Part shown: in pieces, positions 1 to 64,000 of the stretch
How the letters are laid out: each line of letters opens with the position of its first letter
Position numbering within the stretch: position 1 is the first letter of the stretch
DNA from: a virus
IMG/VR virus record: IMGVR_UViG_3300020468_000005
Location: 24,573 to 88,572 of that record
Length of the DNA stretch: 64,000 nucleotides
Direction: 5' to 3' (one strand)
The notes under the pieces: generated by a model
Databases searched by the model: none
Told to the model about the DNA's origin: nothing
What the model saw: the letters and a program-made list of their open reading frames with translations, nothing else
Position numbers and translations under genes: made by a program

Positions 1-823
1 TGAATTTGGTAAGGTATTTTTAGCGATTAAACCTAAAAATGCAGATAAATTATCACTTTCCGAAAAAAATGTTGTATTAAAGAAGCTCAGAGAGTATTCT
101 GTAGCAGCAGTTCAACCTTCAATCATTGATCCGTCCATTTTATACATTGATATTGATAGTTTTGTGTACTATAACCCCAATATTACACGGAAAGAATCAG
201 ATGTAATCAAAAATTCCGTACTTGCCACCTTAGTTGCACTCAATACTGGATCTGAATTTAATAAATTTGGTGGAAAGTTCAAATATTCTAAGCTTCAGGG
301 TATAATTGATAGTGCAGATACTTCAATTACTTCAAATATCACTCGTCTCAAGATGAGAAAGAACGTTATAGTGACTCTGAACGCACGAGTGAACTATAAA
401 ATATGTTACGGTAACCGCATTAACCAAGGAACGTCCACACAACCTACTGTTTCCTCTTCAGGATTTGCTATTTCTGGTGATACAGTTAATACTTATTTCC
501 TCAATGATGATGGTGCAGGTTTGTTGAGACTTTACTACATTAAGGGAAGTGGTGAAAAAGAATACATTGGAGGTTCTTGGGGTACTGTTGATTATTCTAT
601 GGGAGAGATCGTGATTAACGATTTGGTGATTACATCAACAATTGCTTCTGGTAATATACTACAACTTAGTGCAATTCCAGAATCTAATGACCTTGTTTCT
701 TTGCGTGAAACCTATTTGACATTAGGTATAGATAATACAACTGTTAATGTTGTAGAAGACACTATCAGTAGTGGTTCAAATCTTTCTGGTACGGGAGTTA
801 TACCAGAGTCCAGTTATAGTTAA
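1..823 (+). CDS. gp6: Baseplate wedge protein gp6, C-terminal part (cut by left edge)
   Basis: The reading frame is open from base 2 to the stop at 821-823, so this is the last roughly 273 residues of a longer protein. A GTG at 164 lies inside this frame and is not the start. The segment beginning FGKVFLAIKPK, followed by a helix and VQPSIIDPSILYIDIDSFVYY, matches the C-terminal region of T4-like gp6 (baseplate J-like family). Gp6 forms the dimer ring joining wedges around the hub and drives baseplate rearrangement on contraction. The next gene begins five bases after the stop, and gp8 follows further on, as in T4. The assignment rests on residue pattern and synteny. Confidence 0.8.
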   Translation, partial: EFGKVFLAIKPKNADKLSLSEKNVVLKKLREYSVAAVQPSIIDPSILYIDIDSFVYYNPNITRKESDVIKNSVLATLVALNTGSEFNKFGGKFKYSKLQGIIDSADTSITSNITRLKMRKNVIVTLNARVNYKICYGNRINQGTSTQPTVSSSGFAISGDTVNTYFLNDDGAGLLRLYYIKGSGEKEYIGGSWGTVDYSMGEIVINDLVITSTIASGNILQLSAIPESNDLVSLRETYLTLGIDNTTVNVVEDTISSGSNLSGTGVIPESSYS

Positions 824-828
824 CAAGA

Positions 829-3800
829 ATGGCAACTAATCAATCATCTTGGAAGGTCGGTCAGTGGACTACACCAACCACGACGGTTACAACTCAACCT
901 GTACCGTCTGAGGTTACCGCTGAATCGAGATCCCAAATATCCCATAATATTCCTGGACAGTTTGCGTCATTCATTCAGGATGAATATCCTACGTTTATAG
1001 AATTTGTTAAAGCATATTATAAATCACAAGAATTAAGAGGATATTGTTTTGATGTTATTAATAACTGGGGTGATTATTACAATATTGACAATTATGGAAG
1101 TTTAATTGTTGAAACGGACTTAATTTCTTCAATGTCAACTACTTCTACAACAGTTGACGTTACTACAACTCGTGATTTCCCCGATGAAGGTCTTTTGATG
1201 ATAGATGATGAGATCATTTATTACAAAAACAAAGGACAGACTATTTTTAATGACTGTTCAAGAGGATTTGATGCAGTAAAAGCGGTTGGAACTGCTAGTC
1301 AGTATGTTTTTGCTGAAACAACTGCTGCTGAACATGCTCTAGGAGCAAAAGTTGTTAATTTGAACAATATTTTCCCACTTTTCATGTTGGGACAGTTCAA
1401 AGATCAGTATTTGTCCACTTATCCAAAGAATTTTTCAGATGGAGTTACTGAATCTACTGTAATTAAGCGAATTAAAGATTTTTATGCGTCAAAAGGCACA
1501 ACTAGGTCTTTTCAGTTCGTTTTAAGAACACTTTTTGGCGTAGAATCAGAAGTTTCATACCCAAGAGACAGAATCTTCAAACCATCGGATGCATTCTTCA
1601 CTAATAGAGAGGTAATTCGTGCTACAGCAGTTAGTGGAGACCCTACAGAGTTAGTTGGCGAAGTTTTGTACCAAGAAAACGATCCAAGTGACCCATATGT
1701 CAATGAAGCACGTATTTACGTTAAGGGTGTTCAAAAAGTTTTCACTGCTTCAGGGGAAATCTATGAAATTGACGTAGATACCAATAACTCTTCAGGAACC
1801 TTTGTAACACCTTACAAAACTACTATTGCATCAGATGTACCTTCAAGATTAGACTTTACAACGATCACAGTTGATAGTACTTTGGGATGGCCAGAGTTAA
1901 ATGGTAGATTTAGAGTTCAAGATGAAATAATAACATATACAAACAAAACAGTTAACCAATTTATAGGATGTACTCGTGCTAGAGAGGGTACAACCTCTGA
2001 TGAGCATATTGCAGGTCAAGAAGCGTTTGCTGCATTCCGAATTTACGGTAAAAGTAACCTAGATGGGTCTGATATTCAGATTAAAGTATATGGTGGAACG
2101 AGAGGAGTTAATTTAACTAATGGTGGTAAATATTACCTTCCTAAGAGTAAAGTTACAACGCCTGCAGCACCTGGTTTTGACAGTCTTGATCCAATATGGA
2201 GTTCCTTCCAATATAACGTTAGAAAGGCACTTAGAGGGGTTACAGCAGAGTTAGCAACACCTGCTGCTGATGGTTCTGTTCGTGTTACAGTTACCACTAG
2301 AGAAAAACATCGTTTAAGAAGAGATGACAAGGTTAGAATCCTAAATGCTGCTGAAGACATCTATAATAACGAACATGATGTTGTTGGTATTATAGATGAG
2401 TTCAAATTTGAATTTATTCTTGGTAGTGCACCTTCTCAACCTATATTGGAAACAGATGGTTTATTTTTTATCTCTAGAGAATTTGCATTTGGTACAAGTG
2501 TCTACACATCTATCAATAACTTAGTTTCCCAGTACACTGCTGATGTACAAAACGTATATAAGTCAACTGACAATGCAATAGTCGCTAGTACAGGTATACC
2601 ATCACATAAAATAGGTCCTTTCTCTGTAAATGATCCAGATCCAGGAAATCAACGATATTTAAAGAGAATACCATTAGTACCATCAACAAAAAGTACAAAA
2701 ACACCAACTCCTGTTGGGCAAGTTGGGATTGGTGTAAATGGAGTTCCATTTTTCTCATATAAGGGAACTTCGACGAAAAAGTTTGGTGGAATTGCTTCTA
2801 TCACAAAAAATGATGGTGGAGATGGATATGATATTGAAAACCCCCCTACAGTTGAGTTTGAACCCGACTATAAGTTAAATACAACTTATGCAAGTGGCAA
2901 TGTTATAAAATATGATGATAATGGTACTGTAAGAAGATATAGAGCACAGAATCCTGGCACAAGTGATAAAATTACATATCCAACACATACAAGTGGTGCT
3001 GTTAGACATGGAACTATTGATTGGGAATATTTGGGTTTAGGTGCATCAGCAGAAGCTATTATTGATGGTAGAATTATTGCTATCAACGTAACTAACGGTG
3101 GGGGAGGATATACCCGTCAACCTATTGTTTCTATTAGTGGTGGTGGTGCACCTAACAGTACACAGGCAACTGCAGTCGCACAAATTACTGATGGTAGGGT
3201 AACTGGTATTGCGGTAACATATTCAGGTGCTGGTTATACAAAAGTTGCAGGATTACCTAACATATCAATTAGTGGTGGTGGCGGTGTAGGTGCTGCTGCT
3301 AGTGCTGTTGTACGTGGACCTATCAATACAATAAACATCACAAATACAGGATCTGAGTATACTTACGAACCAAATATTACTTTAAAATCTGGTGATGGTG
3401 CTGTGGGTTATGCATCTATTCTTAGTGGAAAGATTGAGAGTATTATTGTTACATTTGGTGGTGCAGATTACTTTGGTGCTCCAGACGTTGTTATTACTGG
3501 AGATGGAGTTGGTGCTACTGCGTTTGCTGTTGTAGATCCAACTAGTAGACAAGTTACATCGGTTACTGTAACAAATAAAGGACTTGGGTATACAACAGGT
3601 AATACTCAAATTAGTATTGTGTATCCTGGTGATGGTGCTAGATTTACAACTAATTTAACTCAGTTAACTTATAACGAAGCAGCAACTGCAGATGAAATTA
3701 AGAAGAATAATCCTAGTGCTATTTTCTCAGATAGAAAAGTTGTAGACGATGCTAATGGTACAGTTGTAAGAGGAGAAAACATTGGAATCTATGATGGTGA

Positions 3801-6800
3801 ATATGGATACTTCTACACTCCAGATAATCTTAGGTATTACCTAGGAGATAGTATTGAATCTAGAATTCCTACAGTAGCAGATCCTTCACCATGGATAGAA
3901 CAGACTCCAATAGGACATTCTCCAATTATAGGTTGGGCATATGACGGACATCCCATATATGGACCTTATGGATTTGAAGATCGACAAAATCAGAACCCAT
4001 ATAACTCGTATATTCAACCAGCTAGTAGTTATAGAATAAAAACATCTAGAGCGTCCATTCTAAGCGGTCTGACAGACCCTATGGGAACGTTTATTGAAGA
4101 TTATGAGTATGTGGAAGGTCTAGGTGATTTAGACCGTTATAATGGTAGATATTGCGTAACTCCAGAATATCCAGATGGAGTATATGCTTATTTTACAACA
4201 ATTGATGGTGTCAGTGGTGCACCTAAATTTCCATACTTTGTAGGACCTGATTTTTACTCAGAAGCAGATGAAATTAACTGGAATGGTAATGGACTACAAA
4301 GAAACTTTACTGAAGACGCTATCCGTTTTAGAGCACCATATATCGGAACTGATCAGGTTACTGCAAAGAGAAAAGCGTTAGATTCAAGAATTGATTTTGT
4401 ACTAGCACTAGAAGATAGTACAACATTAATAACATTAGAAAGTGGAGAAGTTCTTCAATATATTGAAGATGGTATTGGTTACTTTAGTTACTACCCAACA
4501 ATTCGTGGTGGTAGTGCACAATCCTTAACAGTTGCAGCTACTAACAGATATTCATCAACTAATATTAATGACTTCCTTGTAGAAGGTGGTGGGCAAGGAT
4601 ATAAGGTTAATGATAGATTATTATTTGACAATACTGATACTGGTGGTGATGGAGTAAGTGCCACTATCTCAACTATCACAGGTGAACCTGTTTCTACACT
4701 TAATTACGTTGTAAATGATGAAGATGTAACAATTGCTACATTAACCACGACTAATAATCACTATTTGGTTGGTGGTGATCAAATAACTGTTTCTATAGGT
4801 GACAATACTTATGAAAGAGAACTTAAGTCATACCTATACAATTCAAAATTCTATTTTAAGTATTTTGATTTAGTAAGTTATGATTTTATTACAGAATGGA
4901 CAAACAGCACTGCATATAATAAATTTGATTTAGTTTTTGTTGCAAATAGAGTATATCAAGCAACTGAAACCGCAACATCAGATTCTGATGCTAATAACGC
5001 TCCAACACATGTATCTGGCACAGTCAGTGATGGTACAATGTTATGGAAGTATATACGGAAACGTACAGATGGTGCACTTATTGCTACTACTACAAATTCC
5101 CAAGGATCTGGATATTTACCTGGCGTATACACTGACGTTCCAATGCTCACTAATGGGAATGGTAAAAATCTTATATTAGATCTTACTGTTGCTGCTAATG
5201 GAACTATATCAGTTGGTTCTATACCAACGACTGCAGATAGAGGAACTGCATTTAAGATTGGCGATACTATTACAGTTGATGATGATAATGTTGGTAGTAA
5301 CGGTGGATCTGGATTTCAACTTACTGTAACTCAAATATCATTAGAAGCTGTAGTTAGAACTGATGCTGCACATCAATTAGGAGTTGGTGATATAGTTGAT
5401 TTTAAAGGTATGAATGTTGGAACTTATAATGGTGATTTTACAGTAGTAAGAACTGAAACTCTTAGAAGATTTACTATTTCAGTTAATCAATTAGGTACAA
5501 ATGCTGCTCCTAATATTACAAGTTCGGTAGTTAGTGTAAGGGAACCTAAATTCCAATTTATTAATGGACATTCATATAAATTTGATACTTCAGATTCTAC
5601 TCTCAATAATGTTACATTAGCATTTACTCTTGACCCATTAAACACTGATATATTCACATATAAAAACATCACAGATGAGGTTGTTGATACTCAAACTCTT
5701 CAACAAACTTCTATAACTCTTAAGGTTGTAGATTTACCAGGTATTTTCTATTATTTTGATTTAGCAGGTCAATATTCAATAACTGGAAGTTATTTCACTA
5801 TTATGAACGAACCTCTAGCTGGTACAAATATACTATTATCTAAGACTGATACTACTGCTTCATATGCAACTGCATTAGAACCAGAAGTAAATTATGATGC
5901 TTCAAATACTATAACTTATAGTACAAACTCAATATATCCAACTGGAGGAGTCTCAACAATCTCAATTGGAGACAGTGGACGTAATTATGAATCTTTACCA
6001 CAATTATCAGGATCCACCAGAGCTGGTGCAGGTGCAACTGCTGTAGCAACAATTTCTGGAGTATTATCTGGAGTCTCTGTTACAAATAAGGGTTCTGGTT
6101 ATAATCCTGCGTCTTTACCTACAGGGGTTGTTACATTACCTGATTTTGTAGATTTAACACTAACAAACGTTCTTGGTTCTGGTTCATTTGCAGTAAATGA
6201 AATTATTATATCTCAAAGTGCTCAAGGAACTCAAACTGCTAGAGGTAAAGTTATTTCTTGGGATCCATTGAGTTCAACATTGAGAATACAACCTCTTCAA
6301 AATGGAAGGACTGGTGCTGCAAATAAAGGGTATATTATGTTTACCACATTTGCTGCTAATAATGATAGAGGTAAAGTTTTTAGTTCAGATTCTCAGGCAA
6401 CTATTAGTGCAGTGAGTGGTGCTCAAGCAACTGTGCTTTGTAGTATTCCTAGTTCAGGTCCTGATGTAGGTAGATTGTCAGAAGTCACTGTTAATGGTCC
6501 TGGTTCTAACTATAGAGCAGCACCAAATATTATTCTTGACGATCCTGATTTTGGATTAGTTAATACTGTAACAATTACTACAAATACAACTGGATTAACG
6601 CCTGGTCAGTATACTGGTGTTACACAATCTGCTGTAAATCCTACTGGTGGTACTAATGTAGAATTTACGGTTACTTCTGGTGCTGGTGGAACTGTTGAAC
6701 AGGTTGTAGTTACTAATGGTGGTGGTACATATAGACTAGGTGATATCATTACTATTCCTGGTAATCAGATAGGTGGTGCTACAACTGCTAATGATATTAC

Positions 6801-9800
6801 TGTGACAGTTACAGTACTGACACATATTGATCCTGCATCCACATTATGTTCTTTAAATGCAACAGTAGATAGTATAACCATTACTAATACTGGATCTGGT
6901 TATTTGTCTGCTCCAGATGTTCTTGTTAGTGGTGGTAGTGGAATCAATGCAAAATTCAATGCATCTATTCAGAATCAAGGAATATCTGCAATTAATATAG
7001 AAGCTGGTGGAGAATTGTTCCAAAATGCTCCTGTAGTTAACATTACACAAAAAACAGGAACGGGTGCTTCTGTATTATTGAAATCTACCGATTTGGGTAA
7101 AATATTAAAAATTGGTGGAGATAATATTACATTTAATTATAGTCATGATAGAACTCTAAAACCAGAGTTAAATACTACCTTTAATTTACAATTAACAAGA
7201 ACTCAAGTTATTGACTATCTTGAGGTGACAGATGGTGGTGCAAACTTTGTTGCAATTCCAGAAATTGTTCTTACTGGTGGAAGTGGGTCACTTTTTGATT
7301 TAAGAGCCGTTATTGAGAATGAGGTTATACAAAGTGTTGAAGTTCGTAATCCAGGTAGAGGTTTCTTATCAGCTCCATCTGTAAGTGCAAGAATAACTCA
7401 TAATTGGGTTGGATTGAGATCTAACAGTACTTTAAACTTCCCATATAATGCAAAAATACCTACAGGTACGAAAGTTACATTAAATGAAAATATAGGAACA
7501 TTTCCAACTCCATTAGTAACTAATACAACATATTATGCCATTGCAGCGACTCTTGCAAATGGATTAGCAAATAATCAAATTAGATTAGCAACAACTCAAG
7601 CAAATGCAATAGCTGGAACTTATATTAACTTTACAGGTGATCCGATTGGAGATGCTAATGGATTAACAGAATTTACTCTTTCTAGTACTGATCTTGGTGA
7701 TATTATTACTGCATATATGAAACCTGCTAATTTCTTAGTTGGAGAAAGAGTTTATCAAGGTACATCCACTACAACATATACTGCGTTTGGAATTATTAAA
7801 GATTGGGATAGTCGTGGACGTATTCTTAGTGTGGAAATTATAGAAGGTGATTTTCTATCTGGCGAACCTGTCTTTGGTGAAGAATCAGCAGCATTTGGTG
7901 AAATCCATGCATTTGATAGAGCAGATGCAACATTTAACGTATCTCCTATTAGTACTTCTGCTGAAGGTTGGGAACGTACCACTGGTTTCTTAGATGTCAA
8001 TGAGCAGAGAATATATGATAGTGATAGGTTCCAAGAATACTCATATGAAATTTCTTCACCTATCAATATTAATAAATGGAAAAACCCATTAAAATTTGCA
8101 GCACATCCTGCAGGATTTAAGGTACTTGGTACACAAGTTGTTTTAGAATCTAGTGCTAAAATTTATAGATCCAAATCTACAATAAATTCAAACTATTCTT
8201 CAAATGAACCATGGGCATGGTGGGTAGAATCACCTCAACCAAATTTACAAACATTTAATGGCACTACCTATGTTTTCCCCAAACCTTCTGCTAGGTCAAC
8301 TGGTAAATTAGCAACTATTAAGAACTTTGCACTAGGTGACCCAGACTACTCAGCAGCAGTTCCTACTGAGGTACAAATTTTTGGTAGACAACTATTAGAT
8401 ATTCAGAAAATCTTAAGTTGCATCTCATATAAGATTGATGATATTAGTTCTTCTTTTGATGGATCTACGACTGTTTTTAATTTAACAATTAGTGGTGCTA
8501 CTGTAACTACTAAAATTGGAAAAACTTCTATTAAAGAACAATTCTTAGTTACAATAAATGGAATTGTTCAGAATCCTAATAATTACACTTTTGCAAACGA
8601 TGCCATAACATTCTCAGTTGCACCTAAGGCAAATTCTGTTGCTTTGATAATGTATTATGATCGTGCATCATATACTTCTAGTTTCCAGTTAGATCAAATT
8701 GGAGATGAGATAAAAGCATTTGATATTACTAATGGATTGACAGGTGGTACAGGATATGCAGATGGTACATATACTGCAATTCCATTAAGAAATAAAATTG
8801 GTAGTGGTGTTGGTGCAACTGCTGATATTACAGTTAGTAATGGTTATGTTTCTAACGTTGTATTGAATAACTCAGGTGATGGATTTAGAGATGATGGTAT
8901 TGTTGGAATTAGTGAAATTGGAAAACCATTAACTAACAGTTATACCCCCTCTACAGCAACTTACGCTCCTAGTACAGGTGTACTAGAATTAACAGTAGGA
9001 TCACATACTTTAAGTGCTCCTACAACAGCAACTGCCACAGATATTGACTATAATCCTAATACAGGTATTATGACAGTTACACTAGTGTCACACGGATTGG
9101 AAGCGGGTGATCAAGTTAAGTTTGCTGATAATTCAATAACTCTTAGTTGTGCTTTTGGTGGTGCTTCAGGAGCAGCTGCTCAGAAGACCTATCCACGTAG
9201 TACTGACTATGCAAGTGATAGATGGTTAGAAGTATCAAACATAACAGTTAATACATTTGATGTTCAGGTATTAGATAGTATTCCTTCTACAAACGTAGAT
9301 CCACATTCATTTGTATCTGCTGTTGCTGGTGGAATTAGTATTGCACAATCTACTGTTAGATTCTCAAACAATGCAATAACATTCAGTTGTGGATTTGGTG
9401 GTGGAGGTAATAGAAGTTACCCAAGGTCAACAGATCCTATTGCTGGTAAAAACGTTCCTGTTGATGCTATTACATCTACTACGTTTACGATCAATGCATT
9501 AAATGGAACCACACCTACAAACACTGATGCACACACTTATGTTGGTAATGCCACTGCTGCTTTGAGTCCAACCTTTGTTGATTATGATGCTTCTCTTGGT
9601 ATCATGAAACTAGAGTTAGCTAATCATGGACTTTCTAATGGTAACTTTATCCAATTTACTTCAGATTCACTAAACTTTATTTGTTCTCGTGATAACTATG
9701 CAACTACAACTGCATATCCTAGAGGATCAGATCCAGCTGCTGTAAACTGGTTAAATGTATTTGATGTAGAAACTAATAGTTTCAAGGTTCAGGTTGGAGC

Positions 9801-12800
9801 AAATATAGAAAAAGCATTTACACCAACTGGTGCGACATATACTGCGTCAACAGGTTCATTAACTTTAGATATAGAGAACCATGGATTTACGGCTGCTACT
9901 GAGCATACTGCAACTGATGCTACTTTTAATACTACTACTGGTATTGTCACAATAACTTCTGCAAGTCATGGATTTGCAGCAGGTGATAGAGTTAAAATAA
10001 AAGACAGTTCTATAACCATGAGTTGTGGTTATAATGGAGGTGGGCAAGAATCATATCCTAAACCAGGTCAACCAATTAGCGGTAAGTGGATAACAGTTAG
10101 AGCAATTACCCAAGATACTTTTGATATCCAATGTCTTAAAGATGCTCCTTGTAGTAATAGTGATGCACACACATTTGTTTCTGCTACTGCAAATGGAATC
10201 CTCCACGCTAAGAGTGTAATCAGTATTGATGATGAAGCATTAACATTTACATGCACACAAGATGATGACTTCTCTAGAAAATCATATCCTCGTACAACAG
10301 ATCCTGCATCAAGAGAATTACTTGGTATTGAAGCAGTTACCACTGACACTCTAACAGTTAACGTAGGTGCATCACCTCAGGTTACATTCACACCAACTAA
10401 TGCAGTTTATACTCCTAGTACAGGTGTACTAGTATTGACAATAGGTAATCATACTCTTCCTGTTGGTACAGGTATTAGTATTGATGTAAACTCCTTGAAG
10501 TTTAGATGTGACATGGAAAATGATGGTACTCTCATTGCAGGAAACTTATCAAATCTAGGTGCTAGTCTTCACAATTATCCAAGACCAACAGATCCAGCTG
10601 CTAAGAGCAATCTTTATATTACTGAAACGACAGGTACTACAATCACAGTTAATGTTAAACCATCTGTCACTGTAAATTACCAACCAACAGACGCTGCCTT
10701 GAATCTTGCTAATGGAGATCTTTCATTAACTATCGGTGCACATCAATTCCGTGGAGAAAAGACATTTACACCAACAGCTGTTGACTATACTCCCAACACT
10801 GGTCTTGCAACATTAACAATTAAAGGTCATACTATTCAAGCAGGTGACTTTGTTCAGGTTGCTAAAGAATCACTTACATTTACATGTGCACAAGATAGTC
10901 ATCAGACTAATCATTCTTATCCAAGAACTACTGATCCTGTCTATAGAGAGTGGATTCAGGTTATTTCTGTAACAAATGATACAATACTGCTTAACTTCTA
11001 CTCAACTGTTGCAGGTAATTCAGCACACCTATTTGTATCTGCTGCAGATGACTGTATTGCATTAAAAGGAGATACTATCAAGTTAACAGATGGTAGCATC
11101 GTAATGAGTTGTGATAATGGTGGTGTTAGCAACCAGTCTTATCCTAGAACTGATACTATTTCATATACTCCAACAGGTGCAGATTATGATCCTTCTACTG
11201 GAGTCATGACTGTTACTCATGGAGGGGGTGCAGGTGCCTTTGTGAACGGTGATCAAGTTAAGTTTGATGATAATGCTATTGTATTCACTTGTGCTGCTGG
11301 TGGTGGCACACACGCTTATCCTAGACCAGGCGATCCTGCTAGTGGTAGATGGTTAACTATTTGGAATGCTGACGATACAACCTTCAAGGTTCAGGTATTA
11401 GATACAATTCCTTCTACAAATACTAGTGTACATGTATTCTCTAGTGCTGTTAATAATGGCACGAAGAAAAAGAAAGACTGGGCGTATGATAGACCGATTC
11501 CGATCAAGAGTGTTGGATATACATCTCATGCTGTAACAAATGCTACATATGATCCTAGTACAGGTGTACTAGTAGCAACAGTTGCAGGTCATGGATTCTC
11601 AAATGGCGAATATGTTAAAGTAAATCAAAGTGCATTGAAGTTTACATGTAATAAAGATAGTAATGCAACAGTTAAGAGTTACCCAACACTAGAAGATCCT
11701 TATTATGATGAGTGGGTAAAAGTAAGAAATGTTACAACTGATACATTTGAGATTAATGTTGGAGTTGCAGGTCCTAATGGACAGCACACCCATACATTTG
11801 TACCAGAGGGTAAATTGACACCAACCTTAGGAGCATACAATCCAACAACAGGTGTTATGACTATAACTATTCCTGATCATGGATTTGTTGCTGGTGATGA
11901 GATCAAAGTTGATGACAATGCGTTTAGATTCACATGTCTTGAGGACTTTGATACTTCATACCATGATTATCCTCGTAACACAGACCCAATCAGCGGTCAG
12001 TGGGTTAAGATATACAATGTCACAACTAATACTTTTGATATACAGGTTCTAAACAGTGTACCGTCTACTAATACCACTACTCATACGTTTATTTCCGCAG
12101 TTGCTAATTCGATTACTCGCTCTGCCATCAAGAAGCAAACTGGCGTTATTACGTTCAATACTAATAATAGAGATGCTGCTATTACTCATCAGTACGCTCA
12201 TAGTTTTGTATCAGCAAGTGCTACAGCCGTCATAGCAGGTGGCAATTATACTCACACCTTCATACAGTCAACATCTGGTGCTGTTAAGACTGGTGGTGAT
12301 TATGTACATACATTCGTCAATGCTAAACCTACTTCTGTAAAATATGGATATACTCACTTGTACACAGGAAATGCAATTGCTAATCCTGTAACAAGAGGTC
12401 TAGTAACATCTGGTGGTCATGCATACGATAGATTAGCTGATGCGGGTAGATTAATACGAGCAAACTTAGATTTCATTGCAACTACTGCATATGGTAGAAT
12501 GCTTGCATTGAATCCTACTTTTGATGGTGATCTCTATAAGAGAAAATGTATTCGTGATACTAAGTTAATTTCTGAAGCAGTAGCAAACAATATTGAGTTT
12601 GGTGGAAATGATGGTGTTTATGATGCAGCAAATTTCTATGTTGGAACTGTACACCTAACTGGTGAAGAAGATCAATCTGTACAGGTGTTCAATGCTGCTA
12701 GAGATATCTGTCGTGAGGTAATGCGTAATATCACTGTTACAACTAATTACGTTACTGAAGGATCACAAGTTAAGGATCTTACTATTACCAATGATAGTGG

Positions 12801-14382
12801 AGACAATACCTATACTACAGCAGACTGTAGCGATATTGCATCTGCTATTAGCACACTATGGGGAATAGTAACACAGGCAGTAGGAACAACTGCAGGTGGT
12901 TCAGGTAACTTGAATAACGTTACTAGAACTGCTTCTGAATCTCCTGAGTTCCAAGTTGAGATTGATACAGTAACATTTGATGGAGTTGATACAACATTTA
13001 ACGCACAGGTTAATGGTTCAAACTATTCATTACCTGCAAGTGATAACTTCTTAATATTCTTGAATAGTATTCTTCAACTTAAAGGTAGTACTGAATCATA
13101 TACTTACACAGGTAGTGCAATTACATTTAATGAAGCACCTGTTAGTGGTATGGACTTCTATGGATTCTACTTTGGTAAATTAGTTCTTTTAGATGATCTT
13201 TCTCCATTCTTTGACAATAGTAAGGAAACCTTTACTATGACACTAAACAATGAACCATTCTCATTAGAGAGTGATAATGAGAATGTAGAACCATCAAATA
13301 ACTTGATGATATTCATTAATGGAGTATTCCAAGAACCTGGTGTCGCATACTCTCTTAATGGATCAATTATAAAATTCAGTGAAGCTCCAAGAGCAAATTC
13401 TCAAGCATCCTTGTACATCTATACTGGATCTGATGAAGATATATTTGTTTCCAATACATTTAACTCAATTGATCCTACAGACAGAATGCAGGTTGCTAGT
13501 GAAGGATCTGATCGTTTAATCGCAACAGTCTCAAGTGCTACTTCAGTTGATACTTACGAATATGTTGGACTTAGACCAACCACTGCTACATTTACAGCAG
13601 TATTGACTAATGGTGTTGTTACTAATATTATTATTGACAATCCTGGTGAAAATTATGAAGATCCTCCAGTCCTTCTATTCCAAGGAGGTAGTGGAGTTGG
13701 TGCTAGTGGAACTACCACTATTGAACCAGGTAGCGGTAAAGTACTTACTGCTACTATTGCAAATGGTGGTACTGGATATTTAACCGTACCAACAATAGTT
13801 CCTGTTCATGCTGTTGATATAGAGAGAAAATCTAGAGATAGAATCATTTCCAATTCACTTGCTTTGGGATGTACATATCTTACTTCTTCCATAACTGACA
13901 GTAGTACAACTCTCAACTGCAAGAATATATACTATGATACTAGTCAAAGAATTGGTTTCCCCGATGAAGGCGAAGTATTGATACCATTCTATGATACAAC
14001 TGTTACTCCAAACAGATGGAATGTAGAAAGAATTCTATACGGATCTAGAAATACATCTGCGAATACAATAACCGTAGCAACAGGTGGTAGAGGATATAGA
14101 GGAACCACTGCAGCTGCACACACTGTTTTAACAGGAACATACAGTGCGTCTGGAATAACTTGTACCGTGACTACATCCGCAACTCATAATTATGTGACTG
14201 GTATGAAAGTTTTCTTGGACTTTACAAGTGGACCTACAGCAGAACCAATAAACTGGGGTTTTGATGGAGAGTATGCGGTTACAGTTACATCTGGGAACAC
14301 ATTTACGGTAGAATTCCCATTCAGTCAAACATCAAGCGGAAACGTCTCGATTCTGCCAGAAGTTCGTCTGAGATCATTATAA
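829..14382 (+). CDS. Giant baseplate or tail structural protein in the gp7 position, with YHYH domain (4517 aa)
   Basis: It lies between gp6 and gp8, the slot of T4 gp7, the long wedge protein binding gp6, gp8 and gp10. Homology to gp7 is not proven. The first roughly 290 residues form a non-repetitive head (IPGQFASFIQDEYPTFIEF; LFGVESEVSYPRDRIFKPSD). EIIxY/RG modules follow near residues 95-184 and 343-411, GSGY beta repeats at about 657-938, and a YHYH domain at about 1010-1145 (GWAYDGHPIYGP). More beta repeats follow, then FDG/NGV repeats near 2541-2616. Eleven one-Cys YPR/HTF repeats span about 2704-3845, then a GGND helical module, two more FDG/NGV repeats, a third EIIxY-like module and a DFTSG module at the C terminus. 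There is no signal peptide or membrane segment. ATG at 829 follows the gp6 stop by five bases. Far longer than any T4 wedge protein, so it may also act as a fibre or spike. Confidence 0.65.
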   Translation: MATNQSSWKVGQWTTPTTTVTTQPVPSEVTAESRSQISHNIPGQFASFIQDEYPTFIEFVKAYYKSQELRGYCFDVINNWGDYYNIDNYGSLIVETDLISSMSTTSTTVDVTTTRDFPDEGLLMIDDEIIYYKNKGQTIFNDCSRGFDAVKAVGTASQYVFAETTAAEHALGAKVVNLNNIFPLFMLGQFKDQYLSTYPKNFSDGVTESTVIKRIKDFYASKGTTRSFQFVLRTLFGVESEVSYPRDRIFKPSDAFFTNREVIRATAVSGDPTELVGEVLYQENDPSDPYVNEARIYVKGVQKVFTASGEIYEIDVDTNNSSGTFVTPYKTTIASDVPSRLDFTTITVDSTLGWPELNGRFRVQDEIITYTNKTVNQFIGCTRAREGTTSDEHIAGQEAFAAFRIYGKSNLDGSDIQIKVYGGTRGVNLTNGGKYYLPKSKVTTPAAPGFDSLDPIWSSFQYNVRKALRGVTAELATPAADGSVRVTVTTREKHRLRRDDKVRILNAAEDIYNNEHDVVGIIDEFKFEFILGSAPSQPILETDGLFFISREFAFGTSVYTSINNLVSQYTADVQNVYKSTDNAIVASTGIPSHKIGPFSVNDPDPGNQRYLKRIPLVPSTKSTKTPTPVGQVGIGVNGVPFFSYKGTSTKKFGGIASITKNDGGDGYDIENPPTVEFEPDYKLNTTYASGNVIKYDDNGTVRRYRAQNPGTSDKITYPTHTSGAVRHGTIDWEYLGLGASAEAIIDGRIIAINVTNGGGGYTRQPIVSISGGGAPNSTQATAVAQITDGRVTGIAVTYSGAGYTKVAGLPNISISGGGGVGAAASAVVRGPINTINITNTGSEYTYEPNITLKSGDGAVGYASILSGKIESIIVTFGGADYFGAPDVVITGDGVGATAFAVVDPTSRQVTSVTVTNKGLGYTTGNTQISIVYPGDGARFTTNLTQLTYNEAATADEIKKNNPSAIFSDRKVVDDANGTVVRGENIGIYDGEYGYFYTPDNLRYYLGDSIESRIPTVADPSPWIEQTPIGHSPIIGWAYDGHPIYGPYGFEDRQNQNPYNSYIQPASSYRIKTSRASILSGLTDPMGTFIEDYEYVEGLGDLDRYNGRYCVTPEYPDGVYAYFTTIDGVSGAPKFPYFVGPDFYSEADEINWNGNGLQRNFTEDAIRFRAPYIGTDQVTAKRKALDSRIDFVLALEDSTTLITLESGEVLQYIEDGIGYFSYYPTIRGGSAQSLTVAATNRYSSTNINDFLVEGGGQGYKVNDRLLFDNTDTGGDGVSATISTITGEPVSTLNYVVNDEDVTIATLTTTNNHYLVGGDQITVSIGDNTYERELKSYLYNSKFYFKYFDLVSYDFITEWTNSTAYNKFDLVFVANRVYQATETATSDSDANNAPTHVSGTVSDGTMLWKYIRKRTDGALIATTTNSQGSGYLPGVYTDVPMLTNGNGKNLILDLTVAANGTISVGSIPTTADRGTAFKIGDTITVDDDNVGSNGGSGFQLTVTQISLEAVVRTDAAHQLGVGDIVDFKGMNVGTYNGDFTVVRTETLRRFTISVNQLGTNAAPNITSSVVSVREPKFQFINGHSYKFDTSDSTLNNVTLAFTLDPLNTDIFTYKNITDEVVDTQTLQQTSITLKVVDLPGIFYYFDLAGQYSITGSYFTIMNEPLAGTNILLSKTDTTASYATALEPEVNYDASNTITYSTNSIYPTGGVSTISIGDSGRNYESLPQLSGSTRAGAGATAVATISGVLSGVSVTNKGSGYNPASLPTGVVTLPDFVDLTLTNVLGSGSFAVNEIIISQSAQGTQTARGKVISWDPLSSTLRIQPLQNGRTGAANKGYIMFTTFAANNDRGKVFSSDSQATISAVSGAQATVLCSIPSSGPDVGRLSEVTVNGPGSNYRAAPNIILDDPDFGLVNTVTITTNTTGLTPGQYTGVTQSAVNPTGGTNVEFTVTSGAGGTVEQVVVTNGGGTYRLGDIITIPGNQIGGATTANDITVTVTVLTHIDPASTLCSLNATVDSITITNTGSGYLSAPDVLVSGGSGINAKFNASIQNQGISAINIEAGGELFQNAPVVNITQKTGTGASVLLKSTDLGKILKIGGDNITFNYSHDRTLKPELNTTFNLQLTRTQVIDYLEVTDGGANFVAIPEIVLTGGSGSLFDLRAVIENEVIQSVEVRNPGRGFLSAPSVSARITHNWVGLRSNSTLNFPYNAKIPTGTKVTLNENIGTFPTPLVTNTTYYAIAATLANGLANNQIRLATTQANAIAGTYINFTGDPIGDANGLTEFTLSSTDLGDIITAYMKPANFLVGERVYQGTSTTTYTAFGIIKDWDSRGRILSVEIIEGDFLSGEPVFGEESAAFGEIHAFDRADATFNVSPISTSAEGWERTTGFLDVNEQRIYDSDRFQEYSYEISSPININKWKNPLKFAAHPAGFKVLGTQVVLESSAKIYRSKSTINSNYSSNEPWAWWVESPQPNLQTFNGTTYVFPKPSARSTGKLATIKNFALGDPDYSAAVPTEVQIFGRQLLDIQKILSCISYKIDDISSSFDGSTTVFNLTISGATVTTKIGKTSIKEQFLVTINGIVQNPNNYTFANDAITFSVAPKANSVALIMYYDRASYTSSFQLDQIGDEIKAFDITNGLTGGTGYADGTYTAIPLRNKIGSGVGATADITVSNGYVSNVVLNNSGDGFRDDGIVGISEIGKPLTNSYTPSTATYAPSTGVLELTVGSHTLSAPTTATATDIDYNPNTGIMTVTLVSHGLEAGDQVKFADNSITLSCAFGGASGAAAQKTYPRSTDYASDRWLEVSNITVNTFDVQVLDSIPSTNVDPHSFVSAVAGGISIAQSTVRFSNNAITFSCGFGGGGNRSYPRSTDPIAGKNVPVDAITSTTFTINALNGTTPTNTDAHTYVGNATAALSPTFVDYDASLGIMKLELANHGLSNGNFIQFTSDSLNFICSRDNYATTTAYPRGSDPAAVNWLNVFDVETNSFKVQVGANIEKAFTPTGATYTASTGSLTLDIENHGFTAATEHTATDATFNTTTGIVTITSASHGFAAGDRVKIKDSSITMSCGYNGGGQESYPKPGQPISGKWITVRAITQDTFDIQCLKDAPCSNSDAHTFVSATANGILHAKSVISIDDEALTFTCTQDDDFSRKSYPRTTDPASRELLGIEAVTTDTLTVNVGASPQVTFTPTNAVYTPSTGVLVLTIGNHTLPVGTGISIDVNSLKFRCDMENDGTLIAGNLSNLGASLHNYPRPTDPAAKSNLYITETTGTTITVNVKPSVTVNYQPTDAALNLANGDLSLTIGAHQFRGEKTFTPTAVDYTPNTGLATLTIKGHTIQAGDFVQVAKESLTFTCAQDSHQTNHSYPRTTDPVYREWIQVISVTNDTILLNFYSTVAGNSAHLFVSAADDCIALKGDTIKLTDGSIVMSCDNGGVSNQSYPRTDTISYTPTGADYDPSTGVMTVTHGGGAGAFVNGDQVKFDDNAIVFTCAAGGGTHAYPRPGDPASGRWLTIWNADDTTFKVQVLDTIPSTNTSVHVFSSAVNNGTKKKKDWAYDRPIPIKSVGYTSHAVTNATYDPSTGVLVATVAGHGFSNGEYVKVNQSALKFTCNKDSNATVKSYPTLEDPYYDEWVKVRNVTTDTFEINVGVAGPNGQHTHTFVPEGKLTPTLGAYNPTTGVMTITIPDHGFVAGDEIKVDDNAFRFTCLEDFDTSYHDYPRNTDPISGQWVKIYNVTTNTFDIQVLNSVPSTNTTTHTFISAVANSITRSAIKKQTGVITFNTNNRDAAITHQYAHSFVSASATAVIAGGNYTHTFIQSTSGAVKTGGDYVHTFVNAKPTSVKYGYTHLYTGNAIANPVTRGLVTSGGHAYDRLADAGRLIRANLDFIATTAYGRMLALNPTFDGDLYKRKCIRDTKLISEAVANNIEFGGNDGVYDAANFYVGTVHLTGEEDQSVQVFNAARDICREVMRNITVTTNYVTEGSQVKDLTITNDSGDNTYTTADCSDIASAISTLWGIVTQAVGTTAGGSGNLNNVTRTASESPEFQVEIDTVTFDGVDTTFNAQVNGSNYSLPASDNFLIFLNSILQLKGSTESYTYTGSAITFNEAPVSGMDFYGFYFGKLVLLDDLSPFFDNSKETFTMTLNNEPFSLESDNENVEPSNNLMIFINGVFQEPGVAYSLNGSIIKFSEAPRANSQASLYIYTGSDEDIFVSNTFNSIDPTDRMQVASEGSDRLIATVSSATSVDTYEYVGLRPTTATFTAVLTNGVVTNIIIDNPGENYEDPPVLLFQGGSGVGASGTTTIEPGSGKVLTATIANGGTGYLTVPTIVPVHAVDIERKSRDRIISNSLALGCTYLTSSITDSSTTLNCKNIYYDTSQRIGFPDEGEVLIPFYDTTVTPNRWNVERILYGSRNTSANTITVATGGRGYRGTTAAAHTVLTGTYSASGITCTVTTSATHNYVTGMKVFLDFTSGPTAEPINWGFDGEYAVTVTSGNTFTVEFPFSQTSSGNVSILPEVRLRSL
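2797..3640 (+). repeat. GSGY-type beta repeats inside the giant gp7-slot gene
   Basis: About seven imperfect units of 25-45 residues follow the pattern G-x-I-x-x-I-x-V-T-N-x-G-x-G-Y-x-x-x-P-x-V-x-I-x-G-G. Examples are INVTNGGGGYTRQP, IAVTYSGAGYTKVA and VTVTNKGLGYTTGN. They are coding repeats, probably forming stacked beta structure. The same unit recurs later in this gene and in gp8, gp14 and the 2414- and 4195-residue fibres. Confidence 0.8.
3855..4260 (+). other. YHYH domain within the gp7-slot protein
   Basis: The segment carries GWAYDGHPIYGPYGFED, then a Tyr- and Asp-rich stretch with DPMGTFIEDYEY, LDRYNGRYCVTPEYPDG and YAYFTT. This is the signature of the YHYH domain family (Tyr-His-Tyr-His), found in bacterial secreted proteins and in marine T4-like phage structural proteins. 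Its biochemical role is unknown. It sits between GSGY repeats, as an inserted globular domain would. Confidence 0.75.
8969..8986. repeat. Recurrent 18-base inverted repeat, copy 1
   Basis: CTAGTACAGGTGTACTAG has a perfect 7-base stem around AGGT. It encodes the PSTGVL turn of a YPR repeat. Identical copies lie at 10415 and 11555, with a shorter one at 24022. Confidence 0.7.
10415..10432. repeat. Recurrent 18-base inverted repeat, copy 2
   Basis: CTAGTACAGGTGTACTAG, identical to the copies at 8969 and 11555. It is again in the PSTGVL codons of a YPR repeat. Confidence 0.7.
11555..11572. repeat. Recurrent 18-base inverted repeat, copy 3
   Basis: CTAGTACAGGTGTACTAG, identical to the copies at 8969 and 10415, in the same coding context. 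Confidence 0.7.
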
Positions 14383-14385
14383 ATA
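14378..14385 (+). promoter_or_regulatory. T4-type late promoter upstream of gp8
   Basis: TATAAATA is an exact match to the T4 late promoter core, which is recognised by the gp55 sigma factor with gp33 and the gp45 clamp. It overlaps the stop codon of the giant gene and lies about 20 bases before the gp8 start, in one of the few short intergenic gaps. Confidence 0.6.
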
Positions 14386-14405
14386 ACAACAAAAGCTTAT
14401 AAGCA

Positions 14406-15920
14406 ATGGCATTAGTTACTGATAAATTTAGAATATACGCTGCGGAAAGTTTTAGAGATACACTGCTGACTCAAAATAAAGTCTTTATGTTTGTTGGTAG
14501 AGCTAAGTCTTGGGGTAGTACAGATGTACCACCCGCAGGTGAGCCGATTGATAGTTTTACCTATCAGTCAGGCACTTATGCTGATTCTGTTGCCTTTAAG
14601 CGTGTAGATATTTCAGATACTGCTCTTGTAGTACCAAGAGTTGATTGGATTGATCCTACACAAACTACAGGTGGTGTGGGACGTACATACTCAATGTATA
14701 AACCAGATTATGCACCCGCAAAAACTACTGCAAATGGATCTTCCAGATTGTATGATAGTAATTTCTATGTAATGAATTCAGACTTTAACGTCTACAAGTG
14801 TCTTTATAATGGACAAACCCCTGAGTATCCAAGAGGAAGACCCTCTTTGGTAGAACCAACTGGTACTTCAACCACTATTATCGAAACTGGTGATAGTCCT
14901 GGTAGTTACTCCTATCGTTGGAAGTACATGTATACTATTGATGCGGATAATATTCTAAAGTTTGTTACTTCTGAATTTGTTCCCGTATTATCAAACTCTC
15001 TTGTTAAGTCTGCTGCAGGTGATGGTGCTATTGATAGTGTAGTTATTGAAAATGCAGGCACTGGTTACAACAACAAAGAATATACTGATGTTCCTATTCG
15101 CGGAGATTATGACATCAATGGTGGAACTCAAGCAAAGTGCACTGTAAAGGTGACTTCTGGTTCTGTTGAATCTGTTACTATCACAACTGCAGGTTCTAAG
15201 TATACGTTTGGTACTATTGATGTTGCACTCATTCCTAATATCGGAAATGGTGTAAATGCATCTTTAGATGTTGTTATTCCTCCTAATAATGGACATGGTT
15301 CTGATGCTGTTAGAGAATTGGGTGCATATCGTTTAATGTTTACTAGTAAATTAGAAACTAGTAGTGCATTTGTAGATTTTCCAAATGATTTGACATATAG
15401 AAGAGTTGGATTAGTTTTAAATCCTTTTGATTTCAACACAACAACTGTTTGTAGTCAAAATACTAGATCTGCTGTTAAAGCAATGATTTTCCCTCAGTCA
15501 GGCACTGGTACACCCACTGGTGCATTCGCTCCTGGCGAAACTATTGTTCAAACTACTACGAATGCGAAAGGATTTGTAGTATCATATGATTCCACAACTA
15601 AAGTATTGAAATATTATCAAGATTCAGTTGATGGCACACAAAATGGAAATGTAATTGCGTTCTCTGGTGCTAATCAGATTACATCATCTCAAAATGCTTA
15701 TACTGCAACTCCAGACACAACGTTTGGAACTTCAGCTAATCAACAAACACAGATACAAATTGGTGTCTCTGTGTATGAATTAGGTCTTTCCTTTGTTGGT
15801 GGATATGCTAATCAAGAAATCCAAACTAACTCTGGAGAAATCCTCTACATAGATAACAGAAACCCAATAACAAGATCTGCGGATCAAAACGAAGAGCTCA
15901 AAGTAGTAATTGAATTCTAA
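14406..15920 (+). CDS. gp8: Baseplate wedge protein gp8
   Basis: The N terminus (TDKFRIYAAESFRDTL, then VFMFVGRAKSWG) and the following VVPRVDWIDPTQT match T4-like gp8, the wedge subunit that dimerises and binds gp7, gp6 and gp10. It is 504 residues against about 334 in T4. Much of the extra length is GSGY-type beta repeats near residues 205-295 (VVIENAGTGYNNKEYTDVP; VTITTAGSKYTFG) and a segment with FAPGETIVQTTTNAKGFVVSY. Position supports the call, since it follows the gp7-slot gene and precedes the large DUF4815 protein. A late promoter lies just upstream. The stop is followed directly by the ATG of the next gene. Confidence 0.85.
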   Translation: MALVTDKFRIYAAESFRDTLLTQNKVFMFVGRAKSWGSTDVPPAGEPIDSFTYQSGTYADSVAFKRVDISDTALVVPRVDWIDPTQTTGGVGRTYSMYKPDYAPAKTTANGSSRLYDSNFYVMNSDFNVYKCLYNGQTPEYPRGRPSLVEPTGTSTTIIETGDSPGSYSYRWKYMYTIDADNILKFVTSEFVPVLSNSLVKSAAGDGAIDSVVIENAGTGYNNKEYTDVPIRGDYDINGGTQAKCTVKVTSGSVESVTITTAGSKYTFGTIDVALIPNIGNGVNASLDVVIPPNNGHGSDAVRELGAYRLMFTSKLETSSAFVDFPNDLTYRRVGLVLNPFDFNTTTVCSQNTRSAVKAMIFPQSGTGTPTGAFAPGETIVQTTTNAKGFVVSYDSTTKVLKYYQDSVDGTQNGNVIAFSGANQITSSQNAYTATPDTTFGTSANQQTQIQIGVSVYELGLSFVGGYANQEIQTNSGEILYIDNRNPITRSADQNEELKVVIEF

Positions 15921-18900
15921 ATGGCACAGAATACCAACCTTAATATAGCTCCTTACTTCGACGACTTCGATGATAGTAAGGGCTTCCTAAAAGTACTTTT
16001 CAAACCTGGCTATCCAGTACAGGCTAGGGAACTTACTACGCTGCAAAGTTTATTGCAGAATCAGATTGACTCCTTTGGACAAGGTGTTTATAAAGAAGGT
16101 GCTCAGGTAATTCCTGGTGGTATTACTTTGAATAAAGATGTTGCATGTGTAATTATTCAAAACAACTATCTCAATCTTGACGTTGAATTATATCGTACTC
16201 AACTTGATAACTTAGTTCTTAAAGGTTCTACCTCTGGTGTTCGTGCTCGTGTTTTATTTTCTATTAGTTCTACTACATCGACTAGAAATAATATAACTTT
16301 TTATATAAATTACTTACAAAAAGCAGACGATAACGTCACAACTACCTTTACAGATGGAGAAACACTCACCTGCGAAAGCGACATTACTTACGCAGCTACA
16401 ACTATTGCTGCTAATACACCTCTTGCTCAACTCTTAAACTCAAATGCAAATTCTAAGGGTTCTACTGCTAACGTTGGTGCAGGTGTTTATTATACTAGAG
16501 GATATTTTGCACCTGTACATGAGCAAACTCTAATATTAGATCAGTATGGAACTGATCCAACATATAAAGTAGGTTTAAAGGTAGAAGAAAAAATTATAAC
16601 TGCTGATGAGGATGAAAGTCTATATGATAACGCAATAGGAAGCACAAACTTCTCAGCACCTGGTGCAGATAGGTTTAAAATTAACCTAACATTAATTAAG
16701 AAAAATCTTGCGGATCCTAACTCTGCTGACTTTATAGAACTACTTAGAACTAATGTTGGAGAAATTGAGAAGAAGGTAGAGAGAAGTGACCTTGGATTTA
16801 TTCAAGATGTACTTGCCACTAGAACTAAAGAAGAATCTGGTGACTATTATGTCAAGAAATTTGAGATAGATGCTAGAGAAAATCTTAATGATGGATTTAA
16901 TAATGGTGTATATGACGCAGGTGCTACGACTGGAGATGGCAATACAGCTGATGAAGCAAACATAGCAATACAATTATCCAGTGGTCAAGCTTATATTTCT
17001 GGATATAGAACAGAGCGTTTATCTACAACATATAAGGATGTAGCTAAACCAAGAACCTTTGTCGGAGAAAATAACAAATATATTGCTACTGATATTGGAA
17101 ATTATGTCTTTATGACAAATGGCCACAAAGCACCTGCCATATATGAAATTATTAACTTAAGAGATGAAATAACTGGAACTCCTGGTACTGCAGCTGGTAA
17201 TATTATTGGTCAAACAAGAGTTCTCAACTTTTCTTATGAATCAGGTACGGTTAACAACCAAAGTACGGTTTACCGTACAAACTTAGTTGATACCAAGTTT
17301 TTTACTAGACTTGATTGCCAATCAAATGTTAACTGGCAGTTAGGCGACTTTGTTGTGGGTAGAACTTCTGGTGCTACTGGATTCGTAGCAATTACTAATT
17401 CATCTAGTCAAGTAGGATATCTTAGTGATGTAATAGGAACATTTACACAAAACGAACAATTAGATTTAAACGCAGCAAGTAGCGGTACTAATATTGGACA
17501 GTTAGATAATAATACTTCTGCTGTTAAATCTTATAACTTTAGTGATGTAAAGTCATATAGTTTTGGAAGTAATGGAACTGCTGATGCGGTATTGGATGTC
17601 AAGGTAGCATTACCTGGTTCAGGTCCTATTATCTCGTCTCAAAGTGGGTCTGGTACGTCTCAAACTGCGACTGTAACTGCAACTCTTTCTAACTTTAATG
17701 TTCAGTTAAAAGTGGGTGATATCGTTGAGTTTACAAATGCTAATATAGCACATAAAGTCAAAGTTACTGCTGTTACTGATGCATTCTCCTTTACTATACA
17801 GAAGATTGAAGCTGGTGCTGGTAATATGACCGATAGTGCCATTACTGGTCAGATAGTTAGATCACGTCCTGAAGTTAAAGATGCACAAAAGAATAAATTA
17901 GTTACTGCTCTTGGATATGATGCAGTAAAGAATACTAATAAGAATAATACTCAGAATCCAACAGGATCATTTAGAAAGTATTTTGCTGGTGGGGCAGCAT
18001 CTGGAGGGCAACTTGGTTTTAATGCAGGTTCTGGTCTTGTATTTACCAATACTAATAATAATGATACATTCTTGCTTATTAATAATACTAATGGTGATTT
18101 GTTACAAGCACCTTCTACTGACGTAGCTACTGGGCAAAATGTTCAAGTTAGTGGATTGTCAGGTACTAATAATTACTCTCTAATTGCTACAGTTAGTGCT
18201 TCCGATAGATCTGCTAAGGGAAAAACCACGGAAAGGATGAAAATCCTTAAAATAGATAAGAGTTTTGCTGCTGGTGTTAATGGTCTAACACAGGAAAACG
18301 CTACAGGAGATGGGTATGGATATAGAGTAGATGATGCTAGAATCTCACTTGGAAGTGGAGATGTATTTAAGATAAAAGCAATATACGAAGCTAATGGTAG
18401 CACTGCAACTGCGGACAATACAATACCTAATATGCAGTTTACCAACTTAGTTGGTACTCTTTCTACTGATGAAGTAATAACTGGAGATACATCTGGTGCA
18501 AGAGGAAGAATAGTTGCTGTTGGTGGTAATAGTAATCAAATCTATTTTATTCCAGTAGAAGATGATAAGTTTACCGATGGTGAGACTGTAACTGCACCTA
18601 ATGCTACTTTAAAACTTATTGCTGGAACTGTTCAGTCGGGTGGAAAGAATATAACAGATAGTTATGATCTAGATGATGGGCAGAGAGATCAGTTTTATGA
18701 TTATTCATCTATCGTTAGAAAATCTGGTTATGCAGCACCTACACATCAAGTGTTAGTAATATATGATCGTTTTCTTACCACTGCAGGTATCAATCCATAT
18801 ACCGTAGATTCTTATGATACTGCGGATTATAAGATTATTCCAAATTATGATGGTGAGGAATTAAGAGATAGTGTTGATTTTAGACCGATTGTTCCTGAGA

Positions 18901-21900
18901 AATTGGCAAATACAGGATCTGTAACTAGTCCCTTTACTTTAAATGGTACAGAATTCTTTGATTTTGGTAGTAGAGCATTCACTGGTAACGAGACTGGTGT
19001 ACCAGGTCCTGGTGAGACTACTATTATAAGTTTGGAACATTATCTTGCTAGAGTTGATAAAGTCTTTATGAATAAAGACAATGAAATTCAAGTAGTAAAA
19101 GGAGCTCCTAGCACTAACCCTGTTGAACCAGAAGACATTGAAGATGCAATGTTACTGGCAACAATCAACTACAATCCATACGTATTTGATGTTGACAAAG
19201 ATGTTAGTATCAGAGAAACTAACTTCAAGAGATATACTTTTAGAGATATACAACAGTTAGAAGATAGAATTAAGACACTCGAATATTATACACAATTATC
19301 ACTACTTGAAAGTGAGACTGCAAGTATGGAAATTAGAGACACTAGTGGTCTTAGCAGATTTAAAAATGGATTTGTAGTAGATAACTTTGCAAGTCTTTCA
19401 ACTAGTGATACTTTACATCGAGACTATAGAGTATCTCTTGATTTTGATGAAGGTCAATGTCGCCCATCTCATTATACTACTCAAGTACCTCTTACATTTT
19501 CTACAGCATCTACTAATGTACAGCAAACTGGAGATCTTGTAACACTTCCATATACAAGCACAGTTCTTTTAGATCAACCATATTCTTCAGGTGTTGAGAA
19601 TGTTAACCCATTTAACGTATTCACATATGTTGGAGATATTCAGTTGCATCCAGAGTCTGATAACTGGGTAGATACTAAAACTCTTAATCCTGTTAAAGGT
19701 CCTGTTGTAGAAGGTAACTTCCTTACTACTGTTAGAGAGTATAATGCTGACCAGAATGGTTTTTCTCCAACTCAATGGAACTCATGGAAAACTACATGGA
19801 CTGGGAAAACTAAATCAGTAGATGTTGGTAGTTGGAGAAGAAGAACAAAAAGATCTAGAGTTAGAACTATTACTACTACTAGAACAACTACTAGAAAACA
19901 AACAAGAACAGGTATCAGGTATAGAGTTACTCCTGTTATTGAGCAGAAGTCACTAGGTAACAAGGTTGTTTCTGTAGACCATATTCAGTTTATGCGTTCT
20001 AGAAACATTGAGTTTAATTGTAAGAAATTAAAACCAAGAACTAAGTTCTTTGGATTTTTTGATGGTATTGCTCTACCTACTAAATTAGTTACACCTAAAA
20101 TTATTGGTTTGACTAAGGATTCATCTAGTGATTCTAAAACAAACAATATTCCTTTCCAAGTTGGTGAGACAGTATATGTCAACTCAGCTGGATCTCCTGG
20201 TTTTACACCTAAGAAAGGATTTAGATTTAAGGCAAGAGTTGCAGCACCTAATGAAGGATTTGAAATAAATCCATTAGACGGAACTGATATCCAATCTACT
20301 AATGACTATACATCTAACTTAGGTTTCCTTAACATTGATACTAAGTCTCTTGCTGATCAGGCAAAGGGAACTTATTATGGTTCACCTAAAATTAATGATT
20401 ATATTATTGGAGAAACTTCTGGTGCAATTGCTAAAGTAACAAGTAAAGACTTGATCAGTGACAAGAGAGGTAAACTTAGAGGATCATTCTTTATAGATTC
20501 ACCTAAGGGTACAGGTAATCTTAAATTCAAGACTGGTAATAAATTATTCAGACTTACTGATGATGCATCCGATAGTAAGGTTATTGGTGTATCTGATTCT
20601 AGTGCTGAGGTAGAATTTACTTCTTCTGGTATCTTACAGACAGTGCAAGATCAAATTATATCTGTAAGAAATGCTAAGGTTACATCTGAAGAAATGTTCG
20701 ACTCTAGAACTGTTAAAGATACTAAGCAATCTAAAAAGAATGAAGTTAGATTCTGTGACCCACTTGCACAAACCTTCCTTATTGAAGATTCATCATTAGA
20801 AGGTGGGGTATTCTTAACTAAGATTGATATATTCTTCTTTACTAAGGATGAGGAAATTCCAGTATCATTAGATATTAGAACTGTAGTTAATGGTAATCCA
20901 ACTCAAATAATTGTACCTCTTTCTAAAGTTATTAAAGATCCTGAGGATGTATTCATATCTGCAGATGCTTCTAAACCAACTTCATTTGAGTTTGAATCTC
21001 CAGTATACCTACCATTCAGACAGGAACATGCTATTGTATTGACTTCTGACTCTAACCAGTATAAGGTATTCATCTCTATTCTTGGTGAAGATGCTATAGA
21101 TGCTGCACATGCAGGAGAAAAAATTTCTGAGCAACCATACATCGGTGTATTGTTCAAGTCACAGAACGCATCTACATGGACACCATCACAGTATGAAGAC
21201 TTGATGTTTAAGATCTATAGAGCAGAATTTGCATTACCAAGCACATCATCTAATAGTAAACTTGTACTAGAAAATGCACAACTTGGTGAATCTAATGGTG
21301 GTTTCTTAAATCTTGCAGCTAACTCCATGCAAATGACTGCAGGTCAAGATGAGATTAGAGTATTCCATGGTAATCACGGTATGCAGTCACCACTTAACTA
21401 TGTACAGATAAGCGGTGTAACATCTGAAGTTCCAGATACTGCACTTACATCTACTATTAGTACAACGGGTACCTCCACATTTACAGTTACTAACGCAGCA
21501 TTATTCCATACCACTATGGGTGGATCTGCGATAAGTAATTCAAATCCAGGTTTTGTAAGAATTCTTGGAGAAGCAGAAGATGGCAGTGGAGATGAGATTA
21601 TTGCATATAGTGGTATAAATTCAAACACTATAACAATTGCTTCCAATGGACGTAACCATAGTGGTAGTGCAGGTGGATCAACTGGTTTATCACATTCATC
21701 TGGTGCTATTGTACAATGTTACAATCTAAATGGAATTCCACTTACATCAATCAATGCTACTCATACTGCACCTGGTGGAATTATATCTATCAACAGTCCT
21801 CATAGTTACAATCTAAAAGTAACTGGTAAGACAGCAAATACTTCTATGATGGGTGGTGGTGTCTTTATAACTGCTTCTCAAAATATTCCATGGGACGTAT

Positions 21901-22628
21901 TAACACCACAAATTCAAAATCAAACTCAACCAAAAACAAGTATCATTCCAAGAGTATTGGGTACAAGTGGTACTTCATGTGGTCCTGATAGCGATGGGGG
22001 TAATTCTGGTTTAGAGACTTCTTTCGTTAAAGATACTACTTATCTTGATGTGGTTATTGGAGAAGAGAATTACTTCCCTGCTACTAAGATTATTGCTAAC
22101 CAACTCAATGAGATTAACCGTATGAATAATGTGAAGTCGTTTACTATGGAGTTGGATTTAGAATCTGAGGTATCTCACCTATCTCCTGTGATTGATCTAT
22201 CTGCTGTATCAATTATTACAACAGCAAATATCATTAATAACCTTGAACCTACTGCTAATATTGGTAGCGAATGTGCAGCAAATTACATTACTAAGGTTGC
22301 TCGAATGGATAAGAGTGCCACTGGATTGAAGGTTATGCTTACTGCTAACACATGGACACAATCCACTATTAGAGTGATGTACAAGTTAGTACCTGTTGGT
22401 TATGCTGGTGCTCTTGATGATTTACCTTTCCAATTCTTTAATACTACAGGTATTCCAGACAGCGGTATTATTACACCACAGAATGATCTCTTTACATTTA
22501 CTGATTATGAGTATACAATAGATGATACTGAGGACTTCGATGGATTCCAAATCAAAGTAAGTTTCATTGCTTATTCTGAACCATATATACCGAGGATAAA
22601 AGACTTCAGAGCAATCGCTTTAGCATAA
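15921..22628 (+). CDS. DUF4815-containing baseplate or tail structural protein (2235 aa)
   Basis: The N terminus (IAPYFDDFDDSKGFLKVLFK, then GYPVQARELTTLQSLLQNQI) is the DUF4815 signature, found in large tail-associated proteins of T4-like marine phages. The gene lies where T4 has gp9-gp10, so attachment of fibres to the baseplate is a reasonable inference. Near residues 1305-1332 is a very basic Arg/Thr-rich stretch (RRRTKRSRVRT and further TTR units). It is followed by SLGNKVVSVDHIQFMRSRNI and RTKFFGFFDG, a segment common in this family. An EIIxY-like module lies near residues 1880-1940 (DEIIAYSG). The C-terminal part, with EENYFPATKIIANQLNEIN and an aromatic beta-rich end, is non-repetitive. 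ATG directly abuts the gp8 stop. Confidence 0.8.
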   Translation: MAQNTNLNIAPYFDDFDDSKGFLKVLFKPGYPVQARELTTLQSLLQNQIDSFGQGVYKEGAQVIPGGITLNKDVACVIIQNNYLNLDVELYRTQLDNLVLKGSTSGVRARVLFSISSTTSTRNNITFYINYLQKADDNVTTTFTDGETLTCESDITYAATTIAANTPLAQLLNSNANSKGSTANVGAGVYYTRGYFAPVHEQTLILDQYGTDPTYKVGLKVEEKIITADEDESLYDNAIGSTNFSAPGADRFKINLTLIKKNLADPNSADFIELLRTNVGEIEKKVERSDLGFIQDVLATRTKEESGDYYVKKFEIDARENLNDGFNNGVYDAGATTGDGNTADEANIAIQLSSGQAYISGYRTERLSTTYKDVAKPRTFVGENNKYIATDIGNYVFMTNGHKAPAIYEIINLRDEITGTPGTAAGNIIGQTRVLNFSYESGTVNNQSTVYRTNLVDTKFFTRLDCQSNVNWQLGDFVVGRTSGATGFVAITNSSSQVGYLSDVIGTFTQNEQLDLNAASSGTNIGQLDNNTSAVKSYNFSDVKSYSFGSNGTADAVLDVKVALPGSGPIISSQSGSGTSQTATVTATLSNFNVQLKVGDIVEFTNANIAHKVKVTAVTDAFSFTIQKIEAGAGNMTDSAITGQIVRSRPEVKDAQKNKLVTALGYDAVKNTNKNNTQNPTGSFRKYFAGGAASGGQLGFNAGSGLVFTNTNNNDTFLLINNTNGDLLQAPSTDVATGQNVQVSGLSGTNNYSLIATVSASDRSAKGKTTERMKILKIDKSFAAGVNGLTQENATGDGYGYRVDDARISLGSGDVFKIKAIYEANGSTATADNTIPNMQFTNLVGTLSTDEVITGDTSGARGRIVAVGGNSNQIYFIPVEDDKFTDGETVTAPNATLKLIAGTVQSGGKNITDSYDLDDGQRDQFYDYSSIVRKSGYAAPTHQVLVIYDRFLTTAGINPYTVDSYDTADYKIIPNYDGEELRDSVDFRPIVPEKLANTGSVTSPFTLNGTEFFDFGSRAFTGNETGVPGPGETTIISLEHYLARVDKVFMNKDNEIQVVKGAPSTNPVEPEDIEDAMLLATINYNPYVFDVDKDVSIRETNFKRYTFRDIQQLEDRIKTLEYYTQLSLLESETASMEIRDTSGLSRFKNGFVVDNFASLSTSDTLHRDYRVSLDFDEGQCRPSHYTTQVPLTFSTASTNVQQTGDLVTLPYTSTVLLDQPYSSGVENVNPFNVFTYVGDIQLHPESDNWVDTKTLNPVKGPVVEGNFLTTVREYNADQNGFSPTQWNSWKTTWTGKTKSVDVGSWRRRTKRSRVRTITTTRTTTRKQTRTGIRYRVTPVIEQKSLGNKVVSVDHIQFMRSRNIEFNCKKLKPRTKFFGFFDGIALPTKLVTPKIIGLTKDSSSDSKTNNIPFQVGETVYVNSAGSPGFTPKKGFRFKARVAAPNEGFEINPLDGTDIQSTNDYTSNLGFLNIDTKSLADQAKGTYYGSPKINDYIIGETSGAIAKVTSKDLISDKRGKLRGSFFIDSPKGTGNLKFKTGNKLFRLTDDASDSKVIGVSDSSAEVEFTSSGILQTVQDQIISVRNAKVTSEEMFDSRTVKDTKQSKKNEVRFCDPLAQTFLIEDSSLEGGVFLTKIDIFFFTKDEEIPVSLDIRTVVNGNPTQIIVPLSKVIKDPEDVFISADASKPTSFEFESPVYLPFRQEHAIVLTSDSNQYKVFISILGEDAIDAAHAGEKISEQPYIGVLFKSQNASTWTPSQYEDLMFKIYRAEFALPSTSSNSKLVLENAQLGESNGGFLNLAANSMQMTAGQDEIRVFHGNHGMQSPLNYVQISGVTSEVPDTALTSTISTTGTSTFTVTNAALFHTTMGGSAISNSNPGFVRILGEAEDGSGDEIIAYSGINSNTITIASNGRNHSGSAGGSTGLSHSSGAIVQCYNLNGIPLTSINATHTAPGGIISINSPHSYNLKVTGKTANTSMMGGGVFITASQNIPWDVLTPQIQNQTQPKTSIIPRVLGTSGTSCGPDSDGGNSGLETSFVKDTTYLDVVIGEENYFPATKIIANQLNEINRMNNVKSFTMELDLESEVSHLSPVIDLSAVSIITTANIINNLEPTANIGSECAANYITKVARMDKSATGLKVMLTANTWTQSTIRVMYKLVPVGYAGALDDLPFQFFNTTGIPDSGIITPQNDLFTFTDYEYTIDDTEDFDGFQIKVSFIAYSEPYIPRIKDFRAIALA

Positions 22629-22852
22629 TGGAAGATAAAATACTTGATCTAATCCCTGTCGAAGGACATAACTCCCTCGGCAGGGATGCTGATTCTAATG
22701 CAATCGTCAATACAGACGATAGTGCATATGACGCTTATATAAAAGCAAGAGAAAATGCACGCAACAAAGATCGCACTTTAGATGACTTGAAGAGAGAAGT
22801 TGACGAACTTAAAGACCTTATAAACGACTTAATACAGAAAGAGGATAAATAA
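22628..22852 (+). CDS. Small acidic coiled-coil protein
   Basis: This is a 74-residue protein of unknown function. Its ATG shares one base with the stop of the DUF4815 gene (TAATG), which implies translational coupling. The C-terminal half (residues 38-74) is a charged heptad-like helix with DDLKREVDELKDLINDL. The N-terminal half contains LIPVEGHNSLGRDADSNAIV. Short proteins of this kind, with an N-terminal segment and a short coiled coil, commonly sit between structural genes in marine T4-like phages. A connector or assembly role is inference. Confidence 0.65.
   Translation: MEDKILDLIPVEGHNSLGRDADSNAIVNTDDSAYDAYIKARENARNKDRTLDDLKREVDELKDLINDLIQKEDK
22844..22851 (+). promoter_or_regulatory. 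Probable late promoter upstream of the 112-aa protein
   Basis: GATAAATA fits the relaxed NATAAATA late motif described for T4-like cyanophages. It overlaps the end of the coiled-coil gene, about 35 bases before the ATG at 22887. A CTAAATA at about 22860 is a weaker alternative. Confidence 0.45.
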
Positions 22853-22886
22853 AGTTAAGCTAAATATTATATGGAATTCTTAGAGA

Positions 22887-23225
22887 ATGGCAAGTGCTGT
22901 ATCCAACCTACTAATATATCAAGGTTCTGACTTTATCATCGACTTCACAGTTGAGAATGATAATGGCACAGAATTTAACCTTACAGGATATACAGTAGCA
23001 AGTTTGATAAAGAAACACTACACAAGTAGTACTTCTCAAACTGTAACGTCTGCAGTCCTGACTCCTACAACGAGTGGAAGAATACAATTATCTCTAACTA
23101 ATTCCCAGACCGCTGCTATGAAAAGTGGACGGTATGTGTATGATGTCGTCATAACTTCAGCATCTGGTATCAAGTCCAGAGTGTTAGAGGGTTCAGTAAG
23201 CGTACTTGAGGGGGTAACACTTTAA
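22887..23225 (+). CDS. Small beta-sandwich virion protein (BppU N-terminal-like)
   Basis: This 112-residue protein begins LLIYQGSDFIIDFTVENDNG, then has FNLTGYTVASLIKK, LSLTNSQTAAMKSGRYVYDV and a closing RVLEGSVSVLEG. The pattern of a substrate-like strand, an LTG turn, a ta-sL-x-x-G-x-Y-x-YDV core and a terminal G-x-V-x-V strand is that of the Ig-like BppU N-terminal type domain, used in baseplate and fibre attachment proteins. It is followed without a gap by a short Gly-rich protein and a fibre. A role as fibre connector is likely but inferred. Confidence 0.6.
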   Translation: MASAVSNLLIYQGSDFIIDFTVENDNGTEFNLTGYTVASLIKKHYTSSTSQTVTSAVLTPTTSGRIQLSLTNSQTAAMKSGRYVYDVVITSASGIKSRVLEGSVSVLEGVTL

Positions 23226-23447
23226 ATGGCAAGATTAAGATTTGGGGACCAATCAGTCCCAAGAGTAACTCGTGTCGCCACTGGTGGTGGCGGTGGCACG
23301 ATTGGTGCTATGTCAGACGTAGATTTGACAGATGTATCACAAGGTGGACTAGCAGAAGGTTCAGTGCTTGTGTATGATTCAGCAGCAACAAGATTTGTCG
23401 CCACGAATGTTTTAAATCACGTAACAGTAAACGGGGGTAGCTTCTAA
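23226..23447 (+). CDS. Short Gly-rich fibre connector-like protein
   Basis: This 73-residue protein starts directly after the previous stop and overlaps the next start by one base (TAATG). It has a basic N terminus (MARLRFGDQSVPRVTRV), a GGGGG linker and a segment with MSDVDLTDVSQGGLAEGSVLVYD, which resembles the short fibre-shaft turns of phage fibres. Its end, VNGGSF, resembles the LDGGTF end of the following 561-residue fibre. It could be an adaptor or a minimal fibre. Function is not known. Confidence 0.55.
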   Translation: MARLRFGDQSVPRVTRVATGGGGGTIGAMSDVDLTDVSQGGLAEGSVLVYDSAATRFVATNVLNHVTVNGGSF

Positions 23448-25132
23448 TGGCATCCAATATTCTAATTAAAAGGAGTACTGGTTCAACCGCACCTGGTAGT
23501 ATTACATTTGGTGAACTCGCCATTACTACAGGAGCAAACGGAACTCAGGCAAACGCAGGAGACAGACTATTCATTGGAGACAATAATGGTGCTGCACAGA
23601 TTGTCGGTGGTAGATATTTTATGGACATGTTGGATCATGTTCATGGTACATTAACTGCTAGTTCATCTGTAATAGTCGATAGTAATTCAAAAATTGATCA
23701 GTGGAATGTTGACGACATCACCCTTGATGCAAATGTCATTACAACATCTACTACTGATGCTGACCTTATCTTCCGTGCAAATGGTACAGGTAAACTGGTT
23801 ATTGAAGATGGTCAGGAACTAGAGTTTGGAACTACAGGAGATGTAGAACTCTCATATAATGACTCAGATGCAGTTTTAGACATCAAGCGTGTAGCAGGTA
23901 CCCCCGACTTGCGTATTGCTGATGATATGAAACTAAACTTTGGTAATACAAAGGATGCTTCTATCAGATATGACGAGACAACTTCTGACAAGATTCAAGT
24001 AGAAGGTGCAGACTGGAACTATAGTACAGGTGTACTAGTCAACTATGCTGATACTACAGATGCTTCTAACGTTGCCACAGCAGGTGTTACATTTGCGGGT
24101 GGTATTGGTGTAGGAGCTACTGCATGGATCAAAGACCTTAAGGTTGATGATAATACAGTTCTTGGTACTGCTGATACAGATACACTGGAAGTTAATGCAA
24201 CAACTACCTTCCAGAATGGTGTAACCTTTAATGGAACCACAAACATTTCTGGTAATACATCTCAGACTGGTTCTATTGAAATTGATAACCTTAAGTTAGA
24301 CGGAAACGTACTTTCTACTATTAATAGTATACAAGAATTGATTATTGACCCATTTCCTGCAGGTGGAGACGCTGATGGTTTGGTCATAATTAAAGGTGAC
24401 CTTCAAATTGATGGTACAACAACTACTGTTAATAGTGCTTCAATGTCTGTTAACGATCCTACTATTGAATTAGGAGATCCCACTACACCGATCACAGTTA
24501 AAACTCTTGCTACCTTTGCGGGTAACGCAACAGTTGCTGTTGTAGTTGATGCAGTGGAGCAATTATCAGTCGGTGATTCAATCACTGGTACTGGTATTCC
24601 TGGTGGCACAACAATCTCTGCTATCAACACAGGTACAAAAACTATTACATTAAGTGCAGCAATTACTGCTGACCAAGTTGTAGGTGCTACCTTAGTTACA
24701 GTTAGAGGTGCTGATGATGCAATGGATCGTGGTGTTAAAATTCACTACAATCTATCTGGAACCAATAAATTTGGTTTCTTTGGTTATGACCGCACTGGTG
24801 GTGGTGACGGTGCAGGTGCTTGGACATTTATTGAAGAAGCAACTGACACAGGTACTGTTTTTGGTGTAACTGGAAACCGTGGTACTGTTCTTATCGGTGA
24901 TCTTGAACTAGACACTGACCTTGAAGTTCAGTTTGGTGGTACTGGTGCAGGTACATTTACCTCAAATGGTATCGTATATGGTAATGGCACAAGTCCTCTA
25001 CAGGTAACTGCAGAGGCTAACATGGCATCACCTGGTACTGGAAATGATGCTACTACATCATATCAAGTATTGACTGTTACTTCAGCTGGAGTCCCAGTCT
25101 GGACAAACACCCTCGATGGAGGAACTTTTTAA
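23447..25132 (+). CDS. Tail fibre protein (561 aa)
   Basis: The N terminus (MASNILIKRSTGSTAPGSIT, then FGELAITT) is the attachment motif shared by many marine T4-like fibre genes, and the 2414-residue fibre begins similarly (MATRIKLKRST). The body is a long run of short beta turns typical of fibre shafts: IDQWNVDDITLDANVITT, LIFRANGTGKLVI, LEFGTTGDVELSYND, VTFNGTTNISGNT and LKLDGNVLSTINS. There is no enzymatic motif. The C terminus (YQVLTVTSAGVPVWTNTLDG, then GTF) is typical of a fibre end. It starts one base inside the previous stop codon. Whether it is a proximal or a separate fibre cannot be told from sequence. Confidence 0.75.
   Translation: MASNILIKRSTGSTAPGSITFGELAITTGANGTQANAGDRLFIGDNNGAAQIVGGRYFMDMLDHVHGTLTASSSVIVDSNSKIDQWNVDDITLDANVITTSTTDADLIFRANGTGKLVIEDGQELEFGTTGDVELSYNDSDAVLDIKRVAGTPDLRIADDMKLNFGNTKDASIRYDETTSDKIQVEGADWNYSTGVLVNYADTTDASNVATAGVTFAGGIGVGATAWIKDLKVDDNTVLGTADTDTLEVNATTTFQNGVTFNGTTNISGNTSQTGSIEIDNLKLDGNVLSTINSIQELIIDPFPAGGDADGLVIIKGDLQIDGTTTTVNSASMSVNDPTIELGDPTTPITVKTLATFAGNATVAVVVDAVEQLSVGDSITGTGIPGGTTISAINTGTKTITLSAAITADQVVGATLVTVRGADDAMDRGVKIHYNLSGTNKFGFFGYDRTGGGDGAGAWTFIEEATDTGTVFGVTGNRGTVLIGDLELDTDLEVQFGGTGAGTFTSNGIVYGNGTSPLQVTAEANMASPGTGNDATTSYQVLTVTSAGVPVWTNTLDGGTF
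24022..24037. repeat. Shorter copy of the recurrent inverted repeat
   Basis: TAGTACAGGTGTACTA has a 6-base stem around AGGT and the same core as the copies at 8969, 10415 and 11555. Here it lies in a fibre gene with no YPR repeat and encodes STGVL. Confidence 0.6.
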
Positions 25133-25142
25133 AATTTGAATT

Positions 25143-25349
25143 ATGAATGCACAAATTGTTATTAACACATTACAAAAGAAAATTTCTGAATTGACATTAG
25201 TAAATGTGATGTTAGAAGCACAAATAGCTGACTTACAAAATCAGTTAAATAGTATGAATCAAGACCAAATTCCTGAGAATGCTCTAGATGGCAACGAGAA
25301 TCAAGCTAAAGAGATCGACGACAGCAGCAGTCGTCCCGACAACTTCTAA
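25143..25349 (+). CDS. Small coiled-coil protein overlapping the 2414-aa fibre
   Basis: This 68-residue protein has one predicted coiled coil from about residue 5 to 42 (INTLQKKISELTLVNVMLEA, then QIADLQNQL), followed by an acidic tail. It begins ten bases after the previous stop and overlaps the next gene by 62 bases, so the fibre N terminus is encoded in another frame of its tail. Similar small coiled-coil ORFs lie at 22628 and 52276, which supports it being real. Function is unknown. Confidence 0.5.
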   Translation: MNAQIVINTLQKKISELTLVNVMLEAQIADLQNQLNSMNQDQIPENALDGNENQAKEIDDSSSRPDNF

Positions 25350-28300
25350 TTTAGAAGATGGCGAAATAGCTCTTAATATAGCGGATAGAAAACTATACGC
25401 TAGAAACGGATCAAATATAATAGAGGTTGCTAACCAGAAACCCAATACGGGTGAGGTGGTTACATCCATGCTTTCCACTGACATCACGAATGGTCAGGGG
25501 AATACTTATTATGTCGCGTCAGTAGGTTCAGATAATAATACTCTTGCTAATGGTGGTAATGCAGGTCTACATCCAGATACACCATTCCTTACTATTACAA
25601 AGGCACTTGGAACTGCCACAGCAGGTGATACAATCATAGTTGCACCAGGTGAGTATCAAGAAACATTCCCAATGACTGTACCTGACGGAGTCACTCTTCG
25701 TGGTACTAATTTACGTTCTACATCTGTAAAACCAACAGGTGTTACTAATGCTAACACTGCATTTAAACTTTCAGGAGACTGTCACGTTTCCGATTTAACA
25801 ATCAAAGATTTCTATTATGATAGTTCAAATGATGACGGATATGCGTTTGAACTTATCACTTCATTAAATTCTACACAGAGTCCATATATCGAGAGATGTA
25901 CAGTTAATACAAAAGGTAGTGTAACTAGTGCATCAGACCCTTATGGGTATGCACAGGGAGATGCAGGACGTGGTGCTAAGTTAGATGGTGCAAATATTGC
26001 AGCTGCATCACAGCATAGTTCTGTTTTATTCAATGAATGTACATTCATTACACCGAATCAGATTGGTGTAATTGCAACTAATGGTATAAGAGTTGAGTGG
26101 TTAAATTGCTTTAACTATTTCGCATCCATAGGTATTCAAGGTATTCAAGGTGCTACTGGTAAGTCTGGAACAGGTAATACAAGATTAAAACTAGGTGGAG
26201 TCAGTGGAACATACTCTACATCTGAGGTTACATATCAATTAGAGGACAGTTTCCAGTCAGGAACCTATGCTAGATCAAGTTCTACTGTTACATTGACAAG
26301 AACAGGACATGGTTTAGTAACAGGTGATTACATCTACGCAGATCATATCAGTGGTTCTGCTACAGATAATTTTTATCAAGTTACAAAGGTAGACAATAAT
26401 ACAGTCACATATGCAGATGGTGCATCTGGAACAACATCTGGTAATGTTACTTACAAGAAGGCAGTTGCACGAGGTGTAGTTTCTAGTAATGATGGAACTT
26501 ATATATTCATTACTGGTAAAGGAACTGGAGCATTTACTACAGTCAATAAATCCGCAAAAACTTTAAGTAGATTTGGTGACTCACAGTTAGATACAGCACA
26601 AAAGAAATTTGGAACATCATCTATATTATTAGACGGAACTGAAGATAACGTAAAAGTTCCAACTTCAGAAGACTTTGGATTTGGTACATCAAACTGGTGT
26701 TTAGAAGCATTCATAAGACCAAACAGTGTAACAGGCATACAGCATATATTTGATTTAAGAGATGCATCTGGTACAGATACTGCACCAAAATTATACTTAA
26801 ATGGCACAACCCTTCATTATGGAGTAGGTAATGCATCAACTCGTAGTGGTGGTACTTTATCAACTGGTACATGGTATCACGTTGCAGTAGCAAGACAGGG
26901 AGGAACCACAAAATTATTCTTAGATGGAGTAGAGTTAGGAACTGGTGCAGATACTAATGACTATGGTTCTACTAAACCAGTTATCATAGGTTCAGACTAT
27001 CAAGCATCTCCTACTGAAGCATTTAACGGACATATTGACGAGGTAAGAATTAGTAAAGGTGCTGCTAGATTCACTGCAGGATTTACCCCTACAACAGGCG
27101 AATACTCATCAGATCTTAATACAGTACTATTGCTTCATGCTAACGGTGATGACGCTTCTACGACCTTTACAGACGGGTCTGGTGGCACATCTGATATTAG
27201 ATCAAGTGGTGGTGATTCTGCTACATCTGTTATCACTGCTGACTATTCTGCATTCGGTGCTGAGATGCGTTCAGTTGCATCTGCATGTGTATATGGAAGT
27301 AAAGGTGTACAGGCAGACGGTTCTGGTGTAAAACTTATATTGACTGCACATAACTTTGGTTATGTTGGATCTGGTTCAGACTATACTAATGACCCATCTC
27401 TTGCTGTACAGGCAAATGAGGTAGAAGAACTTAACAATGGTAAGGTTCTATATTCTTCCACAGACCAAGACGGTGACTTCCGTGTTGGTGAAGCATTTTC
27501 TGTAGACCAAGAGACTGGTAACGTTCAATTCCAAGCAACCTCTACTGCTCAGTCTGCTGCAAATATTACGTTAAGTGATGGAACTGGTACTACTAACATT
27601 TTCCCTGCATACATTGAGACAGGTAACTTACGTTTAGCAGGTAACAGTATTACTTCAACGACAGGTCAGGTAATCGTTGACCCTTCTGGTCAGGAAGACT
27701 TTGTTGTTAACGCTGAAACAATCGTTAAAGAAGCAGTTTACTTTGATGTTAATAAGTCAATATCATTTGGTAGTGTAATCCAAGGTGCTCTTAATATTGC
27801 AGGATTCCAAGACAGTACATTATTTGGTTCATCTGAAGCATCTTGCTTCTCTACAAGATCATTTGTTGTTCTTAAGAATGGTTTAGGTACAGTTACAGTT
27901 ACTTCTGCAGGTACTGGATATGAGGGTGGACAACAATCCGTATCTGTAACATCAGATCCTTTCCAAAAAGGAACTGCCACAGCAGCATTAGCAACAACTG
28001 GTGCTATAAAATCAATTACGTTAAGTAATAGAGGAAGTGGTTATAGTGCTTCTCCAGACATCACATTTTCATCTGGAGCTGCTGCAGCGACTGCTAATTT
28101 AGGTCAAGCAGGTAATGTTGTAGCCGCAGCAGTTGATTTTGGTGGTACTAACTATTCAGGACCTACTGCAGTCGTAGATCCACCTCCTCAAAATACATTT
28201 TCACCTAGTGGTACTGTTGTTGATACAACTGCGAATACTATTACAATTTCTAGTCACAGTTTTGAAACTGGTGATCAAGTAACATATGATTCTCAAACTC

Positions 28301-31300
28301 TTGATGCTGGTGCAACATCTGTTGGTGGTCTTACTCATAACAGCACCTATTATATCATTTGGGTAGATACAGATACTATTAAAGTAGCAGCATCACTATC
28401 AGATGCAAACGCAGGAACTGAAATATCATTGGGACCTGCTACAGGTTCTAACGATCAGTTCTTCATTGGAACATCTGCAACTCTTAATTTAGGACAAACA
28501 GGTGGTGTCATTGATAGTGTCACAATAACTTCTGCAGGATCTGGATACCAATCAAACCCATCAGTTACTATTGCTGATTCAGGAACTGGTTCTGGTGCTG
28601 TATTAACTACAACTCTTGGATATACTGTTCAAAGTATAACTGTATCAGATGGTGGTCAATACACATCTGCAACTTTACCAACTATAACATTTGCTAATGC
28701 TGCTGGTGATACTACAGGATCTGGAGTTGCAGGTTCACCTGATATAGGTTTCCCTGTTGAAACTCTAACTGTAACTGGTAACGGTCTGGGTTATAGAAAT
28801 ACTCCTGGTGTTACATTTACTGGTGGTACTCCCTCTCAGGAAGCAAATGCTACTGCAGTTCTTGATGAAAAGACTGGTAGACTTTCCTCAATTACTCTTG
28901 ATAGTGGTGGTATTGGATATTCATCTGCTCCTACTGTTGAAGTAACTGGAGGTGGTGGTAAAGATGGTGTTGTTAATATTGATATTCAATCAATATCTGG
29001 TACTATTACATCTTCTGGTTCTGGATACTTAGCAGGTTCATATCCAAACGTACAGTTTACTGGTGGAGCTCCAACTACAACTACAACTGCCACATTCGTA
29101 ATTCCTGGTTTTAGTGGAAGTATCACAAATGGTGGTTCTGGATATACTGATGGTACATACCAAACAAACTTTAGAAACGTACCAACTGCAACTTATACAG
29201 TTACTGTTGTTCAAAGAGATAAATTAAATCTTTCTAATATTACTGGTGGAACATTTGCTGTAGGTAATACTGTTACTGGTTCTGTTTCTGGTGCAACTGG
29301 AACAGTTACTAAGGTTCTTACTGATGCTGTTTTTGTTAACAACGTAACTGGTTCATTCTTAGATGCTCAACAAGAAAATATAGCTACTGGTGGTGTTAGT
29401 GCTCAACTTGATTCATTGAACCTTGCTACTAATAGGTACTTGATTGACACAGGATCAGGACCTGTTGAAGCTCCATCCATTACACTAGTTGATAATAATA
29501 CATATCGTTTTGATCAGAGTGACTCTAGTAATGCTACTCATGAATTAGCAATACAGTCAGTAACTAACGTTACTACAAGAAATGCAGGTACTGCAGGTAC
29601 TGCGGGTGCATATTTTGAAATGATAGTTGGTTCTGTGTCTGGAACTACTACTGACGGTACATATCAATGTGTTCAACATGGTGTTGCCATGAGTGAACCA
29701 ACTCCTAACTTAACATTTACATCTGGTTCTTCAGGTAACTCTGGTGATCAGATGACTGGTGATTTCACAGTTAGTGGTGGAGCAATAACTTCACTTTCTA
29801 TATTGACACAAGGTTTAGGATATGCATTAAATAACCAGTTAACTGTAGATCCTGGTGATGTTGGTGGTACTGGTTCTGGATTTATATACACTTTGAATAG
29901 TGAACAGACTGGAGTTACAGCAGTTAATGATATATCCCTAACAGGTGCAGGTTATAATATTGGTGATGTTCTTTCAGTAGATGATGCTACAGTTGGTGGT
30001 GGAGGTGGAGCTGGATTCCAGTTCACAGTTAATAACGTAGGTTTTGCAACTGGAGCTACAGTAACCACACCAGGTACTGCATTTGAAGCAGCTGACGCTC
30101 CGATAATAGGTAACGTTGGTGGTGACCAAGCAGTTCAAGGAACAGGTTTAGTTTTAGACATTGCTACTATTAGTAGTGAGAAAAATATTGAGTTAACTCA
30201 AGAAGGTCTACTTACTTTAGGACCTACTGGTGGTGCTCAGGTAATAATGAATCCAGATGGAACTACAACTGCAGCAAACTGGAATATATCAGCAGCTGGT
30301 GGTTCTACATTTACAACTATAGCTGGTACAACTGGAACGTTTAGTTCCACGCTAACTGTTCAGAGTACATCTACCTTTACTGGATTGGGAACATTCAATG
30401 GTGGTATAACTGTAAGTGGTGCTTCAAGTAGCATAGACCAAGCAACAATTAAACTTGATGATGGTGCAGAAGCAACTCCAACGCTAACATTTACTAATTC
30501 TAATACTAGTGGATTCTATAGATCTGCAAGTAACACAATTGGAATTACTCTTGGTGGAACTCAATTTGGTGAGATTGGTGCTTCTAGAGGTATAGATGCA
30601 AAACTATTCCAAGCAGATGCTACAGTTGGTAGTCTAACTCCATTCTTCAAAGTAGATACTGCTAACACTAAGGTACAGATAGGACCTGCTGCAGCACAAA
30701 TAGAAATTGACAATACTAATACTATTTTTGGTAATGGTTCAGATATTAATGTACCACTAAACTTTGATACCAAAGGTGAAGGTAATTTTGTATTTAAAGG
30801 TGGCACAAATGTTGACTTCTCTATAACTGATGGTACTGATGAAAAATTAAAAATTGATACTGGAACTGGTGATTTAACTGTTAGTGGTAACTTAGATGCT
30901 GGTCTTTTACGTATTCTTGATAATGTAGTTCAAAACAATAGTTCAACAGCAACAAGATCATTTGGTCAAATTCTTGCAGTATCAGTTACAGGAACTGGAT
31001 CTGGATATACTGACGGAACATACACAGCAACTGCAACAACTTCATCTGGAATTGGAACTGGATTGACTCTAACAGTCACAGTCGCTAGTGGAGACTTCTC
31101 AGCAGTAACTGTAGTTGCGAAGGGTCAAAATTATGCAGTAGGAGATACCATTCTTATAACAGCAGCAGGTGGTGGATCTGGTAGAACAATTACCGTTAGT
31201 GATGTTGATGGTACTGGTGTTGCGATCAAACCTTCTTCAGGATTTGATATTCTTTGTGATACTACTGGTTCACTTATAGTTCCATCAGGAACTACAAACG

Positions 31301-32532
31301 AACGTCCTAATGCATTAGATCGTAGATCAGGTGCTATCAGATATAATACTACACAGTTGCAATTTGAAGGTTTTAACGGAACTGACTTTGTATCTCTTGG
31401 TGGTGTTAGAGACGTTGACCAAGATACTTACATATTAACTGAAGCATCACCTGGTTCTGACGAAGATACATTTGAATACTTTGCAGCAGGGCAAAATAAC
31501 CTTTCAATAAGCAATACCACTATGACCTTTAAGGGTAATATGACAGGTGTTGTTTATCCAAACATTGCATTTACTCACAGCATTCCTAACTCTCTTATCA
31601 TTGATGGTACAAATTTTGGTATTAACCCATTAAATGTTCAGGCTTCTGGTTCTAATATTGTATCTGTAAGAAATAAGAAAGATTTTGAAGTTACTGGTGG
31701 TTTAAGACTCAGAAATGTTCCTGCACAAGGTGTTGTTGCTACATTTGATAATGCTACATTAACACAAGTTGCAACATCATATACAGCATCCACTACTGTT
31801 ACTAGCGTCACAACATCCGCACAGATTGAAGGTACTGGATTGACTGTAGATATAACTACAGATAGTAATGGAACTGTAACATCTGTTACTGTTAACTCTG
31901 GCGGTACTGGTTATGAAATTGGTGAAGTTATAACTATCGCTGGTACTGCTGTTGGTGGAACGACTCCAGCTCAAGACATAACAATCAAAGTTGATACTAT
32001 TTCTAGTCCAACATCTCCTATAACAAGAAAAGATGTATTAAGACAGAATTACACAACTAGAATGGATGATAAACCATTCATTGATTTAGATGCCAACGGT
32101 GCTGAAGCGGGATGGAAAATCAATAGAGGATGGAATGGTGGAACCACATCATACTTAACTATATTTGATACCACTGCTGACTTTGTGGAACTTGATGACT
32201 GTCGTGTTGAGGGTGGTCAGATTAGTTCTTTCACAAGCACCGCAACTGTCGTATCATTTGATAAGACACAATACAAAGGTGGTAAGACTCTTATCACCAT
32301 TGAAAGTGATGATGGTAAGGTTCACATGTTTGAGGTCACTGCTATATGTGCAGCTGCAGGTACTGCTGCTCACGCAACAGTTACCAACTCCATTACATCA
32401 GATAATGACTTGATGGATGCAACCATAGCAGTCGCTGCTAACAGTGTTAATATCCAATTAACTAAATCAACAGCTGCAACATCATCTACTAGTTTTACTG
32501 GTAGATTCACAACCACTAAAGTTAAGGTATAA
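25288..32532 (+). CDS. Large tail fibre with beta-helix, LamG-like and GSGY domains (2414 aa)
   Basis: The N terminus MATRIKLKRSTTAAVVPTTS is the attachment motif of marine T4-like fibres, which fixes the start at 25288 despite the overlap. Residues about 72-300 look like a pectate-lyase-type beta helix (YYVASVGSDNN, TPFLTITKALGTA, GDTIIVAPGEYQE). Residues about 428-605 match a LamG/concanavalin-like lectin (FGTSSILLDG, NWCLEAFIRP, WYHVAVARQGGTTKLFLDG, NGHIDEVRIS). GSGY repeats follow at about 865-1630, interrupted by a cupredoxin-like segment (YRFDQSDSSNATHEL, TYQCVQHGVAM). The C-terminal half is a fibre shaft. No catalytic residues are evident for the lyase-like part. Probable role: receptor binding, possibly with glycan recognition. 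Confidence 0.75.
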   Translation: MATRIKLKRSTTAAVVPTTSNLEDGEIALNIADRKLYARNGSNIIEVANQKPNTGEVVTSMLSTDITNGQGNTYYVASVGSDNNTLANGGNAGLHPDTPFLTITKALGTATAGDTIIVAPGEYQETFPMTVPDGVTLRGTNLRSTSVKPTGVTNANTAFKLSGDCHVSDLTIKDFYYDSSNDDGYAFELITSLNSTQSPYIERCTVNTKGSVTSASDPYGYAQGDAGRGAKLDGANIAAASQHSSVLFNECTFITPNQIGVIATNGIRVEWLNCFNYFASIGIQGIQGATGKSGTGNTRLKLGGVSGTYSTSEVTYQLEDSFQSGTYARSSSTVTLTRTGHGLVTGDYIYADHISGSATDNFYQVTKVDNNTVTYADGASGTTSGNVTYKKAVARGVVSSNDGTYIFITGKGTGAFTTVNKSAKTLSRFGDSQLDTAQKKFGTSSILLDGTEDNVKVPTSEDFGFGTSNWCLEAFIRPNSVTGIQHIFDLRDASGTDTAPKLYLNGTTLHYGVGNASTRSGGTLSTGTWYHVAVARQGGTTKLFLDGVELGTGADTNDYGSTKPVIIGSDYQASPTEAFNGHIDEVRISKGAARFTAGFTPTTGEYSSDLNTVLLLHANGDDASTTFTDGSGGTSDIRSSGGDSATSVITADYSAFGAEMRSVASACVYGSKGVQADGSGVKLILTAHNFGYVGSGSDYTNDPSLAVQANEVEELNNGKVLYSSTDQDGDFRVGEAFSVDQETGNVQFQATSTAQSAANITLSDGTGTTNIFPAYIETGNLRLAGNSITSTTGQVIVDPSGQEDFVVNAETIVKEAVYFDVNKSISFGSVIQGALNIAGFQDSTLFGSSEASCFSTRSFVVLKNGLGTVTVTSAGTGYEGGQQSVSVTSDPFQKGTATAALATTGAIKSITLSNRGSGYSASPDITFSSGAAAATANLGQAGNVVAAAVDFGGTNYSGPTAVVDPPPQNTFSPSGTVVDTTANTITISSHSFETGDQVTYDSQTLDAGATSVGGLTHNSTYYIIWVDTDTIKVAASLSDANAGTEISLGPATGSNDQFFIGTSATLNLGQTGGVIDSVTITSAGSGYQSNPSVTIADSGTGSGAVLTTTLGYTVQSITVSDGGQYTSATLPTITFANAAGDTTGSGVAGSPDIGFPVETLTVTGNGLGYRNTPGVTFTGGTPSQEANATAVLDEKTGRLSSITLDSGGIGYSSAPTVEVTGGGGKDGVVNIDIQSISGTITSSGSGYLAGSYPNVQFTGGAPTTTTTATFVIPGFSGSITNGGSGYTDGTYQTNFRNVPTATYTVTVVQRDKLNLSNITGGTFAVGNTVTGSVSGATGTVTKVLTDAVFVNNVTGSFLDAQQENIATGGVSAQLDSLNLATNRYLIDTGSGPVEAPSITLVDNNTYRFDQSDSSNATHELAIQSVTNVTTRNAGTAGTAGAYFEMIVGSVSGTTTDGTYQCVQHGVAMSEPTPNLTFTSGSSGNSGDQMTGDFTVSGGAITSLSILTQGLGYALNNQLTVDPGDVGGTGSGFIYTLNSEQTGVTAVNDISLTGAGYNIGDVLSVDDATVGGGGGAGFQFTVNNVGFATGATVTTPGTAFEAADAPIIGNVGGDQAVQGTGLVLDIATISSEKNIELTQEGLLTLGPTGGAQVIMNPDGTTTAANWNISAAGGSTFTTIAGTTGTFSSTLTVQSTSTFTGLGTFNGGITVSGASSSIDQATIKLDDGAEATPTLTFTNSNTSGFYRSASNTIGITLGGTQFGEIGASRGIDAKLFQADATVGSLTPFFKVDTANTKVQIGPAAAQIEIDNTNTIFGNGSDINVPLNFDTKGEGNFVFKGGTNVDFSITDGTDEKLKIDTGTGDLTVSGNLDAGLLRILDNVVQNNSSTATRSFGQILAVSVTGTGSGYTDGTYTATATTSSGIGTGLTLTVTVASGDFSAVTVVAKGQNYAVGDTILITAAGGGSGRTITVSDVDGTGVAIKPSSGFDILCDTTGSLIVPSGTTNERPNALDRRSGAIRYNTTQLQFEGFNGTDFVSLGGVRDVDQDTYILTEASPGSDEDTFEYFAAGQNNLSISNTTMTFKGNMTGVVYPNIAFTHSIPNSLIIDGTNFGINPLNVQASGSNIVSVRNKKDFEVTGGLRLRNVPAQGVVATFDNATLTQVATSYTASTTVTSVTTSAQIEGTGLTVDITTDSNGTVTSVTVNSGGTGYEIGEVITIAGTAVGGTTPAQDITIKVDTISSPTSPITRKDVLRQNYTTRMDDKPFIDLDANGAEAGWKINRGWNGGTTSYLTIFDTTADFVELDDCRVEGGQISSFTSTATVVSFDKTQYKGGKTLITIESDDGKVHMFEVTAICAAAGTAAHATVTNSITSDNDLMDATIAVAANSVNIQLTKSTAATSSTSFTGRFTTTKVKV
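27880..30170 (+). repeat. GSGY beta repeats in the 2414-aa fibre
   Basis: A dozen or more imperfect units such as VTSAGTGYEGG, LSNRGSGYSASPDI, ITSAGSGYQSNPSV, TGNGLGYRNTPGV, DSGGIGYSSAPTV and TNGGSGYTDGTY. A cupredoxin-like segment (about 29480-29690) and an H-x-F-x-x-GDQVTY module (about 28220-28480) are inserted in the array. Confidence 0.8.
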
Positions 32533-32535
32533 ATA
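32528..32535 (+). promoter_or_regulatory. T4-type late promoter upstream of the 177-aa protein
   Basis: TATAAATA is an exact late promoter core overlapping the fibre stop codon. A Shine-Dalgarno GAGG at 32541-32544 lies 12 bases before the ATG at 32557. Confidence 0.65.
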
Positions 32536-32556
32536 AACCTGAGGTAATATAACGTC

Positions 32557-33090
32557 ATGCCAACCAAGAATTTTTCATCAATTGGAGGTTTTGCAGTAGG
32601 TTCTACTGAAGTCGTCAACACACAGTTCGAGCTCAAGAACATATCTGCAATTCACATGGTCAGCGATAATTTCGCTGATGCGAGCCATGACAAGTATCTA
32701 GTTAAAAGAGTAACAGATTCTGCCAACAATACCTTACAATTGACATTAGATGGAACTACTGCTCTAGCAACAAACACACCTGCACTTGCTGCAGATAGAG
32801 TTTGTTTTATAAAAGCAAGAGTTTTTGGTCAAGAGACTACTAGCAATCAATATGTTTATGCAACAACATTTGATATTGTAGTTACTACTGCTAATGATGG
32901 TACTCCAACAGTAGCAGCTACCTATGAGAATATTATTAGGAACAATCCACCAGGACAAGAACTCTGGAATGTAACTCCAGATGCTTTCCAAATTGGAGGA
33001 GCTCCTTATTTCACTTTTGAAGTGAAGTCAGTGACTACCAATTCTACAGTTAAGTGGATTGGTGTTTTGGATATTACCGTCGTATCATAA
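32557..33090 (+). CDS. Virion-associated protein of unknown function (177 aa)
   Basis: I do not recognise a named family. It is a beta-rich protein without Cys clusters, signal peptide or membrane segment. It begins MPTKNFSSIGGFAVGSTEVV and contains DKYLVKRVTDSANNTLQLTL, YVYATTFDIVVTT and ENIIRNNPPGQELWNV. It ends in a strand (KWIGVLDITVVS). Its own late promoter and clear GAGG ribosome site imply strong late expression. It sits between two very large fibre genes, so a structural connector or a fibre-associated subunit is the natural guess. Confidence 0.6.
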   Translation: MPTKNFSSIGGFAVGSTEVVNTQFELKNISAIHMVSDNFADASHDKYLVKRVTDSANNTLQLTLDGTTALATNTPALAADRVCFIKARVFGQETTSNQYVYATTFDIVVTTANDGTPTVAATYENIIRNNPPGQELWNVTPDAFQIGGAPYFTFEVKSVTTNSTVKWIGVLDITVVS

Positions 33091-33105
33091 CCGTTTGGAA
33101 AACTA

Positions 33106-36100
33106 ATGGCTCTTAAGATTAATTCTGACCAACAGAGAATATCAGCATCGGGTGCTACCCCTACAGGAAATTGGGTTGGTGCTACGTATAGTAGGACTGT
33201 GGGAGGACTTGTAAATATCCTTTCAGTTGGACACGGGTTTATAGGGAACGAAAAGTTATATATTGACTTCACATCTGGTGGTGAAACAGATGGAACATAT
33301 ATTGTATCAAAAGTAGATGATGATAATTTACAATTTCAGAGTACTAACTTAGGTGTAATCACTGCAGGTAACACTGCAGCATATAGAAGAGTAAGATCTT
33401 TAAGTGTACAAGGTGATGAATCTGTAGAATTTTCAGTGGGTGTAGATGCCAACGAAAAGGATGCTATAACTTTAAACTTAAATGCACAGAATAATATTAG
33501 AGTTGGTGTTAATACTACCGATCCACAGTATGAACTAGACGTTGAGGGACAGATTAGAACAACTCGTTCTATCATTTCTGATACTGCACAGGTTACAAAC
33601 CTTGATATCAATACGATTATCAACCCTGCATTAGATCTTCGTGGTCCTAATTTAATTAACTATGAAGATACAGATGTAACAAGTCCTACATTTGGCACAA
33701 TATTTTTCCCTACTGCTGACACACCTCCCCTAAGTGATCAGTCAAGAAGGGTTGCAACCACTGACTTTGTATATAAAGTTGCTACTAATGACACTGGTGG
33801 TCGTGTATACGTGTCACAAACTATTGGTAGTGATCTAAATGATGGTCGTTCAGCTGCAAGACCAGTTAAAACTATTAAGAAAGCAGCACAGATTGCTTAT
33901 ACTTTACAAAAAGCACAACCAGATCCTAGTGATGAATACGTTTCACTAATCGTATCTGGTGGTGAATACTTTGAAGATAACCCAATTACACTTCCTAGGA
34001 ACTGTTCACTTATTGGTGACAACTTAAGACGAGTAATTGTTAGACCTCAAAACCAAGATCGTCATATGCTCAAAGCGTCTAACGAGACGTATGTGTTCGG
34101 TGTTGTATTCAGAGATGCATTACAAAATCAGTCAGATCCACAAAGTACTGTTATTCATACTTGGAAGTATGCGTTTGTGTTTGATGACAAACAAAGATTA
34201 TATTACGAACCAGAGTTAGGACAGATTCCATCAATACCTGGTGATAAGTTCCGTGGTGATAACCTTTTCAACATTACCTTTACCAACCATACAGGTAACA
34301 ATACAACTCTCGTAGTTGGTTATTTTCTACAAGGTGGATCTTCTGGTACATTAGGTACAATTCAAGAAATTACATTTACAGGTCCTGTTGCATCACCATA
34401 CTCCACTGGTTCTGTTAAAGTCTTAATTACATCAGGTGTTAATGATGTATTCCAAGACGCTGAAAAAGTATTCTATGATTCTGTAGCAGCAAATATTATT
34501 ACTGACATTAATAATGCAGGTGTGTCTGATAGATTTGACGTATCTGATGCTGAATCATTAAGACCAGAATTAGAGACAATCTCTAACCAGATTTATCAGC
34601 ATACAATCAACTCAGAAAGAGAAACTATTGCTTTTGCTGCTGATGGTACTAAAGTAAATACAACTACAGATCGTATTACAATCACTGGTCACGGACTTAA
34701 AACTGGTGATCAAGTTTATTATGAAAAAGATGAAAACGCTGCGGCTCTTGGTGGTCTTGCTGACAGCACACTTTATTATATAAGAAACGTTGATGCTAAT
34801 ACTATAGAACTTTATGATCTTTGGGTAGATGCTACAGCAACTACAGCAACTACAGGTATTAGAAATTTAAGTTCGGTTTCCCCAGATACTAAACTTCACT
34901 TATTTACTACTGGTAAGATGATGCCAGAGGGTAATCATATCTTTGTTGATACCCATCAATTTGCAAGTGGTGATGGTGTAGTATACCGTGAGAGTAAAAT
35001 GGGCAAGATAGACGGTCTTGTCTCTGGTACAACATATTATGTTTATAAGGAAAATGTAAATTGGTTTAGACTTGCATCATCTGCTGCTAACGCATTAAAC
35101 AAAGATGCTCAAGGTAATGATGCTCCTGTAACTCTTCCTCTTAATAGTACAGGTTTAGGATATCAAAGATTTGAAATAGCAGATAGAATATACTCAATCG
35201 CAACTCTTGACACATCATTAGCTACACAGCAGACCTACAATGGTCCTATATTCAATATTTCTGGTACTACTTATCATGACTATGAGGTAGGACAAGAAAT
35301 TCAGTTATATGGATTCACAAGTACTGCAATTGATTTTGGTGGATCTGTAAACTCATCTTGGAGTTTAGCTTCTGGTGAAGTTACAGTTACTTTAAGCACT
35401 GTAGATAATACACTTGTTACTAATCTATTCTCCAACTGGATGTCACTTGGAGAATGTGGTCTGAAGTTTAGTTTTGGTGGTACAGGATCTGAAGCATTAA
35501 GCAAGACATATCATATTGATAACTTCTCTCTAGGATCTGGAACTCCATCATTACCTGGCAACACTGCACTAGGTATGGGTTATGCCAGATATAATAGTTC
35601 TTCTTTAACTGTTACTTTTGTACTTAAGACAGCAAATATTCAATCAACAACTAATACTGCAACTGCTACTGGTTCTACAGTCAGTGTTTTAGATAACGTT
35701 GAAGATCTTAATGGTAGAAAATATATTACACATCGTATAGAACGTGCTGATGGTTACTCACTACAGTTTGTAGTAAGATCTTCTATCAGTGTATTTAATA
35801 CAACATTTAATCCAACTGGTAACCAGTCAGTTATTTCAACTAGCAACTATGTTCTAGCATCTCTAAGGAACTCTCCTTATGGATTTAAAAAGATAGATCA
35901 GACAGACAGATATAGAGATGGTGCAGAATCTATCAGAGCAAACCAAGAATTTATTGCACAGGAAGCATATGGATATGTTAAATCTCATTATGAAAACTCT
36001 GCTACTAGAAATAGCACTTTAACAATAGGACCTACTACATTCGTTGCATTAGGAGATACATTTGATCATCCTATTACCGAGTGGTCTACTAGTTTCAATA

Positions 36101-39100
36101 AGTTAACAGTTAAAGTTAATACTGGACATAACTTATTCCAAGGATTCCAAAATCATAATCACATTTACAATGGTGGCACAGCAACTAATGCTATTACCAT
36201 TACACAGGGTAGTGTTCAGAAAGACGTAACTGATGCAACATACAATCCCGTTACAGGTGATCTTGTATTAACAATAGGTGCACACAGTTATACTACTGCT
36301 AATACATTAACCATTGCAAATGGTGCTATTAGTTTCACATGTTCTAGAGATAATCACGCAACATCTCATACCTACCCAAGAGCAACAGATCCTGCATACG
36401 GTGCGACTCTAGCAATTAAAGAAGTAGATGCTTCTGGTACAGTTACTGTTAACGTTGGTGTATCTGCTGGTGTTCAGATTAAAGGTAGTTCCACTGCTGC
36501 TATTAATGGTACATGGGCTATTGATGAGGTATATGATCACAGAACATTTGTATTAGATCTAGGTATCACTTCTCTTACAACTGATACTACTGGAACTGAC
36601 GGTACATTCCAAGATATAAGAAAACCATTTAGAACTCCAAATAGTTTCCCAGTAAATAACAAACAAGGTGATGCTGCTGATTTGATAGCTGCTAACGCTG
36701 AAATGATCGCTGAGGTAGCTGTTGAGAGAATGGTTGCTAATACTGGTTATAGCGTACCTACAGGTAATACAGCGTGTACTGATGACATTAAAGACTTCTT
36801 ACAGAAATCACTTTATCACAACCTCAAGTGGGGTGGTAATGATAGAGTATATGATGCTGCTAATTACTATCTAAAACAAGTAACTACAAGTAATCAAAGT
36901 AAGTATATTGAAGCATTCAATTATGCAAAAGATTATGCTGCTAAGGTAGTTCGTAACTTGCCTATGCTAAGGCATCCACATACACTTCATACTCAGTTCT
37001 TTAATACTACAATTACTTTAGATAGAGCAGTGTATGGACAGGTTCCTAATAAGACACAGGATGCTTCAAACTTAATTAATCTTAACAACACATTTATATC
37101 TAACGAAGCAGTAGAACGTTTTGTTTCTAGTATGACTGAGACTCCAGTTGAGGCAGTCAATGGAAATGATATTACAATTAATGCACTTAATGGTACTACT
37201 CCAACAAATACTAGTCCACATACATTCCAAGGTTTAAGCACATATCAGTGGCAACCTTCAAACGTTGCTTATGATCCACTCACAGGTGAGATGATCATTA
37301 CTATTAATGCTCACCCATTTGTTGATGGAGACAGAATTTTAATAGCACCTAATTCATTAACATTTACATGTGCTTCAGATAGCAACAGTGCTCAGAAAAC
37401 ATATCCTCGCACAACAGATCCATACTACAACAAATATATTGGTGTACGTAAAGTAGATGCCAACAATATTAAAGTTAATGTTGGTGCTGCTAAAACTGAT
37501 GTTACTGCACATACATTTGTAACTGCTACATCAACTGCTATTAGTAGAGCAGTCGTTTACAACGATACTGGATTTACAAATCATACAGTAACCAATGCAT
37601 CCTATGAACCAATTACAGGTGTATTACAATTAACAATTCCTAATCATGGATTTACCGTAGGTGAAAAGGTACAAGTTGCACAGGATTCATTGACCTTTAC
37701 TTGTGCTATGGATGACAACTATTCTAAGCACACATATCCAAGAGCAACAGATCCTGCACTTAATGTTTGGAAGAGTGTTTCTAATGTTACACAGGACACT
37801 TTTGACATTAACGTAGGTACTACACCTCCTATCACATTTACTCCTACAAACGCTGTATATACCCCTACAACAGGTCTTGTTGAAGTTACCATAGGAAACC
37901 ATACACTTGAAGCTCCTACCACTCACACTGTAGAAGGTGCAACATTAGATGTTGCCACTGGTGTGATGACTGTTACTATTAACGATCATGGATTCCAAGA
38001 AGGAAACAAGATCAATATTGCTCAAAGTTCTATAACTATGAGTTGCCCTTATGGTGGCGGTGGTCAAGAATCTTATCCAAAAGCTGGTCAATATATTGAT
38101 GGTAAGTGGATCAATATATGGAACGTAACTCAAAATACATTTAGTTTTGACACTACTGGTGGTGTACCATTATCAGTTAATGATGCTCATACATTTGTAT
38201 CTGCAACTCCTAATGGATTAAGTCGTGTTAAAGAACATATCAAACTTACAACAGGTGCATTAACATTTAAGTGTGCTGAAGATAATTTCTCAACTGAACA
38301 TTCTTATCCAAGAGCACTTGTAGATACACATACAGCAACTAATGGTACAACTTATGATCCTAATACAGGTATCATGAAAGTTACCACCACTGCTGCTCAT
38401 GGAATGAGAAATGGTGATTGGGTTAAGATATCAGAAAATTCCATGACATTCAGTTGTGGATACAATGGTGCTTCTGGTGCAGCTGCACAAAAAACATATC
38501 CAAGATCAACAGACCATATTGCTAATAAATGGCAGAAGATTCTCAATGTAACTGCAACAACATTTGAAATTCAAGTTTTATCTACAATTCCATCTACTAA
38601 CCTTGATGTACATACATTTGTATCTGCTACTTCAAATGGAATTCAACAGAAACGTGACAAGTCTTACAATACTTCAGTTCCTATCGTAGCAAAAACTGGA
38701 ACTACAATTACTATTGACGTTGGTATTTCTTCTAATTCAACTGCACACACTTTCCAGTCTGCACTTAACAACTCAGTTATTACTGGTGGTAACTATGCAC
38801 ACACATTCGTAAGTTCTGTTACTAACGGTGTTAAGAGAGCAACTTCTTCCACAATCTTAAATTACGTTCCATCTGGTTCAACATATAATCCTTCAACAGG
38901 AGATATGGTCATAACGATTGGATCTAATCAATTGTTAGCTCCAACTACACATACTTCTACTGATGGTGCTTATAATCCCACTACAGGTATTATGACTGTC
39001 ACCGTTGCTAATCACGGATTCAATGTTGGTGACAAAGTTAAATTTGCTGTCGGTGCTATAAGCTTTAGTTGTACTCATGGTAGTGGTGGTACAACTGCAT

Positions 39101-42100
39101 ATCCTCGTTCTTCCGATCCAATTGCGAATAAGTGGGTTATCATTTCTAATGTGACTCAGAATACATTTGATGTTCAAACATTAGATTCAGTTCCTTCTAC
39201 TAATACTACAACTCACACTTATGTAAGTTCTGCTGCTAATGCTATTAGTCATGCTAGATCTACAGTTAAAGTTGCAACAAACTCTATAATCTTTAGTTGT
39301 ACTCATGGTAGTGGAGGAAATAAAACATACCCTCGTGTAACTGATCCTATTGCATCTGCTAGATTCTCAATTCCTAATCATAATAAAGATTGTAAGGATG
39401 ATGTTTCTGATGTATTGAGAGCTGTTGCTTACAACCTTACTAATGGTGGTAACGATGCTGTTTACGATCATGCAGGTTACTTTGTAGGAACTCCTCACGT
39501 AGATGGAGAAGAGTTCTATGCTCGTGCAGTCATGGAGATTGCAAGTAATATTACTCAACAGGTTATTGCAAATGAAACTGTAAATATCAGAGGTTGGCAT
39601 GGTAAGATTCAAGACAAAGATCTTACTATTACAGTTGATCCTGACGGTTGTGCAAATGAAAAAGCTGCAGTTGATACATTATTCTCTATTGTAGAACAAG
39701 CAATTGCTACAGATAGTCTTGCTCATGCTACAGATACTGTTGCTACAACACCTACATGTACTGATGCAATATCTGCAGTTGATACATTTTTTGGTATTCT
39801 TACAACTGCACTTGGTTCAGATGGTTCTTATGGAAACTTAAATGCTGTAACTAGAACATTCTCACCTGGCGATCAGCAATGTTTAGATGATGTTCTTCAT
39901 ATAATTAGAGCGTTCCAATATGACCTTAGATACACTGGTAACTCTTCTATAGTTGAAGCTGCTAACAAGTATATCTTAGGTGGTGCTATCAACCATGTTA
40001 CACAAGAGGTAGATTATACTCGTGCAATATTTGCTTATGCTAAAGAACTTTCTATTCTAGCAATTAGAAATAATCTTGAACCAGGTTTCTTCTCACCAAT
40101 TGCTCCTGTTTCTAATAGTACAATTACTGTAGATTCTAGTGCACCTGAATGTGCTAACGTTGTATCTGCATTAACTACAAACTGGGGTATATTAGATAAC
40201 GTACTTTCCAGTGCATCTCTATACAGTGGTACTATTACAAATCCAGATCCTATGATTGAAGAACAGGATGCTGCTAAGTATAGGTTCCCACTACTTAATA
40301 TATTCCTAGATCTTCCAGTTATTGAAGCATCACCTTATATCCAGAACTCTTCACTTATATCATTCCTTGGTGGTTCTGGTTGTGATATTGACGGTGCTAA
40401 AGTTGCTACACCTAACGTACCTAGACCTGGTCTTAAATTAGATGGACAAGGTAATAGTATTGCACAGTTCGACCCACAAGGTAAGTCGATGGTTGCAAAC
40501 GCATTCACTATCATTTGTTTTGGTGGTACTGCGTATAATGTTACTAACGATGGTTACACCCAGTTGGTTTCTGTGTTCGCTATCTTCTGTCAAGATGGTA
40601 TCGTATGTCAGTCTGGTGGTTATGCATCTGTTACTAACTCAGCATCTAACTTTGGTACTTACTCTCTAAGAGCAACAGGATTTAGAGCAGATCCATACAG
40701 CTTTGACGTTGGTGTTATTGATAGTATTACTAATGACGTTGATGGAAATGGAACTGAATCTGGTAGACAAGTTATTCAAGTATCTGGTACAACATTAACT
40801 GCTATTCCTATTGAAGATTACATCATTAGAATTGGTGGTACTAATCCTACTGATCCTGCAGTCGAGCATATTATTCTTGAAACTGAAGTTGTTAGTGGTG
40901 CTCCTGGTACTCAAGTTGTTGCTAAGATTACAACTAACCGTGCGATGGACTTTACTGATACTACTACAAGTACAGTATACAGTTATGCTAATGGTAATTT
41001 AAGTAGTCTTGTTAATAAATCAATTCAATTCCACAGACCTTCTGTTGTTAACTCATCTTCACACACTTGGGAATATGCAGGATCAGGTAACACTTATGCT
41101 GCTCTACCTCAGAACGGTGGATTTGGTTTAGGTACTGCGTTTGAAGCATCTGAAGAAACCTTTGGTCAGGTTTATACATCAGGTACTAACGAGTTTGGTG
41201 ATTTCAAAGTTGGTAACTTTGTTACTATCTTTAACAGAACTGGTGCTATTAGTTTCGTTGGTACTGTTAGTATCTCTGAACTATCATCTATTAAGATTGT
41301 TGGTGGTGACATCACAATTACAGGTTTCTCTAAAGATGATAACTTAGGTGGAACATTCGCATCTGATGCTTTACTACCCACACAGGCATCTGTTAGAGAT
41401 TATATTTCAAACAACCTAGGACCATATCTAAACCAACCATATTCTACAAACGCAGTTCCATCTGCTCTTGTTCAGTTAACATCTTCTGGTAAGATTAACA
41501 TTGACCAGATTCCTGCATTACGTCCATTCAATATTACATCTGTTGCATCACAGGCAGACAGACTTGCGATTGAAGACGCAAGTGCAGGTGACATTGCAAT
41601 TGAAACAACAGCAACATCATTTAGTGTTGCACCTGCTGCAGTTAATACTGGTACAGACAGAATTACAATCACAGGTCACGGTACATCAACAGGTGATGGA
41701 TTAACATACACTGAGGGAACTACTGCAATTGGTGGTCTATCTACTAACACCAAGTACTTTGTTATCAAGATTGATGATGATACAGTTAAACTTGCTGCTA
41801 CTAAATCTAACGCTGATTCTGGTAATGCTTTAACATTATCAGGTCAAGGTTCAGGTACACATACATTCACAACTGATGGTACTGCAATTTCCTATATCTT
41901 GGAAAATGATTTAGAATCTCAATTCTTATCATTTATTCCTAATCAGAATTACTCATTCAGTAATGGTGCTATATTAAGTGGTAGTTCTACAACTGCTCGT
42001 GGTACTATACAATCCTATAACGATGGTCAAATATTCAACTTCGTTATCAGTGATGGTGGTGCAGATTATACTGGTAGTTTCGCACTAACAATTTCTGCTC

Positions 42101-45100
42101 CTGATGATACTGTAAATGGTGTTCAAGCAGCTGCGACAGCGAACGTTGTAAGTGGTACAGTAACTAGTGTTACGATTACTAATGGTGGTCAAGGTTACTA
42201 CACTCAACCAACTGTAGCACCACAAGCATCACCTTCCAATAATAATGCAGTTATTGCTGCACAGATTGAAGGTAGAATTAACATCAACATTGCTAACAAC
42301 ATCAAGTTTGATGCAGGTGATTTCATTCTTGATGGATCTGGTGCTAATGAAGGAACTGGTACTTATTCTCAGAGTACTAATACTATTACTATTACGGAGA
42401 GTTCACACAATCTTTCTAACGCTGATCTTGTTTACTTAGACTTTACAAGTGGTCAAGGTGCTGATGGTTTCTATACAATTTCTCTTATCAATGCTAATGA
42501 ATTTTCTGTAACTTCTGCAACTAGTGCAAGTACAACAGGTAATGTTTCTCGTAAGAGAATTATTGACCTCACCAGAGTTATCAATACATCTGCACAAAAT
42601 GCTGCAAACTGGACACAGTTAACATCAACAAACATTGATGCTTCTAATATTGTTGCAGGTACAATTGACCCAGAGAGATTAGCAAATAAAGGAACTGCAA
42701 ACTCATTCACATTCTTACGTGGTGATTCATCATGGGAGTATGCACTACAATCTATTAGACCTACTACTCAAGATTGTGTAGTTATTGGTGGATCTTTAAC
42801 AGACAGTACTTATATTGATACTATTACAATTACAAATGGTGGTACTTCATACACAGACGGAACTTACCAGAATATTCCACTTGAAGGTGGTAACGTCAGT
42901 ATTAGTGACAATGGTGTTGCAAGAGGTACTTACATCATTAGTGGTGGAGTAATTACATCTGCTAGTGTTACTGATTCTGGTACTGGATATAATGCTGGAT
43001 TTAGTATCACAATTCCTGCAGAATTTGGTGGTGGTAATGGAGCAATTCTAACTGCTGTTAAGGGAACAATCAACCGTGCATACGGTAACATTGAAGTTGA
43101 TATTAGAAAGGGTGATAACTTAACTCCAGCTGCTACTGTCTATGGTAACTACGGTGTATTCAGATTTAGAAAAGACGTTGCTAACCAAGCACTTGGTAAC
43201 CAAACAGAAGGTGGTTTCTTAATTGATAATAATGGTCAGGTATCAATTGACCAAGGTCCTGGTTCAGAACTTAATGCTGACAAACTAGATGGTAACGACG
43301 CTGGTTTCTTTACGAATGCAAGTAACCTAACATCTGGTTCATTAGATCCAGCAAGACTGATAAATCAAACATATGCAATCTCCATATCTGGTACTGCTGA
43401 CAAAGCAAACAGAGTCTTCAACGAGACTGCATCACTGACATCAAACCCATCTCCCGCACAAGCAGGTGGTGGTATATCTGCTGCACTTAGAAATAATGCT
43501 GCTACTGGTCTTAATGATGGTGGTACTACACACGGTATCGTAACTTACAGAAGAGAGGAAACTGGTACTGCTGCTATTCAAATTGGTTTCACTGATAATG
43601 ATAATCTCTACCTAAGAGGTAACAGTGGTGGTAATACTGTATATGGAAACTGGGCTGAGATATGGTCAGGTGCTAACGATGGTCCTGGCAGTGGATTAGA
43701 TGCTGACAAATTAGATGCACATCAAGGTTTATGGTATCAGTCTGGTTATAACTTCGGTGCTTCTCAAGGTGGTATCAACAAACCTATGGGTGACATCTTC
43801 TTACCTGAGGTTCTTGGTCAAGATAAGATGGTATTTGAGAACTTCTATCTTAATGATAGTGGTCTGAAGTACACATTATACATTCCAGATTTCCATTGTA
43901 GAACTGGTACTAATGGTAACATCAATCCAAATGGTACATACACTATCTACTCTGATGTTGGAGCAACAAATAACATCGGTTCAATCGTAGTTGATTCTAA
44001 CGGTGTTCAAGAACTTACTCATACATCTGGTGAGATATATTCATTAGTTACAGGTTCGATAGCATTTGTTGGTGCTAATACTAACGCTAACATTTACGTC
44101 TTCGGTCCTAACCCAGGTACTAAGTGGACTGTAACATCATCTAACTTAATTTCTAGTGGTTCATCCACAGTGATTGGATTACGTGATGCTGCTGCAGGTG
44201 CTAAATTACAACTTGGTAAAGCAGCAACCTCTACTACACCAACAGTAGACTTTAGATCATCTGGTCAAGCACCAAACTATGATGTACAGTTTGTTATCTC
44301 TGGTGGTAATACTAATGATGGAAATGGTACTATCAGAATTAACACTGGTGACATTACTGTCAATGGTAACACCATGTGGCATGCAGGAAACGATGGTTCA
44401 TCATCTCAGCTAGACGCTCATTACTTAGATGGATTCACTCAGTCAACTGCAGCAGGTGGTAATACAATTGCACGTAGAGATGCTTCTGGAAACTTAACAA
44501 TTAATGACTTAACTGCAGATCAAGGTACATATAATAATACTGGTACTTCCATATTACAACTTGGTGGTAGTTCTGGTGTTGACTTAGGTAAATCAACAAC
44601 CAACACTCTTTCACTTAAGGGTAGAAACAGTGGTACTGTTGGTTACATTAAATTTGGTAATGACACCAATGCCTTTGGTTATAATGGAACACACCTATCT
44701 TACAATAACGTTTACTTCCGTAGCGGTTACATCGGTATTGGAGAGAGTAATCCTGGTGCACCATTAGAAATTAAGAGAGATGGGTCTGCACTTAACTTAT
44801 GGGCAGAGTTCACAACAGGTGGAACTAATGATGGTCGTATAATGTTTGGAACCGATGGTGGTTCTCCACATATGATCTTTGACGACATCGCTAATGATAG
44901 TGGATGGATACTCGGTGCTGATGATGCTAACTTATCATGGTTCTGTATTAAAGGATTTGCAACACCTGGCGATGTTAGTTACATATCATCTCAAGGTTCT
45001 ACTGGATCTTGTAACTTAGCAATTTACCAAGGTACAGGTAGATGGTTCATTAACAAGGCGGGTACTACTGGAGCTGGTTCTAGATTGAACGTTGGTGGTG

Positions 45101-45693
45101 CTATTGAAACTGACAATCAACTTAAATCTACTGTTGCAACTGGTACTGCTCCTCTTGCAGTTACATCTACAACTGAGGTTAATAATCTAAATGCTAACCA
45201 ACTTCAAGGTTATACTGCTAATAACCTTCCATACTTGAGAGCACTTATTAACACATGGAACAATAGTTCTGAGGGTCAACCAAGATTCTACTTTGCTAAT
45301 AATGCTGCTACATACTTTAGAACTGGTACTGATTACTACTTTAGAAATGATTCCAACAATGGCATAGGTTCACTGAACGATAATGGTTGTTGGACATTCT
45401 ACTCAGGTAATGACACAGTACAATCAACATATGGTTTACAAGTTAACCAGTTAAATGGTATTAACCTTAATGCATCTGAAGGATTATCTTCTGGGCAGAA
45501 GAGTACAGTTCTAAGAGCATCAGGTGACAAACAATGGATTGATACATATGGTGTTATGAAACGTAATAGAAATACTATTGCAGAAAACATCAATGTAAAC
45601 AATGGTGATAACTGTATGTCTGCAGGACCTCTTGAAATAAGTAACGGTACAACAATCACTATAAATAATGGTGGATCATGGAGTGTAGTGTAA
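33106..45693 (+). CDS. Giant tail fibre protein (4195 aa)
   Basis: The N terminus (MALKINSDQQRISASG) carries a DFTSG module, then VGVNTTDPQYELDVEGQI, a fibre motif. Residues about 232-420 look like a pectate-lyase-type beta helix (VYVSQTIGSDLNDGRSA, PVKTIKKAAQIA, LPRNCSLIGDNLRRV). Eight one-Cys YPR/HTF repeats alternate with GGND helical modules at about residues 925-2330. A second beta-helix-like segment follows (FLGGSGCDIDGAKVA, DGQGNSIAQFDPQG). The C-terminal quarter is a classical fibre shaft: ADKLDG/LDAHYLDG motifs, a WHAGNDG motif and a terminal GPLEISNGTTITINNGGSW. No catalytic motif is evident. It is probably the main long fibre or its largest segment. Very long for a phage fibre. Confidence 0.75.
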   Translation: MALKINSDQQRISASGATPTGNWVGATYSRTVGGLVNILSVGHGFIGNEKLYIDFTSGGETDGTYIVSKVDDDNLQFQSTNLGVITAGNTAAYRRVRSLSVQGDESVEFSVGVDANEKDAITLNLNAQNNIRVGVNTTDPQYELDVEGQIRTTRSIISDTAQVTNLDINTIINPALDLRGPNLINYEDTDVTSPTFGTIFFPTADTPPLSDQSRRVATTDFVYKVATNDTGGRVYVSQTIGSDLNDGRSAARPVKTIKKAAQIAYTLQKAQPDPSDEYVSLIVSGGEYFEDNPITLPRNCSLIGDNLRRVIVRPQNQDRHMLKASNETYVFGVVFRDALQNQSDPQSTVIHTWKYAFVFDDKQRLYYEPELGQIPSIPGDKFRGDNLFNITFTNHTGNNTTLVVGYFLQGGSSGTLGTIQEITFTGPVASPYSTGSVKVLITSGVNDVFQDAEKVFYDSVAANIITDINNAGVSDRFDVSDAESLRPELETISNQIYQHTINSERETIAFAADGTKVNTTTDRITITGHGLKTGDQVYYEKDENAAALGGLADSTLYYIRNVDANTIELYDLWVDATATTATTGIRNLSSVSPDTKLHLFTTGKMMPEGNHIFVDTHQFASGDGVVYRESKMGKIDGLVSGTTYYVYKENVNWFRLASSAANALNKDAQGNDAPVTLPLNSTGLGYQRFEIADRIYSIATLDTSLATQQTYNGPIFNISGTTYHDYEVGQEIQLYGFTSTAIDFGGSVNSSWSLASGEVTVTLSTVDNTLVTNLFSNWMSLGECGLKFSFGGTGSEALSKTYHIDNFSLGSGTPSLPGNTALGMGYARYNSSSLTVTFVLKTANIQSTTNTATATGSTVSVLDNVEDLNGRKYITHRIERADGYSLQFVVRSSISVFNTTFNPTGNQSVISTSNYVLASLRNSPYGFKKIDQTDRYRDGAESIRANQEFIAQEAYGYVKSHYENSATRNSTLTIGPTTFVALGDTFDHPITEWSTSFNKLTVKVNTGHNLFQGFQNHNHIYNGGTATNAITITQGSVQKDVTDATYNPVTGDLVLTIGAHSYTTANTLTIANGAISFTCSRDNHATSHTYPRATDPAYGATLAIKEVDASGTVTVNVGVSAGVQIKGSSTAAINGTWAIDEVYDHRTFVLDLGITSLTTDTTGTDGTFQDIRKPFRTPNSFPVNNKQGDAADLIAANAEMIAEVAVERMVANTGYSVPTGNTACTDDIKDFLQKSLYHNLKWGGNDRVYDAANYYLKQVTTSNQSKYIEAFNYAKDYAAKVVRNLPMLRHPHTLHTQFFNTTITLDRAVYGQVPNKTQDASNLINLNNTFISNEAVERFVSSMTETPVEAVNGNDITINALNGTTPTNTSPHTFQGLSTYQWQPSNVAYDPLTGEMIITINAHPFVDGDRILIAPNSLTFTCASDSNSAQKTYPRTTDPYYNKYIGVRKVDANNIKVNVGAAKTDVTAHTFVTATSTAISRAVVYNDTGFTNHTVTNASYEPITGVLQLTIPNHGFTVGEKVQVAQDSLTFTCAMDDNYSKHTYPRATDPALNVWKSVSNVTQDTFDINVGTTPPITFTPTNAVYTPTTGLVEVTIGNHTLEAPTTHTVEGATLDVATGVMTVTINDHGFQEGNKINIAQSSITMSCPYGGGGQESYPKAGQYIDGKWINIWNVTQNTFSFDTTGGVPLSVNDAHTFVSATPNGLSRVKEHIKLTTGALTFKCAEDNFSTEHSYPRALVDTHTATNGTTYDPNTGIMKVTTTAAHGMRNGDWVKISENSMTFSCGYNGASGAAAQKTYPRSTDHIANKWQKILNVTATTFEIQVLSTIPSTNLDVHTFVSATSNGIQQKRDKSYNTSVPIVAKTGTTITIDVGISSNSTAHTFQSALNNSVITGGNYAHTFVSSVTNGVKRATSSTILNYVPSGSTYNPSTGDMVITIGSNQLLAPTTHTSTDGAYNPTTGIMTVTVANHGFNVGDKVKFAVGAISFSCTHGSGGTTAYPRSSDPIANKWVIISNVTQNTFDVQTLDSVPSTNTTTHTYVSSAANAISHARSTVKVATNSIIFSCTHGSGGNKTYPRVTDPIASARFSIPNHNKDCKDDVSDVLRAVAYNLTNGGNDAVYDHAGYFVGTPHVDGEEFYARAVMEIASNITQQVIANETVNIRGWHGKIQDKDLTITVDPDGCANEKAAVDTLFSIVEQAIATDSLAHATDTVATTPTCTDAISAVDTFFGILTTALGSDGSYGNLNAVTRTFSPGDQQCLDDVLHIIRAFQYDLRYTGNSSIVEAANKYILGGAINHVTQEVDYTRAIFAYAKELSILAIRNNLEPGFFSPIAPVSNSTITVDSSAPECANVVSALTTNWGILDNVLSSASLYSGTITNPDPMIEEQDAAKYRFPLLNIFLDLPVIEASPYIQNSSLISFLGGSGCDIDGAKVATPNVPRPGLKLDGQGNSIAQFDPQGKSMVANAFTIICFGGTAYNVTNDGYTQLVSVFAIFCQDGIVCQSGGYASVTNSASNFGTYSLRATGFRADPYSFDVGVIDSITNDVDGNGTESGRQVIQVSGTTLTAIPIEDYIIRIGGTNPTDPAVEHIILETEVVSGAPGTQVVAKITTNRAMDFTDTTTSTVYSYANGNLSSLVNKSIQFHRPSVVNSSSHTWEYAGSGNTYAALPQNGGFGLGTAFEASEETFGQVYTSGTNEFGDFKVGNFVTIFNRTGAISFVGTVSISELSSIKIVGGDITITGFSKDDNLGGTFASDALLPTQASVRDYISNNLGPYLNQPYSTNAVPSALVQLTSSGKINIDQIPALRPFNITSVASQADRLAIEDASAGDIAIETTATSFSVAPAAVNTGTDRITITGHGTSTGDGLTYTEGTTAIGGLSTNTKYFVIKIDDDTVKLAATKSNADSGNALTLSGQGSGTHTFTTDGTAISYILENDLESQFLSFIPNQNYSFSNGAILSGSSTTARGTIQSYNDGQIFNFVISDGGADYTGSFALTISAPDDTVNGVQAAATANVVSGTVTSVTITNGGQGYYTQPTVAPQASPSNNNAVIAAQIEGRININIANNIKFDAGDFILDGSGANEGTGTYSQSTNTITITESSHNLSNADLVYLDFTSGQGADGFYTISLINANEFSVTSATSASTTGNVSRKRIIDLTRVINTSAQNAANWTQLTSTNIDASNIVAGTIDPERLANKGTANSFTFLRGDSSWEYALQSIRPTTQDCVVIGGSLTDSTYIDTITITNGGTSYTDGTYQNIPLEGGNVSISDNGVARGTYIISGGVITSASVTDSGTGYNAGFSITIPAEFGGGNGAILTAVKGTINRAYGNIEVDIRKGDNLTPAATVYGNYGVFRFRKDVANQALGNQTEGGFLIDNNGQVSIDQGPGSELNADKLDGNDAGFFTNASNLTSGSLDPARLINQTYAISISGTADKANRVFNETASLTSNPSPAQAGGGISAALRNNAATGLNDGGTTHGIVTYRREETGTAAIQIGFTDNDNLYLRGNSGGNTVYGNWAEIWSGANDGPGSGLDADKLDAHQGLWYQSGYNFGASQGGINKPMGDIFLPEVLGQDKMVFENFYLNDSGLKYTLYIPDFHCRTGTNGNINPNGTYTIYSDVGATNNIGSIVVDSNGVQELTHTSGEIYSLVTGSIAFVGANTNANIYVFGPNPGTKWTVTSSNLISSGSSTVIGLRDAAAGAKLQLGKAATSTTPTVDFRSSGQAPNYDVQFVISGGNTNDGNGTIRINTGDITVNGNTMWHAGNDGSSSQLDAHYLDGFTQSTAAGGNTIARRDASGNLTINDLTADQGTYNNTGTSILQLGGSSGVDLGKSTTNTLSLKGRNSGTVGYIKFGNDTNAFGYNGTHLSYNNVYFRSGYIGIGESNPGAPLEIKRDGSALNLWAEFTTGGTNDGRIMFGTDGGSPHMIFDDIANDSGWILGADDANLSWFCIKGFATPGDVSYISSQGSTGSCNLAIYQGTGRWFINKAGTTGAGSRLNVGGAIETDNQLKSTVATGTAPLAVTSTTEVNNLNANQLQGYTANNLPYLRALINTWNNSSEGQPRFYFANNAATYFRTGTDYYFRNDSNNGIGSLNDNGCWTFYSGNDTVQSTYGLQVNQLNGINLNASEGLSSGQKSTVLRASGDKQWIDTYGVMKRNRNTIAENINVNNGDNCMSAGPLEISNGTTITINNGGSWSVV
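36214..36470 (+). repeat. Isolated one-Cys YPR repeat in the 4195-aa fibre
   Basis: A single unit (ATYNPVTGDLVLTIGAHSY, then ISFTCSRDNHATSHTYPRAT, then TVNVGVSAG) lies apart from the main array. It is separated from it by a GGND helical module at about 36640-36990. Confidence 0.7.
37231..39360 (+). repeat. YPR/HTF repeat array in the 4195-aa fibre
   Basis: Seven cores: KTYPRTTD, HTYPRATD, ESYPKAGQ, HSYPRALV, KTYPRSTD, TAYPRSSD and KTYPRVTD. Each has one upstream Cys and most have a downstream PSTN and HTFVSA. The unit is the same as in the gp7-slot gene. The pair QESYPKxGQ with MSCxYxGGGQ is shared almost verbatim by both proteins. Confidence 0.85.
39364..40095 (+). other. GGND helical modules in the 4195-aa fibre
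   Basis: Two alpha-helical units in tandem are marked by CKDDVSDVLRAVAYNLTNGG-NDAVYDHAGYFVG and CLDDVLHIIRAFQYDLRYTG-NSSIVEAANKYILG. Each is followed by a helix ending in an RN or IAN motif. Related units occur at about 36640-36990 here and at about 12430-12950 in the gp7-slot gene. Confidence 0.65.
45660..45667 (+). promoter_or_regulatory. T4-type late promoter inside the 3' end of the giant fibre gene
   Basis: TATAAATA lies about 29 bases before the ATG at 45697, inside the codons for the last residues of the 4195-residue fibre. The position relative to the next start matches the other late promoters here, so it probably drives the adhesin gene. Confidence 0.6.
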
Positions 45694-45696
45694 AAG

Positions 45697-46686
45697 ATGA
45701 GTAGTTTATCAGTACATAATTTACAAGGCATCAGTACGTATGCTAATACGGTAGAAGTTCCTATAGGACATAGACTATCAATTGGTGCTGGTGCTAAATT
45801 TACTTTGCCAACATATACTCTGGCACAAAGACCAAGTTCTAATCAAGTTATTGGTGAATTAATTTTTATTAGTGATACACTTGCTGTTCAAGTCTGGAGT
45901 GGATCTCAATGGTTGACTGTTGGTGGTGGTCTTGGATTGTCATCTACTGCACCTGCACAAAGCACTACAGAACTTAGCAACGCAGGTATATCTACAAACG
46001 GATTATATTGGATCAAACCAAATGGTTATAGTGGATCTGCTGAACAAGTTTACGTTGACTTTAGTGGTAGTGCATCTGGTATATCTGATCCAGGTCCTTG
46101 GGTTAGAGTCAGATATGCTCAAAGTTACTACTCAAGAAGTGATGCTTGGAGAGGTCAAGGTGGTTTAAGTAATCCAGCAAACCAAAGTTCTACAGCATAT
46201 TCTGGTGATTTTGCATATGATGTTTCTGATGCTTGGTTAATAGCATTGATGCAGAACTCTAGTGAGTGTAGACAGTACTTTGAATCTTGGGGTTATGGAT
46301 CTGTTGGTTGGACATATGGTTCTGGTTACATGGAATCAAAAGGTTTAGACGGAGTTAACTATACTAGATGGAACGGTAGTAGAAATATTGTTGGTAAAGA
46401 TTATACTAGAGTACCTGGTATGTCACACAATACTAGCAGTATAAACGGTCCTTATAGTAATCCAACTGGAAGAAACACTGACGATACTGACAGAAACGAT
46501 AGTAACTGGAGAAATACAAAATTCTTCTTCAAGTACGTCATACCTGGCGGTAGTAGTGCATTCCCATTACCTATTAAAGGTATCTGGAACGCTGACGTTG
46601 ACGGAGGATCCGAGCAAAGGTACTTCCCATTTAGAGATCCAGAACGTGATACGTCCATGGAATCTAACATCTGGATTAAAATGTAA
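45697..46686 (+). CDS. Tail fibre adhesin with fibrinogen-like domain
   Basis: This 329-residue protein has an N-terminal segment typical of fibre attachment (LSIGAGAKFTLPTYTLAQRP, then GELIFISDTLAVQVWSGSQW). From about residue 85 a domain begins ELSNAGISTNGLYWIKPNGY and continues QVYVDFSG. This matches the opening strands of fibrinogen C-terminal-like recognition domains (GLYWIKP, then the VYCDM-type strand). The C-terminal part has SNWRNTKFFFKYVIPGGSSA and ends in FPFRDPERDTSMESNIWIKM. A late promoter inside the preceding gene probably drives it. Probable distal receptor-binding protein; the ligand is unknown. Confidence 0.65.
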   Translation: MSSLSVHNLQGISTYANTVEVPIGHRLSIGAGAKFTLPTYTLAQRPSSNQVIGELIFISDTLAVQVWSGSQWLTVGGGLGLSSTAPAQSTTELSNAGISTNGLYWIKPNGYSGSAEQVYVDFSGSASGISDPGPWVRVRYAQSYYSRSDAWRGQGGLSNPANQSSTAYSGDFAYDVSDAWLIALMQNSSECRQYFESWGYGSVGWTYGSGYMESKGLDGVNYTRWNGSRNIVGKDYTRVPGMSHNTSSINGPYSNPTGRNTDDTDRNDSNWRNTKFFFKYVIPGGSSAFPLPIKGIWNADVDGGSEQRYFPFRDPERDTSMESNIWIKM

Positions 46687-46696
46687 TTGAGGAACC

Positions 46697-47860
46697 ATGG
46701 CATCTAGAATTAAAGTTGATGAAGTTACTAATTTAGCACAGTCGGGAGCTGTTTCATTTCCCACTGGTGGTGCGACTTTTAGTGGAAATGTAAACGTAAC
46801 AGGTAATATAGATTTTACTGGAAATTTATTACAGAATGGATCTCCCTTCGTAACCCTACCAGAGCAGAATGTAAACAATATAGGTTATACTTTAAGATCT
46901 GGTGGTAGTACAGGTGTTGCCTATTGGGACTCAAGTGGTGAGGGCGATAGTGGTGGCGGGAGTCAAGCCATGTATAAAGCAGGGTTTGACATTACTAGAG
47001 GTTTTGCTTGTGCAGGATATAGAGGAGGAAGTTCTTGGAAGAACGTTAATAGACTTGTAATGTCTACCTATACCAACACAAACCTAGGAGACTTACTAAC
47101 ATACTCTGGAGCATATCTTGACTGTGCACAGAATACTTCATTTAAGAATTACGTATTTGCTACTTGTGATAGTTGGAACGGAACTTGTAACTATGTTTCT
47201 TCAATTAGCATGGTAACTGAAACAAATACTGGATTGGCAACAGCAATGTCTTCTAACAGAAACAGATGTACATGTTTGAAAAAAGATTTCACATATGCAT
47301 ATGTACATGGAGGTAATAGTTCACAGATAACGAAATATAATTTATCAACTGCAGCAAGTAGTCAAAGCACAACTCACCCTAACGGTGACCAGAACAACCC
47401 TGCAGGTGGACAAGGTGCTACAGTAGGATGGATCAAACAAGGTTCTGGACAATCATTTAATTTCTCAACTGAAGTATTCCACTCTTGGACAGACAATCCT
47501 GGTACTGATGGTACTAACAAAACACTTTCAAGTAGAAATGGTTTCATGTACTGGAATACTGGTGGTGGTTATCGTACCTCTAGTGATTGGCATGTAAGAG
47601 ACTCTTACAATGGTGGACGTAGAGCAAGTGTAAGTAAGAATGGTATAACAACTGGTGAGGAAACAATGTTTACTGGTAATGAGTATGGTTTCATTGTAGG
47701 ACAATATGATGGAAACCAGAATAATAATGGTTACTTATTCACTTATGCAAGTCATAGTTTCCAAAGAGATTCTAGAATGGATAGTCTAGGAACAAGTGGA
47801 AGGGCATCTGCTGCTGGTGGAGAGTATGGTGTTCTCATGTACGGATACACAGGGATGTAA
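46697..47860 (+). CDS. Tail fibre adhesin, possible beta-propeller or lectin-like head
   Basis: This 387-residue protein starts MASRIKVDEVTNLAQSG and continues with GGATFSGNVNVTGNIDFTGN, a common attachment stalk. From about residue 95 a head follows with repeated short units bearing aromatic and Gly residues: FACAGYRGG, YVFATCDSWNG, YAYVHGGNSSQITKYNLST and YGFIVGQYDGNQNNNGYLF. Recurrent Y-x-x-x-G-G and S-x-x-x-x-Y-N-L elements hint at a Kelch-like or other propeller fold, but I cannot assign a family. A good ribosome site (GAGGAA, 46689-46694) lies upstream. Together with the preceding gene it forms a pair of distal adhesins. Confidence 0.6.
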   Translation: MASRIKVDEVTNLAQSGAVSFPTGGATFSGNVNVTGNIDFTGNLLQNGSPFVTLPEQNVNNIGYTLRSGGSTGVAYWDSSGEGDSGGGSQAMYKAGFDITRGFACAGYRGGSSWKNVNRLVMSTYTNTNLGDLLTYSGAYLDCAQNTSFKNYVFATCDSWNGTCNYVSSISMVTETNTGLATAMSSNRNRCTCLKKDFTYAYVHGGNSSQITKYNLSTAASSQSTTHPNGDQNNPAGGQGATVGWIKQGSGQSFNFSTEVFHSWTDNPGTDGTNKTLSSRNGFMYWNTGGGYRTSSDWHVRDSYNGGRRASVSKNGITTGEETMFTGNEYGFIVGQYDGNQNNNGYLFTYASHSFQRDSRMDSLGTSGRASAAGGEYGVLMYGYTGM

Positions 47861-47862
47861 CA

Positions 47863-48657
47863 ATGTCAGAAACAGTGAAACTAAAGTATTACATAGGCAG
47901 AAGATGCGATGAGATTGACTGGATCAGTACGTCCAATATAATTTGGAACATGTATGGTATCTGTGTATTCTCAGTAGAAGAACAATGGGCAAGAGATCTC
48001 TATACTTTACCTCGCTCTTTTGAAGAGATTAGTGAAGAGATGGGTAGATGGGGAACCAAACATTTTGGTGAGACTCGTACCGAAGTTAAAATTACATCTG
48101 AAGATCCACTATCATCTGAAAGTTTAATGGATGAGGAAGATGGAATTGAAATGCCTGATCCTTTAATCAATAAAGGTAAGACAGTAATTACATTACCTCA
48201 AGAAAGAATTGATGCTGCAATTGCGTTTATGAAATTGTCAGCAAAATTAATCATTGAAGATCAATATGATCGCAAATTCTTATCATTGAAATGTGAGGTA
48301 TCTAAACTTGAGCAATTTTTATGGGATGCACAGGTACGGGAATCCAACAATCAAGAGGGGGAAACTCCTGTGCTAGATAGTATAGCAGCTGCAAAAGGTG
48401 AAAAAGTTGCAGACGTTGCTACTTCAGTTCTAGCAAATCAAACAGCATTTAAAGATAAAGTTATTCTACTTAACTCAGAAATGGTTAAGGTGAAGACAGA
48501 ATTTAAAAACTGTGCTACAATAAAAGAACTAAACCTTCTTTGGCAGAAATACATGGGTATACCTATGCCTAATGATCAAATGCTTGAACTTGGACTAGTC
48601 CATGAAGAAGAAGCAGCACTAACAACTGACACTGTAGAAGCTGGTTTACATTTATAA
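47863..48657 (+). CDS. Putative tail fibre assembly chaperone-like protein
   Basis: This 264-residue protein lies directly after two adhesin genes. The N-terminal half (LKYYIGRRCDEIDWISTSNI, LPRSFEEISEEMGRWG) is unfamiliar. The C-terminal half from about residue 115 is helical, with KLEQFLWDAQVRESNNQEG, ETPVLDSIAAAKGEKVADVA and a TIKELNLLW end. This resembles the tail-fibre-assembly type (DUF4376/TAP-like) pattern of a W-x-x-Q segment, a TPxLDxIAxxxG core and a final TIxEL helix. A role in folding the upstream adhesins would fit the gene order, but the similarity is by eye only. Confidence 0.45.
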   Translation: MSETVKLKYYIGRRCDEIDWISTSNIIWNMYGICVFSVEEQWARDLYTLPRSFEEISEEMGRWGTKHFGETRTEVKITSEDPLSSESLMDEEDGIEMPDPLINKGKTVITLPQERIDAAIAFMKLSAKLIIEDQYDRKFLSLKCEVSKLEQFLWDAQVRESNNQEGETPVLDSIAAAKGEKVADVATSVLANQTAFKDKVILLNSEMVKVKTEFKNCATIKELNLLWQKYMGIPMPNDQMLELGLVHEEEAALTTDTVEAGLHL

Positions 48658-48669
48658 TTTAATTATACT

Positions 48670-49458
48670 ATGTCAAAAATTATGAAGGGTGGAATGACAC
48701 CTGAGCAAGTCGAGGACTGGGTAGAGAACTCGATGCATTATGGAATGACGCATGAGCAAATTAAGAACTTCGTCATTAACTCTAATGTAACTGATTTTCG
48801 TCAACTAAGACAAGTTCTAGTTGAAGTTGAAACTAGGAGTCATGAGAGAAAGAAACTCTGGATGGATCATCAGAGAAAAGAAATTAAGATAAATCAATTA
48901 AAAGCAAGGTTAGAAAAAGAAGAAGATGAATTTGAAAGGCAACTAATTCAAATTGATATAGATGAATACGAATTAGACTTAGGTAAATTCAAGGTTAATA
49001 TTAGACAGTATGACCATGAACTAGAACCTTTCATGGAATACATCAATAAGAACTTTGCAAATATAGATGAGTTAGCTGACGTTGCTAATTACTCTGAAGA
49101 GGATGAAAGAAAATATTGGATTGCTAGAATGGGTAAACAAGCAGCTATTGACATATATGCCAATGGCAGAATAGGTATTGGTAATATGGATTCTATCGCT
49201 ATGATGCGAGAAGAAGATCAGATATATGCAGTCAATATTGCCATGCAATATGCAGGTTTATTGAACACAGGTATATCTAAAATTCAAAATGAATTAAAAC
49301 CTCATATAGATAAATTACTAGGAGATGGAACCGAAGTAAGGTTCCCAACATTCGATGGGATTGAGAAAAATCTCAACCTTGACTTATTCAACAAATTGAC
49401 AGGATCCAGTGGTGAACAAAAAAGTCTTCAGTCTACCAATAAACCCGAAACTGAGTGA
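48670..49458 (+). CDS. Coiled-coil protein of unknown function in the fibre cluster (262 aa)
   Basis: Residues 45-125 are strongly charged and helical, with ETRSHERKKLWMDHQRKEIK and RLEKEEDEFERQLIQIDIDE, likely a long coiled coil. A second helical block has YWIARMGKQAAIDIYANGRI and GIGNMDSIAMM, a motif I associate with uncharacterised marine T4-like phage proteins. It overlaps the next gene (49409) by 50 bases in another frame. No catalytic motif is visible. A structural or assembly role is possible. Confidence 0.55.
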   Translation: MSKIMKGGMTPEQVEDWVENSMHYGMTHEQIKNFVINSNVTDFRQLRQVLVEVETRSHERKKLWMDHQRKEIKINQLKARLEKEEDEFERQLIQIDIDEYELDLGKFKVNIRQYDHELEPFMEYINKNFANIDELADVANYSEEDERKYWIARMGKQAAIDIYANGRIGIGNMDSIAMMREEDQIYAVNIAMQYAGLLNTGISKIQNELKPHIDKLLGDGTEVRFPTFDGIEKNLNLDLFNKLTGSSGEQKSLQSTNKPETE

Positions 49459-51145
49459 AGAGTTTGTAACTAATACATTCCTTCCCTTTTTAAAGAAACA
49501 TCGAGATTATATACTAGATCTATATTTTACATGTAGAATCCCTCCGTTCAATCAGGACGCTATGGGGGATTGTTTTACTGCAGATCAAGCATTGATTGAT
49601 GCTGCATGTTATATCTCAAATAAATCTGACATACCCTTATCAGCAACATTTAATAATATATGGGTTAGACCCGACCAAAAGAATTTAGATTTGTGGATAG
49701 AAAACTTTGCACCCATATATGATATGGGAGTTAGAGTGGTTACTTTACCACATACAACATGGGTATCTACAGGACAAATACAATCTGCCTTTCCAGAATT
49801 GTTCATAAAGAATACTATACTTAGAGAAGTAACAAGACCTAATGAAATAGTAGCACTAGCAGAAGCAGGTTTTCATTATATAAATCTTGATCGTGATCTT
49901 ATGCGAGATAGAGATCAGTTAGTTCGTATACAAAAAGCAAAAGATTATTGTGCATTTATAAAAAAACCTGTTATGCTCTCAATGCTTGTCAATGAAACAT
50001 GTTGGGGTGGTTGCCCTATCATGCCAGAGCATTATCAATATAACAGCACTAGAACAAAAGACGATCCCATATTTTTTGCTAGTCCTATTAGTAGAGTCTC
50101 ATGTTCTACATGGGATGTTGAGCATCCAGAGTATGATTTGAAACAAGCAAACCTACCTCCATGGAGAGAGGATTGGTTAGAAATGTTAGACCTTGGAATT
50201 GATACATTCAAATTACATGGAAGAGAACATGGTATGCGTCTCTTAGAAAGTATGGAACTTATTAAAAGATGGGCAGATGAAGAAGAGTATATGTTTCCAG
50301 AGTATAAAAAATATCAAGCAGAGATGCAGATGAAAGATGCTCCCATTAATGCATGGAGACAAAAAATCAAGACATGTAAGTTTGACTGTTGGGACTGTAA
50401 CTACTGTGAGAATGTGATTGAATACCACATGAAAAAAGCAGATATAGTAGTTCACTCACAAGTAGAAACATGCATAGAAGCATTTACCAATTCAGGTAAG
50501 TACCTATCTAATCATAAAACATATGACCCTAACGATCCTGATGCATACTTTAATATACCTGGTTTGTCATCAGCTAGAGTCAGACATTTCTTAAACAATC
50601 TCTGCTCTCAAGAAGGTGCAGTGTATCTTGAGGTTGGAGTATATGCAGGTTCAACATTCTGTGCTGCTATACAAAATAATGACATGGTTGCTGCGTATGC
50701 TAATGATAACTGGTCACAACCTAATCTACAACCAGCAAGAGAGGATATAGAATTACCAATAAATGATGTGACTGTCAATACTTTTGTAGATAATTTACAA
50801 CATAACGTAGCTACTGATAGTTTGGATTTCGATATTCAAGTACTCAAAGGTGATTCGTCACAACTAGGAAAAAAGGATTTCAAACATGATGTCAATATTA
50901 TTTTCTATGATGGAGATAATGCAGAACATAAAATGATAGAATTTTTTAACCAGATGTTGACATTTACTGATAAGGTGTTTACTTTGGTTATTGATGATGC
51001 CAATGTAGAACAAAACGTTGCTATAACAAAAGGTTGGGTAGAGAAACAGCAACTAAGAGTTTTATATGAAAGAGAGTTATTGAATGATCAAGAGGATGAT
51101 AAGATGTGGTGGAACGGATTGTATGTTCTTGTAATAGCTAAATAG
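49409..51145 (+). CDS. U32-like Fe-S-type protein fused to a SAM-dependent methyltransferase
   Basis: The N-terminal part (1 to about 340) looks like a U32 TIM-barrel. It shows LWIENFAPIYDMGVRVVTLP, KNTILREVTRPNEIVALAEA, GFHYINLDRDLMRD, PVMLSMLVNETCWGGCPIMP and a DTFKLHGRE element matching the KIEGR strand of U32 proteins. Cysteines fall in two groups: C198, C202 and C232, then C323, C327, C330 and C333. Known U32 proteins such as UbiU/UbiV and the tRNA hydroxylase TrhP carry [4Fe-4S] clusters and are hydroxylation factors. The C-terminal part (about 390-578) is a Methyltransf_24-like class I methyltransferase: YLEVGVYAGST (406-416), a VNIIFYDGDN motif and LVIDDANV. GTG at 49409 overlaps the previous gene by 50 bases. 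The substrate is unknown. Confidence 0.6.
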   Translation: MVNKKVFSLPINPKLSEEFVTNTFLPFLKKHRDYILDLYFTCRIPPFNQDAMGDCFTADQALIDAACYISNKSDIPLSATFNNIWVRPDQKNLDLWIENFAPIYDMGVRVVTLPHTTWVSTGQIQSAFPELFIKNTILREVTRPNEIVALAEAGFHYINLDRDLMRDRDQLVRIQKAKDYCAFIKKPVMLSMLVNETCWGGCPIMPEHYQYNSTRTKDDPIFFASPISRVSCSTWDVEHPEYDLKQANLPPWREDWLEMLDLGIDTFKLHGREHGMRLLESMELIKRWADEEEYMFPEYKKYQAEMQMKDAPINAWRQKIKTCKFDCWDCNYCENVIEYHMKKADIVVHSQVETCIEAFTNSGKYLSNHKTYDPNDPDAYFNIPGLSSARVRHFLNNLCSQEGAVYLEVGVYAGSTFCAAIQNNDMVAAYANDNWSQPNLQPAREDIELPINDVTVNTFVDNLQHNVATDSLDFDIQVLKGDSSQLGKKDFKHDVNIIFYDGDNAEHKMIEFFNQMLTFTDKVFTLVIDDANVEQNVAITKGWVEKQQLRVLYERELLNDQEDDKMWWNGLYVLVIAK

Positions 51146-51171
51146 ATTTGAGGAAATTATAAGTAAGCCTG

Positions 51172-52245
51172 ATGTCTCAATTAAATGTAGGAAAGGTAGT
51201 TGCTGGTGTAGGGGTAGAATTACCAACTCTAGCTGAATCTAATAGACCAACAGCATCCAGTGGTCTAATGTTTTTCAATAGTGATAAGAACCGTGTTGAA
51301 ATTCATAGTGGTGCTGACTGGTATGTACTTAACACATTATCTTCTCAAACGTTTGGAACTGTCAGAAGTTTTGCATATACTGGTTCCGATCAACAATTCA
51401 CAGTTCCTAATGATTCAGGAAATATAACAGAACTGAGAGTCTTTATGTGGGGTGCAGGTGGAGGACCTGATGAAAGTGCTACTGCTGCTGCAGGTGCAGG
51501 TGGATATTGTAGAGGTACTATAAAAAGAAGTGATAACGGAACTATGAATGGAACTACATTTACTGTAGTTGTTGGATCAGGTGGAGTCAGAGGAACAGGA
51601 AGTTCTGACATGCCAGCTGTATATGGCGGTGGTGGAAGAGGTTCTCGTGATAGTGGTGGTGGACACGTTTCTGGAACTGGCGGTGGTCTTTCTGGTATCT
51701 TTGAAGGATCAAACCAAATATATGGTAGTAGTGCAGACCCAGTTTCTGACGTTCATACAAGAATTATTATATGTGCAGGTGGTGGCGGTGGTGCCAACGA
51801 CCAATCTAGTGGATACGCTTACGGTGGAGCTGGCGGTGGATTAGAAGGTGGTCGTGGTGGATCTCAACCATCTAACAATAACAAAGGTGGTTACGGTGGT
51901 CGTCAACAGTCTGGTTATGCAGGAAGTACATCTGGAAACCGTGTATCTGGAGGTAGATGTAGAGGTGGTGATGGAAACACTGGACAAGATAACCCAGGTG
52001 GAGGTTCAGGATTTTACGGAGGAGAATCAGGAAGTGATGATAACTCTGGAGCAGGAGGTGGATCTTCTTACTATGGAGGAAACTCTAGTTACAATGTAAC
52101 TGATGCATCTACTGAAATTGGTGGATATGGAAGTGGACAGACATATAGTACTGGTGGATCGGCTTCCCAATATTGGTCAGCTGATGTAGGAAATTCATCT
52201 CGTTCAAGTAGAGGTGGAGACGGAAAAGTAGTCATCGTTTACTAG
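51172..52245 (+). CDS. Glycine-rich tail fibre tip adhesin
   Basis: This 357-residue protein has an N-terminal attachment segment (VGVELPTLAESNRPTASSGL, then RVEIHSGADWYVL). From about residue 70 a Gly-rich head begins (LRVFMWGAGGGPDESATAAA) and continues with dense Gly runs: GGGGRGSRDSGGGHVSG, ICAGGGGGANDQS, GGAGGGLEGGRGG and GGGSGFYGGESG. It ends GGDGKVVIVY. This is the Gly-rich fibre tip architecture (PGII-type domains as in T-even gp38-like adhesins), used for receptor recognition. It lies downstream of the U32-methyltransferase gene, apart from the other two adhesins at 45697 and 46697, whose stalks it resembles. Confidence 0.75.
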   Translation: MSQLNVGKVVAGVGVELPTLAESNRPTASSGLMFFNSDKNRVEIHSGADWYVLNTLSSQTFGTVRSFAYTGSDQQFTVPNDSGNITELRVFMWGAGGGPDESATAAAGAGGYCRGTIKRSDNGTMNGTTFTVVVGSGGVRGTGSSDMPAVYGGGGRGSRDSGGGHVSGTGGGLSGIFEGSNQIYGSSADPVSDVHTRIIICAGGGGGANDQSSGYAYGGAGGGLEGGRGGSQPSNNNKGGYGGRQQSGYAGSTSGNRVSGGRCRGGDGNTGQDNPGGGSGFYGGESGSDDNSGAGGGSSYYGGNSSYNVTDASTEIGGYGSGQTYSTGGSASQYWSADVGNSSRSSRGGDGKVVIVY

Positions 52246-52275
52246 ACTATATAATATACATTATTATTCTAAAGC

Positions 52276-52461
52276 ATGGACATTGAAGGCATGGTCAAGG
52301 AATTCACTGACCAATTAAAAGAACAAAAGGCAACAGTTGTTGAACTAGAAAAACAACTCAAGACTCGTAATGAACAAGTATTGAGATTGGAAGGTGCAAT
52401 CGAAGCACTTAATATGACACTCAAGAAACCAGAGGAAGAAGGTGGTACGGAAGTCAAGTGA
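52276..52461 (+). CDS. Small coiled-coil protein
   Basis: This 61-residue protein is almost entirely one coiled coil (FTDQLKEQKATVVELEKQLK, then NEQVLRLEGAIEALNM) with an acidic tail. It resembles in design the ORFs at 22628 and 25143. It overlaps the next gene by 20 bases. Function is unknown. Confidence 0.6.
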   Translation: MDIEGMVKEFTDQLKEQKATVVELEKQLKTRNEQVLRLEGAIEALNMTLKKPEEEGGTEVK

Positions 52462-52786
52462 GTTTAGACAAAAGGAGCATGTAGACTCTAGGCAGATATA
52501 TCTACCTTTCAAGGGAACTATCGAAACATGCCCCTATAAAGTTGGAGACTTATACGATGGTCGAGAGGTAATAGCACTGGGATTTACCGAGAATGTCTAC
52601 GGACATTACTATCATATTATTGTGGAAAGAGATAGAACTCATCTGAGAACTAAATTTCAATTTGATTCAAAGCATGATTTAAAATTCTCAAAACCATGTG
52701 AAAGGATGGGTGGTAAACCTCAGGACATGGAAAAACAATTGAGGAAATATTTACCAGATGGTCTCGCACAAGACACAGCCAACTGA
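52442..52786 (+). CDS. Hypothetical protein (114 aa), GTG start
   Basis: I do not recognise it. The frame opens at GTG 52442, within the end of the coiled-coil gene, and no internal ATG gives a reasonable length. It contains QIYLPFKGTIETCPYKVGDL, a Tyr/His-rich element (ENVYGHYYHIIVERDRTHLR) and a basic C terminus (QLRKYLPDGLAQD). The last 29 bases overlap the aminotransferase start. The chain of three overlapping genes (52276, 52442, 52758) implies co-translation. Confidence 0.5.
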   Translation: MVRKSSEFRQKEHVDSRQIYLPFKGTIETCPYKVGDLYDGREVIALGFTENVYGHYYHIIVERDRTHLRTKFQFDSKHDLKFSKPCERMGGKPQDMEKQLRKYLPDGLAQDTAN

Positions 52787-54005
52787 GTTAACATGCATTA
52801 GTACTAAATCTGAACTTAGAGCATGGACATCAGGTGAACTTGATAAAATTGTAACTAAGACCGATAGGTATTGGATTGAATATTCTGATGGTAATCGGTT
52901 ATTAGATTTACAGTCTGGAAACTCTGCGTATACTCTAGGGTATGGCAATAGAGAAGTCATGGATGCATTGGCATCTGAAGTTAATTTTATAAGAGGAAAT
53001 AAAGGAGAGACATGTGAACTCTCTAAGAAAATGGTCAACCTAGTTTGCTCTACAGGCAACTGGGATGTTTTGTCGTGGGCAATATCTGGATCATCAGCAG
53101 TTGAATCTGCTATCAAGATGAACGATCAGTACTGGGGTAATCAAGAAAACTTTATAGTTACGTTTGCACCTGGTTTTCATGGCACTACATATTTGACAAG
53201 AAATATGGGGGATACGTCTGATGGGATAAAAAGAATTAAGAAAGTACCAACACCTTTATGGAGAAAAGAAAAGGATCAAGAGAAGGAAGAAGATAAAGCA
53301 ATCAAGTATTTAAAACTTCTTATCAAAACATACAATTGTTGTGGTAGAAAGATAGGGTGTATTGTCATGGAAACACTACCATGGTTGAAAGGTGGTATCC
53401 CATGGTCACCACGTTGGTGGAGAACAGTACGTGATCTATGTAACGAGAATGATATATTAATGATCACTGATGACGTTTGTACGTGTTGGGGTAAAGGTGG
53501 TGGTTATCATGGTTGGCAAAAGTATGGAGTACAACCAGATATATCTGCACTCGGTAAATCTTTAACAGCTGGTTACACACCACTTGGATGTTCAGTTGCC
53601 AATAAGAAGGTAGGAGATGTATTGAAGGAACAAGATTGGGAGTTTGGACATACTTGGCAACCTACTATGACAGGTATATCTGCTATGAATGCAGTTAATA
53701 ATATAATAATTAGAGATAATTTGTTTGAATTATGCAAACCAATAGAGGACAGTCTAAGGTTTTTTGCTGAGGATTGTCTCGATAGGGGATATATTACTGG
53801 GTATAGAGTGAGTGATTTATTCCTATCACTTGATGTAAAAGAGGAGTTAGACCCAGAAGCATTAATTCAATCTGGACTAGCATTGAGTAAGACAAGAGAC
53901 AAATCAGTAAGAATAGTTGCTAACTTCTTAGCTGATCAAGAATTCTTTGACGAAATGCAAAAAAGACTATTCGGTTTCTTTAGTATAAATACATCTGAAG
54001 GATAA
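52758..54005 (+). CDS. Class III PLP-dependent aminotransferase
   Basis: This 415-residue protein shows the complete pattern of the class III (BioA/ArgD/GabT-like) fold-type I family. The N-terminal strand YWIEYSDGNRLLDLQSGNSA is followed by the PLP phosphate loop SGSSAVESAIKMN and the aromatic-His element FAPGFHGTTYLTRNM. Next come the cofactor Asp in MITDDVCTCWGKGG (D238; the family usually has DEV), then PDISALGKSLTAGYTPLG with the Schiff-base Lys at 267, and GHTWQPTMTGISAMNAV. All key residues appear intact, so it is probably active. Length is near the family norm. ATG at 52758 overlaps the previous gene by 29 bases. The substrate cannot be told from sequence. Metabolic enzymes are unusual among tail-fibre genes. 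Confidence 0.8.
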   Translation: MVSHKTQPTELTCISTKSELRAWTSGELDKIVTKTDRYWIEYSDGNRLLDLQSGNSAYTLGYGNREVMDALASEVNFIRGNKGETCELSKKMVNLVCSTGNWDVLSWAISGSSAVESAIKMNDQYWGNQENFIVTFAPGFHGTTYLTRNMGDTSDGIKRIKKVPTPLWRKEKDQEKEEDKAIKYLKLLIKTYNCCGRKIGCIVMETLPWLKGGIPWSPRWWRTVRDLCNENDILMITDDVCTCWGKGGGYHGWQKYGVQPDISALGKSLTAGYTPLGCSVANKKVGDVLKEQDWEFGHTWQPTMTGISAMNAVNNIIIRDNLFELCKPIEDSLRFFAEDCLDRGYITGYRVSDLFLSLDVKEELDPEALIQSGLALSKTRDKSVRIVANFLADQEFFDEMQKRLFGFFSINTSEG

Positions 54006-54018
54006 TAGTGCCAACCTA

Positions 54019-57000
54019 ATGAAGAGGGTAGTCGTCAGGGTATCCGATAACTATAGTATAGATTCAGCAGCAGCTGCAATTCTAAAATTATATGGTTATC
54101 TGACCTTTGTAGAATCATTTAGAAGTTTTTCCATAATCACATTTGATTGTCCAGAAAAGTATTCAAGCGGATTGCTTGATAAATTAAATGCTTTAGGACC
54201 TATTAAGAAGTGTACGTGGGATGGTGAGAAATTTGAAGTTGCTCCCGTGGATACTGGTGCAACATTAAGTGTAGATAATTCAAGTAGTTTAGAAATTAAT
54301 ACTAGTGGAGAATCAAATACAACTGCAAACACTAGAAATTTAGTTACCAGTGGTTCTGGTACAATATATGTAAAAGTACAAAATATTGGTGGACAAAATC
54401 TATATGTATTTTCCAGTAGTATTAGCGGAACATATTCTGTCTTTGCAAACCAAACTGGATTTGTGCAAGGTGGTACATATACATTTGACCAATCAGATTC
54501 TTCAAACGCTACACATCCACTTAGATTCTCTACTACGCCAGATGGAATACACATAACAGGTGGGTCAGAAATGACCACAGGTGTATCAACAACTGGAACA
54601 CCAGGTACTAATGGTACAACAGTATTGACTGTAAGTTCTGCAACACCATCAATATTATATTTCTATTGTGTTGCTCATCCTGGCATGGGTAGATATCAAG
54701 TTTCACCTATCAATAGGTATGGAACTGTTAACATCCATGACTACTGGCACTTAGATAGAATTACAAAACAAGACAGGCAATATTTAAACGGACAGTATAG
54801 TTACACTCAAGCAGGTGATGGAGTAGACATATATGTAATTGATACTGGTGTTCGTGGTGCAAGTAGACCAACAGGTAACAACGCAGCATTACATCCAGAG
54901 TTATACGATCCAGATTTTGTCAGTGACCTGAATGGTACTTCTGAACAACAGAACTACAGAGTATTTCAGTTGAGTCATTATGCGGGTGCATATGGAACTA
55001 ACAATGAGGATGATAACGGGCACGGTACATATTGTGCAATTCTTTCAGCTGGTAGAACAGCTGGCGTAGCAAAAGATGCAAAGATATATGCATTGAAAGC
55101 ATTTAGCTCAAGTAACCAAGGATCTTATACTGCAATACTTGGAGCATATCAAGCAGTTATAGATCATAATGATAATACTAGTGGAGATTATAAAAACAAT
55201 ACTAGACCAGCAATTATCAATGCTTCATTCGGACCTACCATTCCTAGTGAAGGATATCCTTATGTAGAACTAAACGATGCAGGTTCTGATAGCGGTGTTG
55301 ATGAAGAAATGTTAGATGACATTGAAGGAACAATATCATCAAGTTATAACATATTAGTGGTAAGATCTGCAGGTAATGGATTTAAAAATGCCAGTGATCA
55401 GTTTGTAGGACCAATGCAAACAAAAGCAATTGCAGGTAGTAGAACTGCTGGTTATGCAGATAACACAGATGGTGGTATTAATAACGTAGATGCTGATCAG
55501 AAAAAGATATGTGTTGGTGCATCAGAATATAATGACAGGTGGGCAGACTTTTCAAACTATGGTGCAGGTGTAACAACTGTTGCTCCTGGTGCTAGAATAT
55601 TGAGTCCTGCATATGATTGGACTGCTAATACACCATATACAAGTCCATCAAATTACAATACTATAAACGGTACATCATTCTCTTGCCCCATAGTAGTTGG
55701 TATTATGGCTTGTTACTTTAGTAAGAATGGATATACATCTAACACAAATAATTTAGCAGGTACCTCAAAGGTTTACCACAGAATTTATGCTGCAGCTGGA
55801 AATTTAACTGTTCTGGGAACTAATAACTATCCCACTAACAGTATAGAAGATAAAAAACTTATTGATAATCCATATGAAACTTCCAATGGATCAAATCAGT
55901 TGCTTGTTAAATTTAATCCTTCTGATTCAGCTCACTTCATTGGTAATGTTGGTAAGAAATGTCAATTAAGAACTACAGGTTCAACAGCAGGTGCTGGTGG
56001 TGCTACACCTACTGCATTTAATGTAACTACAACTTCACCTTCGTTCTCATACTATACTTTAAATGGAACTGACAGAAATGGTGCGGTAAGTGGAAACAAT
56101 GCAGGTGTTGCTGTATATGTTGGAGACACCATTAATTTTAATCTATCAGGTGTTAGTGGTTCTCACCCATTTTATATTAAAACTGTACAGGGAACTGGAA
56201 CTGGTAATCAGGTAAGTACACCAGCTGCTACTGGACAAGGATCTACAGGAACTACAACTGTGTCATGGACACCAAACACAGCAGGTACATATTATTATCA
56301 GTGTTCTGCACATAATGCAATGAATGGAACTATTACTGTCAGCAATGCACCTGGTAGTGGTACTGGAGTTACTGTTGGTGGTATCAATGTTTCTGAATTA
56401 TCACAAAGTGGTTGGTTAACTATACAGGCAGAGAACGCTGTTGACAATACAATAACTTTATTCGCTTCTAGTAATGCTACTGGAAGTACTACTGGTGGTG
56501 GATCAAATAATTACTTAGCACTTATAAAGTCAGAAGACTTACTACACGAGAGTTATGATGGTGTTGTATCTACATCAACAACTTTAAGATCTCAAACTGA
56601 TACACAAGAAGCTGCTGGTACTGGTACATATACTGATGTAATTTATTACCCAGTAGATAGCGGTGTTGATTTTAATTATTCTTTATCTACACAATCACTT
56701 ACCAGTAAACGTGGTGCGTTTTTCCCATACATAGACACCAATGTCACTTGGACTACTTCATCTGGATCTATAGCAACATATTCAAATGGTGATAGTGTTA
56801 ATATTGATCTAGGTTTAGATGGAACAACTTTTGCAAGTGAACCAACCTTTGAATTTTACACTCTCAGTGGTGATTCAATTGGATCATCAGGTCTTTCATT
56901 AGATCAGTCAACAGGTATATTGAGTGGAACTGTAACTGCAGATTATATTGATACGACATTTAACTTTACTATTACTGAGAATATAACAGCAAATGCAAGA

Positions 57001-59508
57001 TCATATTCCTTCACCACAACTGGAACTGGTGTTTTAGTTAACATCACACAACAACCAAGTGCTGCAAGTGTTGAAGCAGGTTCTGGTAATACTGCTACCT
57101 TCGGACCTGTAGCAGGTATTAGTTCTGATGGATCTACAATTATATTCCGATGGGAGTTCTCAAGTAATGGTGGTGTAGGTTGGTCTAGTGTTGTTGATGG
57201 TGGTGGATATAGTGGATCAAGTACAAATACACTTACCGTAGATGACGATTTTGCCAAGAACACTTATCAGTATCGTTGTAAGATGGAAACTAATACTTCG
57301 GTACAACCATCTTATACAAATGCAGCTACGTTAACAGTATTCAGAGTCATTACTATAAGCAATCAACCAACTGATCAGAATCCAATGGCACCCGCAGCTG
57401 CTACATTTACAGTTGCTGCATCAACATTAGATACTGCTACAATCGCATATCAATGGGAAAAATCTGAAAATAATGATGGTATCAACTACGCAACTATAGG
57501 TGGTGCAACAGGAGCAAGTTATGTTACTGCTGCTACAACATATGATGCTGATTACGGAGATTATTATAGATGTGTTCTCTCAGCTCAAGGTGCATCTAAT
57601 GTAACAACTACCTCTGCCAGAAATTTAGTTCAAAGAACTATAAACATTACATCACAACCAACTAATGATACTGGTGCTGTTGGTGGGACAAGATCATTTG
57701 GTGTTGCTGCTACTACATCAGATTCTGATCCTGGCGACATCACATTCCAGTGGCAAGTATCTATCACTAACGGAGCGTCTTGGTCTAATGTATCTGAAGG
57801 AACTGGTGGAACTACAGCTACATATACAACTCCTACATTAACTACAACATATGATGAGTATCAATATCGTTGTTTACTTTCAGCACCTGGTGCAACAACT
57901 ATACCTTCTAATGCTGCTACATTACAAGTAGAAACAGTAACTGTTGTTGTTACAAACCAACCAACTCCTCAGAGTGTAAACGAAAATTCTACTGCAACAT
58001 TTACTACACTTGGTGATACTACAATGTCACCTGTAGGTGGTAACGCTGCATCTTCTTCATTTGATACAGAACAATTTGATACACCAACTGGCGGTGGTGG
58101 AGGAGGATTTGAAGGGCAATCATCCCATGAACCTAATGTTACATACCAATGGGAAAAATCTGATAACGCAGGTGCTAACTGGAATCCAATTGGAGGTGCT
58201 ACTAGTGCATCATATACAACTGCAGCTACAGTATATGCTACTGATCATGATGACCAGTATCGTTGTGTTATTAGTGCAGTCGGTGCAGCATCTGATACAA
58301 CAACAAATGCTGTTACACTAACAGTCTTAAGAACATTTTCTATTACAGCACAACCTTCTAACCCAACTGCAAATGAAGGTGCTACTGCATCATTCTCTGT
58401 TAGTACATCTTCTAGTAGTGGAACTCCAACATACCAGTGGGAAAGATCTGATGATAATGGATCTAACTACTCTCCTGTTGGTGGAGCAACAAATGCAGCA
58501 TACACTACACCAACATTAGTACATGCTAATGATGACGATGATCGTTATCGTTGCGTAGTATCTCTTGTTGGATCTGCTGCTGACATAACTTCTGATCATG
58601 GACTATTGACTGTTCTAAGAGTTATTTCTATTAGTCAACAACCAGTAGATACATCTGTAATTGAAGGGCAGACCGCAACCTTTAGTATTACTGCTGCGAT
58701 CACTAGTGATTCTATAGCATATCAATGGCAGAAATCTACAGACAGTGGTGGTAATTGGACTAATATCAATGGTGCAAACGCAGCATCATACACTACACCT
58801 GCAACAACATTCCCAACAAGTCCATCAGAACAGTTCCGTTGTGTTTTATCTAACGCAGAAGCAACCACTGTAACTTCTAATTCTATAACTTTAACTGTTA
58901 ATGAATCTGAATTTGTATCTGGTCCTACTACAGTAACACCATTTGTTGATCCAGACACTACCAAAACATTATCGAGAAGACCAGTTATTACTACTTCTGC
59001 ATTCGTTTCTGAATATGCAGGATCAACTCATGCTTCTACATTCTGGAGAATTAGAAGAGTAAGTGATAACGTAACTGTATATGATACTGCAGGTACATAT
59101 GCTAATGGTGATACAGGTAACTTAACCTCATTTACTGTGCCATCTGCTGTTCTAGATTTTGACACTACCTATCAGGTACAGGTTAAATTTAGAGATAATG
59201 CTAACTTGGAAAGTGCTTATACATCTGCGGTTAATTTCACAACACCATTTGTAGATCAACCAGATATCCAAACAATAGTACCAGCATTTAACCCAACAAT
59301 TAATGTTGATCCTATTGCACTGAAGACTGGTTATCAGCATACCTCTAGTGATTGGCAGTTTGCTGCAACAACAGCTTTCTCACCTCCTGTTCACCAATCA
59401 CTTGGTAACCCAACTAACTTAACACAGTATTCTTTACCTGTTAACGTTACTTTGAACGCAAACACTACATATTATGTAAGAATTAGATTCAACGTTAATC
59501 CTACCTAA
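54019..59508 (+). CDS. Subtilisin-like serine protease with cupredoxin-like and Ig-like domains (1829 aa)
   Basis: Residues 1-75 (VVVRVSDNYSIDSAAAAILK; KKCTWDGEKFEVAP) look like an I9-type propeptide. A cupredoxin-like domain follows (TFDQSDSSNATHPLRF; FYCVAHPGMG). The S8 catalytic core is complete: D275 in VIDTGV, H335 in NGHGTYCA, N453 in RSAGNG and S553 in NGTSFSCP. A second cupredoxin-like domain lies near 660-775 (TYYYQCSAHNAMNG), then a beta-rich linker, six Ig-like domains (about 1010-1630, nt 57046-58905) and two C-terminal FN3-like units. There is no signal peptide, so it probably travels on the virion. It lies directly before gp13. A role in cutting the host surface or maturing virion proteins is inferred. 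Ig copy four carries a Gly-rich insertion. Confidence 0.8.
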   Translation: MKRVVVRVSDNYSIDSAAAAILKLYGYLTFVESFRSFSIITFDCPEKYSSGLLDKLNALGPIKKCTWDGEKFEVAPVDTGATLSVDNSSSLEINTSGESNTTANTRNLVTSGSGTIYVKVQNIGGQNLYVFSSSISGTYSVFANQTGFVQGGTYTFDQSDSSNATHPLRFSTTPDGIHITGGSEMTTGVSTTGTPGTNGTTVLTVSSATPSILYFYCVAHPGMGRYQVSPINRYGTVNIHDYWHLDRITKQDRQYLNGQYSYTQAGDGVDIYVIDTGVRGASRPTGNNAALHPELYDPDFVSDLNGTSEQQNYRVFQLSHYAGAYGTNNEDDNGHGTYCAILSAGRTAGVAKDAKIYALKAFSSSNQGSYTAILGAYQAVIDHNDNTSGDYKNNTRPAIINASFGPTIPSEGYPYVELNDAGSDSGVDEEMLDDIEGTISSSYNILVVRSAGNGFKNASDQFVGPMQTKAIAGSRTAGYADNTDGGINNVDADQKKICVGASEYNDRWADFSNYGAGVTTVAPGARILSPAYDWTANTPYTSPSNYNTINGTSFSCPIVVGIMACYFSKNGYTSNTNNLAGTSKVYHRIYAAAGNLTVLGTNNYPTNSIEDKKLIDNPYETSNGSNQLLVKFNPSDSAHFIGNVGKKCQLRTTGSTAGAGGATPTAFNVTTTSPSFSYYTLNGTDRNGAVSGNNAGVAVYVGDTINFNLSGVSGSHPFYIKTVQGTGTGNQVSTPAATGQGSTGTTTVSWTPNTAGTYYYQCSAHNAMNGTITVSNAPGSGTGVTVGGINVSELSQSGWLTIQAENAVDNTITLFASSNATGSTTGGGSNNYLALIKSEDLLHESYDGVVSTSTTLRSQTDTQEAAGTGTYTDVIYYPVDSGVDFNYSLSTQSLTSKRGAFFPYIDTNVTWTTSSGSIATYSNGDSVNIDLGLDGTTFASEPTFEFYTLSGDSIGSSGLSLDQSTGILSGTVTADYIDTTFNFTITENITANARSYSFTTTGTGVLVNITQQPSAASVEAGSGNTATFGPVAGISSDGSTIIFRWEFSSNGGVGWSSVVDGGGYSGSSTNTLTVDDDFAKNTYQYRCKMETNTSVQPSYTNAATLTVFRVITISNQPTDQNPMAPAAATFTVAASTLDTATIAYQWEKSENNDGINYATIGGATGASYVTAATTYDADYGDYYRCVLSAQGASNVTTTSARNLVQRTINITSQPTNDTGAVGGTRSFGVAATTSDSDPGDITFQWQVSITNGASWSNVSEGTGGTTATYTTPTLTTTYDEYQYRCLLSAPGATTIPSNAATLQVETVTVVVTNQPTPQSVNENSTATFTTLGDTTMSPVGGNAASSSFDTEQFDTPTGGGGGGFEGQSSHEPNVTYQWEKSDNAGANWNPIGGATSASYTTAATVYATDHDDQYRCVISAVGAASDTTTNAVTLTVLRTFSITAQPSNPTANEGATASFSVSTSSSSGTPTYQWERSDDNGSNYSPVGGATNAAYTTPTLVHANDDDDRYRCVVSLVGSAADITSDHGLLTVLRVISISQQPVDTSVIEGQTATFSITAAITSDSIAYQWQKSTDSGGNWTNINGANAASYTTPATTFPTSPSEQFRCVLSNAEATTVTSNSITLTVNESEFVSGPTTVTPFVDPDTTKTLSRRPVITTSAFVSEYAGSTHASTFWRIRRVSDNVTVYDTAGTYANGDTGNLTSFTVPSAVLDFDTTYQVQVKFRDNANLESAYTSAVNFTTPFVDQPDIQTIVPAFNPTINVDPIALKTGYQHTSSDWQFAATTAFSPPVHQSLGNPTNLTQYSLPVNVTLNANTTYYVRIRFNVNPT
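57046..58905 (+). repeat. Six Ig-like repeats in the protease gene
   Basis: Units of about 95 residues each follow I-x-x-Q-P, E-G-x-x-A-T-F, YQWEKS-x-x-x-G-x-N-W, an A-x-Y-T-T-x-T strand and Q-Y-R-C-V-x-S, ending in T-x-x-x-x-L-T-V. Examples are YQWEKSDNAGANW, YQWERSDDNGSNY and YQWQKSTDSGGNW. Unlike classical Ig domains, only the second cysteine of the usual pair (YRC) is kept; the first position is not Cys. Confidence 0.8.
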
Positions 59509-59509
59509 C

Positions 59510-60325
59510 ATGTCAATCCCATCAACCAGACAGGGACTTATAGATTATGCACTACGTCAAAATGGTGCTCCCGTCCTAGAAATAAACATAGAAGATGATC
59601 AGATAAGTGATATAGTAGATGATGCTGTCCAGTTTTATAATGAGAGACATATGGATGGATACATCAGAACTCATTTAAAAGTGAAGTTTACTCAGGATAT
59701 GATTGATGCCATGACAACTGATAATACTACGCAAGTAACAGGTGCAACATCATCAGCATTGGCAGTTGATTGGTTTGAACAAAACAACTATCTTAAAGTT
59801 CCTGAGCATGTTACTAGTGTTATAAAGGTATTTGATTTTGTATCCAAGAATGTTACAAACTTATTTGACGTTAGGTATCAGTGGAGATTGAATGACCTTT
59901 GGGATCTTACACAGACAGAGATCCTTACATATGAAATGGTCAATAGAAGATTAGAAGATATCTACTATCTGTTGGAAGGACAGAAACAAACTAGATTCCA
60001 AGTAAGAGGTGATAGGTTATATCTAGATTTAGATTTTAAAACTGATGTTAAGGAAAATGATTTCTTAGTTATTGAATGCTATCGTGCAATAGATCCTAGT
60101 ACTACAACTGCTGTATATAATGACTTGTGGTTAAAGAGATATGTGACTGCATTGATACAGAGACAGTGGGGTGCTAATTTAATTAAGTTCCAAGGAGCAC
60201 AGTTGCCAGGTGGAATTACAATGAACGGTGAGTTTATATACAACGAAGGTAAGGCAAAGGTAGAGAAATTAGAAGAGGAAATGCTTACTCAGTATGAGAC
60301 ACCTCCACTTGACATGATCGGATAA
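59510..60325 (+). CDS. gp13: Neck protein gp13
   Basis: This 271-residue protein begins MSIPSTRQGLIDYALRQNGA, then VLEINIEDDQISDIVDDAVQ and FYNERHMDGYIRTHLKVKFT. This is the characteristic N terminus of T4-like gp13 in marine myoviruses (309 residues in T4). Gp13 and gp14 form the neck that closes the filled head and accepts the tail. Synteny with gp14, gp15 and gp16 immediately downstream confirms the call. The gp14 start overlaps the stop by one base (TAATG). Confidence 0.9.
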   Translation: MSIPSTRQGLIDYALRQNGAPVLEINIEDDQISDIVDDAVQFYNERHMDGYIRTHLKVKFTQDMIDAMTTDNTTQVTGATSSALAVDWFEQNNYLKVPEHVTSVIKVFDFVSKNVTNLFDVRYQWRLNDLWDLTQTEILTYEMVNRRLEDIYYLLEGQKQTRFQVRGDRLYLDLDFKTDVKENDFLVIECYRAIDPSTTTAVYNDLWLKRYVTALIQRQWGANLIKFQGAQLPGGITMNGEFIYNEGKAKVEKLEEEMLTQYETPPLDMIG

Positions 60326-61662
60326 TGGCAAGAACCACTTACTTTACACATGGCACTAGGAACGAACAGTTCTTACAGCAGAATCTAGTAGAAGAATATC
60401 TCAAGATGTTTGGGATGGATGTTCTCTACTGCCCTAGAGAGATCATGCAAACTGATGGTGTGTTTAATGAAGAGGTGATTGGTGAGTTTAATGATGCATA
60501 TATTATAGAAGCATATCTAGAAAATTTTGAAGGGTTCCAAGGTGGTGGAGATCTATTAACAAAGTTTGGTGTAGCACAGACTGATGAGATAACTATGATT
60601 ATATCTCAGCAAAGATTTTCAGATCTTATATCACAATTCCTTTTACTTGACCCAGATTACAAAGCACCTGAGAGACCACAAGAAGGAGATCTGATATATT
60701 TTCCATTAACAAGTAATTACTTTGAGATAAAATTTGTAGAGCATGAAGAACCATATTACCAATTAGGTAAAGGTTACGTATACAAACTCAAGGCAGAACT
60801 ATTCGAGTACAGTGACGAGCAAGGAGATCTATTTGATAGTGATGAGGATCTAGTAGATTACGGTTATACTGTTAAGCACTACTATCTTCCTGTCAATGGA
60901 ATCACTGCAGCAGCTACCGCAACTGTATCAAGTGGATCTATTGATCAAATCTTTATAAGCACTAATGGATCTAAGTATAATGAAACACCTACAGTTACAA
61001 TATCTGGTGATGGGCAAGATGCAACTGCAGAAGCATTCTTAGTAAACATAACTCTAAGTGGTGGTTCTCCAGTATCATCTGCAGTCATACGAGGAGTTGT
61101 AAAAGAAGGTGAGATTAGAGATGTACAAATAGTTGATGGTGGTAGTGGATATGATGAAGATAGGGTATCAGTTGTTGTTAGTGCTCCTGACAATCCTGGT
61201 AGAATGGCACAACTAACTCCTACTTTTACCAATGGAACATTGACTGCTCTTAATATAGTCAATGGTGGTTCTGGATATAGGAGCGTTAAGTTAGTTGATA
61301 TTACAAATGCTGGTACTGGATATACATCTGCAACTGTAGGTTTCACATCTGCCCCTGTAGGTATTTCAGGATCATTTACTGTACCTGAAACAGTCACTGG
61401 TAGTACTAGTGGTACTACTGCAAACCTTGTAGAGTGGGATGCAGGTGAAGCTTGGGTCAAACTTAAATCACCTACTGGATCATTTATAATAGGTGAATCT
61501 ATAGTAGGATCAGAGTCTGGAGCTACAATTGTGCTAGATAGTAGGGATGAGCAAGCAACTGCTGACCCTAAATACTCTGAAAGTGTCACCTTTGAGAGTT
61601 TTGGAGATGACATTCTTGACTTCAGTGAAGGCAACCCATTTGGAATAGCAGGTAACTTATAA
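60325..61662 (+). CDS. gp14: Neck protein gp14, enlarged by beta repeats
   Basis: The first roughly 190 residues (MARTTYFTHGTRNEQFLQQN, then DLIYFPLTSNYFEIKFVEHE) match T4-like gp14, the head-completion neck protein. The protein is 445 residues against 256 in T4. The extra length comes from GSGY-type repeats at about 198-350: IFISTNGSKYNETPTV, VQIVDGGSGYDEDRVSV, ALNIVNGGSGYRSV and ITNAGTGYTSATV. The end returns to a gp14-like acidic tail (DDILDFSEGNPFGI). It is coupled to gp13 and gp15 by one-base stop/start overlaps. Confidence 0.88.
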   Translation: MARTTYFTHGTRNEQFLQQNLVEEYLKMFGMDVLYCPREIMQTDGVFNEEVIGEFNDAYIIEAYLENFEGFQGGGDLLTKFGVAQTDEITMIISQQRFSDLISQFLLLDPDYKAPERPQEGDLIYFPLTSNYFEIKFVEHEEPYYQLGKGYVYKLKAELFEYSDEQGDLFDSDEDLVDYGYTVKHYYLPVNGITAAATATVSSGSIDQIFISTNGSKYNETPTVTISGDGQDATAEAFLVNITLSGGSPVSSAVIRGVVKEGEIRDVQIVDGGSGYDEDRVSVVVSAPDNPGRMAQLTPTFTNGTLTALNIVNGGSGYRSVKLVDITNAGTGYTSATVGFTSAPVGISGSFTVPETVTGSTSGTTANLVEWDAGEAWVKLKSPTGSFIIGESIVGSESGATIVLDSRDEQATADPKYSESVTFESFGDDILDFSEGNPFGIAGNL

Positions 61663-62666
61663 TGTTAGGTGCATACACATACAACAAGATTATTAGAAAG
61701 TGCGTCATAGGATTTGGAACACTCTTCAATAATATAGAATGTAGAAAAGAAAACAAAGACGGATCAATTTATAGTAGGATGAAAGTTCCTCTAGCATACG
61801 GTCCTCGACAGAAATTTTTAGCAAGACTAGAACAACAGGCAGATCTTAACCAGAAGGTTGCGATCACAGTTCCCCGTTTATCTTTTGAGATGACGGGTAT
61901 TTCATATGATAGTGCTAGGAAACTTGCTCCAACAACATTAACTGTAAAAGCAAAAGATGCTACTAGTGTGAATAAACAATTTACACCAGTTCCCTATAAT
62001 ATTGATTTTGAACTTAATGTTATATCAAAAACTAATGATGAAGCGTTAGAAATATTAGAACAGATTCTACCAGTCTTTCAACCTTCTTATCAAATTACAA
62101 TCAAGATGGTTGATGATATGAATGACTATAGAGATCTTCCAATAATTCTTAATAGTATTAACTATAGTGATGACTATGAAGGAACTTTTGATGATAAGAA
62201 AATTACTTTAGTGAGTCTCAGTTTTACTGTAAAAGCATACATCTTCGGACCTGTAGGAACTCAAGGACCTATCAAGAAAGCAAAAGCAGATATCTATACT
62301 ACTATGCCTTCTGCTACAGCTACCAGACAAGTTGCTTATACTGTGGAACCAAGAGCACTTACGGACAAAAATAAGGATGGAACTGCAGAACTTTCAGGTG
62401 CTATTACTGCAAGAAACCTTGTAATAGAGTTAGTAGACTACAGCAATATTCCTACCCAATCTTATATTGAAGTTGGAAATGAAGTGATGTATGTTAAAGC
62501 TAAGACTTCTCCAAACAAATTACAGGTTCGTAGAGCACAGAATGGAACCACAGCAGCTGCAGCTGCTTCTGGTACTCCAATAGATCTAGTTGATGCAACA
62601 GATGATGCATTACTAACTGGTGATGATGACTTTGGATTTAGCGAGACAATATCTTATTATGAATAA
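61662..62666 (+). CDS. gp15: Tail sheath stabiliser gp15
   Basis: The N terminus (AYTYNKIIRKCVIGFGTLFN, then NIECRKENKDGS), VPLAYGPRQKFLARLEQQAD, PRLSFEMTGISYDSARK and ILEQILPVFQPSYQITIKM match T4-like gp15, which caps the tail tube and sheath and joins the neck. It is 334 residues against 272 in T4. The extra C-terminal part (about 228-334) holds an EIIxY/RG-type module with YIEVGNEVMYVKAKTSPNKL and VRRAQNGTTAAAAASGT. The gp16 start lies eight bases before its end. Confidence 0.9.
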   Translation: MLGAYTYNKIIRKCVIGFGTLFNNIECRKENKDGSIYSRMKVPLAYGPRQKFLARLEQQADLNQKVAITVPRLSFEMTGISYDSARKLAPTTLTVKAKDATSVNKQFTPVPYNIDFELNVISKTNDEALEILEQILPVFQPSYQITIKMVDDMNDYRDLPIILNSINYSDDYEGTFDDKKITLVSLSFTVKAYIFGPVGTQGPIKKAKADIYTTMPSATATRQVAYTVEPRALTDKNKDGTAELSGAITARNLVIELVDYSNIPTQSYIEVGNEVMYVKAKTSPNKLQVRRAQNGTTAAAAASGTPIDLVDATDDALLTGDDDFGFSETISYYE

Positions 62667-63084
62667 CGAAGACATGTCAGGATTAGATAAAGCGTTCGAG
62701 ACTGTGGAAGCAGTCTCAGCGGAGGTGACTCCTGAGAAACCACAACCTGTAAAAAAGGTAGAAGGAAAAGACGAGGTACAAGACGACTATGAATATGCAC
62801 GAGGAAACCTTTATGCCTTGGTGGATAAAGGACAAGAAGCTGTCAACGGTGCTCTTGATTTGGCTATGTCTTCTGATCACCCTAGAGCATACGAAGTTGC
62901 TGGACAACTCATCAAACACGTAGGTGATGTAGCAGACAAACTGATGGCACTACAGAAAGACAAGAAAAATGTCAAAGAAGAGAGTGCTAAGAAAGTGGTA
63001 ACTAACAACTCATTATTTGTTGGTAGCACTGCTGATCTTCAAAAGATGCTAAAGAATGCATCTAAAAAATCAAAGGATAAATAG
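62659..63084 (+). CDS. gp16: Small terminase subunit gp16
   Basis: ATG at 62659 (MNNEDMSGLDKAFETVEAVS) is preferred. It gives the usual eight-base overlap with gp15 and a 141-residue protein, near the T4 length of 164. An in-frame ATG at 62620 would lie deep in gp15. The core YARGNLYALVDKGQEAVNGA, DLAMSSDHPRAYEVAGQLIK and the basic tail are typical of T4-like gp16, the ring-forming regulator of the packaging motor. Gp17 is not in the window; it would be expected further downstream. Confidence 0.85.
   Translation: MNNEDMSGLDKAFETVEAVSAEVTPEKPQPVKKVEGKDEVQDDYEYARGNLYALVDKGQEAVNGALDLAMSSDHPRAYEVAGQLIKHVGDVADKLMALQKDKKNVKEESAKKVVTNNSLFVGSTADLQKMLKNASKKSKDK
63076..63083 (+). promoter_or_regulatory. 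Probable late promoter before the small repeat protein
   Basis: GATAAATA fits the NATAAATA late motif. It overlaps the gp16 stop and lies only about six bases before the ATG at 63089, so it may instead serve the gene at 63346 or be a chance match. Confidence 0.3.
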
Positions 63085-63088
63085 TCAC

Positions 63089-63349
63089 ATGGCATACCAA
63101 AGAAACGACGAAAACTGCGACCCCGTAAGTCCTCAACCAGGCAAGACTACAGTACAGCAGTTCTCAAATCCTTATGACGGTTGGAGTACAGTAACGTACG
63201 AAAACTTCAACGCTGACTATCAAGCTCGCAATACTGATAATACTGCGAGAACACCTGGTACATACCAAGCAAGGAATACTAACAATACTGCTAGGACTCC
63301 TGCATCGTATCAGCGTCACGATGAAAATTGCGACGCAGTATCAGGATGA
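63089..63349 (+). CDS. Small internally duplicated protein (86 aa)
   Basis: ATG at 63089 (MAYQRNDENCDPVSP) is preferred over an in-frame ATG at 63056 inside gp16. The protein is built of repeats. Two YQARNT-x-NTARTP units lie in tandem at about residues 44-72. YQRNDENCDPVS at the start and YQRHDENCDAVSG at the end bracket the protein. There is no known family. The Asn/Thr/Arg-rich composition and the two Cys give no function. The stop overlaps the next start (ATGA). Confidence 0.65.
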   Translation: MAYQRNDENCDPVSPQPGKTTVQQFSNPYDGWSTVTYENFNADYQARNTDNTARTPGTYQARNTNNTARTPASYQRHDENCDAVSG

Positions 63350-64000
63350 CTACTAGAATCCCTACAATGTATGGAAGGTACTATGTTCTTACTCTCGTAT
63401 GGAGAGGTAGAGAATATACTATCACTGTGTTTAGATCTAAGTTACAAAAACTTCAGAGACCACAAGCACAGAAGATAGCAGACAAGGTATATCCTGGCAG
63501 TAGGGTTATTAAGTATCATGAGTCTGATCCTACAGATTCCCCTGTTGTATTATCAACTGAAGGTTATAGACCTAAAGGATATAAGAAAAAGAAAAAAGAA
63601 CCAAGTAAAGCTGGTTCAGAAGAATTAGCAACTCCATCAACAGATACTGGAACTGCATCAATGGGTGCATTCAATAGTTATGGAGAAGAAACTAAATGTG
63701 GTAAGGGAGAATACTTCTGTAATGATGATCAGAAATGTAAACCTATTCCAAAGGGTCATCATGTTATGCCAGATGGTATGCTCATGAAAGGTGAGACTCA
63801 TAAAGAGCAGATAACATCATACAATCAATTAGATAAGAAAAAAAATTGTGGTTGTGGTCAAACTCCATGTATAACATATGGTAAGAAAGATTTAACTAAA
63901 GAAGGTGCTGCATGGACAAAGAAGTCTGGTAAGAATAAAGAAGGTGGTTTAAATGAGAAAGGGAGAAAGTCTTATGAGAGAGACAATCCTGGTTCTGACT
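63346..64000 (+). CDS. Cys-rich basic protein, runs off the right edge
   Basis: The frame opens at ATG 63346 (MTTRIPTMYGRYYVLTLVWR), overlapping the previous stop as ATGA, and stays open for 218 codons to the window end. It contains a Lys-rich linker (KGYKKKKKEPSKAGS) and a Cys cluster KCGKGEYFCNDDQKCKPIP. NCGCGQTPC follows, then LTKEGAAWTKKSGKNKEGGL and NEKGRKSYERDNPGSD. The last part resembles the DUF6321 segment seen in marine T4-like phage proteins. Metal binding is plausible from the cysteines but unproven. Because the gene is cut, its length and possible fusion are unknown. Confidence 0.65.
   Translation, partial: MTTRIPTMYGRYYVLTLVWRGREYTITVFRSKLQKLQRPQAQKIADKVYPGSRVIKYHESDPTDSPVVLSTEGYRPKGYKKKKKEPSKAGSEELATPSTDTGTASMGAFNSYGEETKCGKGEYFCNDDQKCKPIPKGHHVMPDGMLMKGETHKEQITSYNQLDKKKNCGCGQTPCITYGKKDLTKEGAAWTKKSGKNKEGGLNEKGRKSYERDNPGSD

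Follow-up and report, generated by a model that had tools for sequence, protein, structure and literature searches.

What would a virus gain from a single protein that joins a U32-type barrel to a SAM methyltransferase and is encoded beside its tail fibres? A preliminary description of this locus had proposed such a fusion, and it was examined here in the window, i.e. the whole 64,000-nt stretch of DNA that was analysed, and in phage and bacterial relatives.

A two-domain gene family of cyanophages

The single open frame described at 49409-51145 (plus strand) was present and intact, running unbroken from a GTG at 49409 to a TAG at 51145 (578 aa). The gene probably starts one codon downstream, at GTG 49412, which would give a 577-aa product, because its relatives and the annotation of P-HM2 begin at that codon (MNKRVFSLP...). 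An AGGA lies 8-9 bases before GTG 49412, and the start of the gene overlaps the upstream gene, T4-GC 353, by 47 nt. The gene and its two domains are:

49412..51145, plus strand: U32-like/methyltransferase fusion gene (T4-GC 354, phrog_1458), probable start GTG 49412
49412..50443, plus strand: U32-like (beta/alpha)8 barrel with a C-terminal cysteine tail, residues about 2-345, assigned from eight strands, hhalign and PDB 5d88
50540..51142, plus strand: class I SAM methyltransferase domain, residues 378-578, assigned from Methyltransf_24 matches in relatives, a structure model and PDB methyltransferase matches

The fusion protein belongs to a family that annotated cyanophages list as T4-GC 354 and PHROGs as phrog_1458. 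A tblastn search returned 123 phage records, each with at least 80% protein coverage, whose hosts or names were without exception Synechococcus, Prochlorococcus or otherwise cyanophage. The two-domain fusion was kept in 123/123 records at identities to the window protein from 81% down to about 49%, and IMG/VR contained many further members, some only 40-45% identical. As a yardstick, 1,837 records matched a gp13 query (378 of them named Synechococcus, 61 named Cyanophage); compared with the 123 fusion records, this shows that T4-GC 354 is a frequent flexible gene and not a core gene. Against four relatives at 80-85% identity dN/dS was about 0.07-0.12, and thus the frame is not a chance one; purifying selection acts on both domains. 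The copy in P-SSM3 (L088:8001-9688) is in two pieces with no CDS annotated and is probably frameshifted or missequenced. This is a conserved cyanophage family previously unrecognised as a two-part enzyme, and the phage records examined label it "hypothetical protein".

Relation of the N-terminal half to the U32 superfamily

The Pfam U32 profile (PF01136 / IPR001539), which had been suggested as a check on the barrel, gave no match in the window protein or in any of 55 diverse relatives. Direct assignment of the N-domain with NCBIfam and Pfam gave no matches either, and a PDB sequence search with the whole fusion protein returned nothing useful. The Pfam check alone would therefore have failed, and the relation was shown by profile-profile and structure comparison. 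In tblastn, the window protein gave a weak match (E 2) to ORF039 of Escherichia phage EcS1, which matches Pfam U32 at 6e-11 and represents a family with 250 matching records, or about 218 from T4-like phages once 32 cyanophages are subtracted, RB69 ORF050c included. The reverse tblastn with the EcS1 U32 protein matched cyanophage metaG-MbCM1 over residues 5-374, covering the whole N-domain, at E 4e-5, and hhalign of the cyanophage family against EcS1 gave 93%.

A joint cyanophage and T4-like profile was searched against 297 genomes from the phylum of a Desulfocapsa MAG, and 29 of them contained matching proteins, roughly 360-450 aa in length. Some bacterial relatives also exceeded the Pfam U32 cut-off, with a match at 7e-14, and a cyanophage-only profile recovered three of the bacterial relatives at 1e-12 to 1e-13. 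With hhalign, the cyanophage family matched the bacterial seven-cysteine U32 subfamily at E 1.9e-24, that subfamily matched a canonical UbiU/TrhP/RlhA set at E 2.7e-23, and the direct comparison between the cyanophage family and the canonical U32 set gave E 7e-8. When single sequences were compared by hhalign with UbiU, UbiV, TrhP and RlhA of E. coli, the signal was too weak alone, and the alignments settled the relation.

The predicted structure (pLDDT 87) had eight barrel strands (E7-10, 35-41, 77-80, 110-113, 132-135, 157-160, 189-193 and 266-268). Foldseek with this model found PDB 5D88, the U32 crystal structure of Mk0906 (E 4e-6, TMt 0.64), and the OLB35 phage 'Peptidase', which is of the RB69 type (E 4e-9, TMt 0.73). 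A profile from an 18-sequence superfamily alignment, with members from cyanophages, coliphages and bacteria, matched 5d88 at 4.6e-16. The proposed U32-type barrel was in this way supported by profile-profile comparison, tblastn intermediates and structure comparison, and the N-terminal half almost certainly falls in the same superfamily, U32, as UbiU, TrhP and RlhA. A protease role was set aside, 'peptidase' being a historical name in U32 for members with hydroxylase roles.

Seven invariant cysteines in a non-canonical layout

The conserved motifs of the barrel are:

49991..50014, plus strand: N195-E196-x-C198-x3-C202 motif; N195, C198 and C202 invariant in the 18-sequence alignment
50102..50104, plus strand: C232, invariant
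50207..50224, plus strand: F-K268-L-H-G-R272 motif, aligned with the U32 'FKIEGR'; K and R invariant
50375..50407, plus strand: C323-x3-C327-x2-C330-x2-C333, candidate metal/Fe-S site; invariant in the 55 relatives and the 18-sequence alignment

The cysteines listed in the preliminary description (198, 202, 232 and 323/327/330/333) were found at those positions, and all seven were unvaried in the 55 divergent relatives covering them. The 18-sequence alignment contained exactly these seven invariant cysteines (198, 202, 232, 323, 327, 330 and 333), plus N195, K268 and R272, and E196 was replaced by Asn in some bacterial members. TrhP, RlhA and UbiU/UbiV share with the cyanophage barrel the superfamily fold, an 'FKIEGR'-type motif and a richness in cysteines, but they carry CX6CX15CX3C where the cyanophage barrel has NExCx3C...C and Cx3Cx2Cx2C; we know of no fused methyltransferase in any of them. 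CX6CX15CX3C is the cysteine motif of characterised U32 oxidases (PMC11574389, PMC6747719). It was present in 27 of 33 canonical proteins, in 0/55 family members and in 0/18 superfamily rows, and the phage-family pattern was absent from the canonical U32 set. Because the canonical pattern is absent, the N-terminal half was placed in the U32 superfamily but not among the canonical U32 oxidases, and the chemistry of those oxidases need not transfer. The earlier interpretation thus held for the superfamily barrel, the fusion to a SAM methyltransferase, the fibre cluster and the conserved cysteines, but the cysteine layout differs from that of the characterised enzymes. Judged from the sequence, a group of three and a group of four cysteines would be consistent with two metal sites.

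The methyltransferase half

Pfam Methyltransf_24, the second profile suggested, matched 51/55 relatives (best E 4.9e-11), but the window protein itself scored 22.7 bits, below the cut-off of 26.3. The glycine motif and acidic residues of the SAM motif set that had been described were present (E408-V-G-V-Y-A-G-S-T, D433, FYDG with D501, and DDxN at 529-532) and conserved, with G410, G414, D433, D501, D529, D530 and N532 invariant in the 55 relatives and Glu or Asp at position 408. The domain model had a pLDDT of 90 and a pTM of 0.90. We assign the C-terminal half, with high probability, to the class I SAM methyltransferases and, among these, to the Methyltransf_24/TylF/COMT-TrmR clade. TrmR/YrrM and TylF/MycF resemble the phage domain in the class I SAM fold and in acidic residues at the expected loops, but the structural matches had only 10-16% identity, and the phage domain differs from TrmR and TylF in being part of a fusion and in a C-terminal WWNG motif of its own.

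TrmR (YrrM) methylates the product of TrhP. The top match of the methyltransferase profile in the PDB sequence search was YrrM/TrmR (E 7e-4), which is what an analogy to the TrhP-TrmR pair would predict. This match does not single out TrmR, because TylF- and COMT-type profiles fitted equally well (hhalign: TylF 95.8%, Methyltransf_3 95.3%, Methyltransf_24 91%). When only the methyltransferase model was used for a structure search, no one substrate class stood out from the mixture of RNA, catechol and small-molecule methyltransferases returned, and the structural matches of the whole-protein search included MycF and SpnH.

The YrrM match is one of three observations that point to a nucleic-acid modifier, in which one chain would combine a TrhP/RlhA-like step with a TrmR-like one and yield a hydroxylated and then O-methylated base (an mo5U34-like tRNA, an rRNA base or a nucleotide). 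The characterised U32 oxidases except UbiUV act on RNA bases (PMC6599085, PMC11574389), and, among phages, the closest relatives are encoded in the RB69 gene cluster for arabinosyl-cytosine modification of DNA. However, the fusion genes adjoin fibres and not tRNA or nucleotide genes, the 64,000-nt window has no tRNA genes, and hhalign did not separate TrmR/COMT-type from TylF-type enzymes. We regard a nucleic-acid target as unlikely, though still worth serious consideration.

Linkage to a fibre cassette

Upstream of the fusion gene are three cassette partners, with neighbour counts taken over 50 dereplicated representative loci:

46697..47860, plus strand: fibre-like protein (T4-GC 351, phrog_1417), family in 48/50 loci
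47863..48657, plus strand: T4-GC 352 (phrog_1604), in 46/50 loci
48670..49458, plus strand: T4-GC 353 (phrog_1409), overlapping the fusion gene, in 45/50 loci

With fibre family T4-GC 351 adjoining at nearly all of these loci, the location in a tail-fibre cluster was confirmed. A Pfam search with the products of 352 and 353 gave no convincing family. P-HM2 carries the 351-354 cassette, and its sister phage P-HM1 has three other genes at the same place. Contig L078 (2081-11685) carries the cassette twice, the second set consisting of fibre, 352-like, 353-like and U32-methyltransferase genes, and between the two sets the fibres are 38% identical and the enzymes 58% identical. In S-RIM14 and one further contig (L093) the fusion gene is at another location without the cassette. 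Fibre and enzyme distances were correlated (r 0.85), a value that had no control, may merely reflect phylogeny and is given no weight here. Because the fibre and two small partners accompany the gene when it moves, disappears or is duplicated, the linkage favours a fibre-related target over tRNA.

In divergent phages the neighbours include genes for a 2OG-Fe(II) oxygenase and a flavin-type tryptophan halogenase, some of which overlap the fusion gene; the tryptophan-halogenase genes that adjoin or overlap it are at L099:7679-9202, L095:7641-9185 and L116:4503-6014. The fibre region of the window also contains a class III aminotransferase gene at 52758-54005 (Aminotran_3, E 4.5e-45), and 54019-59508 encodes an 1829-aa virion-like protein with an apparent subtilisin-like protease domain (DTG, HGT, GTS) and Ig-like repeats.

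The aminotransferase is among the observations that would fit the tailoring of a small molecule, sugar or lipid, by which a methoxylated group would later be joined to the fibre or to the host envelope. The proximity of the methyltransferase to TylF/macrocin sugar O-methyltransferases in hhalign, its structural matches to MycF and SpnH, and the AMP-ligase, molybdopterin oxidoreductase and radical SAM genes adjoining bacterial relatives are consistent with this as well. However, the aminotransferase lies outside the conserved cassette and no glycosyltransferase was found among the examined neighbours, and we find such tailoring improbable.

Relatives in T4-like phages and bacteria

The closest known viral relative of the cyanophage barrel is RB69 ORF050c / phrog_5757, the 'U32 peptidase' of T4-like enterobacterial phages. 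The two share the fold, the seven cysteines and the NExC and FKxxGR motifs, but the RB69-type protein has no methyltransferase domain, is about 22% identical to the cyanophage barrel, and is encoded not in a fibre cassette but among the genes for arabinosyl-hydroxycytosine modification of DNA, in most cases along with chorismate mutase, the enzyme whose product is prephenate. A CM_2 chorismate-mutase gene was near the U32 gene in 4/5 RB69-type phages examined, RB69 itself being without it, and in EcS1 (L091:3482-5693) the two genes overlap by 4 nt. In EcS1 and at three further loci (L211, L212 and L213) the U32 gene has near it both a small gene resembling chorismate mutase and a homologue of thymidylate synthase. 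The arabinosylated base has been reported to derive from 5-hydroxy-deoxycytidine, a step assigned to the thymidylate-synthase homologue (PMC13390438). The RB69-type setting suggests a prephenate supply for 5-hydroxy-dC synthesis. Since chorismate mutase adjoins and prephenate is needed by the U32 hydroxylases TrhP and RlhA (PMC6599085; also PMC11574389 for U32 hydroxylases), phage U32 proteins may supply the hydroxyl by a prephenate-dependent route. No chorismate mutase gene was found in the cyanophages tested, and the cyanophage enzyme would therefore have to use host prephenate.

The bacterial seven-cysteine U32 proteins (among them L306, L309, L311 and L216) are homologous to the N-domain over their full length, with all seven cysteines invariant, but are standalone and not fused. 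Their neighbours are genes for molybdopterin oxidoreductases, MoaA, an AMP-ligase, B12-radical SAM proteins or secretion. Molybdopterin oxidoreductases, AMP-ligases or B12-binding radical SAM proteins are encoded alongside at L306:1025-8208, L309:4074-7843 and L311:13051-15831, and the relative in the Desulfocapsa MAG (L216:839-1999) lies, as judged from translations, between an RTX-repeat-like protein and an HlyB-like type I secretion ABC transporter.

This diversity of bacterial neighbours, like the non-canonical cysteine layout, would be compatible with a barrel that is not a hydroxylase, the seven-cysteine subfamily instead carrying out another Fe-S or zinc reaction or serving as a substrate-binding scaffold for the methyltransferase. 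Against this stand the strict invariance of the cysteines, lysine and arginine across very distant relatives and the chorismate-mutase gene near the RB69-type homologue in four of the five phages checked, and we consider a non-hydroxylase barrel very improbable.

A proposed hydroxylase-methyltransferase

The literature searched contained nothing relevant on U32 in cyanophages. In the model that we favour, the barrel would be a divergent seven-cysteine U32 protein holding one or two [4Fe-4S] clusters and, as UbiUV, TrhP and RlhA suggest, would carry out an O2-independent hydroxylation in which host prephenate donates the oxygen. The class I methyltransferase, given its domain class and the fusion, would then O-methylate the new hydroxyl, and the target would be the cassette's own fibre or a group attached to that fibre. 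By analogy with the characterised enzymes, hydroxylase-type chemistry is rather likely. Hydroxylation followed by O-methylation has a chance just short of even, and, given that chemistry, a fibre-related target is plausible, if tentatively so. In its general form, though not in every detail, the proposal that U32-type chemistry is coupled to methylation and serves the fibre cassette is likewise a tentative one. The full version is unlikely to be right throughout: a hydroxylase/O-methyltransferase in one polypeptide chain, independent of O2 and equipped with two Fe-S sites, that would decorate the phage's own tail fibre, within a wider phage fibre-tailoring toolkit that includes 2OG oxygenases and tryptophan halogenases, together with a seven-cysteine prephenate-dependent U32 branch common to T4-like phages and bacteria.

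Cyanophages of this group, viruses of marine photosynthetic bacteria, are abundant, and their two-part enzyme, judged by analogy, may well first hydroxylate and then methylate its target. Through this family, viruses are linked to U32 oxidases, enzymes with a still unsolved oxygen chemistry, and the superfamily gains a new cysteine layout distinct from those studied. Where the hydroxyl of arabinosyl-hydroxycytosine in phage DNA comes from can now be tested directly, and the putative hydroxylase-methyltransferase pair, covalently joined, is a system in which substrate transfer can be tested.

Follow-up and report, generated by a model that had tools for sequence, protein, structure and literature searches.

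Typical nucleotide-sugar aminotransferases are of the DegT/DnrJ type and do not belong to class III. A functional precedent for the combination of an oxidase and a class III aminotransferase on a sugar 5'-carbon is the SapB/SapH pair, in which the oxidase makes a 5'-aldehyde on the sugar that is then transaminated by the class III enzyme SapH (PMC10127198). The genomic setting of the gene described here likewise has a known counterpart, the host recognition cluster of pelagimyophages and cyanomyophages, a hypervariable region that precedes the neck genes and in which glycosyltransferases occur along with auxiliary genes and radical-SAM cassettes (PMC7029224). The DNA analysed (hereafter the window) is a stretch of 64,000 nucleotides corresponding to bases 24573-88572 of an 88,572-base virus contig. 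DNA and protein matches identified the Prochlorococcus phages P-HM2, P-HM1 and MED4-213 (Eurybiavirus) as the nearest cultured relatives, and the window belongs to a T4-like cyanophage. It encodes a class III (fold type I) PLP-dependent aminotransferase, an enzyme of a known kind, whereas the viral clade to which it belongs and the associations with partner genes appear to be undescribed in the open-licence papers searched.

The open reading frame (ORF; 52758-54005, + strand) consists of 415 codons with an ATG start and zero internal stops. Residues 30-402 matched PF00202 (Aminotran_3) with 154.5 bits (E 4.5e-45, gathering cut-off 30.5), which was the sole Pfam match of the 415-aa protein at E <= 0.001; the DegT/DnrJ/EryC1 family gave no match at this threshold. 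A chance origin of the ORF is excluded, since 16 IMG/VR loci have the gene at 64-99% identity. The dN/dS of the window gene was 0.04 compared to L002/L003 and 0.19 compared to L004, while 0.06 was obtained for L004-L005 and 0.05 for L008-L010; the value of 0.21 for the window and L001 is based on almost no substitutions. With values of 0.04-0.19, the enzyme is therefore under purifying selection (dN/dS about 0.04-0.2 overall), which bears out the view of a preliminary description of this DNA that the gene is intact, of normal length and under selection. The overlap with the upstream neighbour that it had pointed out amounts to 29 nt, as the gene starts inside a 114-aa ORF (52442-52786). The ATG at this junction is kept in L004 and others, although the window protein has a longer N-terminus.

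The residues expected for PLP catalysis were found where they had been described, including D238 (pyridine-N Asp) and K267 (Schiff-base lysine), together with the phosphate cup SGSSAVESA at residues 110-118, a Y/F/W-H-G motif at residues 140-142, and T299. All of these are invariant or conservatively replaced across the viral family, and S110-G111, H141-G142, D238, K267 and T299 were kept in 22/22 viral rows of the alignment. A basic residue (R385 in the window, K/R in general) is aligned in 20/22 rows with the carboxylate Arg of ArgD, AstC and GabT. In these enzymes, the Arg binds the alpha-carboxylate. R385 is a candidate for the same role, which suggests an amino-acid donor. Several usual class III residues are altered in the viral proteins: D-D is found in all 22 rows as opposed to D-E in 10/10 aligned cellular rows, the E-P pair is absent from all 22 (E-P to E-T), and P-P is changed to A-N. 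The position of the omega-transaminase pocket Trp is held by S/A/T/M or L, a replacement that suggests space for a bulky acceptor. At the EPxQGEGG site of the ArgD/AstC/GabT/PuuE group the viral protein has ETLPWLKGG, with loss of the switch Glu, and the BioA substrate motif SSWWAA is lost as well.

An AF2 model of the window protein, built from 23 diverse viral sequences (pLDDT 85, pTM 0.86), is predicted to have fold type I, class III topology. Foldseek and VIA-align 2 matched it to omega-transaminases, taurine aminotransferase, BioA and SapH over about 390 residues (Z 44-47, where matches within 1 Z are ties; rmsd 2.2-3.3). The ORF very probably encodes an active PLP aminotransferase. Its substrate is less readily assigned from profiles, as no curated substrate family was reached by the window protein. 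The best curated profile was the BioA equivalog TIGR00508, with 134 bits against a cut-off of 405, and this model was matched by 8/8 members of set A1 (best E 3.2e-43). The argD profile gave 111 bits (cut-off 410) and the GABA transaminase profile 87 bits (cut-off 507). Daptide and PbfA enzymes were among the weak profile matches, and phrog_2736 ('aminotransferase') was weakly matched by 22/23 family members (best E 6e-15; partial in the window).

The gene is preceded by two conserved genes on the same strand, encoding a 61-aa protein (52276-52461; T4-like GC 517, phrog_580), which is the first gene of the presumed operon, and the 114-aa protein mentioned above (T4-like GC 518, phrog_26228), presumed to belong to the same operon. 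Downstream lies the gene of an 1829-aa subtilase-like protein with Ig-like repeats (54019-59508, +; phrog_27200, T4-like GC 519), which is the right edge of the insertion site and outside the enzyme system. The earlier placement between adhesins and a protease is thus right on the downstream side, whereas the immediate upstream neighbours are the two small conserved hypothetical genes, which a Gly-rich adhesin-like ORF precedes. In P-HM1, P-HM2 and MED4-213, the order is GC517, GC518, directly GC519, gp13, gp14 and gp15. Since these phages have both flanks without the aminotransferase, the gene is a cassette with a specific point of insertion. Synteny extends to its 16 close relatives in IMG/VR, where the junction is common to all loci with both flanks readable. 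In L015, a different stretch is found immediately upstream of the aminotransferase start. The locus, situated between tail-fibre genes and gp13/gp14, lies among virion genes as previously stated, in a tail-fibre/host-recognition island, and its position matches that of the hypervariable host recognition cluster, ahead of the neck genes. P-HM1 and MED4-213 carry 2OG-Fe(II) oxygenases at this junction, and L010 and L015 have oxygenase-like ORFs; as obligatory partners the oxygenases were ruled out, being present in phages without the aminotransferase and absent beside the gene in the window and L004.

Other genes of the region were noted in passing. A 578-aa protein (window 49409-51145) has matches in 123 cyanophage records, a weak C-terminal methyltransferase domain and no PDB match; its N-terminal part is Cys-rich (CWGGCP, CKFDCWDCNYC) and by eye resembles U32-type Fe-S proteins. 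Upstream of the window, L050 8168-8614 (G000:C1 about 20467-20913) encodes a short phosphopantetheinyl transferase (PF01648, E 1e-8) whose homologues, at about 51%, are confined to P-HM1, P-HM2 and MED4-213 and which has no obvious carrier-protein target; it was ruled out as a partner, because these three phages have it without the aminotransferase. The record of L050 holds several 2OG-oxygenase-like genes, among them an aspartyl/asparaginyl beta-hydroxylase (L050 2192-2785; PF05118, E 4e-17).

Late expression was assessed from promoter-like motifs. ACTATATA (52246-52253, +; motif only), a one-mismatch copy of the late-type element ACTAAATA/NATAAATA, is the presumed promoter of GC517, GC518 and the aminotransferase. 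Such a one-mismatch copy precedes GC517 in the window and L001, while NATAAATA or ACTAAATA itself was found 29 nt upstream of GC517 in 10/12 aminotransferase-bearing loci examined; the element is also present before GC517 in cultured phages (29 nt in P-HM2, 31 nt in P-HM1), and late-type TAAATA elements lie upstream of the operon in relatives. The T4-type late-promoter element TATAAATA (53984-53991, +) falls within the aminotransferase gene at its 3' end and 35 nt ahead of the protease start; it precedes the subtilase start by 35-37 nt in 13/13 aminotransferase-bearing loci with that junction; the P-HM2 equivalent is CATAAATA. The window has four exact TATAAATA sites (14378, 32528, 45660 and 53984, all + strand), a number not above chance, though their positions are striking, each 28-37 nt before a gene start and at or inside the end of the preceding gene. 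These four sites are likely T4-type late promoters. A sigma-70 promoter scan gave matches no more frequent than in shuffles. Because late-type elements sit before GC517 and before the subtilase gene, we infer that a small operon ends with the aminotransferase gene, ahead of a separate promoter that serves the protease. These motifs make late expression, as proposed in the preliminary description, plausible, with the two small upstream genes as the co-expressed neighbours, whereas the protease has a promoter of its own.

Relatives were sought by scanning viral contigs with a degenerate DNA pattern for K-[GS]-L-T-x-G-Y-x-P-L-G, which yielded 51 stretches. Outside the cyanophage group, relatives are encoded at 36 loci, with 28-42% identity among those of full length, and exactly one copy was found in 26/26 records tested. 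T4-type gp23 is present in G002, G007 (114 kb) and G010 (213 kb), and a terminase in these three and in G003; most other records are fragments without a gp23 or terminase match, their viral status being taken from IMG/VR. Among 50,697 cultured phage records, a collection that may omit close relatives of the window, there was no true homologue. The 38 matches obtained were below 29% identity and came from host-like or contaminated records, on which grounds they were ruled out as true relatives, and group-B and group-C relatives used as queries likewise found no true homologue there. The gene was also present in 0/123 cultured cyanophage records that have the 578-aa gene and is thus not a standard cyanophage auxiliary gene, the possibility that would have spoken against the original description.

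An LG+C20 tree was built from the 22 viral rows and 13 cellular class III enzymes (E. coli BioA, HemL, ArgD, AstC, GabT, PuuE, PatA and six others). All 22 viral rows fell on one side of a branch (support 100/100) whose stem is very long, at 2.31 changes per column. BioA was on a separate branch from the viral clade, and HemL, whose composition was deviant, fell within the cellular group, apart from the viral rows (100/100). The window group is sister to the group with B12-radical-SAM neighbours (96/96). Two short cyanophage-specific peptides gave one match in bacterial genome contigs, a scan that covers cyanophage-type peptides only and that cellular members of the wider family could escape. 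This match was a misbinned 7-kb cyanophage contig (L026 / PBPE01000110.1) in a GTDB Dehalococcoidia MAG, and among 201 genomes of that MAG's phylum only the same contig was found at E <= 1e-80. These comparisons strongly suggest that the clade is specific to viruses.

In group B of the relatives, a 177-aa dehydrogenase-like gene adjoins the aminotransferase or overlaps its start by 1-4 nt in 10/10 records and is beside the aminotransferase in no other group; this and the following counts include near-identical contigs in some groups, so not all are independent events. The dehydrogenase assignment comes from weak SDR models and from TGxxxGIG and YxxxK motifs seen by eye, with no Pfam match at 1e-3 and no PDB match. 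L055 also holds an LpxH/PlcP-like phosphoesterase, a family-2 glycosyltransferase and a DesA-like desaturase. In group C, the aminotransferase is followed by a B12-radical-SAM gene in 8/8 records, directly or past one oxygenase-like gene, and the encoded protein is nearest to the KedN5 C-methyltransferase family (subthreshold). A polysaccharide-type cluster with UDP-galactopyranose-mutase-like, NAD-sugar-epimerase-like and glycosyltransferase-like genes was found in G008/L112. The group-D genes have upstream of them an LpxH/PlcP-like phosphoesterase together with a GT4, for which glycolipid synthases are the best models (subthreshold), and these records possibly reflect phage-encoded lipid remodelling under phosphate stress. 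A B12-radical-SAM homologue, 32-34% identical, is located 23-25 kb away in 5/5 group-D records searched, and G011 (L106) and G025 (L105) have arrays of radical-SAM and B12-radical-SAM genes around the aminotransferase. On the large group-D contigs L102, L103 and L104, ClpX-, ClpS-, Hsp20-, DnaK- and PstS-like genes were seen by eye. In the window itself, the locus showed neither a recognisable glycosyltransferase nor any other sugar gene, no group-B-type dehydrogenase was found in the window or its cyanophage group, and the window record contained no B12-radical-SAM homologue.

The best overall explanation, to which we give a probability of roughly 0.42, is that this virus-clade aminotransferase aminates a carbonyl of a carbohydrate or lipid-linked sugar for surface or virion glycans. 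The amino group would be taken from an alpha-amino acid, consistent with the basic residue at the ornithine-aminotransferase R413-type position in 20/22 members, and would be passed to the aldehyde or keto group of a fairly bulky acceptor. The likeliest acceptor is a carbohydrate, or a lipid-linked sugar, that belongs to the host surface or the virion. The co-transcribed short dehydrogenase would supply the carbonyl in some relatives; in the cyanophage, as no partner is visible at the locus, it may be supplied by the host or by another phage gene, perhaps outside the 88.6 kb. The enzyme would be made late, together with the two small host-recognition-cluster proteins, and a likely benefit would be a change in the glycans of the surface or virion, with effects on superinfection exclusion or adsorption. 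Amino-sugar synthesis, one of the tasks originally suggested, is compatible with the neighbourhoods of the relatives. However, glycan neighbours are found in some relatives only, while others lie among radical-SAM or chaperone genes, possibly without a functional link, and the glycan or lipid-glycan target taken by itself is a tentative assignment with somewhat less than an even chance.

A role in metabolism is an unlikely alternative. Here the auxiliary gene would encode a transaminase for omega-amino acids, polyamines, biotin-type compounds or other small molecules, and would move host nitrogen, the second task suggested in the preliminary description, or make a cofactor during infection. 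Among solved relatives and profile matches, the nearest are omega-transaminases for amines, taurine and beta-alanine, together with BioA and ArgD, and auxiliary metabolic genes are also known from cyanophage host-recognition islands (PMC7029224), but the scores are well under every equivalog cut-off, the SSWWAA motif and the ArgD/GabT switch Glu are gone, and the viral clade stands apart at 100/100. Moreover, the relatives' gene lies beside varied modification enzymes rather than one metabolic pathway. The altered class III residues could also be read as signs of a degenerate or moonlighting protein without transaminase activity, acting as a PLP lyase, a racemase or a structural component, and some class III members are indeed lyases, e.g. 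PbfA, which was matched by 8/8 members tested. We consider this improbable, as K267, D238, T299 and the phosphate cup occur in 22/22 rows and the basic carboxylate-site residue in 20/22.

The radical-SAM neighbours lend themselves to yet another interpretation, in which the virus encodes a pathway for a natural product or nucleoside and the aminotransferase, with radical-SAM and dehydrogenase partners, makes an amino-modified nucleoside, peptide or similar small compound. This distinctly unlikely pathway would account for the adjacent or nearly adjacent B12-radical-SAM gene of group C, its distant homologue in group D, the arrays in G011 and G025, the weak daptide and PbfA matches and the SapH fold match; however, neither a precursor peptide nor an NRPS or nucleoside pathway was found, and the B12-radical-SAM homologue is missing from the window record, which has 88.6 kb compared to about 180 kb in cultured relatives. 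The position among very large tail proteins and the 2OG-Fe(II) oxygenases at the junction would instead suit a modifier of virion proteins that, together with the 2OG-Fe(II) oxygenases common at this locus, aminates an oxidised side chain of a tail fibre or adhesin. This is very improbable: oxygenase and aminotransferase are not linked, because either occurs without the other at the junction, and the group-B and group-D relatives lie among genes unrelated to tails.

Beyond the preferred reading of glycan amination, it is conceivable, though unlikely, that a single virus-specific amination module is common to many uncultured phages, cyanophages included, and that its partners (dehydrogenase, B12-radical-SAM, 2OG oxygenase and glycolipid enzymes) direct it to amino-modified sugars, lipids or nucleosides. 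If true, such a module would make compounds new to viruses, by a logic like that of aminoglycoside or C-nucleoside tailoring. An unlabelled clade, seemingly confined to viruses and without a curated family, points to unrecognised viral chemistry; it occurs in at least three lineages with T4-like gp23 and in no cultured phage record, and its several partner genes yield testable pathway hypotheses.

Compared to the omega/amine transaminases 5lh9, 6s54 and 3hmu and the taurine:2-oxoglutarate aminotransferase 6jix, the viral protein has the fold in common over about 390 residues (Z 44-47), as well as the PLP lysine, the Asp, the phosphate cup and the partner-subunit Thr. It is, however, only 18-24% identical, its C-terminal domain is shorter, a small residue or Leu stands in place of the pocket Trp, and it carries D-D-V and E-T/D-S signatures. 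BioA (diaminopelargonic acid synthase), the best curated match, has a helix similar to the viral SGS-AVE-A-KM--QYW, but the viral score of 134 falls short of the cut-off of 405, SSWWAA is lost and the tree branch is separate. The viral family also matches phrog_2736 weakly, yet that is a separate family. SapH (7qzj, pseudouridimycin synthesis) is a class III enzyme that acts after an oxidase on a sugar aldehyde and matches the fold with Z 44.4, although it is bacterial, 17% identical, and has a flavin oxidase as its partner, not a dehydrogenase. Finally, although the text of the paper on the host recognition cluster (PMC7029224) names no aminotransferase, the cluster is the same hypervariable pre-neck island with auxiliary and radical-SAM cassettes, and in the cyanophage amination would be added to the enzymes of this island, where modification of the surface or virion is suspected.
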